From: Plumapathes pennacea
Taxonomy: Eukaryota; Cnidaria; Anthozoa; Antipatharia; Myriopathidae
Direction of reading: 5' to 3'
Assembly (NCBI GenBank): GCA_964036295.1
Contig: OZ038465.1
Location: 24,214,870 to 24,278,869, forward strand
Length of the DNA: 64,000 nt
Shown: positions 1-64,000 of the stretch, one piece after another
How positions within the stretch are numbered: the first letter of the stretch is position 1
Layout of the letters: each line of letters starts with the position of its first letter
The notes under the pieces: generated by a model
The model's database searches: none
Seen by the model: the letters and a program-made list of their open reading frames with translations, nothing else
What the model was told of the DNA's origin: nothing
Made by a program: the position numbers and the translations under genes

Positions 1-153
1 TGATGACGTCATAAACATATTTTTTAGGAAATAATGGACTTTGCGCAATTCTTCGGAATGGCCTATCTAAAAAAAAGTTCACACAGAAAAAAATTGGCTC
101 TTTAGTGCATTAAGCAGCTGAGATATAGGCTTTTGAAGTTCAAATTGCTTCAT

Positions 154-219
154 ACTAAACCCTCTTATTTGGTGTTGGTTCCTTTGATTTGGAACCAACG
201 CTAAATAAGAGAGTTTAGT
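154..219. repeat. Short perfect-looking hairpin
   Basis: Two arms of about 29 bases (154-182 and 191-219) pair around an 8-base loop, with only two or three mismatches. It could be the core of a small foldback element; no target duplication was identified. Seen directly, origin unknown. Confidence 0.6.
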
Positions 220-604
220 TAAGACTATCTCGAACTTTAAACTTCTCTATCTTCGCTTTCAGAAGGGCTAGCGATTTGAAATTTTTGCACACGTTCTTTC
301 AGCAGCTGTGTATATCGCATGATGTGGTTTGAGGTTTGAATGGAAAAGTTTGCAGAATGATGACGTCACACTTTACCACTCTATTAAATTTTGTTTATCT
401 ACAAACTGTCCAACCCTTACACTAATCTAAACCCAAGGACGCATTTGTGCTACTACAACAAGTACTTGAGACATTTGTGCTACTGTCATCAAGTACGTAC
501 TAACCCGGTCAGTGTCTCTAATAACACAGTTTATACTTTTCTGTCGCATTCATTGCATTTTATACTTTGCCACTTATACTAGACTCTCTCATGCTTAATC
601 TTTG
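220..604. other. No gene seen
   Basis: AT-rich DNA with a repeated TGATGACGTCA-like motif (position 1 and about 358). No supported exon, RNA gene or element boundary was found. Confidence 0.4.
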
Positions 605-1003
605 TCAAAACTGTTCACCTTCAAAGACACGCTAAAAGAGGCCGAAACAACAATAAACAGCGATGGCGATATGATATCACGATGGTACCAAGAAACCTAC
701 TCACAGGAAATTTCGACAAATACCAAGCATTAGCACTGGAGCCTGCAAACAGTGACAAGCATATAAACGTGACAATAATGGGCCAAAACGTGAAGACCTC
801 TGATGAACTAAAACTCTTAACGAACGTCGACCGCTGACTTCATCATCCCACGACACGGAAAACATAGCATTCGGTACTTGGGACCCCTGCTGTGGTCCAA
901 GCTAAGTACGTCTGTCAGAACAATCCCAACAATTAAAAACTTTCGAAATCGAGTAAGGGAACTAGACCTACAATCCTGGCCAGAAGTATGTGGGATACTC
1001 TAA
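605..1003 (+). pseudogene. LINE reverse transcriptase C-terminal remnant
   Basis: Two open blocks read like the last part of a non-LTR retrotransposon reverse transcriptase. The first (about 685-837) reads NLLTGNFDKYQALALEP..., then SDELKLL, ending in a stop. The second (833-986) reads DFIIPRHGKHSIRYLGP, then LLWSKL and FRNRVRELD. This order (thumb segment, then the IRYLGP-LWSKL-FK.R tail) is typical of Jockey/CR1-group LINEs abundant in cnidarian genomes. The blocks lie in different frames and the upstream catalytic domain is absent, so this is a dead, truncated copy. Confidence 0.7.
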
Positions 1004-1584
1004 AAAAAATGCTATGTTTTCACCACCACTCCTTGTTGAACAACGAAAGCGGCTCCTGTTTCCGAAACTTAGCCCTCCCCCTCCCCCCTATACAATGTTG
1101 TTTAAAGGGAGTGCACTTTGAGCACACTCATTCAACATTGTAAGGAGGGAGGGGGGCGGGAAGAGGGAGAGTGTCGTAATTTTTAGATAAAACGCTAAAT
1201 GTCCTACGACTTTTTGCCAGGATTATAACACAGCTGTTAAATGACAGATGCAAGAACTGCACTCTATGTTCGACGTAGATATACTACAACGACATGTATA
1301 GTTACAATTTTTTTACGGTTAAAATGTAGTCACACATAGATAGGATATTAGACTTACTTAACGGTAACCAGCAATGCATACCCATACGTTTGATTGTCCG
1401 CGCGAGTCTCCGTGTGAGAATGTCTCTCTAACCAAAACATATCTAAAACCTGTTTAGTCATAGATCACGTCAATTCCAGATATTCACGTGCACCTTTTGT
1501 CTGCTCCAATGTTTATTGTTTCACCGAAGTTGCCGTCGTCTTCTCCCGTCCTGGTGCTTAAAGTCCCTCTTATGTATAGCTTAC

Positions 1585-1725
1585 GGAATGCAGACTTCAT
1601 CATCCCAAAAACTTCGATACTGTGTCCAATTAAAAATACAGTATACGATATCTGGGAACCCTATCATGGTAAAAGACTAATGTACACTCACAACTTATGA
1701 GTAAGGGAACTAGATTTAGCATATC
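1585..1725 (+). pseudogene. Second decayed LINE tail fragment
   Basis: The reading LRNADFIIPK followed later by VRELDLAYL repeats the end motifs of the remnant at 833-986, with the middle scrambled and a stop between them. It is a separate, more eroded copy of the same kind of LINE 3' coding end. Confidence 0.5.
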
Positions 1726-1835
1726 TTTGAGCCTCTTTACTCCTAAGAGTGATCTTCAATTGTCTCTTTCAGTCTTTTACCCGAGATTCATGGTACAGCA
1801 TGGAGAAATTGCCATTTAATAGTTTCCTCAGATAA

Positions 1836-2318
1836 AAGCTTTATTCAACTATTTCATCTTGGAATTCCTTACCATTGTCAATTAGATCAAGTCCTTCGTT
1901 AGCTTCATTTAAAATGAAGTTGTTTCACTTAAGGTTATTTAGTATACCTACGCTAAATCACCTGGTTTATGTCGGTGACCGTTTTCCTGCTGTCCTACAC
2001 ACTAGGCTCCGTTTAGGTAATAGTACACTGAATCATGATCTTTTTCTAAAAAACTGTGTTCCCTCTCCCGCTTGTAAGTGCGGTGCTCCAAGAGAAACTA
2101 GAAGTCACTTTCTCCTTTTCTGTCCCAGATTTGCTGCCCTCCGTACTGAACTGCTTACCTCTATTGCGCAGGTTGCCGGTCATGCTTGGGCTAATTCGAC
2201 TTTATCGAACAAAGTTAACTGACTCTTAAATGGTTTCCCAGGCTTAGATTATGATTCAAATGCTTTTATTTTTAAATCAGTACAATCTTTCCTGATGCAA
2301 ACCAAGCGTTTTTGCTAG
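1836..2318 (+). pseudogene. LINE ORF2 C-terminal zinc-knuckle tail
   Basis: The frame reads SSWNSLPLSIRSSPSLASFK, then a block with HTRLRLG, then CKCG...HFLLFCP, a Cys-x-Cys/His/Cys zinc-binding tail typical of the extreme C terminus of many LINE reverse transcriptases. A TGA at 2220-2222 interrupts it, but the same frame continues (LLNGFPGLDYD...SVQSFLMQTKRF) to a TAG at 2316-2318. The following 2319-2550 is AT-rich and fits a LINE 3' untranslated end. The upstream catalytic domain is missing (5' truncation, usual for LINEs). There is no start codon; homology rather than an ATG defines the left edge. Confidence 0.75.
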
Positions 2319-2550
2319 TCTTTATGTTTTACTTTAACTATTTGTCCCGTCCTCTAACAGGGTGTTAAATCACTTTCAATTATTAGCTCTTATCTTATTA
2401 TTATCGCATGTAAATTAGCTTTCTATTTTGTCTTTATGTTTACTTGTTTTGTTCAGCTCCTTAAAATAATAATTTTTGTATTAAATTTACGTAAACTCCC
2501 TAGATGAGCTGCATCCTGCAGCTCTTGGAGTTAATGTAAAGTTCCAAATA

Positions 2551-3324
2551 TTGTTTAAACTAGAAATACGATAATCGCAGATACCCCCTCACTCTGCCAT
2601 TGATGGGACTTTTACTTTGGTAACTCCCAACAAGAGTAGCCTTTGTTTTACCGAAATGTTGACTCGATCTTTCTTCGAAGTCAAGTGCTACACGCAAAGG
2701 AAGGAGAAAAAGAATGGTGTGTGTTATACTTTTGCGTTGAAAAAAGAATCGATTGCGTGACGAAGTACGTATTTCCCACGGTCGGCACGTCAAATTAATT
2801 CATGCAGTCTGCCAAGCACGTTCTCAAAATTTAATACTCAAAGTTTGAAGTTGGTCGGCCGTCGTAGTACGGGAAAAAAGGAACACTGATTTTCCAATTT
2901 TGAATTCATAGGCAGTACAATTAAATAGGCTTCCTGTGCGATTTGTTTTTACTCTGGACTGCATGCACCAGATTCAGACATGCATATTTAATAGGCTCGA
3001 ATTGTTTTGTATGTGAACCCACTCAAAACAGCAAGATTTCTCCCAGAATCAAAGCAAAACTTGAACAGTTTACTTCAAATTATACACGGGCTTCAGACCC
3101 AGTAATACTTCTAAGGGCTTGTGAACGATTCTCGCTGCAATCACCGCGTGTCAGATTACAGAAAAATAAGACATCTGACTAAATCATTCAAGACTCCAAG
3201 TTCCGATTGCTCTGAGCGAATACGGTAGCCGAAACTGGCGACAGAAGCGTAGTAAAACAATACTTCGAGGGAAAATGATCAGCATACAGATTTTAATACA
3301 TTCTTGAAGTGATCAAGTTACAAG
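2551..3324. other. No gene seen; dispersed repeat at left edge
   Basis: About 40 bases near 2560-2600 recur near 56008-56045, so a dispersed repeat starts here. The rest contains short frames without recognisable similarity. Confidence 0.4.
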
Positions 3325-3813
3325 CTATACGGGATACAATATATTTGTCACGGTGATTGTTCGGTTTCCACTGACTAACCTTTGTTGCTTGTCCTTTCTA
3401 AATAAGTATCTGAGTTTAACACAAAACGGCGTCTGAAGCTCCCGATTTGCTTTCAAGCGCTGTTCCCTTTGCGGAGTTGTCTGTGTTACCCGCTTCTGTT
3501 CATGTCGCTTTTGGTCGGCATTCATGCGCTGTTGTCTTTGCGGAGTCTTCTCTTCGGCCCGCTTTTTCTCCTGAAGGTCCCGATTCGCTTTCAAGCGCTG
3601 TTCTTTTTGCGGAGTTGCCTGTGTTGCCCGCTTCTGTTCATGTCGCTTTTGGTCGGCATTCATGCGCTGTTGTCTTTGCGGAGTCTTCTCTTCGGTCCGC
3701 TTTTGCTCTTGAAGTGCCTGTTCGCTTCTCTTTTGAAGACGAGCTTCGCGAGACCGTTCTGTTTCAAGTTTTCTAGCTTTCAAATTCATTTTCGTGAACG
3801 CAGTTACGTACAA
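3325..3813 (-). pseudogene. Helitron-type basic linker repeat relic
   Basis: The 162-codon frame is dominated by two near-identical 46-residue (138 bp) units carrying KTPQRQQRMNADQKRHEQKR and QRLKANR. This Arg/Lys/Gln-rich repeat resembles the linker that precedes the DUF6570 and Helitron-like N domains in cnidarian Helitron proteins, and it has the same character as the segment at 63525-63790 in this window. No Rep, helicase or OTU sequence flanks it, so it is probably a fragment. The opposite strand is also open only because the repeat unit is a multiple of three. Assignment is inference from repeat style. Confidence 0.5.
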
Positions 3814-4674
3814 TTGTTGCTTCGTTCAAATCTTTCTTAAAAACATGGCGGTGGCTAGTCGATAATGATTACGTTATTGCCTTATTTGGACATTGCCTTA
3901 GGCACCTGGCCTAAAAAGGTCGCATCAAACAAACACACACACAAATACACGAACATTAGATTTCGAGATGGCGACGCGCTTGGAGTCTTCAAATGAGCCG
4001 ACTATGCTGCACTAGCGTCGTAAATATTTCCCTCACTTCGTTCGGGGATAAAAAAAATAAAAAATTCACACTATATCACCTATAGATTTTCTTCTTGAAT
4101 AGTTCGTAGAATTTGCATTATAAGCTCAGGAGTGAAAGGGTTAAAAGAAAAATGCTGTTCACAAGTCACCCGAAACTAGGAACGGCAAAAGTGCGTTCAC
4201 ACGATATTTAACGCATGAAATAAGGCCGACGGTTTGTGCGTAGTGTTTATAGCTTCAAGAATACCAGAAGTCCATGGAACGGTCCAGGCCTGAGTTGTGA
4301 TAGTGATCCAGGAACGGATCAAATCTGAGAACTGTTCCAAGATCACAATTTTAACCGTTCCAAATTGGAGCGGTTCTAAGAACACTTCGTTAACAGAGAC
4401 ATCGAACCGGTGCGAGATCGCTTCAGAACCGTTTCCAGAACGGTTTCGGGTGTCGTGTGTAAAGAGGTTTTAGATATTATAACGTTAGCTTTTGGTATAA
4501 GAAATAGACAATAAAAGCAAAAATAGATAAATAAATAACCCAAATTATTCGTATTTTGATTATCAAGACAGTTTTCAAGTTGGAATCAGTCAATTCAGAA
4601 CAAAATGCTGTTAGTGCAAGGAATTTTACACTTTAGAAAATGGCAGTCTTGATTTGCAAAAGTTAAAAGCATTT
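3814..4674. other. No gene seen; fragment of TTAA MITE end
   Basis: Near 4130 is a GAGTGAAAGGGTTAA end that matches the terminal repeat of the TTAA MITE family found at 27276, 47958 and 48749. The rest is unassigned AT-rich DNA. Confidence 0.4.
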
Positions 4675-4881
4675 TTTCGAGACCCCTCATTTTTGGTGAA
4701 AAAACTTACTTTTGTATCAAGGCTGGCGTTTTTTCAAAAACCCTTACTTTGTGGAAAAAGCTTACTCTTGAAAGATCAAGACTGTCCTTTTTTTGAGACC
4801 CCTTACTTTGTAAAAAAAAACTTAGTTTTGGACCCCACCTTACTTTTGGAAAAAAAAAACGTACTTTTGAAAGATCAAGGC
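4675..4881. repeat. Degenerate tandem repeat, left part
   Basis: Irregular units built on GACCCCTTACTTTG followed by A-runs and CTTACTTTTG recur several times. The array resumes at 5615-5740, so the TIR element between was inserted into it. Confidence 0.6.
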
Positions 4882-5622
4882 GGATCATGTGTACTTTAGC
4901 TGCCGTCGGCCGACAGTCGATCAATGTGTCGGCCGACTGTCGACCGACTAGACCGTAGGCCGACTGTCGGTGGCTGGCCGACAGTCGACCGACAGTCGGC
5001 CGCCAGTCGGTCGACAGTCGGCCGACAGTCGGCCGATGTTGATCAAACGTCGATCGACTGGTGGTTGACCGTTGACCACCGAGTTAATTGTTCGATTTTT
5101 ATACGTTTAACAAAAACATCGGATTTGGTACAGGACCACTTGAAAGTGAATCCATCACTGTTAGTGCGATATATTTGTTCATAATGCCTTTAACACAGGA
5201 ATGAAACTCTAAACAACACCGTCTGACAGAAATGAGATTTACTGTCCCACGAGCGACTGCACGTTTATTGTCTTTCGTTTCCGTCTTATACGGCATCCGA
5301 TGGTAGTCGTATATTAGCGAGTTTTACGAATCAGTGAAATGCAATCTCAAAGCATGTTAATGTGAATACCAACAGCAAAGCAGAAGCACCAAACTTCAAA
5401 TACTAGAATACTAGAATATTAATTGCAAAAAAATTAAATTGTGATTAAAGTACAGTCCGTGCTAGTACAAAAATTCCTGCCGACTGTCGGCCGACACTGT
5501 ATCGACCGACGTGTCGGCCGACATGTCGACCGACGTATCGACCGACTGTCGGCCGGTTTAGCCACCGACAGTCGACCGACTGTCGGCCGACGGCAGCTAA
5601 AGTACACATGATCCATCAAGGC
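4874..5622. mobile_element. TIR element with 8-bp target duplication
   Basis: Element 4882-5614 (733 bp) begins GGATCATGTGTAC and ends with the inverse, GTACACATGATCC. The inverted repeats extend about 38 bases. ATCAAGGC flanks both ends (4874-4881 and 5615-5622), an 8-bp target duplication as made by hAT or P-type transposases. Just inside each end is an array built from TCGGCCGAC and CGACAGTCGG steps. There is no transposase frame, so it is non-autonomous. Superfamily is inferred only from duplication length. Confidence 0.8.
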
Positions 5623-5740
5623 TGGCCAGTTTCGAGACCCCTTACTTTGGTAAAAAATAAACCTTAGTTTTGTAATGTTTGAGGGATCTGGGATCAAAAG
5701 TAAGAAAAAACCCAAAAGTAAGGTTTATTTTTGGGACGAC
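5615..5740. repeat. Degenerate tandem repeat, right part
   Basis: Continuation of the array at 4675-4881 (CGAGACCCCTTACTTTGG and related steps) on the far side of the inserted TIR element. Confidence 0.55.
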
Positions 5741-7121
5741 AGATTATCTGGTTCTCTAAATCGTTTGACTGCTCTTTGATTCCTGAATGCTTCATACTAC
5801 TCAGAAAATAGTGGGTACCTTTTATTACAAGGTTGTTTTTCATATATTTGGTGCGCGTGGCTGCCTCAGAGTTTGCGCCAAAATCACACGACGGCAGACA
5901 CTACCACGTCGTTTCCAGTTTTGGCGCCAATATTTGCCGCGGGAAGCCCGGAAGGGAACTCGGTCGAGATCGTTTCTGTTTTGGACAGACCGTTCAGACC
6001 TGCTTTGAATTGGTTTATTTTAGATCGATCCTTTTAGAACCACCTATATTTTTTCCAACTATTTTGTATCGGTTAGGACTGATCTGTTTTGTAGTGTGAA
6101 CAGCCTAGATCGGATCAGACCAGTTAGGACTAATCTTTTCAGGGCCAGTTTGAATACATCATAAGCCGTGTGCATGTAGAGATTGTCAAAGGAATTTGGA
6201 GAGGGTTCTTTTCAGTTTTTAATAAAAATACAATCTACAGTACATGATAACTCACTTATTAAAGGATTAACACGCTTGATGTACAAGAAACGCGTTCATT
6301 TAGAAATTTATTAAATTGCCTGATCCCAAAAGTTTGTCAAATCTACAATAATGAGTCTGTTTAACCAGACAGCCGCAGAAGTGTGTACTGTATCGCGGAA
6401 AGGTTTGCGCGTGCGCTGCACGGAGTGTTGAACATGACTCTCAAAATGAACAAGAAGTTCACCATGACAACTGTAGGGCGATCAACATGTCTGTGTTTAT
6501 ACTGATTATCCCAACTGATTTTACTTCCACGAAATGTATTTGAAATTCTATCTTTTCGAGTGATTCGGTGATGGACCAGTTGCAGCAGTCATTTACACAC
6601 AAGCAAAAAAGTCAACATATCACTAATACAGTAAAAAAATGCACCCAAGCAAACGATAAGTATTTCTTGTCTGCAAAGCATTGATTTTTGTATAGCGAAC
6701 TCGTGTCTTGTGTTTGAACCTTCTCCTGGTCCAGCGATGTTCGTTCCGTTTCGTTCGATGCTTAAAATGATGTCTATATTTTTGAGTAAGCGCGAAGATC
6801 TGTTCAATTTTAGACGGGAGATAGAAATATACACCAAAACTATTCAATCAAAGTAACTTCGTCAGCAGACTGCTTGATATACACCCACAAGCTGCGCTGA
6901 CACCAAACAGCAAATAGAAGCACTTGCTGGCTCGGACTTTTGAAGTTCTTTGAGTGTGTACATGACCTGAAAAATCTGACCCACAGTAGTGAGGTTAAAA
7001 TTTTGCAGATTCACAAGATGTATGAGAAAGCTCCTTAACAGTCCGTTCTGGAACACCTCTCGTCTGCGCTCCTTTACGAACAAATAGTGGAGCGGATATG
7101 TGCAGAATTTGGGCCGAATTG
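5741..7121. other. No gene recognised
   Basis: Several frames under 85 codons occur (for example 6589-6837 minus), but none shows similarity, splice structure or codon pattern that I can defend. Confidence 0.35.
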
Positions 7122-7263
7122 TTCACTTTCGGTTAAAAGCACCAAACCTGCAGGAAATATACATTTTGTCATACTAATAAATATCTGATATAGTGCCATC
7201 GCGAAACTTTCTGTTAAATCCAGTTAAGGAGGTTTCCAAAATGGCCGCCATCTTGACCGGAAG
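7122..7263 (+). repeat. Dispersed repeat, copy 1
   Basis: This stretch aligns with the reverse complement of 9778-9920. Shared anchors are CTTTCGGTTAAAAGCA, GATATAGTGCCA, AGTTAAGG and AAAATGGCCGCCAT, ending in GACCGGAAG. Moderate divergence suggests an old repeat. Confidence 0.65.
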
Positions 7264-8884
7264 TCGAATTCGACATTGATGAAATTTACACCTTAAATGT
7301 AATTTACATGTTCAGGCTTACTTCTCATTATATAATAAGCCTGAAAGTTAAAGAGTATACGTCAAATAGCCCCAGAAAATGCATATTTTGGTTGGTTTTG
7401 TGTCATCTACGTTAAACCGGAAGTGAATGTTGCTTTGATCGGAAATACGGTAAAGAGTTTGAACTCATGTCTCCTATTCAACTATTTTTAAAGTTTGCTT
7501 TAAATGTATCAAATTCCTGACATTTGGAAAATGATTTTTTTTTATTTTGTCGAAAAGTAAAGGACATACGCAGAATATAAAAGTTGTTAGTACCCAGAGG
7601 TCCTTAGTCTGCGGAGCCGAAAATAAAATCTTAAAACTTTCCGAGTGGTCTAAATGCGTTGCACAGTGCTCCGCTAAATCTGAGCGCCAGTCGGATATAG
7701 GAACAGGCCACAAAACCTTGGCTGGGGATATAGTAAAGTTCAATGGTCTTTACATTTGCATGCCAAAAGAGAAAAGGTTTTTCAAAAACTGGCAAAGTGG
7801 TGAGAGAGAAGATACATTTTTCACGGTGCAAATCTAGCTGGCATAGAAGTTTCTATTATATATTTAATTATACGAGGCCTGAACAAAGCAGAAAAAAGAC
7901 GCAGTGCACTGGAACCCGAGCAGGTAGTCGAAGACAAGTACAACATTCGATCGAATTCTACCGCATCCGCAGAAAGTGCCGCTGCATGCTTTGTATGTGA
8001 TTAATTTTGTACCCGAAATATACGGCGTATTTGCATTACAGGATAATAGGTTTTTAGCTAAGCTTTTGCGTCGGTCAATTCGACGCTTCGAAGGGATTTG
8101 ACGCTCTCGTTTGTCTGGGAGACGGGACTATGACAGACGGCTCTGTCCATGGGGTGGAGTCGATTTCACCTCTTCGACAAAGAGTGGGAATTTTGAATTC
8201 AGTGGCGGGTCTAGACTGGTTCCCTTAATTTCACTCCACTTTACGCAAAACCAGTTAGCTGTGCGCTTGGTGTGTGTGTTGAAAGAAATCTGCAAGCACA
8301 AGTTTATTCGTCGCAACTGTACGTGGAAAATTGATCTCCAGGTGTTGCACCGTTTGATAAAAACAGAAAAGATTTTGAGTGCGTAAAGATTTTGAATGCG
8401 TTGCCTCGATCAAGGTACTGGTTTTATAACTGGATAAATAAACAAATACACGTTGCTCTGGCGACTTTAACTCCGACGTTTATTACCGACATACCGTGAT
8501 GAATCGATAAGAAAATATTTCCTTGTCGAGAGTTTATTCCTCTTTGCACAGTACGTTTATAGTTTATAGATCTTCGCAAATCACTCGTATTTAATGCTCC
8601 AAAGGAATATTTCAAACCATCGGATAACTAGCTCAAAGAAACAATATCTCGTACGCTCGTTCCACAAAAAAGTCAAAGTTTCAGGCTATTTTATTCTCCC
8701 TTTCTCCGCGATGTTTTGCCCCGAGGGTGGGGCGTTTGACCACTGAATTCGGCCTTGAAGACTGGTATTTTAGTATTCCTTTTAGCCCGATAATAAGGAA
8801 TTTGACCGTAACATTGTTGGAGTTTCGAATTGATCAGCTCATTAGCGGAGGATACCGCGCCACTTGTTGTAAAAGAAGGCAAGG
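7264..8884. other. No gene recognised
   Basis: The plus frame 7547-7837 (about 96 codons) is the only sizeable frame and matches nothing I recognise. No flanking splice consensus was convincing. Confidence 0.3.
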
Positions 8885-9110
8885 ACAGTCATAGACGAGG
8901 ATGAGGAAATTCAACGTTCTGAGGGTAATGTGCTTGCGGAACTCGTTTTGTATATAGAAGAGCCGCGTGCCAGTGATGCAAAACTCCGCAAAATCGTTTG
9001 ATGCGACTGTAAGAAAGGATGTCGAGCAAGCTGTTCCTACGTGAAGGCTCACTTACACTGACTGCTCCGTGGACCTGCACTGATGAGTGCGGCAACAGAA
9101 ATGTACTACG
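8885..9110 (+). pseudogene. Cysteine-rich (CXC-like) tail fragment
   Basis: The reading VIDEDEEIQRSEGNVLAEL is followed, after a TGA, by CDCKKGCRASCS and then in a shifted frame by CTDECGNRN. The spacing C-x-C-x3-C-x3-C recalls the cysteine-rich CxCKxxC tails seen on many uncharacterised repeat-associated proteins of cnidarians. A stop and a frameshift make it non-functional as it stands. Family assignment is tentative. Confidence 0.35.
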
Positions 9111-9185
9111 TTAAGATGATTTACTTCGACGCATTTTCAGCCTGAGATCTACCTTGTCTCTTGTATAGTCGAATCCGTGGAATAT

Positions 9186-9470
9186 TATGCCCTTACCATA
9201 TTTCTGGTGAGAAACTGAGGTAGAAAATCGAAGTTGATCACTTTCGGGAGTGAAAGGATTAACGCAATCTTCAAACTGTATTGCATACTTGTTGTAGACG
9301 AAACGAAACATTCTACGATTATTGAAAGCCGAATACTATAGTAAGGAGAACTTGGCTTTTGATGCCTTGCCCAGGTGATAGCTGATTGAACTATCAGTTC
9401 TCACTACATGACTCATACATTTTAAAAGTTGGGAGAATCTGCATTTTGAACTTGGGAGTGAAAGGGTTAA
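9186..9470. mobile_element. Two fragments of the TTAA (CCCTTTCACTCCC) MITE
   Basis: 9186-9260 is an inverted copy of the left half (ending GGGAGTGAAAGGATTAA). 9326-9470 is a direct copy of the right half (ending CTTGGGAGTGAAAGGGTTAA). Both match the full elements at 27276-27475 and 47958-48157. Confidence 0.7.
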
Positions 9471-9777
9471 GATGATGAGCTAATATTGTAACTAGAATAT
9501 GTATTGGTAAATATTCTATCATGGCTGTGATAATAAAACAGACGAACACGCTAAACTCACAAAGAAAAGCATTTACTTTGACCACTTCCGCTAAAAATAA
9601 TTTTCACTTCCGGTCTGTATAGATTGCCATTTTAAAAGCATTTTTTATATTGTCAACCCAAAGTTTTTCTTCGAAACATGATACTTGCACGTTCTTATTG
9701 TTCCTATCTTTCATTGGAAGTGATTCAAATAATAAAAAAGATAGTTCAAATGTACGATTCGGTCTATGTACTTTTAC

Positions 9778-9920
9778 TTCCGGTCCAACATGGCGGCCAT
9801 TTTGAAATACGCCTTAACTCGGAAACCCATTATTTTTTGTGGTGGCACTATATCCATAATTGATAGGCACACTAAAACCATTCTTTCTGCCAAATTTGAT
9901 GCTTTTAACCGAAAGTAAAC
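9778..9920 (-). repeat. Dispersed repeat, copy 2 (inverted)
   Basis: Reverse-complement partner of 7122-7263, with the same order of anchors. The two copies point towards each other across 2.5 kb. Confidence 0.65.
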
Positions 9921-10215
9921 AATCCATGCACATATCTGCTCCACTAAACGATCCATTTCACCTAACGATTACAGAAACCAAGTATTTTTACAACCGATCC
10001 ACTTTAAGCTTCGTTTATGAATTGAAGCGTTTTTACGTGCTAAGACGGGAGAAGAAAACACATAAAAATCTGACTAAGAACAGCATCAACGCGTGGTGTT
10101 TTTTTTTTTGTGCTACTTTAAAATGGTCCTGCTTCATGGTTTTCGGTAGTTAATTTTGGGAACCTTGGCTCCCCGCTTTTGTCGTTGTATTATGCTCATC
10201 TTTTTTCCGGCACAG

Positions 10216-10383
10216 GCAGTGAATGGGATTACGTCATCATGTCACTGGTTAGGTCGCTGCCAGAACACGAGATCGATCCAGATCCCTCAACCCACTGGCT
10301 CCGAGAGAACCTGGGGTTTATTACAGACAATCACCAAATCAACGTGGCGTTGACGCGAGCCAGGCGAGGGATGTGTATCATGG
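10216..10383 (+). CDS. SF1 RNA/DNA helicase (UPF1/HELZ2-like), penultimate exon
   Basis: This exon encodes the end of a superfamily 1 ATP-dependent nucleic-acid helicase (AAA_12 / UPF1-like RecA2 domain). It is bounded by acceptor CACAG|G and a strong donor ATGG|GTGAGT. It reads GSEWDYVIMSLVRSLPE, a spacer, WLRENLGFITDNHQINVALT, then RARRGMCIMG. The stretch covers helicase motif V/VI; the arginine in VALTRAR is the conserved motif VI residue that contacts ATP. The wording closely resembles HELZ2 and NFX1-type animal helicases. Phase is 1 at both ends (168 nt) and joins the exon at 11137 in frame. Upstream exons with the Walker motifs were not found in the window, so the gene begins far upstream or this is a severed end. 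Confidence 0.85.
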
Positions 10384-11136
10384 GTGAGTACATCACAACC
10401 CAGGGAAGATGTCTCTTCATGAATAGCTCAGTTTCCGACCCATAACGATACCAACGTGATAAATATCTGCTCATATGTTGGTTTTCTCCTCTGTTTACGG
10501 CTGTGGGCTTACCTCTTAATGCTTTCTTTTTACTGGCAGCTGCCCAAAGGAGATACTCATTCCGTTTGAGCTTCAATGTAGATCACCGGGGGTCCGGGGG
10601 TTCATCGACCTCAGGATCACGTTTACCGATTACTTCTGTTGTCGTATCTGTAGATAAATAATGAATAGATTATCACTTCACCCATTTAACAACCAGACAC
10701 AAATCATAAAGTAAAAATATAATAAATGTATGTCCCTGGGGGGTGGGGGGGGGGGGGCACTCCTAATGAAAATAAGTTTAGGATATTTTAGGGTCGGCAA
10801 GAACAGCTAGTGAAAGAAAAATAGCACTGTGGCATTTCACAGGGATTTTGAAACTCGTAACTCTCTGGAAATCTCCTCCAATATAGGCTTTTCTGGTCTT
10901 CTTTTTGAAACTCATAAAAAGGGGAGGAGAGGGTGAGGAGTTGATAGTATACTTTGTGTAAGTTTGTCTTACAACTCTGACAAAATTCAGCCCGCTCTTG
11001 TACATTTTTTGTTCGATGAAAATAGATGCATCCTTATTGGCGACAGTCATACATACAATAAGTCTATTGTGTTTAAATTAGCGTGTTCGAGAATGTTTCC
11101 TGTTAAATTAGCTTATGGCCCCGTGTCCCTTGACAG
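10384..11136 (+). other. Intron of the SF1 helicase gene
   Basis: GT at 10384 and AG at 11135-11136. It contains a G-run near 10741-10757 and no recognised element. Confidence 0.7.
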
Positions 11137-11237
11137 GCAACAAAAACCTGCTCCGCGTGGAGTCGATGTGGGGGTCTCTTCTGGAACATTATGAGCAACA
11201 CGAGTGCGTTGTAGATGACAGCTGGCCGTGGACGTGA
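11137..11237 (+). CDS. SF1 helicase (UPF1/HELZ2-like), terminal exon
   Basis: After acceptor TGACAG|G the frame reads GNKNLLRVESMWGSLLEHYE, then QHECVVDDSWPW and T, then TGA. It is the usual C-terminal extension after motif VI in HELZ2-like proteins (a single Gly codon is split over the junction: ATG G|GC AAC). The gene ends about 0.5 kb before the convergent METTL22-like gene, with no room for further exons of this frame. Confidence 0.8.
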
Positions 11238-11282
11238 ACAGTAAGACAAAGTCCAAAGTCCAAAGCAGGGGGACAATAGGAT

Positions 11283-11462
11283 TACAGTAGAACCCCGCTA
11301 ACTCGAACTCCCAAGGGAAACCAGAAATAGTTCGAGTTAGCGGGAGTTCAAGTTAGCCGATAGTAAAAATGATTGAAAGGGAAATCCAAGGGAAATAGGT
11401 TTGTGTTCGAGACAGCGGGGAGCTCGAGTTAATTGAGTTTAAGTTAGCAGGGTTCTACTGTA
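11283..11462. mobile_element. Tc1/mariner-pogo (Tigger-like) MITE
   Basis: Starts TA-CAGTAGAACCCCGCTAACT and ends AGCAGGGTTCTACTG-TA. Inverted repeats, TA target duplication and the CAGTAGAACC start are hallmarks of pogo/Tigger miniature elements. The 176-bp interior (11285-11460) is non-coding. Confidence 0.8.
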
Positions 11463-11743
11463 TTATGGATTGAAATTATCCTGGCCGGAACATGAAACAA
11501 GTAATAAGTCCTAAGTGAACTCACGTCCTAATGTACTGATGCTGGAAATCATGTGACAAAATAGTTTCAATAGAACGTGCAGAGCTAAGCAGTAAAACAC
11601 GCCCCCAACAACTAACATTTCGTTGTGTATCAGCGTTCACTTTCTTAGATGCCAAAAACCAGGCTATTGAGTTTGTTAAAAAAAATGCAGAGTTAAAAAA
11701 AAAAAAAAGAAAAGAAAACTCTCCACACACCTACCGATCATTC

Positions 11744-14700
11744 TCAGCTCATTTCCTCTTGTTTTCTTAGAGATTGTGTGGCCTTAATTTCCCACAGTTC
11801 CTGAAATTTAACCGAACAGCCTTTAGTTGTATAAATATTCTTTTTGTAAACTGTGTGTGAGTTGTGTTCAGGTTAGGTCTAGTTGGAAGTACTGCACCTG
11901 GTCTGATTCTGTTGTTACACTCTGAACGAATTTACATGCAACTGATTATAAAGTCAATTCAGGTTTTTGATTAATTCTGCATGCCAAATGTTCATACAGC
12001 TTTTGTTTTATTTCACTTGCTTCACTCTGCATTTATATTACTGGTAATTGATGGATGTAGAGCTAAAACACTAACCAGTTCTTTGAAAGTCCACAACAAG
12101 CTGTCTTGCCGTCAAACTGTTGTGACGTGACAGGGCTGCTGTAAAGTAGCTGTATGCAGGACAGGCAACATCCAATTCCTCTAGAGTAAAGTTCAGCCTA
12201 GAAAAAATTGACCAGTTTTATGAAGTACTGTACATGTATGTGCAAATGAGACTGACTGATGGAACAACCCATGACCATTGCCCAAATTTAGAAAATAACA
12301 CAAAATCTTAAATGTCTGCAAAATAAACAACCTGACTAATAAAATATAGTTACCACTTCTCAGTAGCTAAGTACAGTGTTGCACTTGTTTCCATCAGGAT
12401 GGCAGACACAGTCTTCAGGAATGCATCAGTCAACAGGTTGTCATATATCACTGAAACAAAACAAAACAAAAAATATGAGTTGTGCATGAGAAATATGGGA
12501 ATCTCTTGAAACTGCAGTGTTGCATAAATAAGGTATCACCCCCCTCAAACGACCACTTTCCATCAGAGTTTTATTTAAATTGCATCAATTGACTAAGCAT
12601 AGGCATGTTATATATCAAACTGTTTGTTATTAAATTGTCTAGCTGCTTCTAATAATGTCTGTTGTTAATACCAAATATGGCAAACATTATTCTGTAATCA
12701 TTTATGTCACAGGTTTTAAATATTTTTGACTCAATCTCCCTCAATTTTTCACTGATCAGAACGAAGCTAACAGCATTTGGAAAGGCTCATGGAGGTCTAA
12801 CAAAGAGTGTCTCAGTTTTTTTATTTTGATTCAAAACATTTTTATGATTTTTCAAATTTTAATGATGTGAGAAACTTTCAGTTTGCATTAAAAAGTTCAT
12901 AAAAAAAGTTTGAAGCAACATTTCAAAGGTCTGAGACACCGTTTTGTAGACCCCTTTTAGCTCTTTCATATGCTGTTGGTTTCGTTCTGATTAGTTAAAA
13001 ATTGAGGGAGATTTTAGTCAAAAACATATAAAATACTGACGTCACTGATTGTGCAATAGGTTCTCCCAAGCTCAATATCCATGCCAACCACCACCGATAA
13101 TCAATGTGCTGATGTGCAACAAACATTTTGATATATCGCATGCCAATGCTTTATGTATTTTGTCAAGTAAAAAAATTAAAACCCGTATGGCATATTAGGA
13201 GGGAGGGGGGGTGATACCTTAAAACAACCAGTGACAGTATACATACAATCAGCAGCTATTACAACAGAAGTATGCCTTAACTGCTGCTTGTCCTCCTCAC
13301 TCCAGTGAAACACATTGGTCTGGTCTGAAATACAAAACAGAACAAAAACTGAAGAGCTAATGATATAATTAACTCTTTTACTCCCAAATGGGATCAACTT
13401 CAATTTTCTTCTGCAATGTCTCACCAGAATATATCACACAGTAAAGAGAAATTGGCTTTTGATACCTTGTCCACATGAAAGTTGTTTAAACTATCAATTC
13501 TCACTACATCACTCATAAAATGTGTTCTTAAAAAGTTGGGAGAATCTGAGAGTTGAACTTGGGAGTTAAAGGGTAACAATATTGATTGGTTACCAGGTTC
13601 AACAAAAAGCGTTCAACAAAGAGTTTATTGGTGTTGATAAGGTAAGTGAAATTGGCATGTTTACTCACCAATTGGTAAAGATAACTTGAGCCAGTCATAT
13701 TCCTTCACTCTGACCACTGACTCACCTTAAATAAAAACAAGAGAGAGGGGAAGCAGAGAGCACAAGTCAAATTAGTGTTCGCATCTGTAATACAATCTGT
13801 TCTTTACTGCCATTAAAACTACAGTTAGTGAAGTTGTCACCGGAAAAGCAGACAACAACAATAGTATAATAGCAATAGTTTTATTTAGCACCATATTAGG
13901 CTTTGTTGCATTAATGTAAAAGTAATTACAACATATTAATTGGTGCAAGCCAACTGTAATAACCATAAGGCTAGACTAGACAGTTAGCTTACTAAATAAG
14001 TTTATACACATGAATGAGGTCAAAAGATAAGCAAGTAGAGTCAAGTCAAGTGAGAAAACACAAGTAATAACAACAATACAAGCTTTATCAGCATGTCCTA
14101 CACAAGGTATTGCTAAAGCAATCTGTAACAGTAACAAATTCTAAATACATAATTTATGTACATGTATGATGTGGGATACAGTATATCAATAATTTCTTGT
14201 TAATACAGAATACAAATAATAATAATTGAAAAACAAATTATACTGTGATCTACTTTCTGACTTATGCATCCAATTTAAGATTTCTTTTGTAGAAGCATTT
14301 GTAATGAAATTGCAAAATAATTGAATCACTAATGGTCTTTTTATTGCAATACTGTATCTGATTTAAATATGCTTCTTTGTGTGTTGGTATGCTTCTTTTT
14401 TGTTATTTTTATAAAACCTTCAATCATGTTTTCTTGAAGTTTATTATAACAGTTGCATGAAAGCTGAGAATTATACAAGAAATGGATGGAAGAACTGACA
14501 AGCATGCTAGTGTATGTATGGAGCAGTCAAATTACCATAATTGTAGAGATGTGAGTTGATTTGTATGTTTTGCAAGCAGTTTCGTAGGACACCCTCACCA
14601 ATGTCTACAAAAATTAAAATATGTGCCTATTCACAATCATATCCTCTGCAGCAAATTACTGTGGCATAGTGTAAGTACAAACTAAGATCCTTAAGCCCCA

Positions 14701-16791
14701 TGCACACAAGCAAGTTTTCTATGACAACTTTTCTGCGACAAGTTGTTTTTGCTCGTGTACATGAGAAAATGTGGGCAAATTTTCTGTGACAAATGCATTT
14801 GCTAAAAAGCTGGCGTACTAGCTTTTTTTATGACAGGGAAAACTAATTGTCACAGGTGAAATTTGCTCGTGTACACAAAAACTTGTCAAAGTTTTTCAGA
14901 AACTTTAGTTCCCATGTCTTCATTTTGCGAGCGTGTTCACACGGTCAAGATGGCGGCATCTACAACATTGACAACAAAGTCTTTGAATTAGCCATATAAT
15001 GCAATTAGCCTCTTACTGGAAGCTTTGAGATCACGTGAAAAGTTTATGGAACTCCAAGTCAGAAGGAAAAGAAACAACGAAAATTTGTTAAAAAACTTGT
15101 TAAAAGAAAATTGCTCGACCATATACACGAGCAAATCATTTGTCACAGAAAACTTGTCATAGAAAACTTGCTCGTGTGCATGGGGATTTAGTGGTTAGTC
15201 AATACATCACTTCAATCTAACATTGATGGACATTATTTTGATCACCTATTGCACTAAAGTCAGCCAACTGGGTTGACTGTATCAAATGTCAACTGGCCTT
15301 CAGTGAATCATTGATATAATATCAATATTGATATTTCACTGATGGTCAGTTGTTTATCACTGACAATAGCTGTCAACAATATACATGTATTGTTATGGTA
15401 ATATTGTTAATAATGGTCAAAAGTTGGTGAAATGAGCAACAGTGAAGTCCACATACTGTCAAATGTATATTCCCCCATTTGGGTGCATATTGCAGGTTAA
15501 AAGCATGTTGTAGTTTACCTGTGCACAGCAAATGTTGTGCAACTCGTCCCAGGACAATACTGCAAAGACCAATACCTGCTCGAAGTTCCAGGGCACAACA
15601 GCCATCAAACCTGACAAACATTGGAACAGAGGTCAATTATACTTCTATTTGATAATGATTAAAAGGAGTGATGTTCAAATTCACTTGAACATTGTTACAC
15701 TCTAGTACATATATATATACATGCAGGGCCAGCACACAGACAGACAGACAGTAAAGAAATTCCACCTTAATCACACAAAACATAATGCTAAATACCTTTC
15801 TACATTGTGTACTAAGAAGTCACAGAGAAGAAGAGCACCCCTCCACACCTAAAGAGGGTTTTAAAAATTATGTTTTAAACACTAGACAGTTCAAATAACA
15901 GGGTCATCTTTTATTTGTGATGTTGTTCCCAGTACCATTCCTTCTGCAGTTAGAAAATAACTTCAACGCTCTTTAAGATGAACAGCGTTCTGCGCTGCCA
16001 CAAAGTTTACATGCTGTCCACACCGACATGTCCTTCATAAACTGAAAAGTTTGGGGTCCAGTCGTTTTCACAAATTTAAGAGCTTTGTGTCTTGAACTGG
16101 GACAGGATTTCATGCCATCAGTTGAGTCCACACTCCAAATACCCTGCCCCACCCCCCTCCCCCTTGCGTTCAGTAATTTGAAAATCCCATAAATGAATCT
16201 TCACCAATCACTATACCTGGAGGCCCACATCTTTCAGACATGTAGCCACAAGGTGTTCTGTAGAAGAAAACAAAGCCATCAGTATTCACACAAGGTCAAA
16301 TATTTTACACAATTTGATAGATTTTCGAAGATATAAGCTTGTCAAAGTTGCTCTTAAATTCGAGATGAAATAAAGTTTATGTAGCGAATGCAGTATGTAC
16401 AGAATGTATGAAGATACTAACCCACGGTAATGAAGTCATCAGCCTCATCAGCTTCAGACGGTCGTCTGCGCGTCACAATTATATCGCCATCTTCGTCAGT
16501 TCCAGATGAACAATCCTCTAACAACAAGTCAGTCTCTCCATCATCCCTTGTGCAATTTCCAAACTTCCTCTTGATCTTAAATCTGGACCATGCTGTTAAG
16601 ATGAATGATGCAGCGTCTTTACAGCAGCATGCAAGACGAACAGTTTGGGAAAGACCCATTGCAAAGCAGCAAGATTATCCTTTACTTTAGAACATGAAGA
16701 CAACTGACAGACCCATCCTTTTCCGGTCTTTCGCCTCAAGTGTGCTGCAAACATGAACATCGGAAAAAACAAATTCTCCTGGGGCCGCCAT
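11744..16791 (-). CDS. METTL22: METTL22-like protein lysine methyltransferase, 11+ exons
   Basis: Exons (high to low): 16791-16713, 16592-16422, 16257-16217, 15848-15796, 15610-15519, 14604-14536, 13725-13669, 13324-13247, 12450-12354, 12197-12076, 11800-11744. The start MAAPGEFVFSDVHV fits the family's SDVHLYT-type N terminus. Next come an acidic linker with DEDGDIIVTRRR, EHLVATCLKDVGLQ|VWRGALLLCDFL, the SAM-binding motif I ALELRAGIGLCSIVLGRVA, DIGEGVLRNCLQNIQINSHL, VVRVKEYDWLKL, IYDNLLTDAFLKTVS and LNFTLEELDVACPAY. The last exon reads ELWEIKATQSLRK... then TGA. Human METTL22 is a nuclear seven-beta-strand methyltransferase known to modify a lysine of KIN17. Exon phases agree from exon 1 to exon 10. 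Between 12076 and 11800 one small exon must still exist, because the phases do not meet; a candidate reading QVQYFQ lies near 11870-11905. Motif I has R where many members have G (ELGAG to ELRAG). Confidence 0.9.
13369..13576. mobile_element. Degenerate TTAA MITE in METTL22 intron
   Basis: Left end TTAACTCTTTTACTCCCAA and right end TTGGGAGTTAAAGGGTAA match the CCCTTTCACTCCC family, with the right TTAA mutated. It lies in the intron just upstream of the exon at 13324. Confidence 0.75.
14691..15190. mobile_element. 494-bp MITE with TTA target duplication
   Basis: Element 14694-15187 has long inverted ends (AGCCCCATGCACACAAGCAAG at left; its near-inverse ends GTGTGCATGGGGAT at right), flanked by TTA on both sides. 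A 3-bp TWA duplication is typical of PIF/Harbinger. Near 14950 the interior carries an ATGGCGGCATC start and a frame reading LLLEALRSREKFMELQVRRK, which might be a remnant of a transposase N terminus. It sits in an intron of the METTL22-like gene. Confidence 0.75.
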
Positions 16792-16890
16792 CTTTGTTTG
16801 ACAACGCTAAACCTGCGCCCGCAGTCAGAAGGGACAGCGAACCAACAAGACAGCGGTCAGCGGACAGAGCTGACAAACGGATTGCGTTGG

Positions 16891-16898
16891 TGACGTCA
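16891..16898. promoter_or_regulatory. CRE-like TGACGTCA box upstream of METTL22
   Basis: A perfect palindromic TGACGTCA lies about 100 bases upstream of the proposed METTL22 ATG (16791), within a locally GC-richer stretch. This is where a CREB/ATF site would sit in a core promoter. Function is inferred from position only. Confidence 0.35.
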
Positions 16899-17039
16899 TC
16901 AGTTCGTACGCTTTGTTTATCTTGTTCAGAATCCGATCACTGAGGTCAATATATTAACTTAAACTAGACTGGCCTTGCCAGTGAGCTCGCGGCGTGAGTT
17001 GGGTCGAGACCAGAATATAAAATGGAAAGTAGGGGACAA

Positions 17040-17215
17040 GAGCGGAACTCCCAAGAGAGACTTTCTCACCATAAAAATATCACACAGTATAGAGAACTTG
17101 GTTTTTGACACCTTGCTCTTTTGACACCTTGAATAAACTAAAAATTATTATTACGACACTCATACACTTGCTTCTTAAAGGTTGAGCGACCCTGCATCTT
17201 GAGAATGCGTGACAT
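17040..17215. repeat. Eroded TTAA-MITE relative
   Basis: AACTCCCAAGAGAGACTTTC, then AGAGAACTTGG...TTGACACCTTGCTC and ACTCATACACTTGC follow the internal order of the CCCTTTCACTCCC MITE, but both ends are degraded. Confidence 0.5.
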
Positions 17216-17293
17216 ATCTTTTTATGCACAATCGATTATGACAGTTTGACCTTGACTCATATTTCTAATCAGAGGCCACGATTAATCCAGCCT

Positions 17294-18543
17294 TCGCTTC
17301 ACTACTTATGTGTTTTCTTTTATTAACTCAATACGTTTCTTCTATCAGGCTTTCGAGTATTCGTGCTCTGTAACAAATATAAAATTGAAAGCGAGGAATG
17401 TCACACGAGAGATGTTTACGATATTATTGCGCTTTTGTTCACAGTGTGTTCAGTCCATTTGTGACTGCAAACTCAATCCTCAGAATTATTTCAGTGTATT
17501 TTTCATTTCTGGTATATAATGAACATTGCGAAACAAAGGCTACATGATCGAATGAAAGAAACACTTCAACAGGCAATGTACGATACGCAGAAGAATTTTA
17601 TGAGGCAACAGATGTCATGTACAGAGTAAAGCATAAAGCGTCATTGTTTTACGGCTAAAGCTCACCGTAGCTTTGGTTTCTGCTTTCGCCCTGTTATCTT
17701 CCCAAAAGTATTTCGTGTCGCCACAGAAAGTTTCGTCGGGACTAAATACTTATCGGCGACAGAGATATTTGCAATACCCCAGAAGTACCATCAAACATTT
17801 GTTTACGGCTATTCTCAAAGCTTGTGCGGTGAACGCGAGCCAAAATCTTTTCCTAAAATCCAGTTTATCCGTGCATATTCCACAGAGTCAAATGGGGTTG
17901 AGTTTGAATGGGATGCAGTTTACTTTTTCGCTTCACTACTTATGTGTTTTCTTTTATTAACTCAATACGTTTTTTTCTATCAGGCTTTCGAATATTCGTG
18001 CTCTGTAACAAATATAAAATTGAAAGCGAGGAATGTCACACGAGAGATGTTTACAATATTATTGCGCTTTTGTTCACAGTGTGTTCAGTCCATTTGTGAC
18101 TGCAAACTCAATCCTCAGAATTATTTCGGTGTATTTTTCATTTCTGGTATTCACTGACCATTGCGAAACAAAGGCTACATGATCGAATGAAAGAAGCACT
18201 TCAACAGGCAATGTACGATACGCAGAAGAATTTTATGAGGCAACAGATGTCATGTACAGAGTAAAGCATAAAGCGTCATTGTTTTACGGCTAAAGCTCAC
18301 CGTAGCTTTGGTTTCTGCTTTCGCCCTGTTATCTTCCCAAAAGTATTTCGTGTCGCCACAGAAAGTTTCGTCGGGACTAAATATCTATCGGCGACAGCGG
18401 TACCATCAAATATTTGTTTACGGCTATTCTCAAAGCTTCCTCGGTGAACGCGAGCCAAAATCGTTCCCGAAAATCCAGTTTATCCGTGCATATTCCACAG
18501 AGCCAAATGGTGTTGAGTTTGGATGGGATGCAGTTAACTTTTA
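17294..18543 (+). repeat. 634-bp direct tandem duplication
   Basis: 17294-17927 is repeated at 17928-18543 with few substitutions and a short internal deletion in the second copy (about 20 bases missing near 18400). No coding role is clear; the last part of each unit keeps a frame reading GEREPKSFPKIQFIRAYSTE, perhaps only by chance. Confidence 0.85.
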
Positions 18544-18689
18544 CACACAAGTAACGAGCAATTCACTGGCCACATCTCGAGTTGTTTAGCGAAGTCAATT
18601 ACGTCATCGCCCAGCACGTGATAAGATAAACCAATCACCGTGTGCTGATTCTCGACCCACAAAAAGGAAAAAAATAATAAAAATGCCCA

Positions 18690-18780
18690 TTTTCAAGCTC
18701 GCTTGGGCCCCAGGCCCCCGCGAGCAATAAAAATTTGCGTTTTTAAGCTCGCTTGGGCTCCAGGCCCTCGCGAGCAATTA
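18690..18780. repeat. Two tandem GC-rich hairpin units
   Basis: AAGCTCGCTTGGG...CCAGGCCC...CGCGAGCAAT occurs twice in tandem, each unit able to fold by GCTCGC/GCGAGC pairing. Confidence 0.6.
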
Positions 18781-19986
18781 ACCTTAGAGCTTTCCTTTTC
18801 GTTGCAATGCTTGACCGGTCCTTTCACTTTAAGTATATTGTCCTTTTATACTATCTACGACTTTCACGGAATGCAGCTGGCCCAGTACTAAACGGCTGCT
18901 ATGGCGATGAAATCACTCCGACAAGGACGAATTTGTTTTGCAATTTTCACCACGGGTGCAAGGAGGAAAGTGGTAGGTGCAAAAGCTCAGGAAGAGAAAA
19001 ACTATTGAACTGCAAACTCTAAAAATTTGTAGCTTAACTTTTGCTTCTGCGTCTTAGCTTTTTTAAAAAACTCCGCCGGAAGCTGTGTTTCGCCACACAA
19101 TTAAAAAATACAAACGGATTCAGTGGAGCGTACACCCGCGCCAGTTTCCACGGGAAAAAGCTTGCCTGCGCGGCCGCGCATGCACAGTGCGTTTGTCAGC
19201 TCTGTCCGGTCAGCGTAAAACCCAGACTTGCAGAACATGATAGCCCAGTTACGGAGCCGATAAATATGTACGACTAAAAGCGCAAAAATGCATTGCAATT
19301 GTTGCTGTTACCATCGCATGAAGCATTCAGTGCGCACGCGCTCCACGCGCGGCTTGTGCAAAACGTGGAAACGAACCCAAAGTTAGCAATGCTGGGCAAA
19401 AAAATTGACTGGTTTCAAACTTTACGCAACTTGTGCCAACATCATGTACGGGGGAGAGGGGAGGGAGGGGAGGATTGGGTACTCCCATATGAGCCATATA
19501 GGTATGTGCCGCCCAAAAGGGTATCATTTTTAGCATTTTAGTCTGAAATAGGGATTTTATCCTTTAGTCTGAAATAGGGTCGAAAATTGCAAATTTTGGT
19601 CTTCAATAGGGTCAAAAATCGCAAATTTGGGTCTTCAATAGGGTAAGGGTTTTTAGTCCGGGCGGCACTCTCACTCAAAATTTTGACCAGTCGAGTCCAC
19701 ACTCCAAGTACCCTCCTCCCCCCCTCCCGGGATCATGCAACATTGCCCAACATGGTGTACAAACAAACGCAATGTTGCATTCGTTTTGCGTTTCTGAGAC
19801 TTTTCGTATTTTTCTTTAGCCGTTGACGATATACAATAGAAAAACTACGCATAGTTTGAGGTTGTCGGGCAACCAAAAATGAACAGTTTCAATCATCTTC
19901 CTTGAAACAAGAATTTCTTTGCAAATATTCATCATTTTGATTCGAAAATCACTGTGTTGACATACATAGCCCTGTGCAAGGAATTG
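18781..19986. other. No gene recognised
   Basis: Contains a purine/pyrimidine-rich patch near 19440-19470 and short repeated steps (CTGAAATAGGG, TCTTCAATAGGG) at 19540-19650. No supported exon. Confidence 0.35.
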
Positions 19987-20181
19987 TGGGATTTTTCATT
20001 ATATTGTCAAGGGACAATTCGGAACAATTTGAATTATGGATTTTTCATTATATTGTCAAGGGACAATTCGGAACAATTTGAATTATGGATTTTTCATTAT
20101 ATTGTCAAGGGACAATTCGGAACAATTTGGATTATGGATTTTTCATTATATTGTCAAGGGACAATTAGGAACAATTTGGAA
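19987..20181 (+). repeat. 49-bp tandem repeat, four units
   Basis: The unit GGATTTTTCATTATATTGTC plus AAGGGACAATTCGGAACAAT and TTGAATTAT repeats four times with almost no divergence, suggesting a recent slippage or gene-conversion array. It stays open in two frames only because the sequence lacks stops. Confidence 0.9.
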
Positions 20182-20766
20182 GTTTATTATAAAGAATACT
20201 ATTTCGGCTATCCTGGAGCGAACTTGTATTTGCAAACGGAAGAGCTCAAATTTGACCTTCGGACTTAGGATTACAGTAGCCCTTTAGGAGCATAGTTCAT
20301 AAATGAGGTCAGCGAAGCATTTGCGTGTGCAGCACAAGCCACAGGAAAGGCATAGCGCCAGGTTCGCTACGAACGTGCCTGTCGGTAAGCTTTACCTGCA
20401 CGTTTTGAGCAAGCTGCCAAGTGTTTGCACGGCATCATGATGCACAGACACATTCGGAGTCTTTCTAGTCACCTATGCCGCGGAAGTTCTTTCCACCCTT
20501 TTCCGTTCTGACCTCATCGTGGCTTTTCTATCTAATTTAGTTGTTTATCCAAAAGGAAGTTTGTAACCGCTGTACGTGTTCCCTGAGCAAACTTAACCGC
20601 TACTTTGTAGTGTAGAATTCAGTTAGAGTTGGAGCTCGAGCTCTCCGTTAGTCTCGAAGCCCAAGAGCTCAGCCGTGATTCACGAATAAAGAAGTCAACA
20701 AGTCCAGAAGCGAGTCCCCATAAAATCTGCTCCGTAACAATATGAGCGTTTTTTTCGGAACCAGAA
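20182..20766. other. No gene recognised
   Basis: Unassigned sequence. A GAGCTCGAGCTC palindrome lies near 20631; otherwise nothing stands out. Confidence 0.3.
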
Positions 20767-20880
20767 GTGTCCGGTGAGTCCCAAAGTAGACGTTCCACTG
20801 TATTCACGCAAGACGAACAGCTGCGTATGAAAGAGATCGACGTTTCTGTACAAATAATCGGGAGAGTCGCGCACCAGTTG
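20767..20880 (+). CDS. Possible isolated exon, gene unknown
   Basis: The frame reads STVFTQDEQLRMKEIDVSVQ then IIGRVAHQL and ends at an excellent donor, CAGTTG|GTAAGT (20880/20881). The helical, heptad-like spacing could fit a coiled coil, but I do not recognise the family and no partner exon was found. The left edge is uncertain. Confidence 0.25.
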
Positions 20881-20954
20881 GTAAGTCTGACCTACAGGGA
20901 AGTGTCCCTCCCAATCATGTTAATCTGTGCTTTGCTCTTTGAAAACTCTTTGAA

Positions 20955-21070
20955 ACGACGAGTAAAAATATACAGCCGTACTATACGCCCAAGTGTCTAA
21001 TATGTTGTTTATTATATAACTCCCTTAGTAAAGGATGTAAGTTATTTTTAATTCGCAATACGTTGTGAAA
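20955..21070. repeat. Solo end of a hairpin-ended element
   Basis: CGACGAGTAAAAATATACAG, then CCGTACTA, AAGTGTCTAATA and ACTCCCTTAGTAAAGGATG match the right hairpin arm and adjoining bases of the element at 53146-54277 (53255-53340). Only one arm is present, so this is a fragment. Confidence 0.75.
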
Positions 21071-21112
21071 GTGACATGTTTTCCGCGCGCGCAGAAAAAC
21101 TCCAGAACATGG

Positions 21113-22250
21113 CCAGAAATAGCGGACATTCTGAGCCTGCAACATTGTCAGCGGGCCGGGTATTTCCCGCCACAATGTGCGTCCGCGGAAGCTTTTCCCG
21201 CCCAAAATGGCGGGCAGCAGTTTGTTTACCAAACGTACAATTACCTGAAGTATGCCGGATTGCGATCAATCACTGCGATCGCTCAGAAAAGTGTTCAGAG
21301 ACCGCTGGATTGCTACGATCACTGCAATTGCTGAGAAACTGTTCCGAGATCGTAGTGATTATTGGAAACAGCATGCCGCGAATGGAAAAGCTGAAATGTT
21401 TCAAAGCGACTGGTGACACGCACGGTCAGTTTTGTAAAACTTGGTCCTGTAGTTTAATTGCAAATTCTATGCTGAAGTTAGAAGAAAGGATGAACAAGTC
21501 TTACAATTTAGCGGTATTAAAACAGTTCCTGCTTTGCTGGACAGAGTTTCCTTGTCCGTTCTTGAACAACCGTATTTATGCGCCACGATTCGCGACGTCT
21601 CTTTCAAAGCTCCACTAAATCCCCCCAAAAAATCCTGAACTCACTTTGCAGGATGGTTTACTCACAAGGCTACACAGTTTGTTTTGAACAACTTGGTCGA
21701 TCGCCGGAGCCGATTGGAGGGAGCTAGAACCGATCGCGAGTAGCATTGAACCTTGCTTCACTAAGCGTGCGTATCGAGTGATTGTGCGGCTAAATTCAAC
21801 AAAACACATCTTTATAATCCAAAAACGCAAGAGATACAAAGTGTCGAGGGTTACCAATAAGTTTGCTCAGAAGAATGACCTTTCTCGAAGTAAGAACCGA
21901 TTGAACAGCTTCGATATTTCAACAACTTCGAGGCAAAACGGTCAGCTACTCTCATCCAGTATGCCGTTTTCAGCTTGTCTGCCATACTGTTGTCTCTTAG
22001 ACGTGTCTTGCATCCTTACATTGGAAAAACGCAAGAAGTACATATGGACAGCTACTGATTTTGTGTTAATATTTTCGGTATCCTTGTATTATAAGAGAAT
22101 CCGGTTGAACAGCTTGCTATTTAGTCTCTAGTTCAAAGGTACGATGATTTTTGTGTCCATAAAAATTCATAGTAAAGTCTCTTGTTTAGTTTACACTGAA
22201 AGCCAAAAAAATTGCAGCCCCTAATGCGCATGCGTGTCCGCTATTTCTGG
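21113..22250. repeat. Inverted pair of a 16-base motif
   Basis: CCAGAAATAGCGGACA at 21113-21128 is inverted exactly at 22235-22250. These could be the ends of a 1.1 kb element, but no target duplication is obvious and the interior (with a 180-codon frame at 21076-21618 crossing the left end) has no recognisable protein. Confidence 0.4.
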
Positions 22251-23011
22251 CTGTGAAACCGCACCGAGAAGGCCGATGACAACTGAGTCCCTCGTTATGG
22301 CATTTTCTACGAAGCAATTGTGAGATATGGGGACAATCCCGTTAAAAATGTGCAGCTTGAACATTGGTCAAACAATTTTTGTTGCAGGAAGTCAGCCGCA
22401 GACCAGAAAAAGACGAAAACACATACACACAGTACAGGGAGCAGCAGAGAGTGATGTAAAGCAGGTGAAACAGAGATTTTTCCAGTTGTTACCGCTCACG
22501 TCAATCTCCTAATATATCATGGTGCAATTTTAGACGCGCTGCATTCTTCCAGGTAACGATCGAAGTAGTCAAGTGTACTAAACTATAACACATAATTGCT
22601 ACATGAGAATACGTGAGAGCAACTTCTTTTTGCCTTGGTTGCACGCTCAACTTGAATAAAGAAGAGACTGAAGGTGTTTTCTTCATTCGCAGTGAAACAG
22701 GTCATGTTTGCAATCAATCTATCGACAAATTGGACAAGCGACTTGCCAAAAGAATGCTTGAAATACAGTGAAAGTAAACCTTGTTCGGATCTATTTCCAA
22801 TGACGTTGTCTCGGACATCCGCGTCCTCTCACAACAGTCAATCTGTGTGGGTGACCCTTGTTAATACTTTCTCCCAGCCTCTGGACAATGAACTGTGATA
22901 GGCGTTAACCTACAACGGAGAAACAGTAAGTCACATATACAATATTTTTCGAAATACCCCCTAAAAGACACATTCATACAAACCAAGAATACAAAATCTG
23001 GGGACGGATTG
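22251..23011. other. No gene recognised
   Basis: Unassigned sequence with only short frames. Confidence 0.3.
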
Positions 23012-23215
23012 GCTATGTTTAAAACCAGGAAACGGGAACCCGGGAATCGGGAACCTGGAACCGGGAATCTATAAACCGGGAAATGGGAATCTGGGAACCG
23101 GGAATCGGGAAGGGGTAACCGGGAACGTGGAAACGGGAATCGGGCATCTGGGAAAGGGAAACTGGGAACCAGGTGGGAAAAAGGAACTTGGAAAGGGAAA
23201 CGCAGAAATTGGAAA
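23012..23215. repeat. GGGAAYC-type minisatellite
   Basis: Irregular 7-9-base steps (CGGGAATC, GGGAACC, CTGGAACC) run for about 200 bases. A similar array in opposite orientation lies at 47690-47811, and both are bordered by GGCTATGTTTAAAACC. Confidence 0.8.
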
Positions 23216-23313
23216 CAAAACAAATTACAAACTTTTATTGAACGGAAAGGGGAGTTGACAGGCCTACACGACTCCAAACATGATTAATTTGTGTAAATTA
23301 GTTTTTCGAGCCT

Positions 23314-23613
23314 TTATAGATTTGCTCTCACGAGCATGTCCTTTAGAGATATTCCTCTCTTTAAGGATATAATCGGAGGTTCTGTAAATATCTTGTTCAG
23401 CAAGGGTTGGTTTTGTGTCAAATGCCAGTGCTTCAGTAGAATTTCTTTGAGGTTGTGCACTAACGATTTGTCTTGCATAACGAACGGCAATACTTTTTTT
23501 TTCGTTCTAAATTTAGGTTTAAGGACCGACTGCCTTTTCTCAAACTTTACAGCCGAGATAATTTTCTCGATTAGATTTTTAGGATAACCTCTTGATTTTA
23601 GGCGTGATTTCAA
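23314..23613 (-). pseudogene. Penelope-like reverse transcriptase fragment, late part
   Basis: The 99-codon frame reads LKSRGYPKNLIEKIISAVKF, then LPFVMQDKSLVHNLKEIL, HWHLTQNQPLL and TEPPIISLKRGISLKDMLV. This order (GYP.. helix, LPFVT.., N-L-K.I.., PP..S.KRG.SLKD.LV.A) is the segment after the palm in Penelope-like elements, widespread in cnidarians. The GIY-YIG endonuclease normally following is not seen. It belongs to the same decayed element as the palm fragment at 26855-27124, now separated by later insertions. Confidence 0.75.
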
Positions 23614-23756
23614 GTTTGTGACATTTCCTTCAAATGTTGATTTCGAAGAATTTGTCCGTAGGAGTCGAAAGGTTTACCTTTTGTAACGCCTGGTGAGTGG
23701 CAAGAGTATGAGTATAAGTTTATTGAAATGTTTCATTTAGTTGATTGCGAACATCA

Positions 23757-24834
23757 ATAGAGTTATGGATGCACGCGGGAAGTTGAGAGAGCACGAGAGA
23801 AGCGTAAGAGTTGCTCGAAGCGTAGACGAGAGCAACTCTAGCTTCACGAGTGCTCTCCTAACTTCCCAAGTGAATCCATAACTCGATAGACGCACAGCTA
23901 AAAGTATGAACCAATTCTTTTATAACATAGGCACATGAGCGAAAAACAAATTTTCATTTCTGATTGAATGCAAAGTTCTCTTTCGACGCGCAAAAGGAAA
24001 AGCAAACTCTCTCATCGGCTGATTGAAAACACGCCACAGCTTACTAACATTTCTGCCATCTAGAAGTTGATGAGAGTCGATGAAAAAGATGTCGTTTAAT
24101 CGACGAAAACACTGAAATTACTGTTAACCTGGCGTGGTGAAAGCCAGCAGCCTGCGGTGACTTTAGAATTTGTGACGATGTAATTGTTTTGAACGGTACA
24201 ATTGAAGATGAACCCAGGAAATTCAAGTCGCCGCTTCAAAACAACGTGAGATTCACCTTGAACTATGGCAGACAATGCGGGTCTGGAAAAGCAAAGAGAT
24301 CCGTCAAAGATGTAAATAATCACCATGAACGGAAGAGATAGAAATGTTTGCCGAGCGGACTTGTTTGTTATTCGAGCAGCCAGCAAACTGTACTGTAAAC
24401 ACTGCAAGTATGGCGGCTTTCAGAATGAATGAAACTCGTTTCATTTCAAAAACATTGAAGGCTTGACAGATATTTATCTTTGCTGTGATGGATTTCATTG
24501 TCCATGAGAATTAAGCCGTCGAGAAATAAGTGAGTTTTGATTCATACAATTTTCTGTGCCGACCGTCGAAAATCCAAAATATTTCAGACTTGAATACTGA
24601 TTTTCTTTGGGTGCGGTTGTGACTCCATGCAGTACAAAATTCTTCAGAAAAGTAAAGCTATTTTCCTCTGAGTTGTAAAGCGTCTGTTAATTTTTAAACG
24701 AGGAAAGCTAGAAAAAGTCGAAAGAAAACGACATTTGCTCACGTCATATTATTGAGCACGGGCGTGCACGATAAAGTTATGGAGCACGCTCTTCGAAAAT
24801 CAAAACGTGGCTTATATCGTGACTATGTTATAAT
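23757..24834. mobile_element. Hairpin-ended element, family C, copy 1
   Basis: The left end is a palindrome whose arms start GAGTTATGGATGCACGCGGG and close near 23890. It is followed by TATAACATAGGCAC, while the right end is GTGACTATGTTATAAT, an inverse of that subterminal motif. Near the right end AAGTTATGGAGCACGCTC resembles one hairpin arm in direct orientation. A second copy lies at 46277-47397. The right boundary (24834) meets the later tyrosine recombinase insertion. Confidence 0.65.
24096..24498 (-). pseudogene. Two overlapping frames with a signal-peptide-like start
   Basis: 24498-24304 reads MKSITAKINICQAF, then FILKAAILAVFTVQFAGCSN, a basic start and a hydrophobic core ending in AGC as in secreted proteins. 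It overlaps 24407-24096, which reads CFSRPALSAIVQGESHVVLK, then FPGFIFNCTVQNN and TAGCWLSPRQ. Both frames are preserved in the second copy (47063-46661) with only a few changes. They may be a captured exon 1 plus downstream sequence of a secreted protein gene. Not recognised; probably not expressed as one protein because the frames differ. Confidence 0.35.
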
Positions 24835-24838
24835 TAAT

Positions 24839-25006
24839 AAATTTCCACTGGTTTGCCGTGGTGTGGACTCTTATTTACCACGAGTTACGTCATCACATGG
24901 TCAAAATGTTGTGGAAGCGCCTCGTGAGTCCGCAACTAATTTTGACCATGTGATGACGTAAATCGTGGTAATAAGAGTCCACACCACGGCAAACCAGTGG
25001 AAATTT
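24839..25006. repeat. Terminal palindrome of the recombinase element
   Basis: Left arm 24839-24906 (AAATTTCCACTGGTTTGCCG at its outer end) pairs with right arm 24939-25006 around a 32-base centre. Pairing is nearly perfect over 67 bases. Such a structure would extrude as a cruciform or fold in single-stranded DNA. Confidence 0.9.
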
Positions 25007-25225
25007 GTTTTCTACCACAATAATTAGAAATATACAACAAAGTTTCGTTGTATTTCGTCGCAAAACGTGACAGATAAAAAGAGCAAGCATTGTCTATAAC
25101 TTTCTCGCAATCTGATTGGTTTATTTTTTGAAGTGCCTGAAATAGGCGTTTCTGATTGGTCATTACAACAATAGCTTGAAAACTAACTTGGCGAGTTCAA
25201 AAGTTCTCGAAACGTGCACAAATGT

Positions 25226-26795
25226 TCAAACAACATTGCCGTTATTTGGGGGCAGAATATACACATTAGCATTTGCAATAGTGCAGTCACGGAATAATCC
25301 ACTCGGGAAGGACATAGCGCTGGTGTTTGAAGCACAAAGATAAACTGTGTTAGTTGAAGACGAACCCGAAGATGTCGCTGGAACAACTGCAGTTGAAGTC
25401 GGTGCTCGGCCAACTAGTGCATCGGAGAGGATGTTTGAGCAGTTCTTCAGTTGTTGAGCCGATGGTCTTGAGTTATAGCTTGCAATACTCTGTTCGTTGG
25501 CGTGACCAGAGATCGACATTATGTGGCGAGAAGGCACTTCGGCGTTGGACCAAACTGTGATGGCCGTCGCTCTAACACAGTGATTTGTGTAGATTTGTGA
25601 AAGGCCAGCGCCGAGCGAGATTTCTTTCATCATTTTCGACAGCGTGTTGACTCCCAGAGGGCTGTTGTCGTACCACACTGGATCTGATTCATTGGCTTTT
25701 GGCTTGGGTCGCTGGAAAAAGGCTGGCTGGTTTGGGTTCAGCTTTTGCACATACTTCTGAAGACACCTGTAGGAGTCATCAATCTGACCCGTCGAGTAGA
25801 GCCGGGTCTGCTTTTCGTGGCTCGTTTTCTCAGATATTCCTCCCTGGTGGTTCTTGGTCTGGACATTGTGGGTCATTTCGGCGTAATTCTGGCCGTCTGC
25901 GTCGGTTAGAAACCTGAAACTATCCCGACGAAGTTGCCTTTGACCTTCACAGCCGCGCCGGCACCAGAACAGTGTAACGATAAACCACACACGGCGAAGG
26001 AGACCCGCGGCATCGCTGCAGCTTAAGAATGGGCTGTTTTTCAGCTTCTCGATATCCTCTGGTTGGATGACTGCCTTGTGTTGCACGTTTTCTTTACCTT
26101 GCCTGCGGTTGAGCTTGAGTTTGCACCCAAGCATTTTGTTGGACCAGGCGAACAAGGGATTCTTGGTGATTTTCACCTCCCGGTTGTTGGCGGCGAGATA
26201 TCTCTCAACTGCATTTCTGAAACCAAGCAGCGACGACCTGCCGTATTCTTCACCCTTCTTGGTCCTAGCCTCGGCGTAAAATCTCCGAAGAACATTGTCC
26301 ATGTCTTCGTACCTCATTGTCAATAAGTTGCTGGGTAGCTCGCGGTCACGGCACCATTCTGCAATGTAAAAAACAGCAGAACTTTGTAAGTACAGCTTTA
26401 AAAATATATTAACCACGACATATTTAATAAATATGTTTACCTTCGATTGTGTTGACTATCCACTTTGTATTCTTCTTTGTTCCCTTTGCCTCAGCGCTGC
26501 TAATTATCGCCGTCAGGTCCTCATCGGTTAACAATGCAAAGCGAGTGTTTTCCGACACTAATTTGTTAGTCTCGACCAGGCTTTCGGTTTGGGTTTTCTC
26601 TGCCATCTCAGCGTGTTCAATTAATTCGTCATCCGTTGTGTAAAAGCTGTCGAAATCTGCTAAGACGTTTATACCGAGTTCAAAAGTCGGGAAGCACTCA
26701 AAATTATCCATGTTAAAATTATTAAAAGGAAGCCTCTGAAACATGAATGCTGGCGACATGAATGTTGGCGTCAGCATCGTTGTCTGGACTCTCAT
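25226..26795 (-). CDS. Crypton-type tyrosine recombinase, two exons
   Basis: Exon 1 runs from ATG 26795 (or the more likely internal ATG 26711, MDNFECF) to 26441. The intron is 26440-26359 (82 bp, GTAAAC...TTGCAG), and exon 2 is 26358-25226. From ATG 26711 the protein is 467 residues: acidic N terminus (about 1-60), helical DNA-binding domain (TKWIVNTIEEWCRDRELP, about 80-180), catalytic domain (about 190-390) and a Ser/Thr-rich tail. The expected catalytic set is visible: R224 (CRRGCEGQR), a Lys in TKNHQGG (about 258), H349-x-x-R352 (TNHCVRATA), H375 (SGHANEQ) and nucleophile Y384 (SYNSR). Similar domains occur in Cryptons and in ZMYM/QRICH-type host proteins. No defect is seen, so it may be active. 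Confidence 0.88.
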
Positions 26796-26811
26796 TTACC
26801 ACGGTAAATCG

Positions 26812-26832
26812 ACCAATCAGAAAGCGAGAAAC
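26812..26832 (-). promoter_or_regulatory. CCAAT-box motif shared by hairpin elements
   Basis: ACCAATCAGAAAGCGAGAAAC lies just upstream of the recombinase start, close to the right end. The related element has GCCAATCACAAAGCGAGAAAC at about 28846. Conservation between otherwise diverged elements suggests a promoter or recombinase-binding site. Role inferred. Confidence 0.45.
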
Positions 26833-26854
26833 TAGTGTGTTGTGGTAGAATGAT

Positions 26855-27124
26855 TGATCGATGAAACGTTCGCCTTTGTAAATGATTGTGTCCAGAAATG
26901 TTGAATTTTTTTCTGAGATTTCAGCCGAAAATTGTTTTTCTATGGACGCCATGTAAATGTTGACTAATGCAACTGTTATTTTTGTGTCTATAGCGGTTCT
27001 GTGAGTCTGTAGGTAAGTCTTCCCAATAAACTGAAATAAATTTTCCATTAAGACTAGTCTAAGCATCTCTCTGAGAAAATGGGACGGGATGGGAGGGTTG
27101 TTTTTGTAAAATTTCTCGTATGCA
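26855..27124 (-). pseudogene. Penelope-like reverse transcriptase palm fragment
   Basis: The frame reads AYEKFYKNNPPIPSHFLREM, then ENLFQFIGKTYLQTHRTAID, TKITVALVNIYMASIE, and after a deletion TFLDTIIYKGERFIDQS. F-IGK-YLQTHGTAMGTK-A..ANIFM is the diagnostic palm block of Penelope-like elements. The catalytic aspartate segment (YIDD) is missing, so the copy is dead. The recombinase element is inserted immediately after FIDQS. A paralogous copy is at 47403-47670. Confidence 0.8.
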
Positions 27125-27275
27125 AAAATAGCCGGACGGATTTTGGTGTGTAACAGTTTTAAAGCAGCATATGTATGCCAAGGCTTTCAGGGTGAGTACA
27201 GTTTTTGACTGCGTCGGTGTGGTGAAACACGTCTGACAAATCGACCAAAGGCCGATGAGTAAAAACTGAACGCCG

Positions 27276-27475
27276 TTAACCCTTTCACTCCCAAGAGTGA
27301 TCAACTTTGTTTTTCTCCTTCAGTTTCTCACCAGAAATATATCATACAGTAAGGAGAACTTGGCTTTTGATACCTTGCTCAGATGATAGCTGATTAAACT
27401 ATCAATTATCACTACATCGCTCATACATTCTCCTCTTGAGAATCTGCATTTTAAACTTGGGAGTGAAAAGGTTAA
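27276..27475. mobile_element. TTAA MITE (piggyBac-like), full copy
   Basis: TTAA-CCCTTTCACTCCCAAG at left and CTTGGGAGTGAAAAGG-TTAA at right with a 192-bp interior and no protein frame. TTAA duplication with CCC termini is the piggyBac pattern. Other copies: 9186-9470 (fragments), 13369, 47958, 48749. Confidence 0.85.
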
Positions 27476-27892
27476 GGCCCGTTTACATAGGCGAGTTTTT
27501 TCAAATCGCATGAGCAAACTACCTGCGCCAAGAAATTGCCGCGGTTTCGAACCAGCTCGAATTTAGCGTACCCCCATATTAGCCTTCCACCCCCACCCCC
27601 ACGGTTGGTTTGTTGCGAAAAACACGGACAGAAAACACACAGAAAATCGAAAAAGGACAACGAATTCAGGCAGATCACAGACAGATCACAATAAAGAAAA
27701 AAAAATTTTGGAAAAAATTTCACCGGAGCGTCTCCTGATACCTTAAATAAAAGGGTACCCCCCACGGGGATTGTTTTTGATATTAAATACAAAATGGTGG
27801 AATGAAGAAAGCATGAAGAAGTTTCTCGCTTTTCTCAGCACAAACAAAACTGTAAGCTATATAAACGTGTTACACAGCAATTTATATATATA
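27476..27892. other. Truncated copy of the GGCCCGTTTACA MITE and unassigned DNA
   Basis: AGGCCCGTTTACATAGGCGAG starts right after the TTAA MITE, as at 48157, but the far end of the element is missing. The homologous stretch fades by about 27620. Confidence 0.5.
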
Positions 27893-28250
27893 TATATTTT
27901 TATTATATAGACACGAGTGTTTTACTGGAAAATATACCGTGCGTAAAATCCATACGAAACTACATCCGGGAACCGAGTGGCGTATTCTCCATATCCTCAC
28001 TAGTGAGGATATCGTTGGCATCATTTCCCGCTTTTGCACGGTTGTTTGTGCAATTTCTCGTAAAACACTCGTGTCTAATATAATAAAAAGAAAATTACAC
28101 GGCGGCTTGAAGATATGGATTTTATCTTCTCGTGGTAAAAACAAAATTTTACTCACTCGCGAAGCGCTCGTTCGTAAAATATTGTTTTTACCACTCGAAA
28201 ATAAATTTCATATCTTCGCGCCGCCGTGTAATATCCTATATATATATATT
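27893..28250. repeat. Double-palindrome repeat, family E copy 1
   Basis: Two palindromes in series: one with outer motif GACACGAGTGTTTTAC (27908 to about 28080), the next from TTACACGGCGGCTTGAAGAT to its inverse ending GCCGCCGTGTAA with a CGCGAAGCGC centre. A second copy with the same order lies at 29805-30152. No protein frame is supported. Confidence 0.75.
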
Positions 28251-28254
28251 TAAC

Positions 28255-28888
28255 AAATTGACGTCAGTTTTTTATGTGTCTGTCCTCTTATTGATCATGA
28301 AACGCGTTATAGCATTGTCAAAAAGTTGTGGATCCGCAACTTTTTGACAATGTTATGACGCGTTTCATGATCAATAAGAGGACAGACACATAAAAAACTG
28401 ACGTCAATTTGTTTTTTACAATAACAAAACTCAAGCGACGACGCGGGGAAAACACGCAAGAAAACTGGATTTTGTTCGATTTGACCGAAATGTTGTCAAC
28501 AACTTTTCCCGCTTTCTAATTGGTCGAGGTCGAAATTCAAGACATTTCATTGGCCAAAAAGTGACAGCTTGATGTGAGCATTTCGCGCGTGCAAAATAAA
28601 ATTTTGTCAAAGAAGTTGGAAAGAAATGAAACTAAACGCTTTTCTGCTGCGGTTTTCTCGACAATTTCAAGACAAAGCTCAAGGAAATTCGCCTCTGAAC
28701 ACTTCTGGTCCTCTACTTCAAATGCCAAATGTCGCTTTTGCAAGAACTGAGGTAAATTTGAAGCTGAATTCACCTTCTTCGTCCAAATCACTGTCGTCAG
28801 CACTCGATTTTATGTGTCTGTCCTCTTATTGATAATGAAAATTAGCCAATCACAAAGCGAGAAACTGACGTGTTATTGTAAAAAAATA
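28255..28888. mobile_element. Non-autonomous relative of the recombinase element, family B
   Basis: The left palindrome 28258-28408 (outer arm TTGACGTCAGTTTTTTATGT) is followed by TTTTTTACAATAACAAAAC. Near the right end the arm recurs once in direct orientation (TTTTATGTGTCTGTCCTCTT at 28808), then the CCAATCACAAAGCGAGAAAC motif and a terminus GTGTTATTGTAAAAAAAT that inverts the subterminal motif. This is the same plan as 24835-26851 in 634 bp. A minus frame with an acidic start (DDSDLDEEGEF) may be the relic of a recombinase N terminus. Confidence 0.75.
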
Positions 28889-28898
28889 TATATATATA

Positions 28899-29162
28899 TA
28901 CAGTCAATACCGAAAAGGTTGTCCAGTCTAAATATACAAATATACAAATATATCTGTCACGTGACCACCTAAAACTATCGAGTTTTTAACTGGACATGCT
29001 CCAAATGCTATTGGTTTTTTCATTTGGATGACTAGCAACCATAAATTATATAAACATGCTGACTTAATTTATTTCTTTGTACTTATACGGTGTTTCTCAG
29101 TGGTCACGTGATAGATATAATTCCCTAAATATATATTTCAACTGGACAATCTTTTCGGGATT

Positions 29163-29168
<6 letters not shown>
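28899..29168. mobile_element. Tc1/mariner-type MITE, copy in TA array
   Basis: TA-CAGTCAATACCGAAAAGG...ATCTTTTCGGGATTGACT-(A)TA, with about 27-base inverted ends, TA target and a non-coding interior with two CACGTGA motifs. Confidence 0.75.

Positions 29169-29214
<46 letters not shown>
29167..29214. repeat. (TA)n microsatellite
   Basis: About 24 uninterrupted TA units between two mobile elements; shorter TA runs occur at 28888-28900 and 30735-30762. Confidence 0.95.
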
Positions 29215-29216
<2 letters not shown>

Positions 29217-29692
29217 CCCATCAAATATTTCCCCCCGCGCGTGATTGGTAGAATTGTGACACGTGATCGAATAACGTCCGCTCGTGAGCGGACGTTATCA
29301 GCGAATAACCCCCGTCTGGCAAACTAACGCTGTTTATTGACAATATCCGAACACAGTTCTATTTATTTAGTCACAAAATCATTACAAGACGACTACTGAG
29401 GAGGAAATCAATTTATTGGTCGAAAATGCAGTTCCAGAAAGCACTAAAAAGCTTCACAGTTTCCGCGCCGTTATTTGCACTGCGAGAAGAAATATTTGAA
29501 GGATAATAGAGACAATAAACTACTTTTGGCTTCGGAAATATGCACAGATAATTGTCCTTGGGCATTATCTGTTCCTCCAGTTGCCCTCGAGCTTCGCTCT
29601 CGGGCAACTGTTTGCTTCTCGGAACAGATAATATCCTCGGACAATTATCCGTGCATATTTCCGAAGCCAGAAGTAGTTTATTGTTTATTTAT
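29215..29692 (+). mobile_element. Hairpin-ended element, family D, copy 1
   Basis: Starts GACCCATCAAATATTTCCCC, then GTGATTGGTAGAATTGTGAC and a perfect 22-base palindrome (ACGTCC...GGACGT) at about 29276. It ends with a larger palindrome 29518-29690 whose arms carry ATATGCACAGATAATTGTCC. An inverted full copy is at 31034-31522. Confidence 0.7.
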
Positions 29693-29812
29693 GACCCATC
29701 AAATATTTTTCCCCGCCTGTGATTGGTAGAATCGTGACACGTGACCGAATAACGTCCGGACAATTATCCGTGCATATTTCCTCGCCAAAAGTAGTTTATT
29801 GTTTATATATTT
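29693..29812 (+). mobile_element. Family D, internally deleted copy
   Basis: GACCCATCAAATATTTTTCC...GTGATTGGTAGAATCGTGAC...ACGTCC runs directly into GGACAATTATCCGTGCATAT, the half-arm of the terminal palindrome. It therefore keeps one terminus and one arm only. Confidence 0.65.
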
Positions 29813-30152
29813 ATTATATAGAAACGAGTGATTTTCTGGAAAATATACCGTGCGTAAAATCCATACGAAACTACATCCGGGAACCGAGTGGCGTATTTTC
29901 CATATCCTCACTAGTGAGGATATCGTTGGCATCATTTCTCGCTTTTGCACGGTTGTTTGTGCAATTTCTCGTAAAACACTCGTGTCTAATATAATAAAAA
30001 GAAAATTACACGGCGGTTTTAAGATATGGATTTTATTTTCTCGTGGTAAAAACAATATTTTACTTACTCGCGAAGCGCTCGTTCGTAAAATATTGTTTTT
30101 ACCACTCAAAAATAAAATTCATATCTTCGCGCCGCCGTGTATCCTATATACA
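29805..30152. repeat. Double-palindrome repeat, family E copy 2
   Basis: Same order of motifs as 27893-28250 with few substitutions, including the CGCGAAGCGC centre. It abuts the deleted family D copy on its left. Confidence 0.75.
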
Positions 30153-30167
30153 TATATATATATATAT

Positions 30168-30672
30168 AAGGGAAAAAACCAAAGAGACTACGCTTTCATC
30201 CCTACAAGCCTGTTTCGTGATGAAATGAACTCACTCTTCAGGGGATTTAATAGAAAGAATGCTCTCGACCATCACATTTATACTATAGATTTACATATTT
30301 GGCGGCGGTAAATTTGATTGTATTGTTCAGGTGTTACGTAGTAATGGCGTATTCTTTCATCTAGCTCGCCTTATAACAGCTCAAGTAAAAGATGTAGCCT
30401 CTGCCTGAAAGAAAAATTTCTAATAATCTGCCGACCTGAATTATCATCGCTTAACAAACGTAATGAACTTGTATCTTCATGCCGCCATAGAAACAAAGCA
30501 TTACTACGTAACACCTGAACAATACATTCAAATTTACCGCCGCCAAATATGTAAATCTATAGTATAAATGTGATGGTCGAGAGCATTCTTTCTATTAAAT
30601 CCCCTGAAGAGTGAGTTCATCACGAAACAGGCTTGTAGGGATGAAAGCGTAGTCTCTTTGGTTTTTTCCCTT
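30168..30672. repeat. 505-bp palindrome with long arms
   Basis: The left arm 30168-30350 pairs with the right arm 30499-30672 (outer motif AAGGGAAAAAACCAAAGAG) almost base for base around a 148-base loop. The arm contains GTTTCGTGATGAA...CTCACTCTTCAGGGG, wording seen in terminal parts of cnidarian Penelope-like elements, so it may be a head-to-head pair of such ends. TA repeats border it. Confidence 0.85.
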
Positions 30673-30760
30673 ATATACAAAGCTCTACTTTTATGTATCG
30701 AGCACTATACCACGAGAAAATCGGAACACAGACCTATATTTATATATATATATATATATA

Positions 30761-31032
30761 TACAGTCGTTCCAAAAAAGGTTGACCCTCAAAAATAGCGA
30801 AAAAGGCAAATACCACGACCGAAAGGTCTGATATCTGATAATATGCACGTTCGAATAAGTCATGTCGTGTGCGTAGATTGTGAACTTCGCTGGAGAATAA
30901 TATATTTGCCTGAAATTCTCGGCTATTCAGTAAAGAAGCTGAAATTAATCACGAATCCCGATATCCCTTTCGGTCGTGGTATTTGCCTGTTTCGCTATTT
31001 TTTGAGGGTCAACCTTTTTTGAAATGACTGTA
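30761..31032. mobile_element. Tc1/mariner-type MITE with long inverted ends
   Basis: TA-CAGTCGTTCCAAAAAAGG...CCTTTTTTGAAATGACTG-TA. Arms of about 65 bases include GGTTGACCCTCAAAAA and AAATACCACGACCGAAAG and their inverses. No coding frame. Confidence 0.85.
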
Positions 31033-31033
31033 T

Positions 31034-31522
31034 ATATAAACATTGAACTACTTTTGGCGAGGAAATATGCACGGATAATTGTCCGAGGATATTATCTGTT
31101 CCGAGAAGCAAACAGTTGCCCGAGAGCGAAGCTCGAGGGCAACTGTTCGCTTCTCGGAACAGATAATGTCCAAGGACAATTATCCGTGCATATTGCCGAA
31201 GCCAAGAGTAGTTTATTGTCTTTATTATCCTTCAAATATTTCCTCTCGCAACACAAGTAATGGCGCGGGGACTGTGAAGCTTTTTGGTGCTTTCTGGAAC
31301 TGCTTTTTCGACCAATAAATTGATATCCTCCTCGGTAGTCCATCTCGTAATGGGTTTTTGTGATTGATATATAAAACTGTGTTCGGATATTGTCTATAAA
31401 CAGCGTTTGTTCGCCAGGCGGGGGTTATTCGCTGATAACGTCCGCTCGTGAGCGGACGTTATTCGGTCATGTGTCACGATTCCACCAATCACGCGCGGGG
31501 GGAAATATTTGATGGGTCATAA
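31034..31522 (-). mobile_element. Hairpin-ended element, family D, inverted copy
   Basis: Inverse of 29215-29692: the large palindrome (arms around 31060-31200, loop GCGAAGCTCG) comes first and the GATGGGTCA terminus last. The interior GTGAAGCTTTTTGGTGCTTT and the ACGTCC/GGACGT 22-base palindrome (about 31437) are conserved. Confidence 0.75.
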
Positions 31523-31539
31523 ATTTATATAACAGATAA

Positions 31540-32020
31540 TAAGCAAGTACATAAATATAAGATAAACATATTTAAGTCGCACTCCTATATACACAGATAA
31601 TAACAAAAGAAAAGGTTCTAGATCTAAAAGCCAAAAATAACATGTTATAGAGAAAACCATTGTTATAAATAGTCCAATAGGGCGCGTTTAAAAGAAGCCA
31701 AGCTTGCTACAGACATACTAAATTTGGAAGTGAGTTCCAGTCCGCAATTTGAGGGTTGATAAAGAAAATTTTAAAATAGTTGGTACGAAAGGCCTTAGGT
31801 CGGATTCTGTATTTCTGATTGCCACGTATACGTGAAGAACCTATCAGATCAAAACACTTGTCTGGGTTAATATGTCACAGTATCCGAAAATTATTTTATA
31901 CATTTCAATTAGGCAGAGGCATTTGCGCCTAAGTTCGATAAAGATCCATTTGGTCTCATTCAGTCTCTCCTCGTGTTCGGGGATGTTGTGCCAACTGGTT
32001 GCGTTCGTTTGTACAGGCCT
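31540..32020 (-). pseudogene. LINE reverse transcriptase C-terminal fragment
   Basis: Read from about 32020 downwards: HEERLNETKWIFIELRRKCL, CLIEMYKIIFGYCDI, a stop, then SSRIRGNQKYRIRPK, AFRTNYFKIFFINPQIADWN and SLPN. The pattern R(L)..L.W..L..RR...L..YKI..G, then R.R...R....RT.YF..SF.......WN.LP, is the typical tail of CR1/L2-like LINEs. It is followed by an AT-rich 3' end. A stop and lost upstream domains make it dead. It lies in the NUF2 intron downstream of exon E6. Confidence 0.75.
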
Positions 32021-32069
32021 TAAAGCTTCTTACTGTACCCAGTGTTGTCTACTTGTGACTGGTTCTTAC

Positions 32070-32138
32070 CTTTTGCATGATACTCTGTCTTTGCTCTTCA
32101 ATCTTCTGGATAAGTTCGTGAGTTTCCTGCATTTTCTT
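32070..32138 (-). CDS. NUF2: NUF2 exon E6
   Basis: Acceptor TTCAG|AAG, donor AAAAG|GTAAGA, 69 nt, phase 0-0. Reads KKMQETHELIQKIEEQRQSI then MQK, a coiled-coil segment matching the human NUF2 region after the KKHEDVKQY stretch. Later exons (C-terminal coiled coil, SPC24/25-facing end) were not found to the left of this position. Confidence 0.75.
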
Positions 32139-32329
32139 CTGAACCAGTAAATGATCTCTGTACACAAATATATTTGGTTACTTTATTTACTTAAAGTGTT
32201 TGTTAAAAAACGTTTGTGTACGGGAAGTCGTCATGGAGATCACTGGTGTACCAGTGCTCCCACAACAATGTGACGATTTTGGATGGGGACATCCACTGAA
32301 ACATGCCAACAGACGTTGGCCACTTTTTT

Positions 32330-32410
32330 TTCCCTTCCTTTTCTTTTTTGTTTTTGTTTTGTTTTGTTTTGTTTTGCTTTTGCTTTTGCTTTTGCTTTTG
32401 CTTTTTGTTT
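32330..32410. repeat. (TTTTG)n/(CTTTTG)n microsatellite
   Basis: Runs of GTTTT then GCTTTT units. Because the CTTTTG unit is six bases, it keeps all frames open and creates spurious Lys/Ala-rich frames on the minus strand. Confidence 0.9.
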
Positions 32411-32546
32411 GTAGGTGGAGCATAACGTTTTGCAAGGCAGAAGGAATGCCTGATCATTTTCGTATTTCCCATTGGGAACTATCAAATAAACATGGACAAG
32501 AAAAGACAAAAAGAACACTATTGATTTACGAGTCAACACACCTTAC

Positions 32547-32648
32547 CGAATGTTCCACCTCGTCATTGGTGGTGGTGATTTTCTTGTCGTGCTGTCTGGC
32601 AATACGAGAAAGCTTGTCTTTTTTAGACGCTACTTGCCCCCGTAATTT
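32547..32648 (-). CDS. NUF2: NUF2 exon E5
   Basis: Acceptor ACAG|AAA, donor TTCG|GTAAGG, 102 nt, phase 0-0. Reads KLRGQVASKKDKLSRIARQH then DKKITTTNDEVEHS. It matches the human NUF2 stretch [20 protein letters not shown] in position and pattern (KK.KL......KK...). It joins E4 and E6 in frame. NUF2 is a subunit of the NDC80 kinetochore complex that links chromosomes to spindle microtubules; this part lies in the long coiled coil that pairs with NDC80. Confidence 0.85.
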
Positions 32649-33534
32649 CTGTGATCGAAAAAAAAAAGGAACGTTCGCATCAGATTTTGTCTATTAATCA
32701 GGGCTAATTCAGCGAAGTATTTACAAAGTATTTTTACAAGTAGCCGACCAATTCCCCTTCAACTTAAGATCCAGATACTAAGCAACTTTGGTTATTTATA
32801 GAGCCTTCATTCTTGTCACAACAGGGTTCCCATTAGGCGTTGGGTTGTGGCCTCCAAAGTGTTAATTAGATTGCACTCAATAGTAATGACAGTTTTTGGT
32901 CCTACGAAATGTTTGTCAACAGCATGATTGTTTTGACGTCTTAGAAGCCAAATTGAGAAAAGCAAGTACAGTGACGGTAGAATCAAATTCCAAATCATTG
33001 TGAGTTCATTCGGCGGGCGCGCGTTATTTTACGACATGGCTGCTTGCTTTTCAAGGTGGAATTGGCTCAAAATAATCATTGGTGCGCGCTGAATGCAGTT
33101 CTTTTGTCGCGAGATCTGTGCCCAAATGATGGAAGAAAGGTTTGGTTTCGAGAGCTGGCAATGGATTTTTTCTTCGCCATATTTTATGTCTAAAGAGAGT
33201 GGTCGACAGGTAGCAACTTCGTAAAAATCGACGATCAGCCTCACCAATCGGCGAATTGTTGATACACTGGTAGACGAAAAGGGTTTCAAAGCGAAGGTAA
33301 TACAAACTAATATGTCACTTTAGAAACATGAGTCATCACGTCAGCGAGTCGACACACAACAAGTATAAACGTAGGTAACGACCATAATAGAAGGCCGAAT
33401 TGTAGGTTAGAAATGAAGATAAGTGTTCTGAACATGTTATTCAATGTTCATGACTGAACTGGCTCGCCAAAAACCAAAAACCCGTCAAAAGTTGAATAAC
33501 TCGCCAAAACCGGGCCGGAAGCGCGCCATTTCGC
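32649..33534 (-). other. NUF2 intron, unassigned sequence
   Basis: No element boundaries recognised; the overlapping minus frames at 33029-33305 have no similarity or splice support. Confidence 0.4.
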
Positions 33535-34480
33535 CGTCATAGGGCGGCACCCCTGCAGCAGAAAATTGTGCGCCTATAAGGCTACGTTTACACTATACCG
33601 GATAGCTTTCCGTAGCGTCGCAAAACCGTACCGGATAGGCCTTCCATTTACATTGGATACGCTGTTTTCGGAGCGAGTTTTGAAACGGAGCGCTGTTGCT
33701 CCACGGACCCGTATCGGATAGGAAAACGCTCCGATTTGCATTGATTGATTGATTGTGACAAAGCTGTTCCGGACAAGCCTTGTGTTTACACTGTACCAAA
33801 CAGGTTTTTCGGCAAAAGTCGCTCCGGACTGATCTTTTCGTGTTTACATTGTACCGGATAGGTTTTCGCAACGGCTCAGAATCCTATCCGGTATAGTGTA
33901 AACGTAGCCTAAGTTTTCAATTCTAACAGCAAAATTAAGATTAAGTAGGTATGGTTTTCCCTCCTGTTTTGGGCGGCACGAAAATAATTATTGGGTGTCA
34001 CGCCTGGGATTCTGTGGCTAAAAGCAAACTCTGCGCCTATAATTTCTAAATTCCAACAGCAAACCTAAGTTTTGGTTTTCCCCCTGTTCTGGGCGGCATG
34101 TCTGGAGCAAGAAACGAATTATTGGGTGACACGCCTGAGATTCTATGGCTAAAAGCATACTCTGCGCTTATACTTTCTCAATTCTAACAGCAAACCTAAG
34201 GTATGGTTTTCCCTCTTATTTTGGGTGGCACGCCTGGAGCAGAAACGAATTATTGGGTGACACGCCTGAGATTCTGTGGGTAAAAACTTTTTAGTCTGCG
34301 CCTAAATCTCTAAATTCTAACAGAAAAACTAAGTTATGTTTTGCCCTCCTGTTTTGGGCGGCACGCCTGAGATTCCGTGGGTAAAATATACTATGCATCA
34401 ATAATTTTGCATTGCTAATAGCAAAATAGTTTTCCTTTGGGTGACATATATGAAGCAGAAAATAATATTATTGGGTGTTA
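33535..34480. repeat. Imperfect tandem repeat, unit about 130 bp
   Basis: Units contain TTTTGGGCGGCACG, then TTATTGGGTGACACGCCTGA and CTGCGCCTATAATTTCTAAA. At least four diverged units are readable (33905-34440), plus a first unit split by the MITE at 33580. Confidence 0.8.
33577..33912. mobile_element. 330-bp MITE with TAA target duplication
   Basis: TAA|GGCTACGTTTACACTATACC ... TAGTGTAAACGTAGCC|TAA. Uninserted sister units of the host tandem repeat keep the target as GCGCCTATAATTTC, supporting the boundaries. The 3-bp TWA duplication suggests PIF/Harbinger. Interior steps (CGGATAG, CGCTCCG) repeat the end motif. Confidence 0.85.
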
Positions 34481-35289
34481 CCTATCTTAAAAACAAAACT
34501 AACTGTGACACAGCGATAAGCGAGTTTGGGAAAACAACCGGAAACGGGAGGGGGTCATGTATTTACCGAACGTGATATCCTAGTATGGATATAAACACCC
34601 AGGCGCGTCACATCTACTGTCTTAAACATGCAAATGCCGGGCCGGAAGAAAGAAAACAAAAATAGTGAACAGGAAAACGGCACAGTTATAAGAACAAAAT
34701 ACCAGTTTTCTAAACTGGTGCGGCTCGTTTGCAATCAGAACCGGATGACTACTTGGTGCTCCTGCGCTTGTTTACCACAGGAAACCAGTTCTCCAGAACT
34801 CTTCAAACAAAACTTATCAGCAATCATTTTCGTGCTTCGGTGCAAGTGTAGAATTGTGAACGGCGAGAGTAATTTTTTGTGAGGTTTAAAACATGAAACT
34901 AGTTTCTGAGCTTGTAAATAGAAGGCTGCCTCTTTGCTACGTCAAGGAGTTTAATAGTAAAATGAGCGGACGTGGACCAGGAACTTCAAAAACCAAACAG
35001 CTTGTATTCGTACGAAACAATTTCATTCACGTGACATTGTATTTTTTGAGTGAACACTTTATTACTACAGTGCAGCACTTTCACGTGCCCTCTCCTTTTT
35101 CCTTGATCACAAGTGTGGCTCAAATCACTTTTCGTTTTTGCTTACAAGCTGAAATTTCCCATTTCAGTCTGCCGATCGCCAGAGGGTATTGGAACTGTCC
35201 TGGTGCTCATGAGAATTTTGCATACCTTGAATATTCCATCACACTTTTTGACCAAAATTACGTATCCTGCGGCGGCTGGGGCTCGTCAT
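34481..35289 (-). other. NUF2 intron, no gene recognised
   Basis: Includes the start of a 162-codon plus frame (34893-35381) that runs into the repeat at 35290 and shows no similarity; I treat it as chance. Confidence 0.4.
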
Positions 35290-36310
35290 GTAAAACCTGG
35301 TCCTCACTAGCGCATAAGCACAAGGAACGGACATGTTTGATCCTTATGCTTATGTCGCCACTGTCGCTTAAGGAATATTAAATGACCACATTTATAACGG
35401 AAACGGAAGTGAAATTCGAAGAAAACCATACAAGTGCGGCTGTCAAATTTGATGAGCATTTGACGTTTGCAGCCAAGGTGAATCGTCGAGTCTGCAGCTA
35501 AAACGTTTTTGTAGTTTAAATTCTTCTTATTGATTTGTGAATGGTGAAGAGGATAACTGGTTGAGTTCTGCGGAAAGTAACATGGGGAAGTTAATGCAGA
35601 TTTCTCGTAACTTGCTGCAACGGATAGCAACGAACAGAGTCGCTCGCAAAACTCGACATTGTCTTCTTCAAAGTTAAGCCAAAGATAAGTTCTCTTTGGA
35701 GCCAGAAACAATCTTCATGTAAGTCAGTAGCCTTTAAGTCCCGAATTCTCTAATTTCTCGTCTCCAAAAGATGTAAATTTTAATTGCTTGTTGTTCCAAC
35801 AAAGCTTCCTGGGACTCTTGCAGGACTACTTTTAAAATGGTGGCGGCGGTTACCGCCATTTTGTCTTGAATTCATGAATTCGCCGAGGTGCGTATTGAGC
35901 TGAGTAGCAGGTAAGGATTGGCGTTTAATTGTTTGTTTTCTTCGACAGTACATAGCAAGACTGGTCACTTTTCGTTTTACTTGTTTCCTTTGGCTCCGCT
36001 GAAGTTGGTGGTTTCTTCTGTACTTTTCTATGACATTTTGTTCACATAAATAAAAGAAAAGTTTGCAAAATTTGTACTCTGAAATTTCTTGGTTACAATT
36101 TACGCACGGCATAAAATTTTGCCGATCGGTGCAGGTTTCAATGATCACAAAGTCGTGTAATAAATCTGTTATTGACCGAGTTTTCTCGGGACCGTACTGG
36201 GAGAATATTGGCCCTCGGTCTTTACTGTACGGACCGAGCGCGTACTGCCAAGACCTCGGGCCGATTTCTCCCAGTACGGCCCTCGCACTCGGTCAATAAT
36301 ATATATTTAC
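35290..36310 (-). mobile_element. Repeat G copy 1 with terminal palindrome
   Basis: A dispersed 1 kb repeat, also at 36325-37925 and 56095-57600. The right end is a palindrome (36166-36306) with arms TTATTGACCGAG...CTCGGTCAATAA. The left part has an ATAAGCATAAG-type foldback (CTGGTCCTCACTAGCGCATA; CTTATGCTTATGTCGCCACT). Unlike the other two copies, it lacks the nested 422-bp MITE and so gives its empty site. Confidence 0.7.
35734..35859 (-). CDS. Small conserved-looking frame inside repeat G
   Basis: ATG at 35859 gives a 41-residue frame, MAVTAATILKVVLQESQEAL then LEQQAIKIYIFWRREIREFG and T, then stop. In copies 2 and 3 the nested MITE cuts it just after ILKVV. Its composition (MA..., LLE, WRRE) is reminiscent of the first exon of a Harbinger-type transposase, but this is weak. 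Not recognised with confidence. Confidence 0.25.
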   Translation of the reverse strand: MAVTAATILKVVLQESQEALLEQQAIKIYIFWRREIREFGT

Positions 36311-36324
36311 TAGAAATACGGCTG

Positions 36325-37925
36325 GGGCTTCTCATGTAAAGCCTGGTCCTCACTAGCGCAGAAACATAAGAATAAGCATAAGTATAAGAATAAAAAAGCG
36401 ACAGTGGCGACATAAGCATAAGCATAAGCAACGGACATGTTTGATCCTTATGCTTATTTCGCCACTGTCGCTTAAGGAATATTAAATGAACACATTTATA
36501 ACGGAAACGGAAATGAAATTCGAAGAAACCCATACAAGTGCGGCTGTCAAATTTGATGAGCATTTGACGTTTGCAGCCAAGGTGAATCGCCAAGTCTGCA
36601 GCTAAAAAGTTTTTGTAGTTTAAATTCTTCTTATTGATTTGTGAATGGTGAAGAGGATAACTGGTTGAGTTCTGCGAAAAGTAACATGGGGAAGTTAATG
36701 CAGAAAGTTTCTCGTAACTTGCTGCAACGGATGGCAACGAACAGAGTCGCTCGCAAAACTCGACATTGTCTTCATCAAAGTTAAGCGAAAGATAAGTTCT
36801 CTTTGGAGCCAGAAATAATCTTCATGTAGGTCAGTAGTCTTTCAGGCCTGAATTCTCTAATTTCTCGTCTCCAAAGATGTAAATTTTAATTGCTTGTCGT
36901 TCCAGCAAAGCTTCCTGGGACTCTTAAGCCCTGGCCAAACGAGGTGCAAGTCAACGCAAGTCGTTGCAAGTTTTCAAACTTGCGCGGATTTGCGTTTCAT
37001 TTGGCCACCAACTTGCACGGACTTGCATCGACTTGCATGGAATTTGAACATGTTCAAATTTTCATGCAAGTCGACGCACGTTTTTCACCTAAAACAGCGA
37101 AGAGCGCGTTAGCAAAGGCAAGTCTAAATCAAAAAAATCAAAAGTAAACGCCTCCTCATTAAGTTTCAGCTCAAGAGAGACTTTTTACTCGGTTTCTGAC
37201 TCAAAACCGTCTAAAAAAGAAAAAGTTTTTACAAAACTTGCATGAGTTTGCATCGACTTGCGTCTCGTTTGGCCACCTTTTGCAAGTCGATGTAAATTTT
37301 TTTGTCATGTCGAACTTGCATCGACTTGCATCTCGTTTGGCCAGGGCTTTACATGACTACTTTCAAAATGGTGGCGGCGGTTACCGCCATTTTATCTTGA
37401 ATTCATGAATTCGCCGAGATGCGTATTGGGCTGAGTAGCAGGTAAGGCTTGCCGTTTAATTGTTTGTTTTCTTCGACAGTACATAGTAAGACTGGTCAAT
37501 TTTCGTAGACTTATGATGCATCCTCAAATAATTATAGTTTTTCATACCACTCGTTTTACTTGTTTCCTTTGGCTCCGCTGAAGTTGGTGGTTTCTTTTGT
37601 ACTTTTCTATGACATTTTGTTCACATAAATAAAGGAAAAGTGTAGATCGGGCCTGTATGCCCTAAGCTTGCAAGATTTATACTTTGAAATTTCTTGTTTA
37701 CGATTTACGCACGGCATAAAATTTTGCCGATCGGTGCAGGTTTCAATAATCACAAAGTCCTGTAATAAATGTCTTATTCACCGAGTTTGCTCGGGACCGT
37801 ACTGAAAGAATATCGGCCCTCGGTCTTTATTGTAAGGACCTTGCTGCGCTCGGTCCGTACTGTCATGACCTCGGGCCGATATTCTCCCAGTACGGCCCTC
37901 GCACTCGGTCAATAAGATATATTTA
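36325..37925 (-). mobile_element. Repeat G copy 2 (with nested MITE)
   Basis: Aligns with 35290-36310 apart from the 422-bp insertion at 36927-37348 and a short extra segment near 37500-37550. The terminal palindrome is about 37771-37916. It is the left edge of the block duplicated at 56095. Confidence 0.75.
36924..37351. mobile_element. 422-bp MITE with TTA duplication, copy 1
   Basis: TTA|AGCCCTGGCCAAACGAG ... CTCGTTTGGCCAGGGCT|TTA. The ends are perfect inverses, and the interior repeats ACTTGCATCGACTTGCA in both directions. Repeat G copy 1 shows the uninserted site (ACTCTTGCAGGACTAC near 35820). Likely PIF/Harbinger-derived by its 3-bp TTA duplication. Confidence 0.88.
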
Positions 37926-38061
37926 TTATATGACTGTGACGTGGTATTACCATATAAGCTCGCAACAGAATGCCGGTACGAGAGCGTATTACACACTTTA
38001 GATCCGTATTAAACTGTAGAAAACCAGTTTGACTTTTTAGATGCTTGTCACGTAAAGTCAA

Positions 38062-38876
38062 ATGGCCGATGAGAATAACGAGAACTGCTTTCCACTTCTT
38101 GACGACGAGCTAGGATTTGACGAACTTTTCGGTGGTAATAGTTTTGACGAATTACTTACAGACGCTGCAGACTCGATGCGCGAAACTATTAAATCTGAAA
38201 ACTATGACAACAGAAAGGCAACCAGAAAACAAATTTAACGCTACTCGTGACGACCAAGACATTTCGACATATATTGTACAAGAAAACAGAAACAAAAACA
38301 CTGTAAAAAAGACGAGAACGGACGTAAATAATTTTTAGAAATGGGCTAAAACAGTGAACGAGAGAAGACCTACTGACAAAATACCACCGAATGAACTGAG
38401 CAATCACTCGCGCATTTTGTTGGTAAAATTTGTAAACAAAGCGGCGAAGAATTTGAACCCGATACACTTACCTCATTTTTTCGGAGTTTTGATTGCTTTC
38501 TACGGGAACAGGGGAAACAGAACAAAACTTGTTGAACGACATACAGTTCTCGAAGGCCAGTGAGGCCTTGGCAAGTAAACGAAAACAACTTCGCCGATCT
38601 GGTAAAGGCCAAAGACGAAACATTCAAAGCAACAGCGGATGTTGATGTCCTTGACATAGAGCAAGCACGTGACGGGAGAACAAGCTCCTGCCGACAGAAA
38701 AGTTCTATAACCCTTGCCAACTGTCTCTACCACAACAAAGCAGCAAGCTTTCGGGAGCAACGTTCAGCAACAGGTTCTTTCACTTTTGGCAGTGAAAGGA
38801 AACTTGAAGAGAACCTGAAGAAACGGTTAAGACGAGTTCTCTCTTTTGATAACAGTGACGAAGAACTTTAGACAAT
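38062..38876 (+). pseudogene. Decayed Crypton-type recombinase, copy A
   Basis: The ATG at 38062 reads MADENNENCFPLL, then GFDELFGGNSFDELLTDAAD, the acidic start. After frame changes come NKNTVKKTRTDVNNF and KWAKTVNERRPTDKIPPNEL, then in the next frame FVGKICKQSGEEFEPDTLTS and FFRSFDCFLREQGKQNK, and in the third frame LLNDIQFSKASEALASKRKQ and LRRSGKGQR. This follows the DNA-binding half of the intact protein at 25226-26795 (KKNTKW...; LLGFRNAVERYL; SNKMLGCKLKLNRRQGK). Two or more frameshifts and loss of the H-x-x-R/H/Y half make it inactive. Confidence 0.75.
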
Positions 38877-39160
38877 ACCGTTTGATGGCAATCGGACTAT
38901 GCAGAACATTTTAGACACTGTCAGTACAAATTTCGTGCACCCTTTCTGCTTTTCAAGTTCGCTCTTGTCGATTTTGTCCAATCACATTAAAGGCAGTAAA
39001 TTGGCTCCCGCGTGAATCGTCATCACTGACTGGCTTTCGAATGTTCATCAGGGCAAATGAATGCAAAAATATCACAAGAAGAATGGAAAACAGGCTAAAA
39101 AAACCAGTCATATAATAAATCCCTCATTCGATGCTTTAGCGCGTAATACGGGCCGGCATT

Positions 39161-39557
39161 TTAGGCCCTGCTTACATGGATGGAGGGTAACTCTCCAAGG
39201 AGGGACACCCTCCAAGAAGGGTCAGAAGATAGCCCCCCTTTACATGCCAAGCGTTATCCCTAGGGTTATCTCGCCAAGAGTCTGAAAGGAACCGCGCGGT
39301 CGCAAAAATTGAGATAGTAACCTGGCACCGCTAAACGTAGCCCCCCTGGGAGGGTAACCCTCCCTCGAGTGTTCACATGGCCAAAAGTTGTCCCTACTGG
39401 GAGGAAAACCCTAGCAAGAAGATAGGGTAACCCTCCTCCTAGGGTGACCCTACCGATCATGTAAACGGAACAAGGAATTTCAATAGAGAAGAGTGACCCT
39501 TCTAGGAGGGTGTCCCTCCTGGGAGGGTTACCCTCCTTCCATGTAAACAGGGCCTTA
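39161..39557. mobile_element. 391-bp MITE with TTA duplication
   Basis: TTA|GGCCCTGCTTACATGGATGG ... CCATGTAAACAGGGCC|TTA with a GGAGGGT-rich interior. In copy C only its last 30 bases remain (about 58811-58840), joined to upstream sequence by a deletion. Confidence 0.85.
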
Positions 39558-39855
39558 CTCGTTACTCGCATTTTTCCTCGCCCCGTGGCAACTCGTTAAA
39601 TACCGGCCCGTATCACGCGCTAAACCATTTAATAAGATGTATTTATTACACGACTTCACATTTTCGAGTGGAAATACAGGCCAAAACGAATGCAAAGATG
39701 GGAGCGTATTGCAATCGTCAGGAACCAGATCAACTAGTTTATTAGCTTACGTGATCAATTTTCGCAAGCAAAGTTTACGAACGCGTCATATTTTTGTTCC
39801 ATTTTGCGTGCGGCGAGAATATTTGCCCTGCTTCGTTTGTCGTATAATAAACAAT

Positions 39856-39991
39856 TTATTACACGAAAAGTTGTGCAATACGGCTGTACTTTTACTCTTC
39901 AGTTTCATTTTTTCTCGCCTGAAACAGGCTCAAAAAAAAAAACCGACTCGCAAAAATACTCCGCCGTATTGCACACCTCTCCGTGTAATAA
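39856..39991. repeat. Terminal palindrome of element H, copy A
   Basis: TTATTACACG...TTGTGCAATACGGC pairs with GCCGTATTGCAC...CGTGTAATAA; the centre contains ACTCGC and CTCGCCTG steps. Its counterpart in C is at 59139-59278. Confidence 0.75.
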
Positions 39992-40065
39992 CCTCTTTAA
40001 AATACATCCGTGTAAATGGTTATTGAATTGAGTGTTTCTGTCAGCACATTTGGAGTGTGATTTAC

Positions 40066-40150
40066 CTCAACTTTGGCGGTCAGATCACGCAGCAGTTCTT
40101 TCTGAGCCATGTTGCAAACTTGGAGCTCTTCCTGCTTTGTGGTCGCCTCG
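40066..40150 (-). CDS. NUF2: NUF2 exon E4, copy A
   Basis: Acceptor TTTAG|CGAGG, donor TTGAG|GTAAAT, 85 nt. The first C completes the split Arg codon of E3. Reads EATTKQEELQVCNMAQKELL then RDLTAKVE, and continues in frame into E5 at 32648. Coiled coil. Confidence 0.8.
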
Positions 40151-41285
40151 CTAAAAAGAAAGCAAAATAAAAACAATGTGCAAATGATTCAGTTCAGGTG
40201 CCTGAACATTACTTCATTTCAGGCTCTTAGTTTTTCCAGTTTATTTGACTTCTCCGCTGTACTTCGCGAATTTCTTACAAACAGCAACACCTTCGTCAGT
40301 TGAGTCGATTTCCTACGCTTGAATTCCTGAATTTATATGGTTGCTTTGGGAATCTCATACACTTTGCTCTCGATGCAAAATAGAGCTCGTGACATCCTTG
40401 CGTTGTTGTGACGGATACCAAATGTGCAAAATCAGTAAATCGGTGCAATATCCAATTATCTACATTTGCAAACATGACTCATCGCGAGACATCCACAAAA
40501 TCTAAATACTTGTGAATGCCAGTCATTGCAATTCCCACACGAACACCTAAAGTATAAGTAAAACACAGAGAAGCAATTACAGATGTACGTAAAGAAATCC
40601 AAAACTCGGATATAGTTTACACTTTACTACTGAATACGAAATTTCGTTCCAAGCGATCTGGCAGTGTTCATACTTGCTCTTTTCCTTCCCCTTCCTTTCC
40701 ATCATGCTTCATGCCATTCTTGGTGACTAAGTAGCTCTTGTCAACGTACGGGTTGAACGAGTCCAAAAGCAGGGGAAAGCAGACAGAAAAACTCGGACAA
40801 ACCTCAGATATAGAATCTATGAAGCGGTGCCGAGCCGAAACGCGCAACTCCTCTGAAGTCACAGGTCCCAGTCTCCCATTTTGCACGGCCGGGATTTTCT
40901 ATTTCCGATTTCAACCGCGTGAAAAAAGTATAGGAACGCTTTGGAACATTCTTTTGGGCATAAATTGCTCAGATCACTTCCTAATTTCGTATAAAAATGT
41001 AAAACCTGACGGCTTATGCGCACTTTAACGTTTTGGCACACTAAGTCAAAATATAGAAGTATTGTGCTCAGCCAATCATAATTGAGCATTTTTGCACCTC
41101 TATTAGAAATGATCGACGAATAAAAATGTAATCAAATGTAAAATACGTTTATTCGTGGCTTCTAAACTAACCAGAAAGCTACCGTATTTTCAGCTGCCTG
41201 GAATGAGCTGGGATACTAAATAAATAAATAAATAACATATTCTGACAAGTAAGACATGTATGATGACGTTTAAACACGCAATTAC

Positions 41286-41344
41286 CGCTGCTTTTCGATG
41301 TCATCACCAATTGCACAAATCATCTTCAGAGCGTTCTGTACATA
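41286..41344 (-). CDS. NUF2: NUF2 exon E3, copy A
   Basis: Acceptor CACAG|TATG, donor GCAGCG|GTAATT, 59 nt (phase 0 to 2). Reads YVQNALKMICAIGDDIEKQ plus a split Arg. Sequence is identical in copy C. The skipping-compatible pair E3+E4 totals 144 nt. Confidence 0.75.
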
Positions 41345-42010
41345 CTGTGAATTGAAAAAACATCAGGTTACGACACAATCAAAGTGAACTTCTATCAGTA
41401 AATATCAGACAAAAGAACTGCTTGCGACTATAAACCCGCGTGCAAACTAATTTTAGCTGTGTAAAGCGGTAAACAAAAAGATATATTGCGTTGAAGTTCG
41501 ACAGTAATCTAAGTGATCCCAGTTGAAATCTCCTCGCCAGTGGCATGCCTTTGTATTGGAGTTTGCTATCCACTGCCTTCACTTTACTAAAGATAACTAC
41601 AGGCGGCCGAAACGTCAGTCACCAACAACAGAATATCTTGAGATCACTATCACCCTCTCAGACGATCACACTAGGTGAACAACTAATACTCCTGGGACTC
41701 TTGGATACCACGAAAATACACTCGTGACGTCACGTATTTTAGTCAACGTTCGTCGGCATAACTGTGTAACTCGTCCAGCACGAGGGAAAATTTTACCTCG
41801 TGTGCAAGCCTCGTTTTACTTGTGCACACTTATGTTATAGGAAACGTATTGAACTAACTTGTAGTCGAGTATTAAGCCCTGGTTTACTTTTTCTTGGCTA
41901 AGTCTTGAGGTTTTACGAACGTTACACTGAACAACAAAATCTGCACATGCATATACAGTTTTGTGAAATGAGCGCTGACTTAAAAAAGGTCACCGCACGA
42001 CCAAAAAGCG

Positions 42011-43198
42011 TATATCGGTCAACCTCGTTCCCAGGCTCTTTCATCTCCCGGCCCCACCCCGAAGAAAGACCCTGGTTCAGGCTGGTCACGTGCCTTGCTC
42101 ACAAAGATAATCCGTTGGGAGGGGTCCCCCTGTCAAAGAAATTTGTCGTGCTGTGCGTTTGTCAAATCAAAACGAGGCTGGCACAAACGACACAAATCAG
42201 CCACGCTTTTTGGTAAGCTTCCTATAAAAGGGCGCTTCCCAGGGAAGCGCAGAGCCACTTGTCAATCAACAGCGACCGAGACAACAGCTCCTAATTAGTA
42301 AAAAGCCAAAAATGCCCAAAATTTGTTTTCCTTGTACTTCAATACCACGCAAAACAAGATAATGTTGCCTCACCAATTTTCCATCACATAAACATTAATT
42401 TTGAGTGCTATTTGAGTAAAATCCAAGAATAATCTTCAAAGTAAAAAATTAAATATGCTTGGTGGTCGTATTGCACCGCGAAATTCAAAATGTATTTTGG
42501 CAGCCAAGAGAAAAATTTCGTTTCAAACCCTTCCGTCCAGGACTCCACATTAAAGTTGCCCGTGTGTGTTTAATTTTAGGTATACTTTTAGTTGCTGCAG
42601 AGAAATTTCATGGACAGAGCGACTTCTGAACGCTGTGGACGCACGTGCGATTCAACAAACATTATGCAAATTTGATGTCGAAAGAGGCTGCCAACGGCCT
42701 TTTATAGCGCGCCTTCGTGTTTAAAAGCATCTTTTCACCCTTCCAAAGGAGCCTTTACTCTCGAAATTACCTTTTTGAAAGCTCTGAAGTTGTCGAGGCG
42801 TCTTTCACATGGTCTGCAGATTAAATGCGGCAAACCTTCGCTCTGTGGCAACGAGCTGCTGTAAAACTCTTTCGCTGTTTCGAGAAGTGCCTTATTAGCT
42901 CAGTTTTCCGCATACGTTTTTGCAGTGGTCTCCCACAGAACTACAAGGCCTGCAACAACTTGATTTGTTGTTAAGACGCAGCGTAAACTACATGGGAGGT
43001 GTTAAATTTTTATATCCAAATTTTTCTTTCCCCAGTAGACAAAGTAAAGTAAATTTCCGACTTAACGGCCCCTCCCTTGGTTTCCTTTTTTGCAACCTGC
43101 CAGATTCTGGCCAACACGTGACCAACCTGAACCAGGGTCTTTCTTCGGGGGCGGGGCCCGGGAGATGAAAGAGCCTGGGAACGAGGTTGTATATCAGT
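42011..43198. mobile_element. 1170-bp TIR element with 9-bp target duplication
   Basis: Element 42020-43189 starts CAACCTCGTTCCCAGGCTC and ends with the inverse (32-base ends, one of which reads GGGAACGAGGTTG). The flanks TATATCGGT and TATATCAGT form an 8-9-bp duplication with one mismatch. Copies B (54450) and C (61306) have the empty site TATATCGGTGTGCC. No transposase frame; hAT, P or Mutator-type by duplication length. Confidence 0.9.
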
Positions 43199-43220
43199 GT
43201 GCCATTGCTGTGTTACTTAC

Positions 43221-43404
43221 CTCCGTGTACTGGAGCCTGCTATCCTGCTGATCACATAACTCTAGCAGCCGTTTAGTTCTCTCCTCTTTAGCGGTTTTGA
43301 GGGACTGGACGGCACTGTTGAGTCGGGTGACTTCTCCCTTGAATTGTTCTGGAGATTGGACAATCTCGGATTTTAGCTTCTCGTTAGTTGACTTTCATCT
43401 GAGC
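43221..43404 (-). pseudogene. NUF2: NUF2 exon E2, copy A, broken
   Basis: Splice sites are kept (TCAG|GCTCAG; CGGAG|GTAAGT), but 20 nt are missing near the 5' end compared with copy B (184 instead of 204 nt). The expected reading therefore becomes AQMKVN followed by TAA. The remaining part still shows LKSEIVQSPEQFKGEVTRLN. Confidence 0.8.
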
Positions 43405-43752
43405 CTGATGAATGGCAGAAGTCAGTCACTCACAAGACAAATTCTCACATACAATTATAGAGTACAAACTTACTACAATATATTTATAATAAAGCATTTT
43501 GGCCCGAGTTACTGAAAGCTGCATCTACGAAATCCTGGGGCCGGATTCACAAAAGTTGCGTACGAACAAAAATGTTCGTAAGTATAATTTACGCATCGGA
43601 ACAATGACCTACGCATCTTGCACAAGATAGTATGCGTAAGTCGTACTTACGATGCGCAAGCCATACTTTTTCATTCGTACGCATGTTTTGTGAATCCGGC
43701 CCCTGGTCCTCTTGATGGAGTACATTGCTTTTTTTACAAATAGGACATTTAC

Positions 43753-43815
43753 CTTTTTTGAGTTCAAATCCGCGTTAGTACTCTTAATTTGCTGGAGACG
43801 TCTCATTTCGGCTGC
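43753..43815 (-). CDS. NUF2: NUF2 exon E1, copy A
   Basis: Acceptor TACAG|GCAGCC, donor AAAAAG|GTAAAT, 63 nt, phase 0-0. Reads AAEMRRLQQIKSTNADLNSK then K. It aligns with the human [20 protein letters not shown] stretch. Confidence 0.75.
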
Positions 43816-44059
43816 CTGTAAAGAAAACCCAAAATATCTTAACAAGCATGTGGTTGTTGGAATGAAGTCAGCAGGTATAATTTAATTTGTATTTGCACGT
43901 CAAGCTATAGTATTTCCTTCCATGAATCATATTATTATATGGCTGGAGCTAGTTCCGGTGAAATCGCGCGCTCTGATTGGTGCATTTGCCGGTCATTATT
44001 TTCCTGTAACGCCCGTGTGCTCGATAACGGACCGGCAGATTGAACACATGAATTAAGAG

Positions 44060-44345
44060 GTTTTTCAGAATTGCGGGGGTGGGGGTGGGGGGTTGGTACG
44101 AACGCCTGTAAAACGCGAGGGAAAAATTTTCAAATCAGTCTCCCTGAAATGGCATTTCCTTCATTTTCGTGGTAGTTTTTAGCCAAATTTAAGCGATTTA
44201 AATCGGTCTTTTGTAATAGCCAGGCAGGCGTGAGAAATTGGTCCGCAGGCGTGAGTTGGCGTGAGATAACATAACATAACATAAACTTTATTTAACGTGG
44301 TCAATACACTTAGCTCCAAGGATCTTTCTATGCGGGATGGTCCAG
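44060..44345. other. NUF2 intron, unassigned
   Basis: After the A/B homology ends at about 44055 there is a G-rich stretch (near 44080) and no recognised element. Confidence 0.4.
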
Positions 44346-45840
44346 TTAAAGGACATGTAAACCACTTGATCAGTTCTTTTTCTGTTAACATTTCCATGAA
44401 GTTTAAGTCTCAAATGACCCCAAAACGTACATTTGGAGGCAAAATAGGCGCTTAATATATTATAAAAAATGCATTGAAAAGTGAAATATTTGAGCTTCCG
44501 GTGAAACGCTGATTTCGATCCGTGACATCACAGGTTGAACCCACAAAAACCGGAAATAGCGAAATCATAGTGGCTCCTGTCAGAACCCTCTGTGTTTAGT
44601 GCAGTGCCATTTGAAAGTCACATAAAACTCTGCAGATACAAAGCTCTGTCATCGAAGGGAGAAGGTACTGGATACTTTGTCAGGGAAGGAAAAACAGAGT
44701 CGAGTCGCCCAAAGTAAACAACCGCCACGGATAAAGTTGTCCACTGTAAACACTACAAATTTGACCTGAGTTCACCGTGTATCAACACTATTTTAGGTTT
44801 GACCTAGCGATTTTAGTTTTCTAGTGGCTCTTGTGGTGGTTTATTTGCTAAGACAGGAAATATATGCCATCGGCACAAAAATTGCGTGTGAGGGAATCTT
44901 CCTTACTCTGCAGCGTTCGCTAGCTAATGGCGCCCGCTTTCACAGTCTTGGAAGGAAAGATGGGGACTGTCTGCAGTCTAGTATTTTGCTTGTTGTTGAG
45001 ACATCCTTTTTTTTTGCTAGAATACAAAAGGCTGCTTGCTTTTCGAGAAGAAAAAGGTCAGGCGAAGTACATATATATTCAACAGCTCGATCGAGGCACA
45101 TTTGTCAATACGGCTCTCAATTGAAGGCAAACCCTTTTCGGCTAGCGTAGAAACGTTTGATTAGAATTGATCTTCATTTGGTTATATTTTCGGAAAGATT
45201 CAAAAATTGATGGCTGGATTGGAAAGCGCGCCGTATAAATGAATATTTAAAATTTCATCGAAACGCGAGCGAGCGTGCGTACAGTTTCACCTCGGGTTAA
45301 AATGATAATGATTGTTTTCAAATTAAAATGATTGTTTTCCGCTTGTCACCAAGCAGGACTCAGAAAAATATGAGCGAATCATAAATTACCACCCCGTGTT
45401 GCGTCCTAAATCATACAATAAGATGTTTGCATGTTTGCCTCGACGTCCACTTGACCTGCTATCTCTGTGTCCACTCTGTGTCGTCTTCGTGTGTATGTAT
45501 GTGTTGTGCATGGCTCTCTTTCCCTTCATCTTCTTGTTTTCGTGCAGGTTTGTAGTTGGAATCGCTCTTATAGCAACTAAAATCTGGGGAAGAATCGCTA
45601 TCTCGCCCGCCAGATTCCATCTGTCCCATGTTTGTTTCACTGATGAGTGGCTTTGGGTTCAACTTGTGACGTCACACGCAGTCTTTCGTTTTACCGGAAG
45701 TGAGCAATGACGAGTCAAAATCGTGTATTTTTACTGCTTTACCATTCGAATTCGAGTAAATCATCGCCACCTTCGTGTCGAACGAGTTGTTCTACGTAAG
45801 ATTCGAAATAGCAGTATTGATGGGTTTACATGGCCTTTAA
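44346..45840. mobile_element. 1.5-kb TTAA element (Kolobok or piggyBac type)
   Basis: TTAA|AGGACATGTAAACC ... GGTTTACATGGCCT|TTAA bound a 1487-bp segment. TTAA duplication fits piggyBac or Kolobok; the AGG.../...CCT ends differ from piggyBac's CCC. Inside, a minus-strand ATG (45629) begins MGQMESGGRDSDSSPDFSCY, similar in style to first exons of repeat-associated genes, but no transposase follows. Probably a decayed or non-autonom­ous copy. Confidence 0.7.
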
Positions 45841-46276
45841 TTTACAGGTATGCCACAAAACTGCTCTAATCACATTATAAGATACTGCTTGGCAGTATTA
45901 GGAATAAAATAGTAATTTACTTAAAATAGACCAACTCACTACCCACCCTTGGCCCATCCCCTTACAATTGAAAAAAAAAAAAAAAAAAACCTAACCTAAC
46001 CTGACCTAAATTTGATTAAATTTCTAGAGTCTAGAATGTTTAAATGTTGTAAAACTAGATATAAAATAATAACGGTTGAAATGCCTAGAATTACTTAGAT
46101 CGAAGTTTTCGACTGGCAGGCGTGAGAGTTGGCAGGTATATATGTGTGTGGAGTAGGAGTCGAAGGGTTTACCTTTTGACGAGTCCTCTTGTTACGCCTG
46201 GTGAGTGGCAAGAGGCAAAATGTGTGTATTGAAATGTTTCAGTCGGTTTTTCAGTCGGTTGAGTGCGAACATCAAT
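45841..46276. other. Unassigned, with poly-A and CCTAA steps
   Basis: An A-run (about 45969-45988) is followed by CCTAACCTAACCTGACC, perhaps the 3' end of a retroposed sequence. From about 46154 homology to 23660 begins (GTTTACCTTTTG...CGCCTGGTGAGTGGC). Confidence 0.4.
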
Positions 46277-47397
46277 GCTTTAAGAATTGGTTCATGCTTA
46301 GCGTGTGTCTATCGAGTTATGGATGCACGCGGGAAGTTGGGAGAGCACGAGAGAAGCGTAAGAGTTGCTCGAGGCTTGCTCGAGGCGTAGCCGAGAGCAA
46401 CTCTAGCTTCATGAGTGCTCTCCCAACTTCCCAAGTGCATGCATAACTCGATAGACGCACAGCTAAAAGTATGAACCAATTCTTTTATAACATAGGCACA
46501 CGAGCGAAAAACAAATTTTCATTTCTGATTGAATGCAAAATTCTCTTTCGACGCGCAAAAGGAAAAACAAACTCTCTCATCGGCTGATTGAAAACACGCC
46601 ACAACTTACTAACATTTCTGTCATCTAGAAGTTGATGAGAGTCGATGAAAAAGATGTCGTTTAATCGACGAAAACACTGAAATTACTGTTAACCTGGCGT
46701 GGTGAAAGCCAGCAGCCTGCGGTGACTTTAAAATTTGTGACGATGTAATTGTTTTGAACGGTACAATTGAAGATGAACCCAGGAAATTCAAGTCGCCGCT
46801 TCAAAACAACGTGAGATTCACCTTGAACTATGGCAGACAATGCGGGTCTGGAAAAGCAAAGAGATCCGTCAAAGACGTGAATAATCACCATGAACGAAAG
46901 AGGTAGAAATGTTTGCCGAGCGAACTTGTTTGTTATTCGAGCAGCCAGCAAACTGTACTGTAAACACTGCAAGTATGGCGACTTTCAGAATAAATGAAAG
47001 TCGTTTCATTTCAAAAATATTGAAGGCTTGACAGATATTTATCTTTGCTGTGATGGATTTCATTGTCCATGAGAATTAAGCCGTCGAGAAATAAGTGAGT
47101 TTTGATTCATATAATTTTCTGTGCCGACAGTTGAAATGCAGAATATTTCAGACTTGATTACTGATTTCCTTTGGGTGCGGTTGTGACTCCATGCAGTACA
47201 AATTTCTTCAGAAAAATAAAGCTATTGTCTTCTGAGTTGTAAAGCGTCTGTTAATTTTTAAACGAGGAAAACTAGAAAAAGTCGAAAGAAAGCGGCATCT
47301 GCTCACGTCATATTATTGAGCACGGGCGTGCACGATCAAGTTATGGAGCACGCTCTTCGAAAATCAGAACGTGGCTTATATCGTGACTATGTTATAA
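46277..47397. mobile_element. Hairpin-ended element, family C, copy 2
   Basis: The more complete copy of 23757-24834: palindrome 46277-46487 with about 85-base arms (AAGAATTGGTTCAT at the outer edge; CTATCGAGTTATG inside), then TATAACATAGGCAC. The right end GTGACTATGTTATAAT inverts that motif. Directly after the right end comes GATTGATCGATGAAACG, the uninserted target of the recombinase element. Confidence 0.75.
46661..47063 (-). pseudogene. Signal-peptide-like frames, copy 2
   Basis: 47063-46869 reads MKSITAKINICQAFN, then FILKVAILAVFTVQFAGCSN; 46972-46661 repeats the second frame of copy 1 (ALSAIVQGESHVVLKRRLEF). Substitutions relative to 24096-24498 are few and the frames stay open. Confidence 0.35.
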
Positions 47398-47402
47398 TGA
47401 TT

Positions 47403-47670
47403 GATCGATGAAACGTTCGCCTTTGTAAATGATTGTGTCCAGAAATGTTGATTTTTTCTCTGAGATTTCAGCCGAAAATTGTTTTTCTATGGACGCCATG
47501 TAAATGTTGACTAATGCAACTGTTATTTTTGTGCCTATAGCGGTTCTGTGAGTCTGTAGGTAAGTCTTCCCAATAAACTGAAATAAAATTTCCATTAAGA
47601 CTAGTCTAAGCATCTCTCTGAGAAAATGGGACGGGATGGGAGGATTGTTTTTGTAAAATTTCTCGTATGC
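47403..47670 (-). pseudogene. Penelope-like palm fragment, copy 2
   Basis: Reads AYEKFYKNNPPIPSHFLREM, FQFIGKTYLQTHRTAIGTKI, then TVALVNIYMASIEKQFSAEI and TFLDTIIYKGERFIDQS. Here the reading runs directly into family C element sequence without the recombinase insertion seen in the copy at 26855. Confidence 0.8.
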
Positions 47671-47689
47671 ATAACACACTGTAACGGTA

Positions 47690-47811
47690 ACGGTTCTCAG
47701 GTTCCCGGTTCCCCGTTCCCGGTTTCCAGGTTCCAGGTTCCCGTTCTCGTTCCCCGTTCCCGATTCCCAGGTTTCCAGGTTAACAGCTTCCCGGTTCCAG
47801 GTTTTAAACAT
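47690..47811. repeat. GGTTCCCGG-type minisatellite
   Basis: Inverse-orientation relative of 23012-23215. It interrupts the Penelope-derived sequence, which continues at GCCGGACGGACTTTGG, so it is an insertion relative to the 27.1-kb copy. Confidence 0.8.
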
Positions 47812-47957
47812 AGCCGGACGGACTTTGGTGTGTAACAGTTTTAAAGCAGCATATGTATGCCAAGGCTTTCAGAGTGAGTACAGTATTTGACTGTGTCGGT
47901 GTGATGAAACACGTATGACAAATCGACCAAAGGCCGATCAGTAGAAACTGAACGCCG

Positions 47958-48157
47958 TTAACCCTTTTACTCCCAAGAGTGATCAACTTTGTTTTTCTCC
48001 TCCAGTTTCTCACCAGAAATATATCATATAGTAAGGAGAACTTGGCTTTTGATACCTTGCTCAGATGATAGCTGATTAAACTATCAATTATCACTACATC
48101 TCTCATACATTCTCCTCTTGAGAATCTGCATTTTGAACTTGGGAGTGAAAAGGTTAA
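47958..48157. mobile_element. TTAA MITE, copy
   Basis: TTAA-CCCTTTTACTCCCAAG ... CTTGGGAGTGAAAAGG-TTAA; part of the block paralogous to 27276-27475. Confidence 0.85.
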
Positions 48158-48751
48158 GGCCCGTTTACATAGGCGAGTTTTGATGCGATTTCAAATCGCA
48201 TGTGTAAACTAACTGCGCAAGAAGTTGCCACGGTTTCGACCCAGCCTGAATTTAGATGCAATTTAGCGAGCAAAAACTGTCTTAGCGTACCCCCCCCCCC
48301 CCCCTACGGTTGGCTTGTTGCGAAAAACGGATGAACAGACAAAATAAAAAAAACCTTTCACTGCAAGCTGAACTGCTCACACAGAGTAATGAAATTAAAG
48401 TGAACACTGAAAAAGAGAAATTTATCATACACCACAGCAAAAGAGAAAGAATCCACGGCTTAATCCATTTCTCGCCGCCTTCGTCGTTTTATTTGGCGAC
48501 GAAGACTACAGCAAGCAGTGCTTAATTTCACTCTTCCCTCGTTCGACCTTCCATTTCTGTGTGACAAAAGTAATTGTTCGTGATAGGATTGCGATGCACT
48601 CTGCCTCGGTGTCTGTGCATACTGTAAAATTGCAACCAAATCGCCGCTGAATCGCAATAAAATCGGTGCCAGTTTACACGCGCGATTTGAAATCGCTTCA
48701 AAAAATCGCCGCTGAAATCGCATCAAAAATCGCCTGTGTAACGGGCCTTTA
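48154..48751. mobile_element. 592-bp MITE with TTA duplication
   Basis: TTA|AGGCCCGTTTACATAGGCGA ... TCGCCTGTGTAACGGGCCT|TTA. The ATTTCAAATCGCATGTG/GAAATCGCATCAAAAATCGCC inverted ends extend inwards. It contains a C-run at about 48289-48304. Confidence 0.8.
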
Positions 48752-48958
48752 ACCCTTTCACTTCCAAGAATGATCAGCTCCAATTTTCTCCTTCAGTTTC
48801 TCACCCAAAATACATCATAGAGTAAAGAGAACTTGGCTATTCATACCTTGCTCAGGTGAAAGCTGATTAAACTTTCAATTCTCACTACATCACTCATACA
48901 TTTTCTTCTTACAAGGTTGTGAGAATCTGCATTTTGAGCTTGGGAGTGAAAGGGTTAA
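48749..48958. mobile_element. TTAA MITE, adjacent copy
   Basis: TTAA-CCCTTTCACTTCCAAG ... CTTGGGAGTGAAAGGG-TTAA. It shares its left TTAA with the right flank of the 592-bp MITE. Confidence 0.85.
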
Positions 48959-49547
48959 AGGAGCCTTGAGATGTGCATTTTAAATGGCCCTATTATCTCC
49001 GCCCTTCTACTTCAACGATTTTGCTGAATCTAAATTAGGGTATGTATTAAATCAATGTAAGCTGATTCCAGAAATTTAACAAAAATATACCATCAAAATT
49101 ATTCACTGGGTGCAATTTTGCTCAAAAAGTGCTGTCCCCTTAAACTATAATATCCCTAAAAATGTTATCACCTAGTTAAATCGAATTCTATTATATTATT
49201 GTTGGATGGTAGCTACAACTTTACTCAAAGTATTATAGGAATCGCGTTAAGAGTAATTGTCAGAGAAAACCGGGCAGGGCCAAAACAAATTGGGGTCGGC
49301 CAATTCCCATATTTTTTTCAGCGTTTGATGTCTAACGGATATGATTACAAATGGCGCTATTTGCAGGATTTTCTGACTTTTCATTCCAGAGGTTGACCAC
49401 CCCCCGTTGTTTTCGCCGTCTGGAGGCCAGAAAACCGCTGAAATTTACGTCAAGTTTGATGTGCTAAAACCTGTACTTCCCCATGCATTAAGTCAATGAA
49501 TTTTTTTCTGCTCTCTACATATGTCTTAGTGGTTATGATGGTGGTTT
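48959..49547. other. Unassigned intergenic or intronic DNA
   Basis: No supported feature; short frames only. Confidence 0.4.
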
Positions 49548-49859
49548 TAGAGCGGTTTTCGGATGACTGTCGAAAGTAATTGTGTGATTGCTTTGGTTTT
49601 GCGTTTGCTTCGCTTTCGAATTGGTCCATACGTGTTTGTCAGCATGCTCAGCCAATCAGGAACAGAACCAAAACCAAACACTTCTAACGCAAGCAATGGC
49701 GTGTACTCGCACTGCTGATTGGAAAGTAAAACCAAACGCAAGACCAAACGCAAGCTACCTTGGCTTCCAATTGGCTGAACTGTTTTCTCTCAGTCTCTGT
49801 GATTGGCCTGTGTGATTACTTTGGTTTTGGTTTTCGACAGTCATCCGAAAATGGCTCTA
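49548..49859. mobile_element. 308-bp MITE with TA flanks
   Basis: TA|GAGCGGTTTTCGGATGACTG ... CAGTCATCCGAAAATGGCTC|TA, with GTGTGATTGCTTTGGTTTTG near each end. The interior has several (AACCAAACGCAAG) steps and ATTGG boxes. Confidence 0.75.
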
Positions 49860-50059
49860 AGCTATGTATTGGGATAAGTTGAATATTTTTACACGGTAAA
49901 ACATCTAACAAAGATAGATGATAGATGACTGATAGATGACATCAAACGCAACCGAACGAACAATAGACTAATCAGCAGGACAAAAGAACATCAACTGACC
50001 AATAACGAAACACAACCAAGCCGACTCGACCAACCATAGGCCGACATAACGGACCAATC

Positions 50060-50215
50060 ACTTCTACAACCAGAGACATATATACCGCCATCTGACGAAT
50101 ACTTTTCACTTGACTCTGAAGAAGACTTCCGCTCAGGTAGTCGAAACGTCAGTCACCAACAACAGTCTTTCTGGAGACTACTCTAGCCCGGACGATCACA
50201 ACCAACCTACATCTA
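50060..50215 (+). ncRNA. Penelope-type 5' repeat with hammerhead-like core
   Basis: ACTCTGAAGAAGACTTCCGC, then TCAGGTAGTCGAAACGTCAG and TCACCAACAACAG. In Penelope-like elements this stretch normally reads CTGATGA...CGAAAC, the hammerhead ribozyme core, with GAC/GTC able to pair as stem II. Here the core is CTGAAGA, so cleavage is doubtful. The tail CGAAACGTCAGTCACCAACA recurs in the NUF2 intron copies at about 41609, 52957 and 60900. Confidence 0.45.
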
Positions 50216-51455
50216 ACAAAGTCGTGAGGGACTGGTGACAAACCAAAATGAGGTAATTTTCAAAAAACAATTTCTCAAAACCGCGGCCGTATATTTTCAA
50301 AACAAAACCCTATCCGAATAGCTTAACATATCCTTAATCGAAAATAGAAATGTATTGGTTGGCACAAGATACAGTTTTTATGTGACAGTCGGTTGAAATT
50401 GCCAAAAATCGGCACGGACGACATTTTACCGCTAAACTTTGTTGACGTTTTTTTGTCATAAGTTGTCGGTATTTTTTGTCCAATTGAACGGGAAATAAGT
50501 TTTAGCTGGCGAAAATTATACTGCAATATGATTTTCATGTAAAAATAATCTAGCTCTGTTAAATTATATGACAGAAATTCAAGAATCTATAGTTAGAGGG
50601 GTGCCTTTTCCGTGCAATTGTGATTTTAATTAGGTAAGGATAACAATTCATTTATAAGGTTCAAATATAGACTACGCTGGCCGCTTATTTGCTTAATTAG
50701 AACCTAAAACATCCCCAATCGAATCTGTTTTTTGCTCCTTCGAATTGATCTTCCGTCGTGCTCCGGTGATCAGTAACGCCAGACAGCATTAATAGCACAG
50801 AAGCGCTCACTTCAAACCCCATTCTCCGCGCCCAAAGTTCACAGAACCCTCACAAGTTAGGGCCCGGTCGCACTGGGAAGTTTAGTCGATAGTATCTCAG
50901 CATCGAGCGCAATATGACGGTTTATTCAATTTTTGGTAGCAACTTGCTGACATATATTTCTGGTGACAAGCGCTATTTGAACTTCAAATGATGAAAATGT
51001 CGATGTTAATGTCGTTAAAGTTACGAGTGCGACCGAAGCGTTATACATCCAAATGCGCCAAATTTAACCGGCTTTTTTAATTGACCGTTAAATTTAAACT
51101 CTGAGAATGCTCTTGCGAGTTTTGACCAAAATTCCTTCAGTTGTCCTAAGTACCGCAACAAATCCTTCCGTCAAACTCCGTAACAAAATCGTTCTCAAGA
51201 GGTTTAAATTGCATATGTACGCGAAGCTTAGAGAATGTACTTTTAAAATCTTAAAGTGAAAATGGGATCATTTCATTAAAATAAGAGAGCGAGCGCAAAA
51301 TGTGTCAAACTTCACACAATTTTGACTGGCGTTGCATCTCAGCGGGAATCACGCAAACTTCCGATTATGAAATTACAGTACACTCAACTTTCAAACATGG
51401 CGTTCGGTATCGTGTAGTATATTTGTTTAGCTTGGTTGGGTTCTATTTGTACGAT
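50216..51455. other. No gene recognised
   Basis: Mostly unassigned AT-rich sequence; no convincing exon or repeat boundary. Confidence 0.35.
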
Positions 51456-51880
51456 ATGAATTGCTCATTCGCATCGGAAGATTCACCTTGCGCTGCTGCT
51501 GGAACAAGGTTGATGTTACTGCCCTTAGAGGCATGTAGCGGCGATGTGACCAAGTATTTAGAGAGCCTTGGAGTTAGCACCAAGCGAGGGTGGACCACGA
51601 AAGCGGAAATTTCCTACAACGAAAAAGATCTAATCCTTAACAGGGCTGGCCTGTTCAGTTTGTCGGATGAGAAGGTCAATGCTATGGTCATCTGCCCAAA
51701 GTATCAAATTTGACTGTGGACTGGTCAGGTCGAAAGCGCATCACATGCTGTTACCCAACACACAAACCTGGAAAAGGTCGGCACAAACAAAGCAAGAAGC
51801 CACGCAGAGTCAATTTCGCCATATCGCAGGAAATATTTACTTTGCATAAATGTGCTGTGCCAGTAGGATCAGGTGAGATC
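51456..51880 (+). pseudogene. Exon of an unrecognised cysteine-containing gene, frameshifted
   Basis: From ATG 51456 the frame reads MNCSFASEDSPCAAAGTRLM, LLPLEACSGDVTKYLESLGV, STKRGWTTKAEISYNEKDLI, then VNAMVICPKYQ and a stop. One base is missing, and the protein continues in the next frame as NLTVDWSGRKRITCCYPTHK, KQSKKPRRVNFAISQEIF and CAVPVGS, up to a consensus-like donor TCAG|GTGAGA. The two-frame continuity suggests a real exon with a one-base deletion or sequencing error. I do not know the function; cysteines at SPCAA, VICPK and TCCYPTHK could bind metal. Confidence 0.5.
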
Positions 51881-51884
51881 CCGA

Positions 51885-52705
51885 TTTTCAATATAATTTT
51901 TTAGAAAATCAACCAAACTTCACAACTATCACATATCAATCATCTTGCGTCAAATGAACGTGAGAAAAATAATTGGAAAAATATCAGTGGTGCAGTTGTA
52001 TCTTTAATTTTAAGCTCGCCGGGCAGCTAGCTTCTTTACAAGCACGAATTCCCTCCCTTAGTCCTCTTGCGTCAAGAAATATTGACAGTAGATTATACAT
52101 CATCAATTCATACTTCTATCTCCACGCCGACGAAGTCCAAAATGCTAGCGTTCATATATGTTTACAAATTCCTCATGTGGCCAATTCCAGTTCCGGACAC
52201 TATTTCTGCTCTCCAGCGGTCCGCTTACTGTAGCTTCAACAGTTACTGCTTAGACGAATATCCGTTCCGTTTTACTATAGCACACATTAAAAACTGGTTC
52301 TATGTCAGAAGGGAGGCAAAACTACCATTTTAGTGTGCACATTAACGACATAAGGGTTCGGACAGATATGTCGATATTTTCATATGTGAATACCTTGCAA
52401 GATTCGAGCCCCAAGACATTGATGGGTGGATATACTAACTGACTAAACCACGATAACGATTTCACTCATTTCTCGATAAATATATTATTAAAAGTGGCCT
52501 TCTCACATTATCTGCTTTGATCCCAGCAACATGCGGGGTATGCCGTTCAGAACAGAGCTCGCGGAGCAGGACAAACGGGCACGGAGCGTGATCTACGACA
52601 GGTGCAGAATGTTTTTATTGTATTTGTTGTCTTTCTTTTCCAGGTCAATATCGGTCGGAAGTTTCAGATACCTCTTGTTTTGCAGCCAAATGGCTGCTAG
52701 AGCAC
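51885..52705. other. No gene recognised
   Basis: Unassigned. Homology to copy A of the NUF2 cassette starts abruptly at about 52706. Confidence 0.4.
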
Positions 52706-53145
52706 ATATCAGGTTACGACACAATCAAAGTGAACTTTCTATCAGTAAATATCAGAGAAAGAACTGCTTGCGACTATAAACTCGCGTGCAAACTAATTTT
52801 AGCTGTGTAAAGCGGTAAACAAAAATATATATTGCCTTGAAGTTCTACAGTAATCTAAGTGATCCCAGCTGAAATCTCCTCGCCAGTGGCATGCCTTTGT
52901 ATTGGAGTTTGCCTTCCACTGCCTTCACTTTACTAAAGATGACTACAGGCGGCCGAAACGTCAGTCACCAACAACAGTATATCTTGAGATCACTATCACC
53001 CACTCAGACGATCACACTAGGTGAACAACTAATACTCCTGGGACTCTTGGATACCACGAAAATACACTCGTGACGTCACGTACTTTGGTCAACGTTCGTC
53101 GGCATAACTGTGTAACTCGTCCAGCACGAGGGAAAATTTCACCTC

Positions 53146-54277
53146 TGTGTGCATATATATATCTTATTAGACACTTAGGTGTGTAGTACGGCTGTATATT
53201 TTTACGAGTCGTGCAGTATTTTGGCGAGCCGCTTCGGCGAGCCAAAATACAAACGACGAGTAAAAATATACAGCCGTACTACACGCCTAAGTGTCTAATA
53301 AGTTATTTATTATACAACTCCCTTAGTAAAAGATGTAAATTATTTTCAAATCGCGGTACGTTGTGTGACCAAAGTGACATGTTTTCCGCGCGCGATATGT
53401 CAATCAAGTTTAGTGCCGTGTGCAGTGTAAGCAAGCACGGATTTTGTACTTGCAGTATTTCTAGTCGTTGTTTTCCGAGCCGAGTAACATTGAAGCTGAA
53501 AGAGGTACTTTAAACAAAGTTTGCGGGGAGATCTGAGATCATACTGCATCACATAATGTGGTCATAAACAGAACAAATTGGACGAACGAGATGTGTCAAC
53601 ATTTTCATTTTCGTCGAGTGCCATGAATCAACAAACAGCCAGTTCTCGCCTTCTCCTCGCTCATGAAGTATGAAAAGGACTTTATCTTGTGACCAGTGGT
53701 GGTACAGGTCGCATTGCCGTTTCTCGATAGAGGTAATCATTGCCTGTTGTTGCAAGTCGATGCCAGATCTTGGACTGGAATTACACGTCGAGGCAAATCC
53801 AACGGCTGCCGTGTTGAATGCCGACAAAAACTCGTTTCGAGATTGACAGGGATTCTTAAACTTCTCTCAGAAATATTGATCTGGCTGGAAACACTATGGC
53901 CTGATAACCGAACTGTGGTGTGTGGTCCGACATTTTGTGGAACGGAAGATTAGTTATGTTGCGGCAAATTCAGTTGATTTTCTGACGAAGAAGCTGGTCT
54001 CCGTGCTCGATTTTGCGTATCGGATAGTAAGCCAGGTCAGTTTAAATTCTGTGCTTCTTTCTTTGCTTAATAATCTCTAGAAGTGATGTAAATACCAGCT
54101 GTGCACAGGGTGACTTTTGTACGAAAAGCGAAAGAAAAGAATTAACGGCAGCGAAAGAAGAAAAAGTTTTTTTTTCCTTAGCAACGTTGAATACAGCTGT
54201 ATCTTTTTTACGTGTCTATGGAGTTATTCGCACGTTACTATGCGGTATTTTCACGTTACTAAGGGAGTTGTATAATA
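53146..54277. mobile_element. Hairpin-ended element, family F
   Basis: The left palindrome is 53152-53304: TATTAGACACTTAGGTGTG, with an inverse ending CGCCTAAGTGTCTAATA and the centre GCGAGCCGCTTCGGCGAGC. Next comes TTTATTATACAACTCCCTTA. Near the right end the arm recurs once (ATACAGCTGTATCTTTTTTA, about 54192), and the terminus GTTACTAAGGGAGTTGTATA inverts the subterminal motif. The empty allele is seen in copies A (about 41840) and C (about 61130). A minus ATG at 53624 starts MALDENENVD, possibly the relic of a recombinase N terminus. Confidence 0.75.
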
Positions 54278-54481
54278 AAGGAAACGTATTGAACTAACTT
54301 GTAGTCGAGTATTAAGTCCTGGTTTACTTTTTCTTGGCTAAGTCTTGAGGTTTTACGAACGTTACACTGAACAACAAAATCTGCACATGCATATACAATT
54401 TTGTGAAATGAGCGCTGACTTAAAAAAGGTCACCGCACGATCAAAAAGCGTATATCGGTGTGCCATTGCTGTGTTACTTAC

Positions 54482-54685
54482 CTCCGTGTACTGGAGCCTG
54501 CTATCCTGCTGATCACATAACTCTAGCAGCCGTTTAGTTCTCTCCTCTTTAGCAGTTTTGAGGGACTGGACGGCACTGTTGAGTCGGGTGACTTCTCCCT
54601 TGAACCGTTCTGGAGATTGGACAATCTTGGATTTTAGATTCTCGTTGTCTGCTTTCAATGTCGCCAAGTTCACTTTCATCTGAGC
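54482..54685 (-). CDS. NUF2: NUF2 exon E2, copy B, intact
   Basis: Acceptor GATCAG|GCTCAG, donor CGGAG|GTAAGT, 204 nt, phase 0-0. Reads AQMKVNLATLKADNENLKSK, IVQSPERFKGEVTRLNSAVQ, SLKTAKEERTKRLLELCDQQ, then DSRLQYTE. LKSKIVQSPERFKGEV mirrors human NUF2 LKTKIVDSPEKLKNYK, the clearest anchor for the gene assignment. It belongs to the coiled coil of the NDC80-NUF2 dimer. This is the only one of three copies without a stop. Confidence 0.9.
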
Positions 54686-54862
54686 CTGATCAATGGCAGA
54701 AGTCAGTCATTCAGAAGACAAATTCTCACACACAAGTATAGAATACAAACTTATTTTGATATATTTATAATAAAGCACTTTGGCCCAAGTCACTGAAAGC
54801 TGCATCTACGAAATCCTGGTCCTCTTAATGAAATACATTGCTTTTTTACAAATAGAACATAC

Positions 54863-54925
54863 CGTTTTCGAGTTCAACTCCGCGTTAGTAGTCTTAATTT
54901 GTTGGACACGTCTCATTTCGGCTGC
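54863..54925 (-). CDS. NUF2: NUF2 exon E1, copy B
   Basis: Acceptor TCCAG|GCAGCC, donor AAAACG|GTATGT, 63 nt. Reads AAEMRRVQQIKTTNAELNSK then T. Intact. Confidence 0.75.
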
Positions 54926-55159
54926 CTGGAAAGAAAAACCAAAATATCTTAACAAGCATGTGGTTGTTGGAATGAAATCAGCAGGTCTAATTTAATTGGT
55001 ATTTGCACATCAAGCTCTAGTATTTTCTTCCATATGATCAGATGGCTGGAGCTAATTCCGGTGAAATCGCGCGCTCTGATTGGTGTATTTGCCGGTCATT
55101 ATTTTCTTGTAACGCCCGTGTGCTCGATTACGGACCGGCAGATTGAACACATGAATCAC

Positions 55160-55867
55160 GAGGTCGTGCAGTTCTTTGCTTTCAGTGAATATGTCGGCTA
55201 CGTTTGGCTGAAGGCAAAGCGGTAGAACACGAATATGTAAGAAAAAAATACCACCGCGGAAACTAATTTGCAAGCCGAGAAAACAGTTGGAGATGGAGAT
55301 TTGTTGACTTGGTTTGTGCCATCACGAACGGCGACTCGAGCACCGTATTCTGAGAATTGGTTCACAGCTTGCACTACATGCTAAACACTTAGAGCAACGT
55401 AGAAAGCACAGCAAACTTTAGTCAAAGAGTGACGTGAACAATCTTAATGAGTTCACCGTTTGCGGAGCTACGAGCAGACTGATTATTTGTTGTCACGGTG
55501 CCGCAAGCGGAGCTCATACAAGCTTACTGAAACTGTACGTATGGCATTTTAAGAGTGTGAACGCCATTTCATTTCAACATCTTTGAAGACTTGAGTGAAG
55601 GAACTTATCTTTCTGTTGAGAAAATGATAAAATTTTGATTCAAACTATTTTCTTTGCCGACGGTTGAGATACGAAATATTCTAGTTTCTTCAGCCGTCCA
55701 ACCACGAACCCGACCGACCGTTAAAGGGAATGGCGTACGGCTATGCCTATTGTTAAAAAACAATCTTTGTTTCAAGTCTCTAATGTGCTTTGCATCCAAC
55801 TACATGATAAATTTCAAGACACGGCTTCTAAGACCTTTAAACGCTTCGCTGTCGAGTATGAGTTAGT
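55160..55867. other. No gene recognised
   Basis: Sequence after the end of A/B homology; short frames only. Confidence 0.4.
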
Positions 55868-55975
55868 GGGGATAAAATCCGCGAGAGGGGGATAGAATCC
55901 GCTAGCGGATATTATCCGGGGGGACTAAATCCGCCAGCGGATTCTATCCGGGGGGATAAAATCCGCTAGGACACC
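55868..55975. repeat. Self-complementary GATAAAATCCGCTAG repeat
   Basis: GATAAAATCCGC, ATAGAATCCGCTAGCGGAT and GGATTCTATCCGGGGGGAT steps pair with one another over about 100 bases, giving several alternative hairpins. Confidence 0.7.
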
Positions 55976-56094
55976 TGAGCTTGAATGTTGTGATCGCATG
56001 TTATATAATAGAAATACGATAATCGCAGATATCCCCTCGCTCTGTAGTGGGTTTTTGAAAAGCGGGGTCCTTGTTATTTTCCGCTTGGAGATTA

Positions 56095-57600
56095 AGCCTG
56101 GTCCTCACTAGCGCATAAGAATAAGCATAAGCATAAGCACAAGCATAAACATAAGAATAAGAGAGCGACAGTGGCGACATAAGCATAAGCATAAGCATAA
56201 GGAACGGACATGTTTGATCCTTATGCTTATGTCGCCACTGTCGCTTAAGGAATAATAAATGACCACATTTATAACGGAAACGGAAATGAAATTCGAAGAA
56301 AACCATACAAGTGCGGCTGTCAAATTTGATGAGCATTTGACGAGCATTTGACGAGCATTTGACGCAGGTGAATCGTCAAGTCTGCAGCTAAAAAGTTTTT
56401 GTAGTTCAAATTCTTCTTATTGACTTGTGAATGGTGAAGAGGATAACTGGTTGAGTTCTGCGGAAAGTAACATGGGGAAGTTAATGCAGAAAGTTTCTCG
56501 TAACTTGCTGAAACGGATGGCAACGAACAGAGTCACTCGCAAAACTCGACATTGTCTTCTTCAAAGTTAAGCGAAAGATAAGTTCTCTTCGGAGCCAGAA
56601 ATAATCTTCATGTAGGTCAGTAGTCTTTCAGGCCTGAATTCTCTAATTTCTCGTCTCCAAAGATGTAAATTTTAATTGCTTGTCGTTCCAGCAAAGCTTC
56701 CTGGGACTCTTAAGCCCTGGCCAAACGAGGTGCAAGTCAACGCAAGTCGATGCAAGTTTTCAAACTTGCGCGGACTTGCGTTTCGTTTGGCCACCAACTT
56801 GCACGGACTTGCATCGACTTGCATGGAATTTGAACATGTTCAAATTTTCATGCAAGTCGACGCACGTTTTTCACCTAAAACAGCGAAGAGCGCGTTAGCA
56901 AAGGCAAGTCTAAATCAAAAAAATCAAAAGTAAAAGCCTCCTCATTAAGTTTCAGCTGAAGAGAGACTTTTTACTCGGTTTCTGACTCAAAACCGTCTAA
57001 AAAAGAAAAAGTTTTTACAAAACTTGCATGAGCTTGCATCGACTTGCGTCTCGTTTGGCCACCTTTTGCAAGTCGATGTAAATTTTTTTGTCATGTCGAA
57101 CTTGCATCGACTTGCATCTCGTTTGGCCAGGGCTTTACATGACTACTTTCAAAATGGTGGCGGCGGTTACCGCCATTTTGTCTTGAATTCATGAATTCGC
57201 CGAGATGCGTATAGAGCTGAGTAGCAGGTAAGGATTGCCGTTTCATTGTTTGTTTTCTTCGACAGTACATAGTAAGACTGGTCAATTTTCGTAGACTTAT
57301 GATGCATCCTCAAATAATTATAGTTTTGTCTTTCATCCCACTCGTTTTACTTGTTTCCTTTGGCTCCGCTGAAGTTGGTGGTTTCTTTTGTACTTTTCTA
57401 TGAAATTTTGTTCACATAAATAAAAGAAAAGTGTAGATAGGGTCTGTATGCCCTAAGCTTGCAAGATTTATACTTTCAAATTTGTTGTTTACGATTTACG
57501 CACGGCATAAAATTTTGCCGATCGGTGCAGGTTTCAATGATCACAAAGTCCTGTAATAAATGTCTTATTCACCGAGTTTGCTCGGGACCGTACTGGGACG
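56095..57600 (-). mobile_element. Repeat G copy 3 (with nested MITE)
   Basis: As copy 2, but the terminal palindrome is reduced to one arm: sequence jumps from GGACCGTACTGGGA to CGTGGTATTACC, a deletion relative to 37795-37941. Near 56330 GAGCATTTGAC is triplicated. Confidence 0.75.
56710..57137. mobile_element. 422-bp MITE with TTA duplication, copy 2
   Basis: Same insertion as 36924-37351, in the same position of repeat G (element 56713-57134), so it predates the A/C duplication. Confidence 0.88.
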
Positions 57601-57721
57601 TGGTATTACCATATAAGCTCGCAACAAAGTGCCGGTACGGGAGCGTATTACACACTTTAGATCCGTATTAAACTGTAGAAAACCAGTTTGACTTTTTAGA
57701 TGCTTGTCACGTAAAGCCAAA

Positions 57722-58560
57722 ATGGCCGATGAGAATAACGAGAACTGCTTTCCACTTCTTCACGACGACGACGACGAGCTAGGATTTGACGAACTTTTCG
57801 GTGGTAATAGTTTTGACGAATTACTTACAGACGCTGCAGACTCGATGTGCGAAACTAACCTGAAAACTATGACAACAGAAACCAACCAGAAAACCAATTT
57901 AACGCTACTCATGACGACCGAGACATTTCGACATTTATACAAGAGAACAAAAACAAAAACGCTGTAAAAAAAACGTGAACGTTCGTAAATAAAACGTAAA
58001 TAATTTTTAGAAATGGGCTAAAACAGTGAACGAGAGAAGACCTACTGACAAAATACCACAGAATGAACTGAGCAATCACTCGCGCATTTTGTTGGTAAAA
58101 TTTGTAAACAAAGCGGCGAAGAATTTGAACACAATACACTTACCTCATTTTTTCGGAGTTTTGATTGCTTTCTACGGGAACAGGGGAAACAGAACAAAAC
58201 TGGCTGAACGAAATACAGTTCTCGAAGGCCAGTGAGGCCTTGGCAAGTAAACGAAAACAACTTCGCCGATCTGGTAAAGACCAAAGACGAAACATTCAAG
58301 GCAACAGCGGATGTTGATGTCCTTGACATTGAGGAAGCACGTGACGGGAGAACAAGCTCCTGCCGACAGAAAAGTTCTATAACCCTTGCCAACTGTCTCT
58401 AGCCACAACAAAGCAGCAAGCTTTCGGGAGCAACGCTCAGCAACAGGTTCTTTCACTTTTGGCAGGGAAAGGAAACTTGAAGAGAACCTGAAGAAACGGT
58501 TCAGACGAGTTCTCTCTTTTGATAACAGTGACGAAGAACTTTTAAACAATACCGTTTGGT
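57722..58560 (+). pseudogene. Decayed Crypton-type recombinase, copy C
   Basis: MADENNENCFPLLHDDDDEL starts the acidic N terminus, with a short in-frame GAC expansion compared with copy A. Later segments again occur in three frames, and AATTTGAACACAATACAC replaces the FEPDTL wording of copy A. Catalytic half missing. Confidence 0.7.
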
Positions 58561-59138
58561 GGCAATCGGACTATGCAGAACATTTTTAGCCACTGTCAGT
58601 ACAAATTTCGTGCACCCATTCTGCTTTTCAAGTTCGCTCTCGGATGTCAAACTTTGTCGATTTTGTCCAATCACATTAAAGGCAGTAAATTGGCTTCCGC
58701 GTGAACCGTCATCACTGACTGGCTTTCGAATGTTCATCAGGGCAAATGAATGCAAAAATATCACAAGAAGAATGAAAAACAGGCTCAAAAAAACAGTCAT
58801 ATAATAAATCCCTCCTTCCATGTAAACAGGGCCTTACTCGTTACTCGCATTTTTCCTCGCCCCGTGGCAACTCGTTAAATACCGGCCCGTATCACGCGCT
58901 AAACCATTTAATAAAATGTATTTATTACACGACTTCACATTTTCGAGTGGAAATACAGGCCAAAACGAATGCAAAGATGGGAGCGGAGCGTATTGCAATC
59001 GTCAGGAACCAGATCAACTAGTTTATTAGCTTACGTGATCAATTTTCGCAAGCAAAGTTTACGAACGCGTCATTTTTTTGTTCCATTTTGCGCGCGGCGA
59101 CAATATTTGCCCTGCTTCGTTTGTCGTATAATAAACAA

Positions 59139-59278
59139 ATTATTCCACGAAAAGTCGTGCAATACGGCTGTATTTTTACTCGTCAGTTTCATTTTTTCTC
59201 GCCTGAAAGAGTCTCAAAAAAAATAAAACCGACTCGCAAAAATACTCCGCCGTATTGCACACCTCTCCGTGTAATAAC
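59139..59278. repeat. Terminal palindrome of element H, copy C
   Basis: Counterpart of 39856-39991, with the same GCAATACGGC/GCCGTATTGC pairing. Confidence 0.7.
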
Positions 59279-59351
59279 CTCTTTAAAATACATCCGTGTA
59301 AATGGTTATTGAATTGAGTGTTTCTGTCAGCACATTTGCAGTGTGATTTAC

Positions 59352-59436
59352 CTCAACTTTGCCGGTCAGATCACGCAGCAGTTCTTTGTGAGCCATGTTG
59401 CGATCTTGGAGCTCTTCCTGCTTTGTGGTCGCCTCG
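59352..59436 (-). CDS. NUF2: NUF2 exon E4, copy C
   Basis: Same splice sites as copy A, 85 nt. Reads EATTKQEELQDRNMAHKELL then RDLTGKVE. Open, but lies downstream of the broken E2 of copy C. Confidence 0.65.
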
Positions 59437-60577
59437 CTAAAAAGAAAGCAAAATAAAAACAATGTGCAGATGATTCAGTTCAGGTGCCTGAACATTACTT
59501 CATTTCAGGCTCTTAATCTTTCCAGTTCATTTGACTTCTCCGCTATACTTTGCGAATTTCTTACAAACAGCGACACCTTCGTCAGTTGAGTCGATTTCCT
59601 ACGCTTGAATTCCTGAGTTTATATGGTTGCTTTGGGAATCTTATACACTTTGCTCTCGATGCAAAATAGAGCTCGTGACATCCTTGCGTTGTTGTGACGG
59701 ATACCAAATGTGCAAAATCAGTAAGTCGGTGCAATATCCAATCTACATTTGCAAACATGACTCATCGCGAGACAATCCACAAAATCTAAATACTTGTGAA
59801 TGCCAGTCATTGCAATTCCCACACGAACACCTAAAGTATAAGTAAAACACAGAGAAGCAATTACAGATGTACGTAAAGAAATCCAAAACTCGGATATAGT
59901 TTACACTTTACTACTGAATACGAAATTTCGTTCCAAGCGATCTGGCAGTGTTCCTACTTGCTCTTTTCCTTCCCCTTCCTTTCCATCATGCTTCATGCCA
60001 TTCTTGGTGACTAAGTAGCTCTTGTCAACGTACGGGTTGAACGAGTCCAAAAGCAGGGGAAAGCAGGCAGAAAAACTCGGACAAACCTCAGATATAGAAT
60101 CTATAAAGCGGTGCCGAGCCGAAACGCGCAACTCCTCTGAAGTCACAGGTCCCAGTCTCCCATTTTGTACGGCCGGGATTTTCTATTTCCGATTTCAACC
60201 GCGTGAAAAAATTATAGGAACGCTTTGGAACATTCTTTTGGGCATAAATTGCTCAGATCACTTCCTAATTTCGTATAAAAATGTAAAACCTGACGGCTTA
60301 TGCGCACTTTAACGTTTTGGCACACTAAGTCAAAATATAGAAGTATTGTGCTCAGCCAATCATAATTGAGCATTTTTGCACCTCTATTAGAAATGATCGA
60401 CGAATAAAAATGTAATCGAATGTAAAATTCGTATATTCGTGGTTTCTAAAATAACCAGAAAGCTACCGTATTTTCAGCTGCCTGGAATGAGCTGGGATAC
60501 TAAATAAATAAATAAATAAATAAATAAAATATTCTGACAAGTAAGACGTGTATGATGACGTTTAAACACGCAATTAC

Positions 60578-60636
60578 CGCTGCTTTTCGATGTCATCACC
60601 AATTGCACAAATCATCTTCAGAGCGTTCTGTACATA
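60578..60636 (-). CDS. NUF2: NUF2 exon E3, copy C
   Basis: 59 nt with the same splice sites and the same coding sequence as copy A. Confidence 0.65.
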
Positions 60637-61333
60637 CTGTGAATTGAAAAAACATCAGGTTACGACACAATCAAAGTGAACTTCTATCAGTGAATATCAG
60701 ACAAAAGAACTGCTTGCGACTATAAACTCGCGTGCAAACTAATTTTAGCTGTGTAAAGTGGTAAACAAAAAGATATATTGCGTTGAAGTTCGACAGTAAT
60801 CTAAGTGATCCCAGTTGAAATCTCATCGCCAGTGGCATGCGTTTGTATTGGAGTTTGCTACCCACTGCCTTCACTTTACTAAAGATGACTACAGGCGGCC
60901 GAAACGTCAGTCACCAACAACAGTACATCTTGAGATCACTATCACCCACTCAGACGATCACACTAGGTGAACAACTAATACTCCTGGGACTCTTGGATAC
61001 CACAAAAATACACTCGAGATGTCACGTACTTTGGTGAACGTTCGTCGGCATAACTGTGTAACTCGTCCAGTACGAGGGAAAATTTCACCTCGTGTGCAAG
61101 CCTCGTTTTTCTTGTGCACACTTATGTTATAGGAAACGTATTGAACTAACTTGTAGTCGAGTATTAAGTCTTGGTTTACTTTTTCTTGGCTAAGTCTTGA
61201 GGTTTTACGAACGTTACACTGAACAACAAAATCTGCACATGCATATACAGTTTTGTGAAATGAGCGCTGACTTCAAAAAGGTCACCGCACGACCAAAAAG
61301 CGTATATCGGTGTGCCATTGCTGTGTTACTTAC

Positions 61334-61537
61334 CTCCGTGTACTGGAGCCTGCTATCCTGCTGATCACATAACTCTAGCAGCCGTTTAGTTCTCTCCTCT
61401 TTAGCGGTTTTGAGGGACTGGACGGCACTGTTGAGTCGGGTGACTTCTCCCTTGAATCGTTCTGGAGATTGGACAATCTTGGATTTTAGATTCTCGTTGC
61501 CTGCTTACAATGTCGCCAAGATGACTTTCATCTGAGC
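61334..61537 (-). pseudogene. NUF2: NUF2 exon E2, copy C, with stop
   Basis: Full-length (204 nt) with good splice sites, but the reading is AQMKVILATL followed by TAA, where copy B has AAA (K). A single base change therefore truncates any transcript that includes it. Confidence 0.8.
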
Positions 61538-61718
61538 CTGATGAATGGCACAAGTCAGTCACTCACAAGACAAATTCTCACATACAATCATAGAGTACAA
61601 ACTTATTACTATATATTTATAATAAAGCATTTTCGCCCGAGTCACTGAAAGCTGCATCTACGAAATCCTGGTCCTCTTAATGGAGTACATCAATTGCTTA
61701 TCTACAAATAGGAGATAC

Positions 61719-61781
61719 CTTTTTCGAGTTCAACTCAGCGTTCGTAGTCTTAATTTGTTGGAGACGTCTCATTTCGGCTGC
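61719..61781 (-). CDS. NUF2: NUF2 exon E1, copy C
   Basis: 63 nt, reads AAEMRRLQQIKTTNAELNSK then K; donor AAAAG|GTATCT. It is the most upstream NUF2 exon visible in the window; the CH domain exons must lie beyond 64 kb. Confidence 0.7.
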
Positions 61782-62236
61782 CTGGAAAGAAAACCCAAAA
61801 TATCTTAACAAGCATGTGGTTGTTGGAATGAAATCAGCAGGTATAATTGCTGCCGAGCGCGAGCGAGGCAGCACATATTCCGTTCATGAACTCGATCAGT
61901 GGATGTCGAGATGTTCAGTCATGTGACAGCTGATGGCCAATCAAACGCACAACCGCGTCCCCAGGGACGCAGACATGTGGACATGCGTATGGAAAAATCC
62001 TCACGTGCTCTACGTGCTCTCCCCGAAGGAACTGTGTGGAACGGTGAGTGCTTTTACTTTTCATTTTTCGAAATGTTTTTTAGCCGATTGTGTGGAACGA
62101 TTTATCAAGGCCTTTGCGGTTTGTGTATGTATGGTCGGTCGAAGTCACGATCTCCAGCTCAAATCTTTTTGAAAGAAACTCCGACCATGTCGAAGCGTAA
62201 TCGCTTGTTGTCAGTCCGGACTCGAAGCAAGCAAAC

Positions 62237-62488
62237 TGAGGCATTGTTCTCGGTGGCCTTTGAGCCAAATGACCCGATGCGGTCGCGAAACAAAACAACT
62301 GAGTCACTGCACTCGGTGGCCTTTGAGCCAAATGACCCGATGCGGTCGCGAAACAAAACAACTGACTCATTGCACTCGGTGGCCTTTGAGCCAAATGACC
62401 CGATGCGGTCGCGAAACAAAACAACTGAGTCATTGCACTCGGTGGCCATTGAGTCAACTGACCCAATGTGGTCTCAAAACAAAACAAC
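62237..62488 (+). repeat. 63-bp tandem repeat, four units
   Basis: Units start at 62237, 62300, 62363 and 62426. Unit translation in one frame is SLHSVAFEPNDPMRSRNKTT plus one residue. A length divisible by three and no stops keep several frames open on both strands. A possible start (ATGTCGAAGCG, 62187) precedes the array. Confidence 0.9.
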
Positions 62489-62497
62489 TGAGTCATT

Positions 62498-64000
62498 GTG
62501 CCCGTTGGGTCAACAAGCGAAGCCTTGGACAATCGTTCCACCAATTCAGAATTTGGAGAAAAGTATAGAAAATACAGCAACTATGTTGTATCAATGCGTA
62601 AATCTCGCGAGAGTAGACGGGCATCTAAACATGCCAGAAAACGAGAGCGTGAGCCATCTAGAATCCCTGCTAAGAAGCTGTTAAATGCGATGCGCAGAAA
62701 ATTACGTAGAAAGAAAATAAGATATTATATTAGAGATTTTATTCCAAGGTCATCACGACTACATGATATTAGCAAACGCTATAAATATTGGCGCTTGTGG
62801 TACTTCGGTGATAAACTTTACACTCGGTACGCTGCATGTATGAAATGTGTTAGATGTCTAAAAAGACAGAGTCATTGTCCTTGGGAAGCTAGACCAGGAA
62901 AAACCACAGTCCCATCGGATGCTGTTTTTGCAACACAGAAATATACACACATTACTTTAAGAGGTGGCATGCTATCTTGCAATCCTTCACAAGATTTGCC
63001 AATGCAATGCCTGAGTGAAAGGCTTTCTCATTTAGGTTTAAAACCATTGGATGTTGGTGGTTCTGGTGATTGCTTCTTTAAAGCAGTTTCTCATCAGCTT
63101 TATCAAACACCTGCTTTACTGCAAGAGTTCGGATGGCTGGAATAGATCATTTAATTACCCATTCTGAGTTTATTCAGGACATATGTCACTGCTATTTCAT
63201 GGGAGAGATACATTGTTCAAATGTCAACACAGGGTACATGGTGTGACAACATAATTATTCAAGCAGTAGCCAATGCTCTTAACTGTGTGGTACATATAAC
63301 ACAGTCCAATAACCATGATGGTGTTATTGTTACTCCCAAAAGTAGAAATGTATCTAGTGACAATCTTAGTATTATTTTTATTGGACACATTCCTGAAGTG
63401 CATTATGTCTCAACTGTTGAGAATCATCCTCAAGGTAGTGATGGAATATGTCTCAGAAGAATGATTTTAGAAACAGAATCTGCAAAGATTGGGCACCTTG
63501 TTCAGCAAAGGGAATCCCAGGAAAGAATTGAGAAAAACAGACAGCGTATGAAACAACAGCGATCTGTAGAAACTGACAAACAAAGGGACAAGAGACTTGA
63601 CAAAAATAGTCAATACAAGAAAAGGCAAAAGTTTGTTGAATCTGATGAGCAAAAACAACAAAGGCTTGCTAGAGACAGAGAATGGCAAAGAAATCATCGT
63701 AAAAATGAAACTGAAGATGAGAAGCAAAAAAGACTTGAAAAAGCTGTGCAGAATAAGCAAGAAAAAAATTTTGCAAAAAGAAGGAAACTAACCATAAGTC
63801 AACCAGAGTACCTTGAACAGTTTGACATGTTCAGTCATGGTCCTATTCACGAACAACAGTGGGCTAAATCTAACCTTGATAAATTTCACAAAGCTATTAT
63901 ATTTGGTATTAATCAGTGTACAATATGTAAAGAGGCGTGGCCAATGAGATCCAAACCAAAATCACCTGAAACCTACGTTTGTTCACGTTGCTCTAGAGAA
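62498..64000 (+). CDS. Helitron-like protein N-terminal part: OTU + DUF6570-like
   Basis: No ATG fixes the start; the listed left edge is only where the frame opens, and the true start may be upstream through a frameshift or intron. Order: a basic region (RRASKHARKREREPSR, 62590-62720); an OTU cysteine protease domain (about 63040-63420) with DVGGSGDCFFKAVSHQLY holding the catalytic Cys, and EVHYVST holding the catalytic His; an Arg/Lys/Gln-rich linker (63525-63790); then LEQFDMFSHGPIHEQQW, CTICKEAW and VCSRCSRE, a paired-CxxC domain like DUF6570. The frame is interrupted between 63118 and 63200 by two compensating frameshifts (the bridging frame reads VRMAGIDHLITHSEFIQD), so this copy may be inactive. 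It is open to the window end. Confidence 0.75.

Follow-up and report, generated by a model that had tools for sequence, protein, structure and literature searches.

We propose, at a probability of about 0.57, that the elements described here are DNA transposons of the Crypton kind, with a CryptonA-like recombinase, which integrate by exchange of one strand from a folded hairpin site. The focal element (family A) and further elements of families B, C and D lie in the window, by which we mean the whole stretch of 64,000 nucleotides that was analysed, and their features are listed in Table 1. An earlier note on this DNA took them for recombinase transposons with Crypton-type enzymes, and the Pfam match to DUF3504, a domain derived from Crypton recombinases (Kojima and Jurka 2011, PMC3212892), bears this out.

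Table 1. Features of families A to D in the window (coordinates are window positions).
Feature	Position	Strand	Remarks
Family D copy hosting element A in its right end	23754-24833	+	first bases not aligned
Full element, family A	24834-26850	-	palindrome at left, gene on minus strand; boundaries the same in copies, with small differences
TT, element-borne	24834-24835	+	lacking in the internal copy; bulges by 2 nt at the crossover when the joined ends are folded
One-sided near-perfect palindrome (outer arm, loop, inner arm)	24836-25009	.	also in copies
Internal complementary site, ICR-like	24997-25020	-	reverse-complementary to the right end followed by the TT-less left end
Crossover equivalent in the internal complementary site	between 25009 and 25010
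Exon 2	25226-26358	-	tyrosine recombinase (DUF3504 / Phage_integrase) with the catalytic R, K, HxxR, H and Y
Intron	26359-26440	-	82 nt, GT-AG
Exon 1	26441-26711	-	starts MDNFE
Third arm, direct half-copy of the outer arm	26778-26803	+	26 nt, 88%
CCAAT box	26813-26817	-	close to the right terminus in nine of the 14 ends inspected; taken by us as a probable promoter element
Right-end motif TTGTGGTAGAA	26840-26850	+	complementary to 25010-25020
Family B non-autonomous element	28250-28883	+	same plan; recombinase-bearing partner L071
Family D non-autonomous element	46280-47397	+	same plan; recombinase-bearing partner L077
Family C non-autonomous element	~53158-54279	+	same plan; left boundary by eye

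The anatomy of the focal element is secure. Its palindrome is built of two inverted arm pairs (24836-24875 with 24970-25009, 98%; 24875-24907 with 24939-24971, 97%) and is followed by a short motif (CTACCACAA), the inverse of which stands at the right end (TTGTGGTAG), all as the earlier note had it; the loop is ~12 nt longer in most other copies. The boundaries are equally secure, and the span previously given as 24835-26851 is corrected to 24834-26850. As read from junctions and empty sites, the outer ends of the family are TT|AATAAATTT... at left and ...GTGGTA(A/G)AA at right. Inverted terminal repeats were not found in the window element, where the right end has only short or imperfect inverted matches with the inner edge of the palindrome.

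Copies of family A were sought in the 290-Mb genome (24 contigs), and the best 40 of 1661 candidates were scored. These 40 include 12 near-full copies with 97-100% identity and 22 short loci (L018-L039) of ~330-360 bp, in which the palindrome and its inner edge are joined to the last 90 nt of the element; one of the latter, L021, consists of two nested short copies. Seven near-full copies (L001-L007) have common flanks, as does the partial copy L015, and therefore represent one insertion in a segmental duplication, so that the near-full copies amount to six independent insertions. The eight copies of this insertion, with identical flanks, lie at ~22.7-25.9 Mb of contig C4 in a large segmental duplication that includes the window. 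Left ends of the copies begin with TT-AATAAATTTCC and right ends finish with the sequence given above, at unrelated sites and with few variants (left ends of L012, L013 and L034; right ends of L011 and L031). Because the ends are fixed at unrelated sites, the palindrome belongs to the element. Older, unrelated palindromes are ruled out by the same ends in the 12 near-full (six independent) and 22 short copies; the earlier note, too, had taken the palindrome for a part of the element.

The spliced recombinase of the window element is 467 aa long, is the only open reading frame of the element longer than 123 aa, and matches the Pfam domains DUF3504 (E 1e-11) and Phage_integrase (3e-7). A protein search of the genome gave 108 matching places, from which 18 further recombinase loci were taken. 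DUF3504 was matched in all ten recombinases tested (E 2e-6 to 2e-29, with L074 slightly under the curated cutoff), and the Pfam matches across the ten are DUF3504, Phage_integrase and QRICH1. Ten aligned recombinases have 23-61% identity to the window protein, and R154, K188, H279, R282 and Y314, which we take to be the catalytic residues, are invariant in all ten. The aligned proteins also have a short conserved C-terminal tail, placed after a variable linker and including an invariant cysteine (C378). No close relative of the window protein was found among solved structures (best E 0.11). Elsewhere in the window an open reading frame at 62498-63145 (+ strand) contains a GDCFFKAVSHQLY stretch and, judged by its motif, presumably resembles an OTU-type cysteine protease.

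Families B, C and D are genome-wide repeats with fixed ends, each with at least 40 matching places (duplicates included), and they have the same plan as the focal element, as the earlier note observed for three other elements of the window. It had called their sequences unrelated; they are not wholly so, being diverged, with arm identity between families reaching 78%. It had also credited the focal element, among these four, with the only intact recombinase; the B, C and D elements of the window are indeed non-autonomous, but B and D have recombinase-bearing partners elsewhere. L071 shares its ends with family B and L077 with family D, and these are therefore the likely recombinase sources for B and D.

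The end architecture is common to several families, as had been claimed. A palindrome of ~130-200 nt stands 3' of the gene in 14 of the 18 other recombinase loci (all eight of a first set and six of ten distant ones, L084, L085, L086, L088, L089 and L090), spanning ~10 families down to 23% identity; L083 may be a further case, with its palindrome at a longer distance from the gene in a nested, complex region. The palindromes of L088 and L089 were missed by an ungapped look and found by a gapped scan. Three of the 18 loci (L081, L082 and L087) have no 3' palindrome; L081 and L082 belong to the same family as L083, and L087 is a 3'-truncated copy of the L084 family. Extra palindromes 5' of the gene in L071, L073, L081, L083 and L086 are taken as neighbouring elements; in L071 the extra palindrome is one of family B and stands immediately next to the right end of the element. 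At this point (L071, 1131-1332) the right end meets the other B palindrome without a TT and reads like an inner-edge junction; the other flank is not inner-edge-like.

Several further arrangements were observed. Additional palindromes of ~105-175 nt in the window (28083-28243, 29512-29684, 30007-30141, 31061-31197, 37794-37898, 39842-40005 and 59126-59291) are probably more short elements of the same group, and those at 39842 and 59126 are similar to the inner edge of the L084 family (GTATAATAAACAA...). Family C copies at C9:9807436-9810933 and C8:9886211-9888409 include almost abutting tandem copies and two head-to-head copies whose left ends overlap, which are possible products of joined ends or of targeting to att sites. 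Long self-complementary runs of short-unit repeats lie beside or inside the palindrome region in L073 and L076, and several B insertions are located in TA repeats. Scans for tRNAs and tandem repeats gave nothing that bears on the end design.

The palindrome's inner edge repeats, in inverted orientation, the joined ends of the element, that is, the right-end motif followed by the left end minus its TT; in family A the joined ends read TTGTGGTAGAA-TTAATAAATTTCC. The earlier note had suggested that the direct arm copies could be the two recombination sites and the inverted arm a third. Neither assignment is supported: junctions and empty sites place the crossover at the outer ends, and it is the inner edge, with its copy of both joined ends, that forms the inverted site inside the element. 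In 11 of 12 loci a 38-nt inner-edge query, reverse-complemented, is found again at the opposite end of the element; the score was reached by 0 of 300 shuffles in L071, L084, L086, L088 and L089, by one in L090, three in L085, seven in L073, 14 in L074, 17 in A and 19 in L077, the value for L071 being inflated by 8 nt that belong to the adjoining palindrome. The query fails in L078, a 5'-truncated copy (93/300). With a stricter query of 22 nt lying outside the arm, 11 of 14 loci had no more than 21 of 1000 shuffles that reached the score (0 in L084, L086, L089 and L090; 4 in L071 and L072; 7 in L073; 8 in L077; 11 in L075; 18 in L074; 21 in A); this query fails in the truncated L078 and also in L085 and L088, whose arms, as delimited, extend over the motif. 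In both tests the match sits at the end of the element, a property that the shuffles do not count.

Compared with the inner copy, the left end has two extra bases, TT, in A, B, D and their relatives. When the joined ends are folded as DNA, one stem runs from the right end into the palindrome, and its sole interruption at the junction is a TT bulge; this was obtained in seven of seven folds from five families (A, B, D, L071, L073, L074 and L077). The fold of family C has a stem of 24 pairs up to the junction and small bulges thereafter. Internal segments used as false right ends equalled the observed pairing of the last 14 nt in 4 of 60 controls in A, 4 of 60 in D, and 0 of 60 in both B and C, so that for A and D the pairing measure by itself is suggestive only. 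The joined ends and the inner edge constitute two inverted sites ~170-190 nt apart in one strand.

The arms within one element match at 77-96% and those of different families at 78% or less, mostly far less (some near-zero values being alignment artefacts), which indicates that pairing is kept while sequence changes. Some differences between the arms are fixed in A and B, an example being a TA insertion in the inner arm of ~30 of 33 A palindromes; the hairpin is therefore inherited as imperfect and not re-copied each time, and re-templating of one arm by the other in each cycle is not supported. At L010 a short element (MITE) lies in reverse orientation inside the inner edge of a full copy, with the flanks TTGTGGTAGAA and AACAAATTTCC. 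Its insertion point matches the right-left junction, so that in this one case the inner edge has acted as an attachment site, and in the register that the model expects.

For the analysis of insertion sites, 67 junction pairs were tabulated and six dropped (five with repeated flanks and one with a false right side), leaving 61 insertions (A 25, B 26, D 10); L046 and L050 probably go back, together with L041, to one duplicated insertion, which gives ~59 independent insertions. Family C was omitted because its left boundary is less certain, and the right ends of A, B and D were read at their usual place. The element-borne TT is at the left in 60 of the 61 insertions, as found with left-end search patterns that themselves demand part of the overlap, and the right side varies by site. 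An A is present at -4 in 55 and a T at +8 in 56 of the 61 (background 0.30 each). Repeats of 3-6 nt between the flanks were counted in 0-1 of the 61 insertions at one offset and in 0-4 at the other, and exact repeats of 4-6 nt in at most 1 of 61 per length and offset; with so few repeats there is no regular target duplication. A count free of the filter, in which duplicates of one insertion are included, found TTAATA exact in 34/37 left ends of A (L012, L013 and L034 being one base off), TTAACA exact in 30/30 of B, and TTAAGA exact in 10/11 of D (L117 one base off). The one-sided outcome is thus secure: the left junction has the element's own bases and the right junction is site-dependent, which is the outcome of one strand.

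Unoccupied copies were sought with the joined flanks of 35 sites and found for four (L020, L024, L054 and L064). L054 sits in a repeat with ~40 unoccupied places, 97-98% identical over the joint and of equal length; the unoccupied copies of L024 are more diverged (80%). Exact insertion at L020, L054 and L064 is secure from six empty-site sequences, with A/T bases at the joint assignable to either side. The variable right-hand bases are the target's own at all three, and coupling sequences of the kind known from Tn916 are accordingly not supported. A paralogue of the focal insertion site is present, unoccupied, within the window itself, at 47397/47398 in the right flank of the second D element; by eye, this site and L021, which has inserted into the third arm of a different short copy of A, also fit exact insertion. 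Insertions are present at the right ends of other families (the window copy in D and L028 in B), and at least 2 of 11 C copies, judged by eye, stand at the right ends of the L090 and L084 families, all of which fits a preference for att-like targets.

In the mechanism that we propose, the attachment site would be one strand folded back on itself. Once the ends are joined, the stem of the left palindrome would run on across the junction, because the inner edge is complementary to both the right and the left end, and the TT bulge would mark the crossover and might govern the choice of strand. The recombinase would exchange solely the strand that has both ends (TTGTGGTAGAA^TTAATA), into targets of the form A N ^ N6 N T; this single-strand intermediate would be inserted without target duplication and the second strand supplied by host replication or repair. 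During excision the inner edge could act as a splint holding both ends together. The exchanged overlap of tyrosine recombinases is usually 6 to 8 nt. If both strands were exchanged with unlike overlaps of this length, two kinds of insertion would be expected after replication; one kind is seen, which fits one-strand exchange as in CTXphi and integron cassettes.

The classical Crypton model is the published one (PMC3212892): a double-stranded circle has both strands exchanged, and the palindrome would merely provide extra inverted sites for recombinase binding. It accommodates the inner edge, a complete second site that is inversely oriented. It also accommodates L018 and L127 (2/61), where the donor hexamer TTAAxA stands on both sides as double-strand exchange with a matching overlap would give; these two insertions count against a pure one-strand view, as does L065, the right side of which matches the donor hexamer at 5/6 bases. 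However, both strand outcomes would be expected from unlike overlaps of 6-8 bp, and the element's own overlap is exact at the left in all but four of the filter-free left ends (some of these loci being duplicates), the four remaining ones being off by a single base; moreover, the 61 insertions have no regular terminal direct repeats of the fungal-Crypton type. We regard this model as unlikely.

Another route would be strand-biased circularisation on double-stranded DNA through a figure-eight, with copy-out, as proposed for bacterial SE elements, and with the hairpin serving for binding or regulation. SE junctions are of the same sort, with one side from the target and the other from the donor (PMC9345347), and since strand-biased exchange is reported there too, the junction bias alone is no proof of folded single strands. 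This route leaves unexplained an inner edge that mirrors both joined ends in nearly all loci, and the constant TT bulge, and we consider it distinctly unlikely. Further observations that weigh against folded strands are the loci without a 3' palindrome (L081, L082 and L087) or with an unclear one (L083), the extra palindromes 5' of some genes, the control segments that reach the pairing of A and D, and the failures of the stricter inner-edge test in L085, L088 and the truncated L078.

An RNA route like that of DIRS elements, in which cDNA would be circularised with a reverse transcriptase supplied in trans and the inner edge would be the splint (ICR), draws on a layout like the DIRS1 ICR and on DIRS1 insertion without target duplication (PMC3266345). 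Against it, 11 of the 15 scanned A loci retain the GT-AG intron (six of these 11 being one duplicated insertion, and the remaining four loci not matching the search word), which, by eye, stands at the identical place in four other families (L071, L073, L074 and L077). An intron kept in copies argues against an RNA intermediate and would support inheritance as DNA. The list of open reading frames for the window's element, moreover, includes none of reverse transcriptase size, and we hold the RNA route to be very improbable.

Helitrons too insert without duplication. Mobility by hairpin telomeres (protelomerase-like) or by a Helitron-like rolling circle is disfavoured as scarcely credible, for although Helitrons, too, have a hairpin at one of their ends (PMC3627910), the junctions are at the outer edge of the arm and not at the palindrome centre, the ten proteins match only the Pfam domains named above, and the window element, with the recombinase as its sole long open reading frame, has no HUH-Rep/helicase protein.

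The direct half-copy of the arm that the earlier note reported is present in the window element, where 0 of 500 shuffles reach its score. This third arm is clear in 8 of 14 ends tested (at most 1/500 shuffles in A, B, C, D, L071, L074, L085 and L088), marginal in four (4-21/500 in L073, L077, L084 and L086) and not detected in two (L089, 166/500; L090, 45/500). It is common, not universal, and is not the crossover site; by eye, it has itself been hit by another insertion in L021 and L056. The third arm has no role in the single-strand mechanism proposed above, and that it is a binding site for the recombinase is a guess.

The movement of animal Cryptons has so far been inferred by analogy, and their ends have been described as lacking repeats. 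Ends are now defined in several families together, along with the place of the crossover, a rule for targets and a prediction that is strand-specific and can be tested. Should the single-strand step be real, a mechanism known from bacteria would exist in animals, comparable with that of integron cassettes and CTXphi; Cryptons and DIRS elements would be connected through their ends; and the one-sided palindrome would be a handle for finding Crypton relics, non-autonomous ones included. At somewhat less than even odds, we suggest that these are the first eukaryotic transposons known in which a tyrosine recombinase integrates the element as one folded DNA strand, that the plan is general to CryptonA-like elements, and that Cryptons are thereby linked to the ICR of DIRS elements. 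A hairpin-like shape is known for some Eulor repeats. The Crypton class includes the human Eulor5/6 repeats (PMC5753468).

The literature searched, part of it in excerpt and with most subscription journals and Repbase reports outside its scope, describes neither palindromic ends nor single-strand integration for Cryptons. CryptonA and other animal Cryptons are alike in their DUF3504 recombinase, in being DNA elements with a recombinase only, and in having many non-autonomous derivatives; they differ in being described without terminal repeats (PMC3212892, section 8), whereas the present elements have a one-sided palindrome and an inverted copy of the joined ends, and insert exactly without regular direct repeats. 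Fungal Cryptons have direct repeats of 4-6 bp at both termini, which the present elements lack. DIRS1-like elements likewise have a tyrosine recombinase, an internal region complementary to both termini and no target duplication, but they also have inverted terminal repeats, gag and reverse transcriptase (PMC3266345), where the elements described here have only an intron-bearing recombinase gene. SE elements are alike in junctions that show a one-strand exchange, and differ in being bacterial, with two recombinases and few selected targets; the portions of PMC9345347 cited here mention no hairpin-folded site. Integron cassettes (attC) offer a likeness in a tyrosine recombinase that acts on a folded single-strand hairpin with unpaired bases, semiconservatively, a folding that we infer for the present elements; they differ as a bacterial system of gene capture with a fixed attI platform (PMC7790495), of which there is none here. 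In CTXphi, a single strand with two inverted sites folds up as a hairpin of 150 bp, and the exchange involves one pair of strands (PMC3089051); the likeness lies in close inverted attachment sites that form the active stem within one strand, with completion by the host, and the difference in that CTXphi is a bacterial phage that uses the host XerC/XerD at dif, whereas the present elements have their own recombinase and loose targets in a eukaryotic-type genome.
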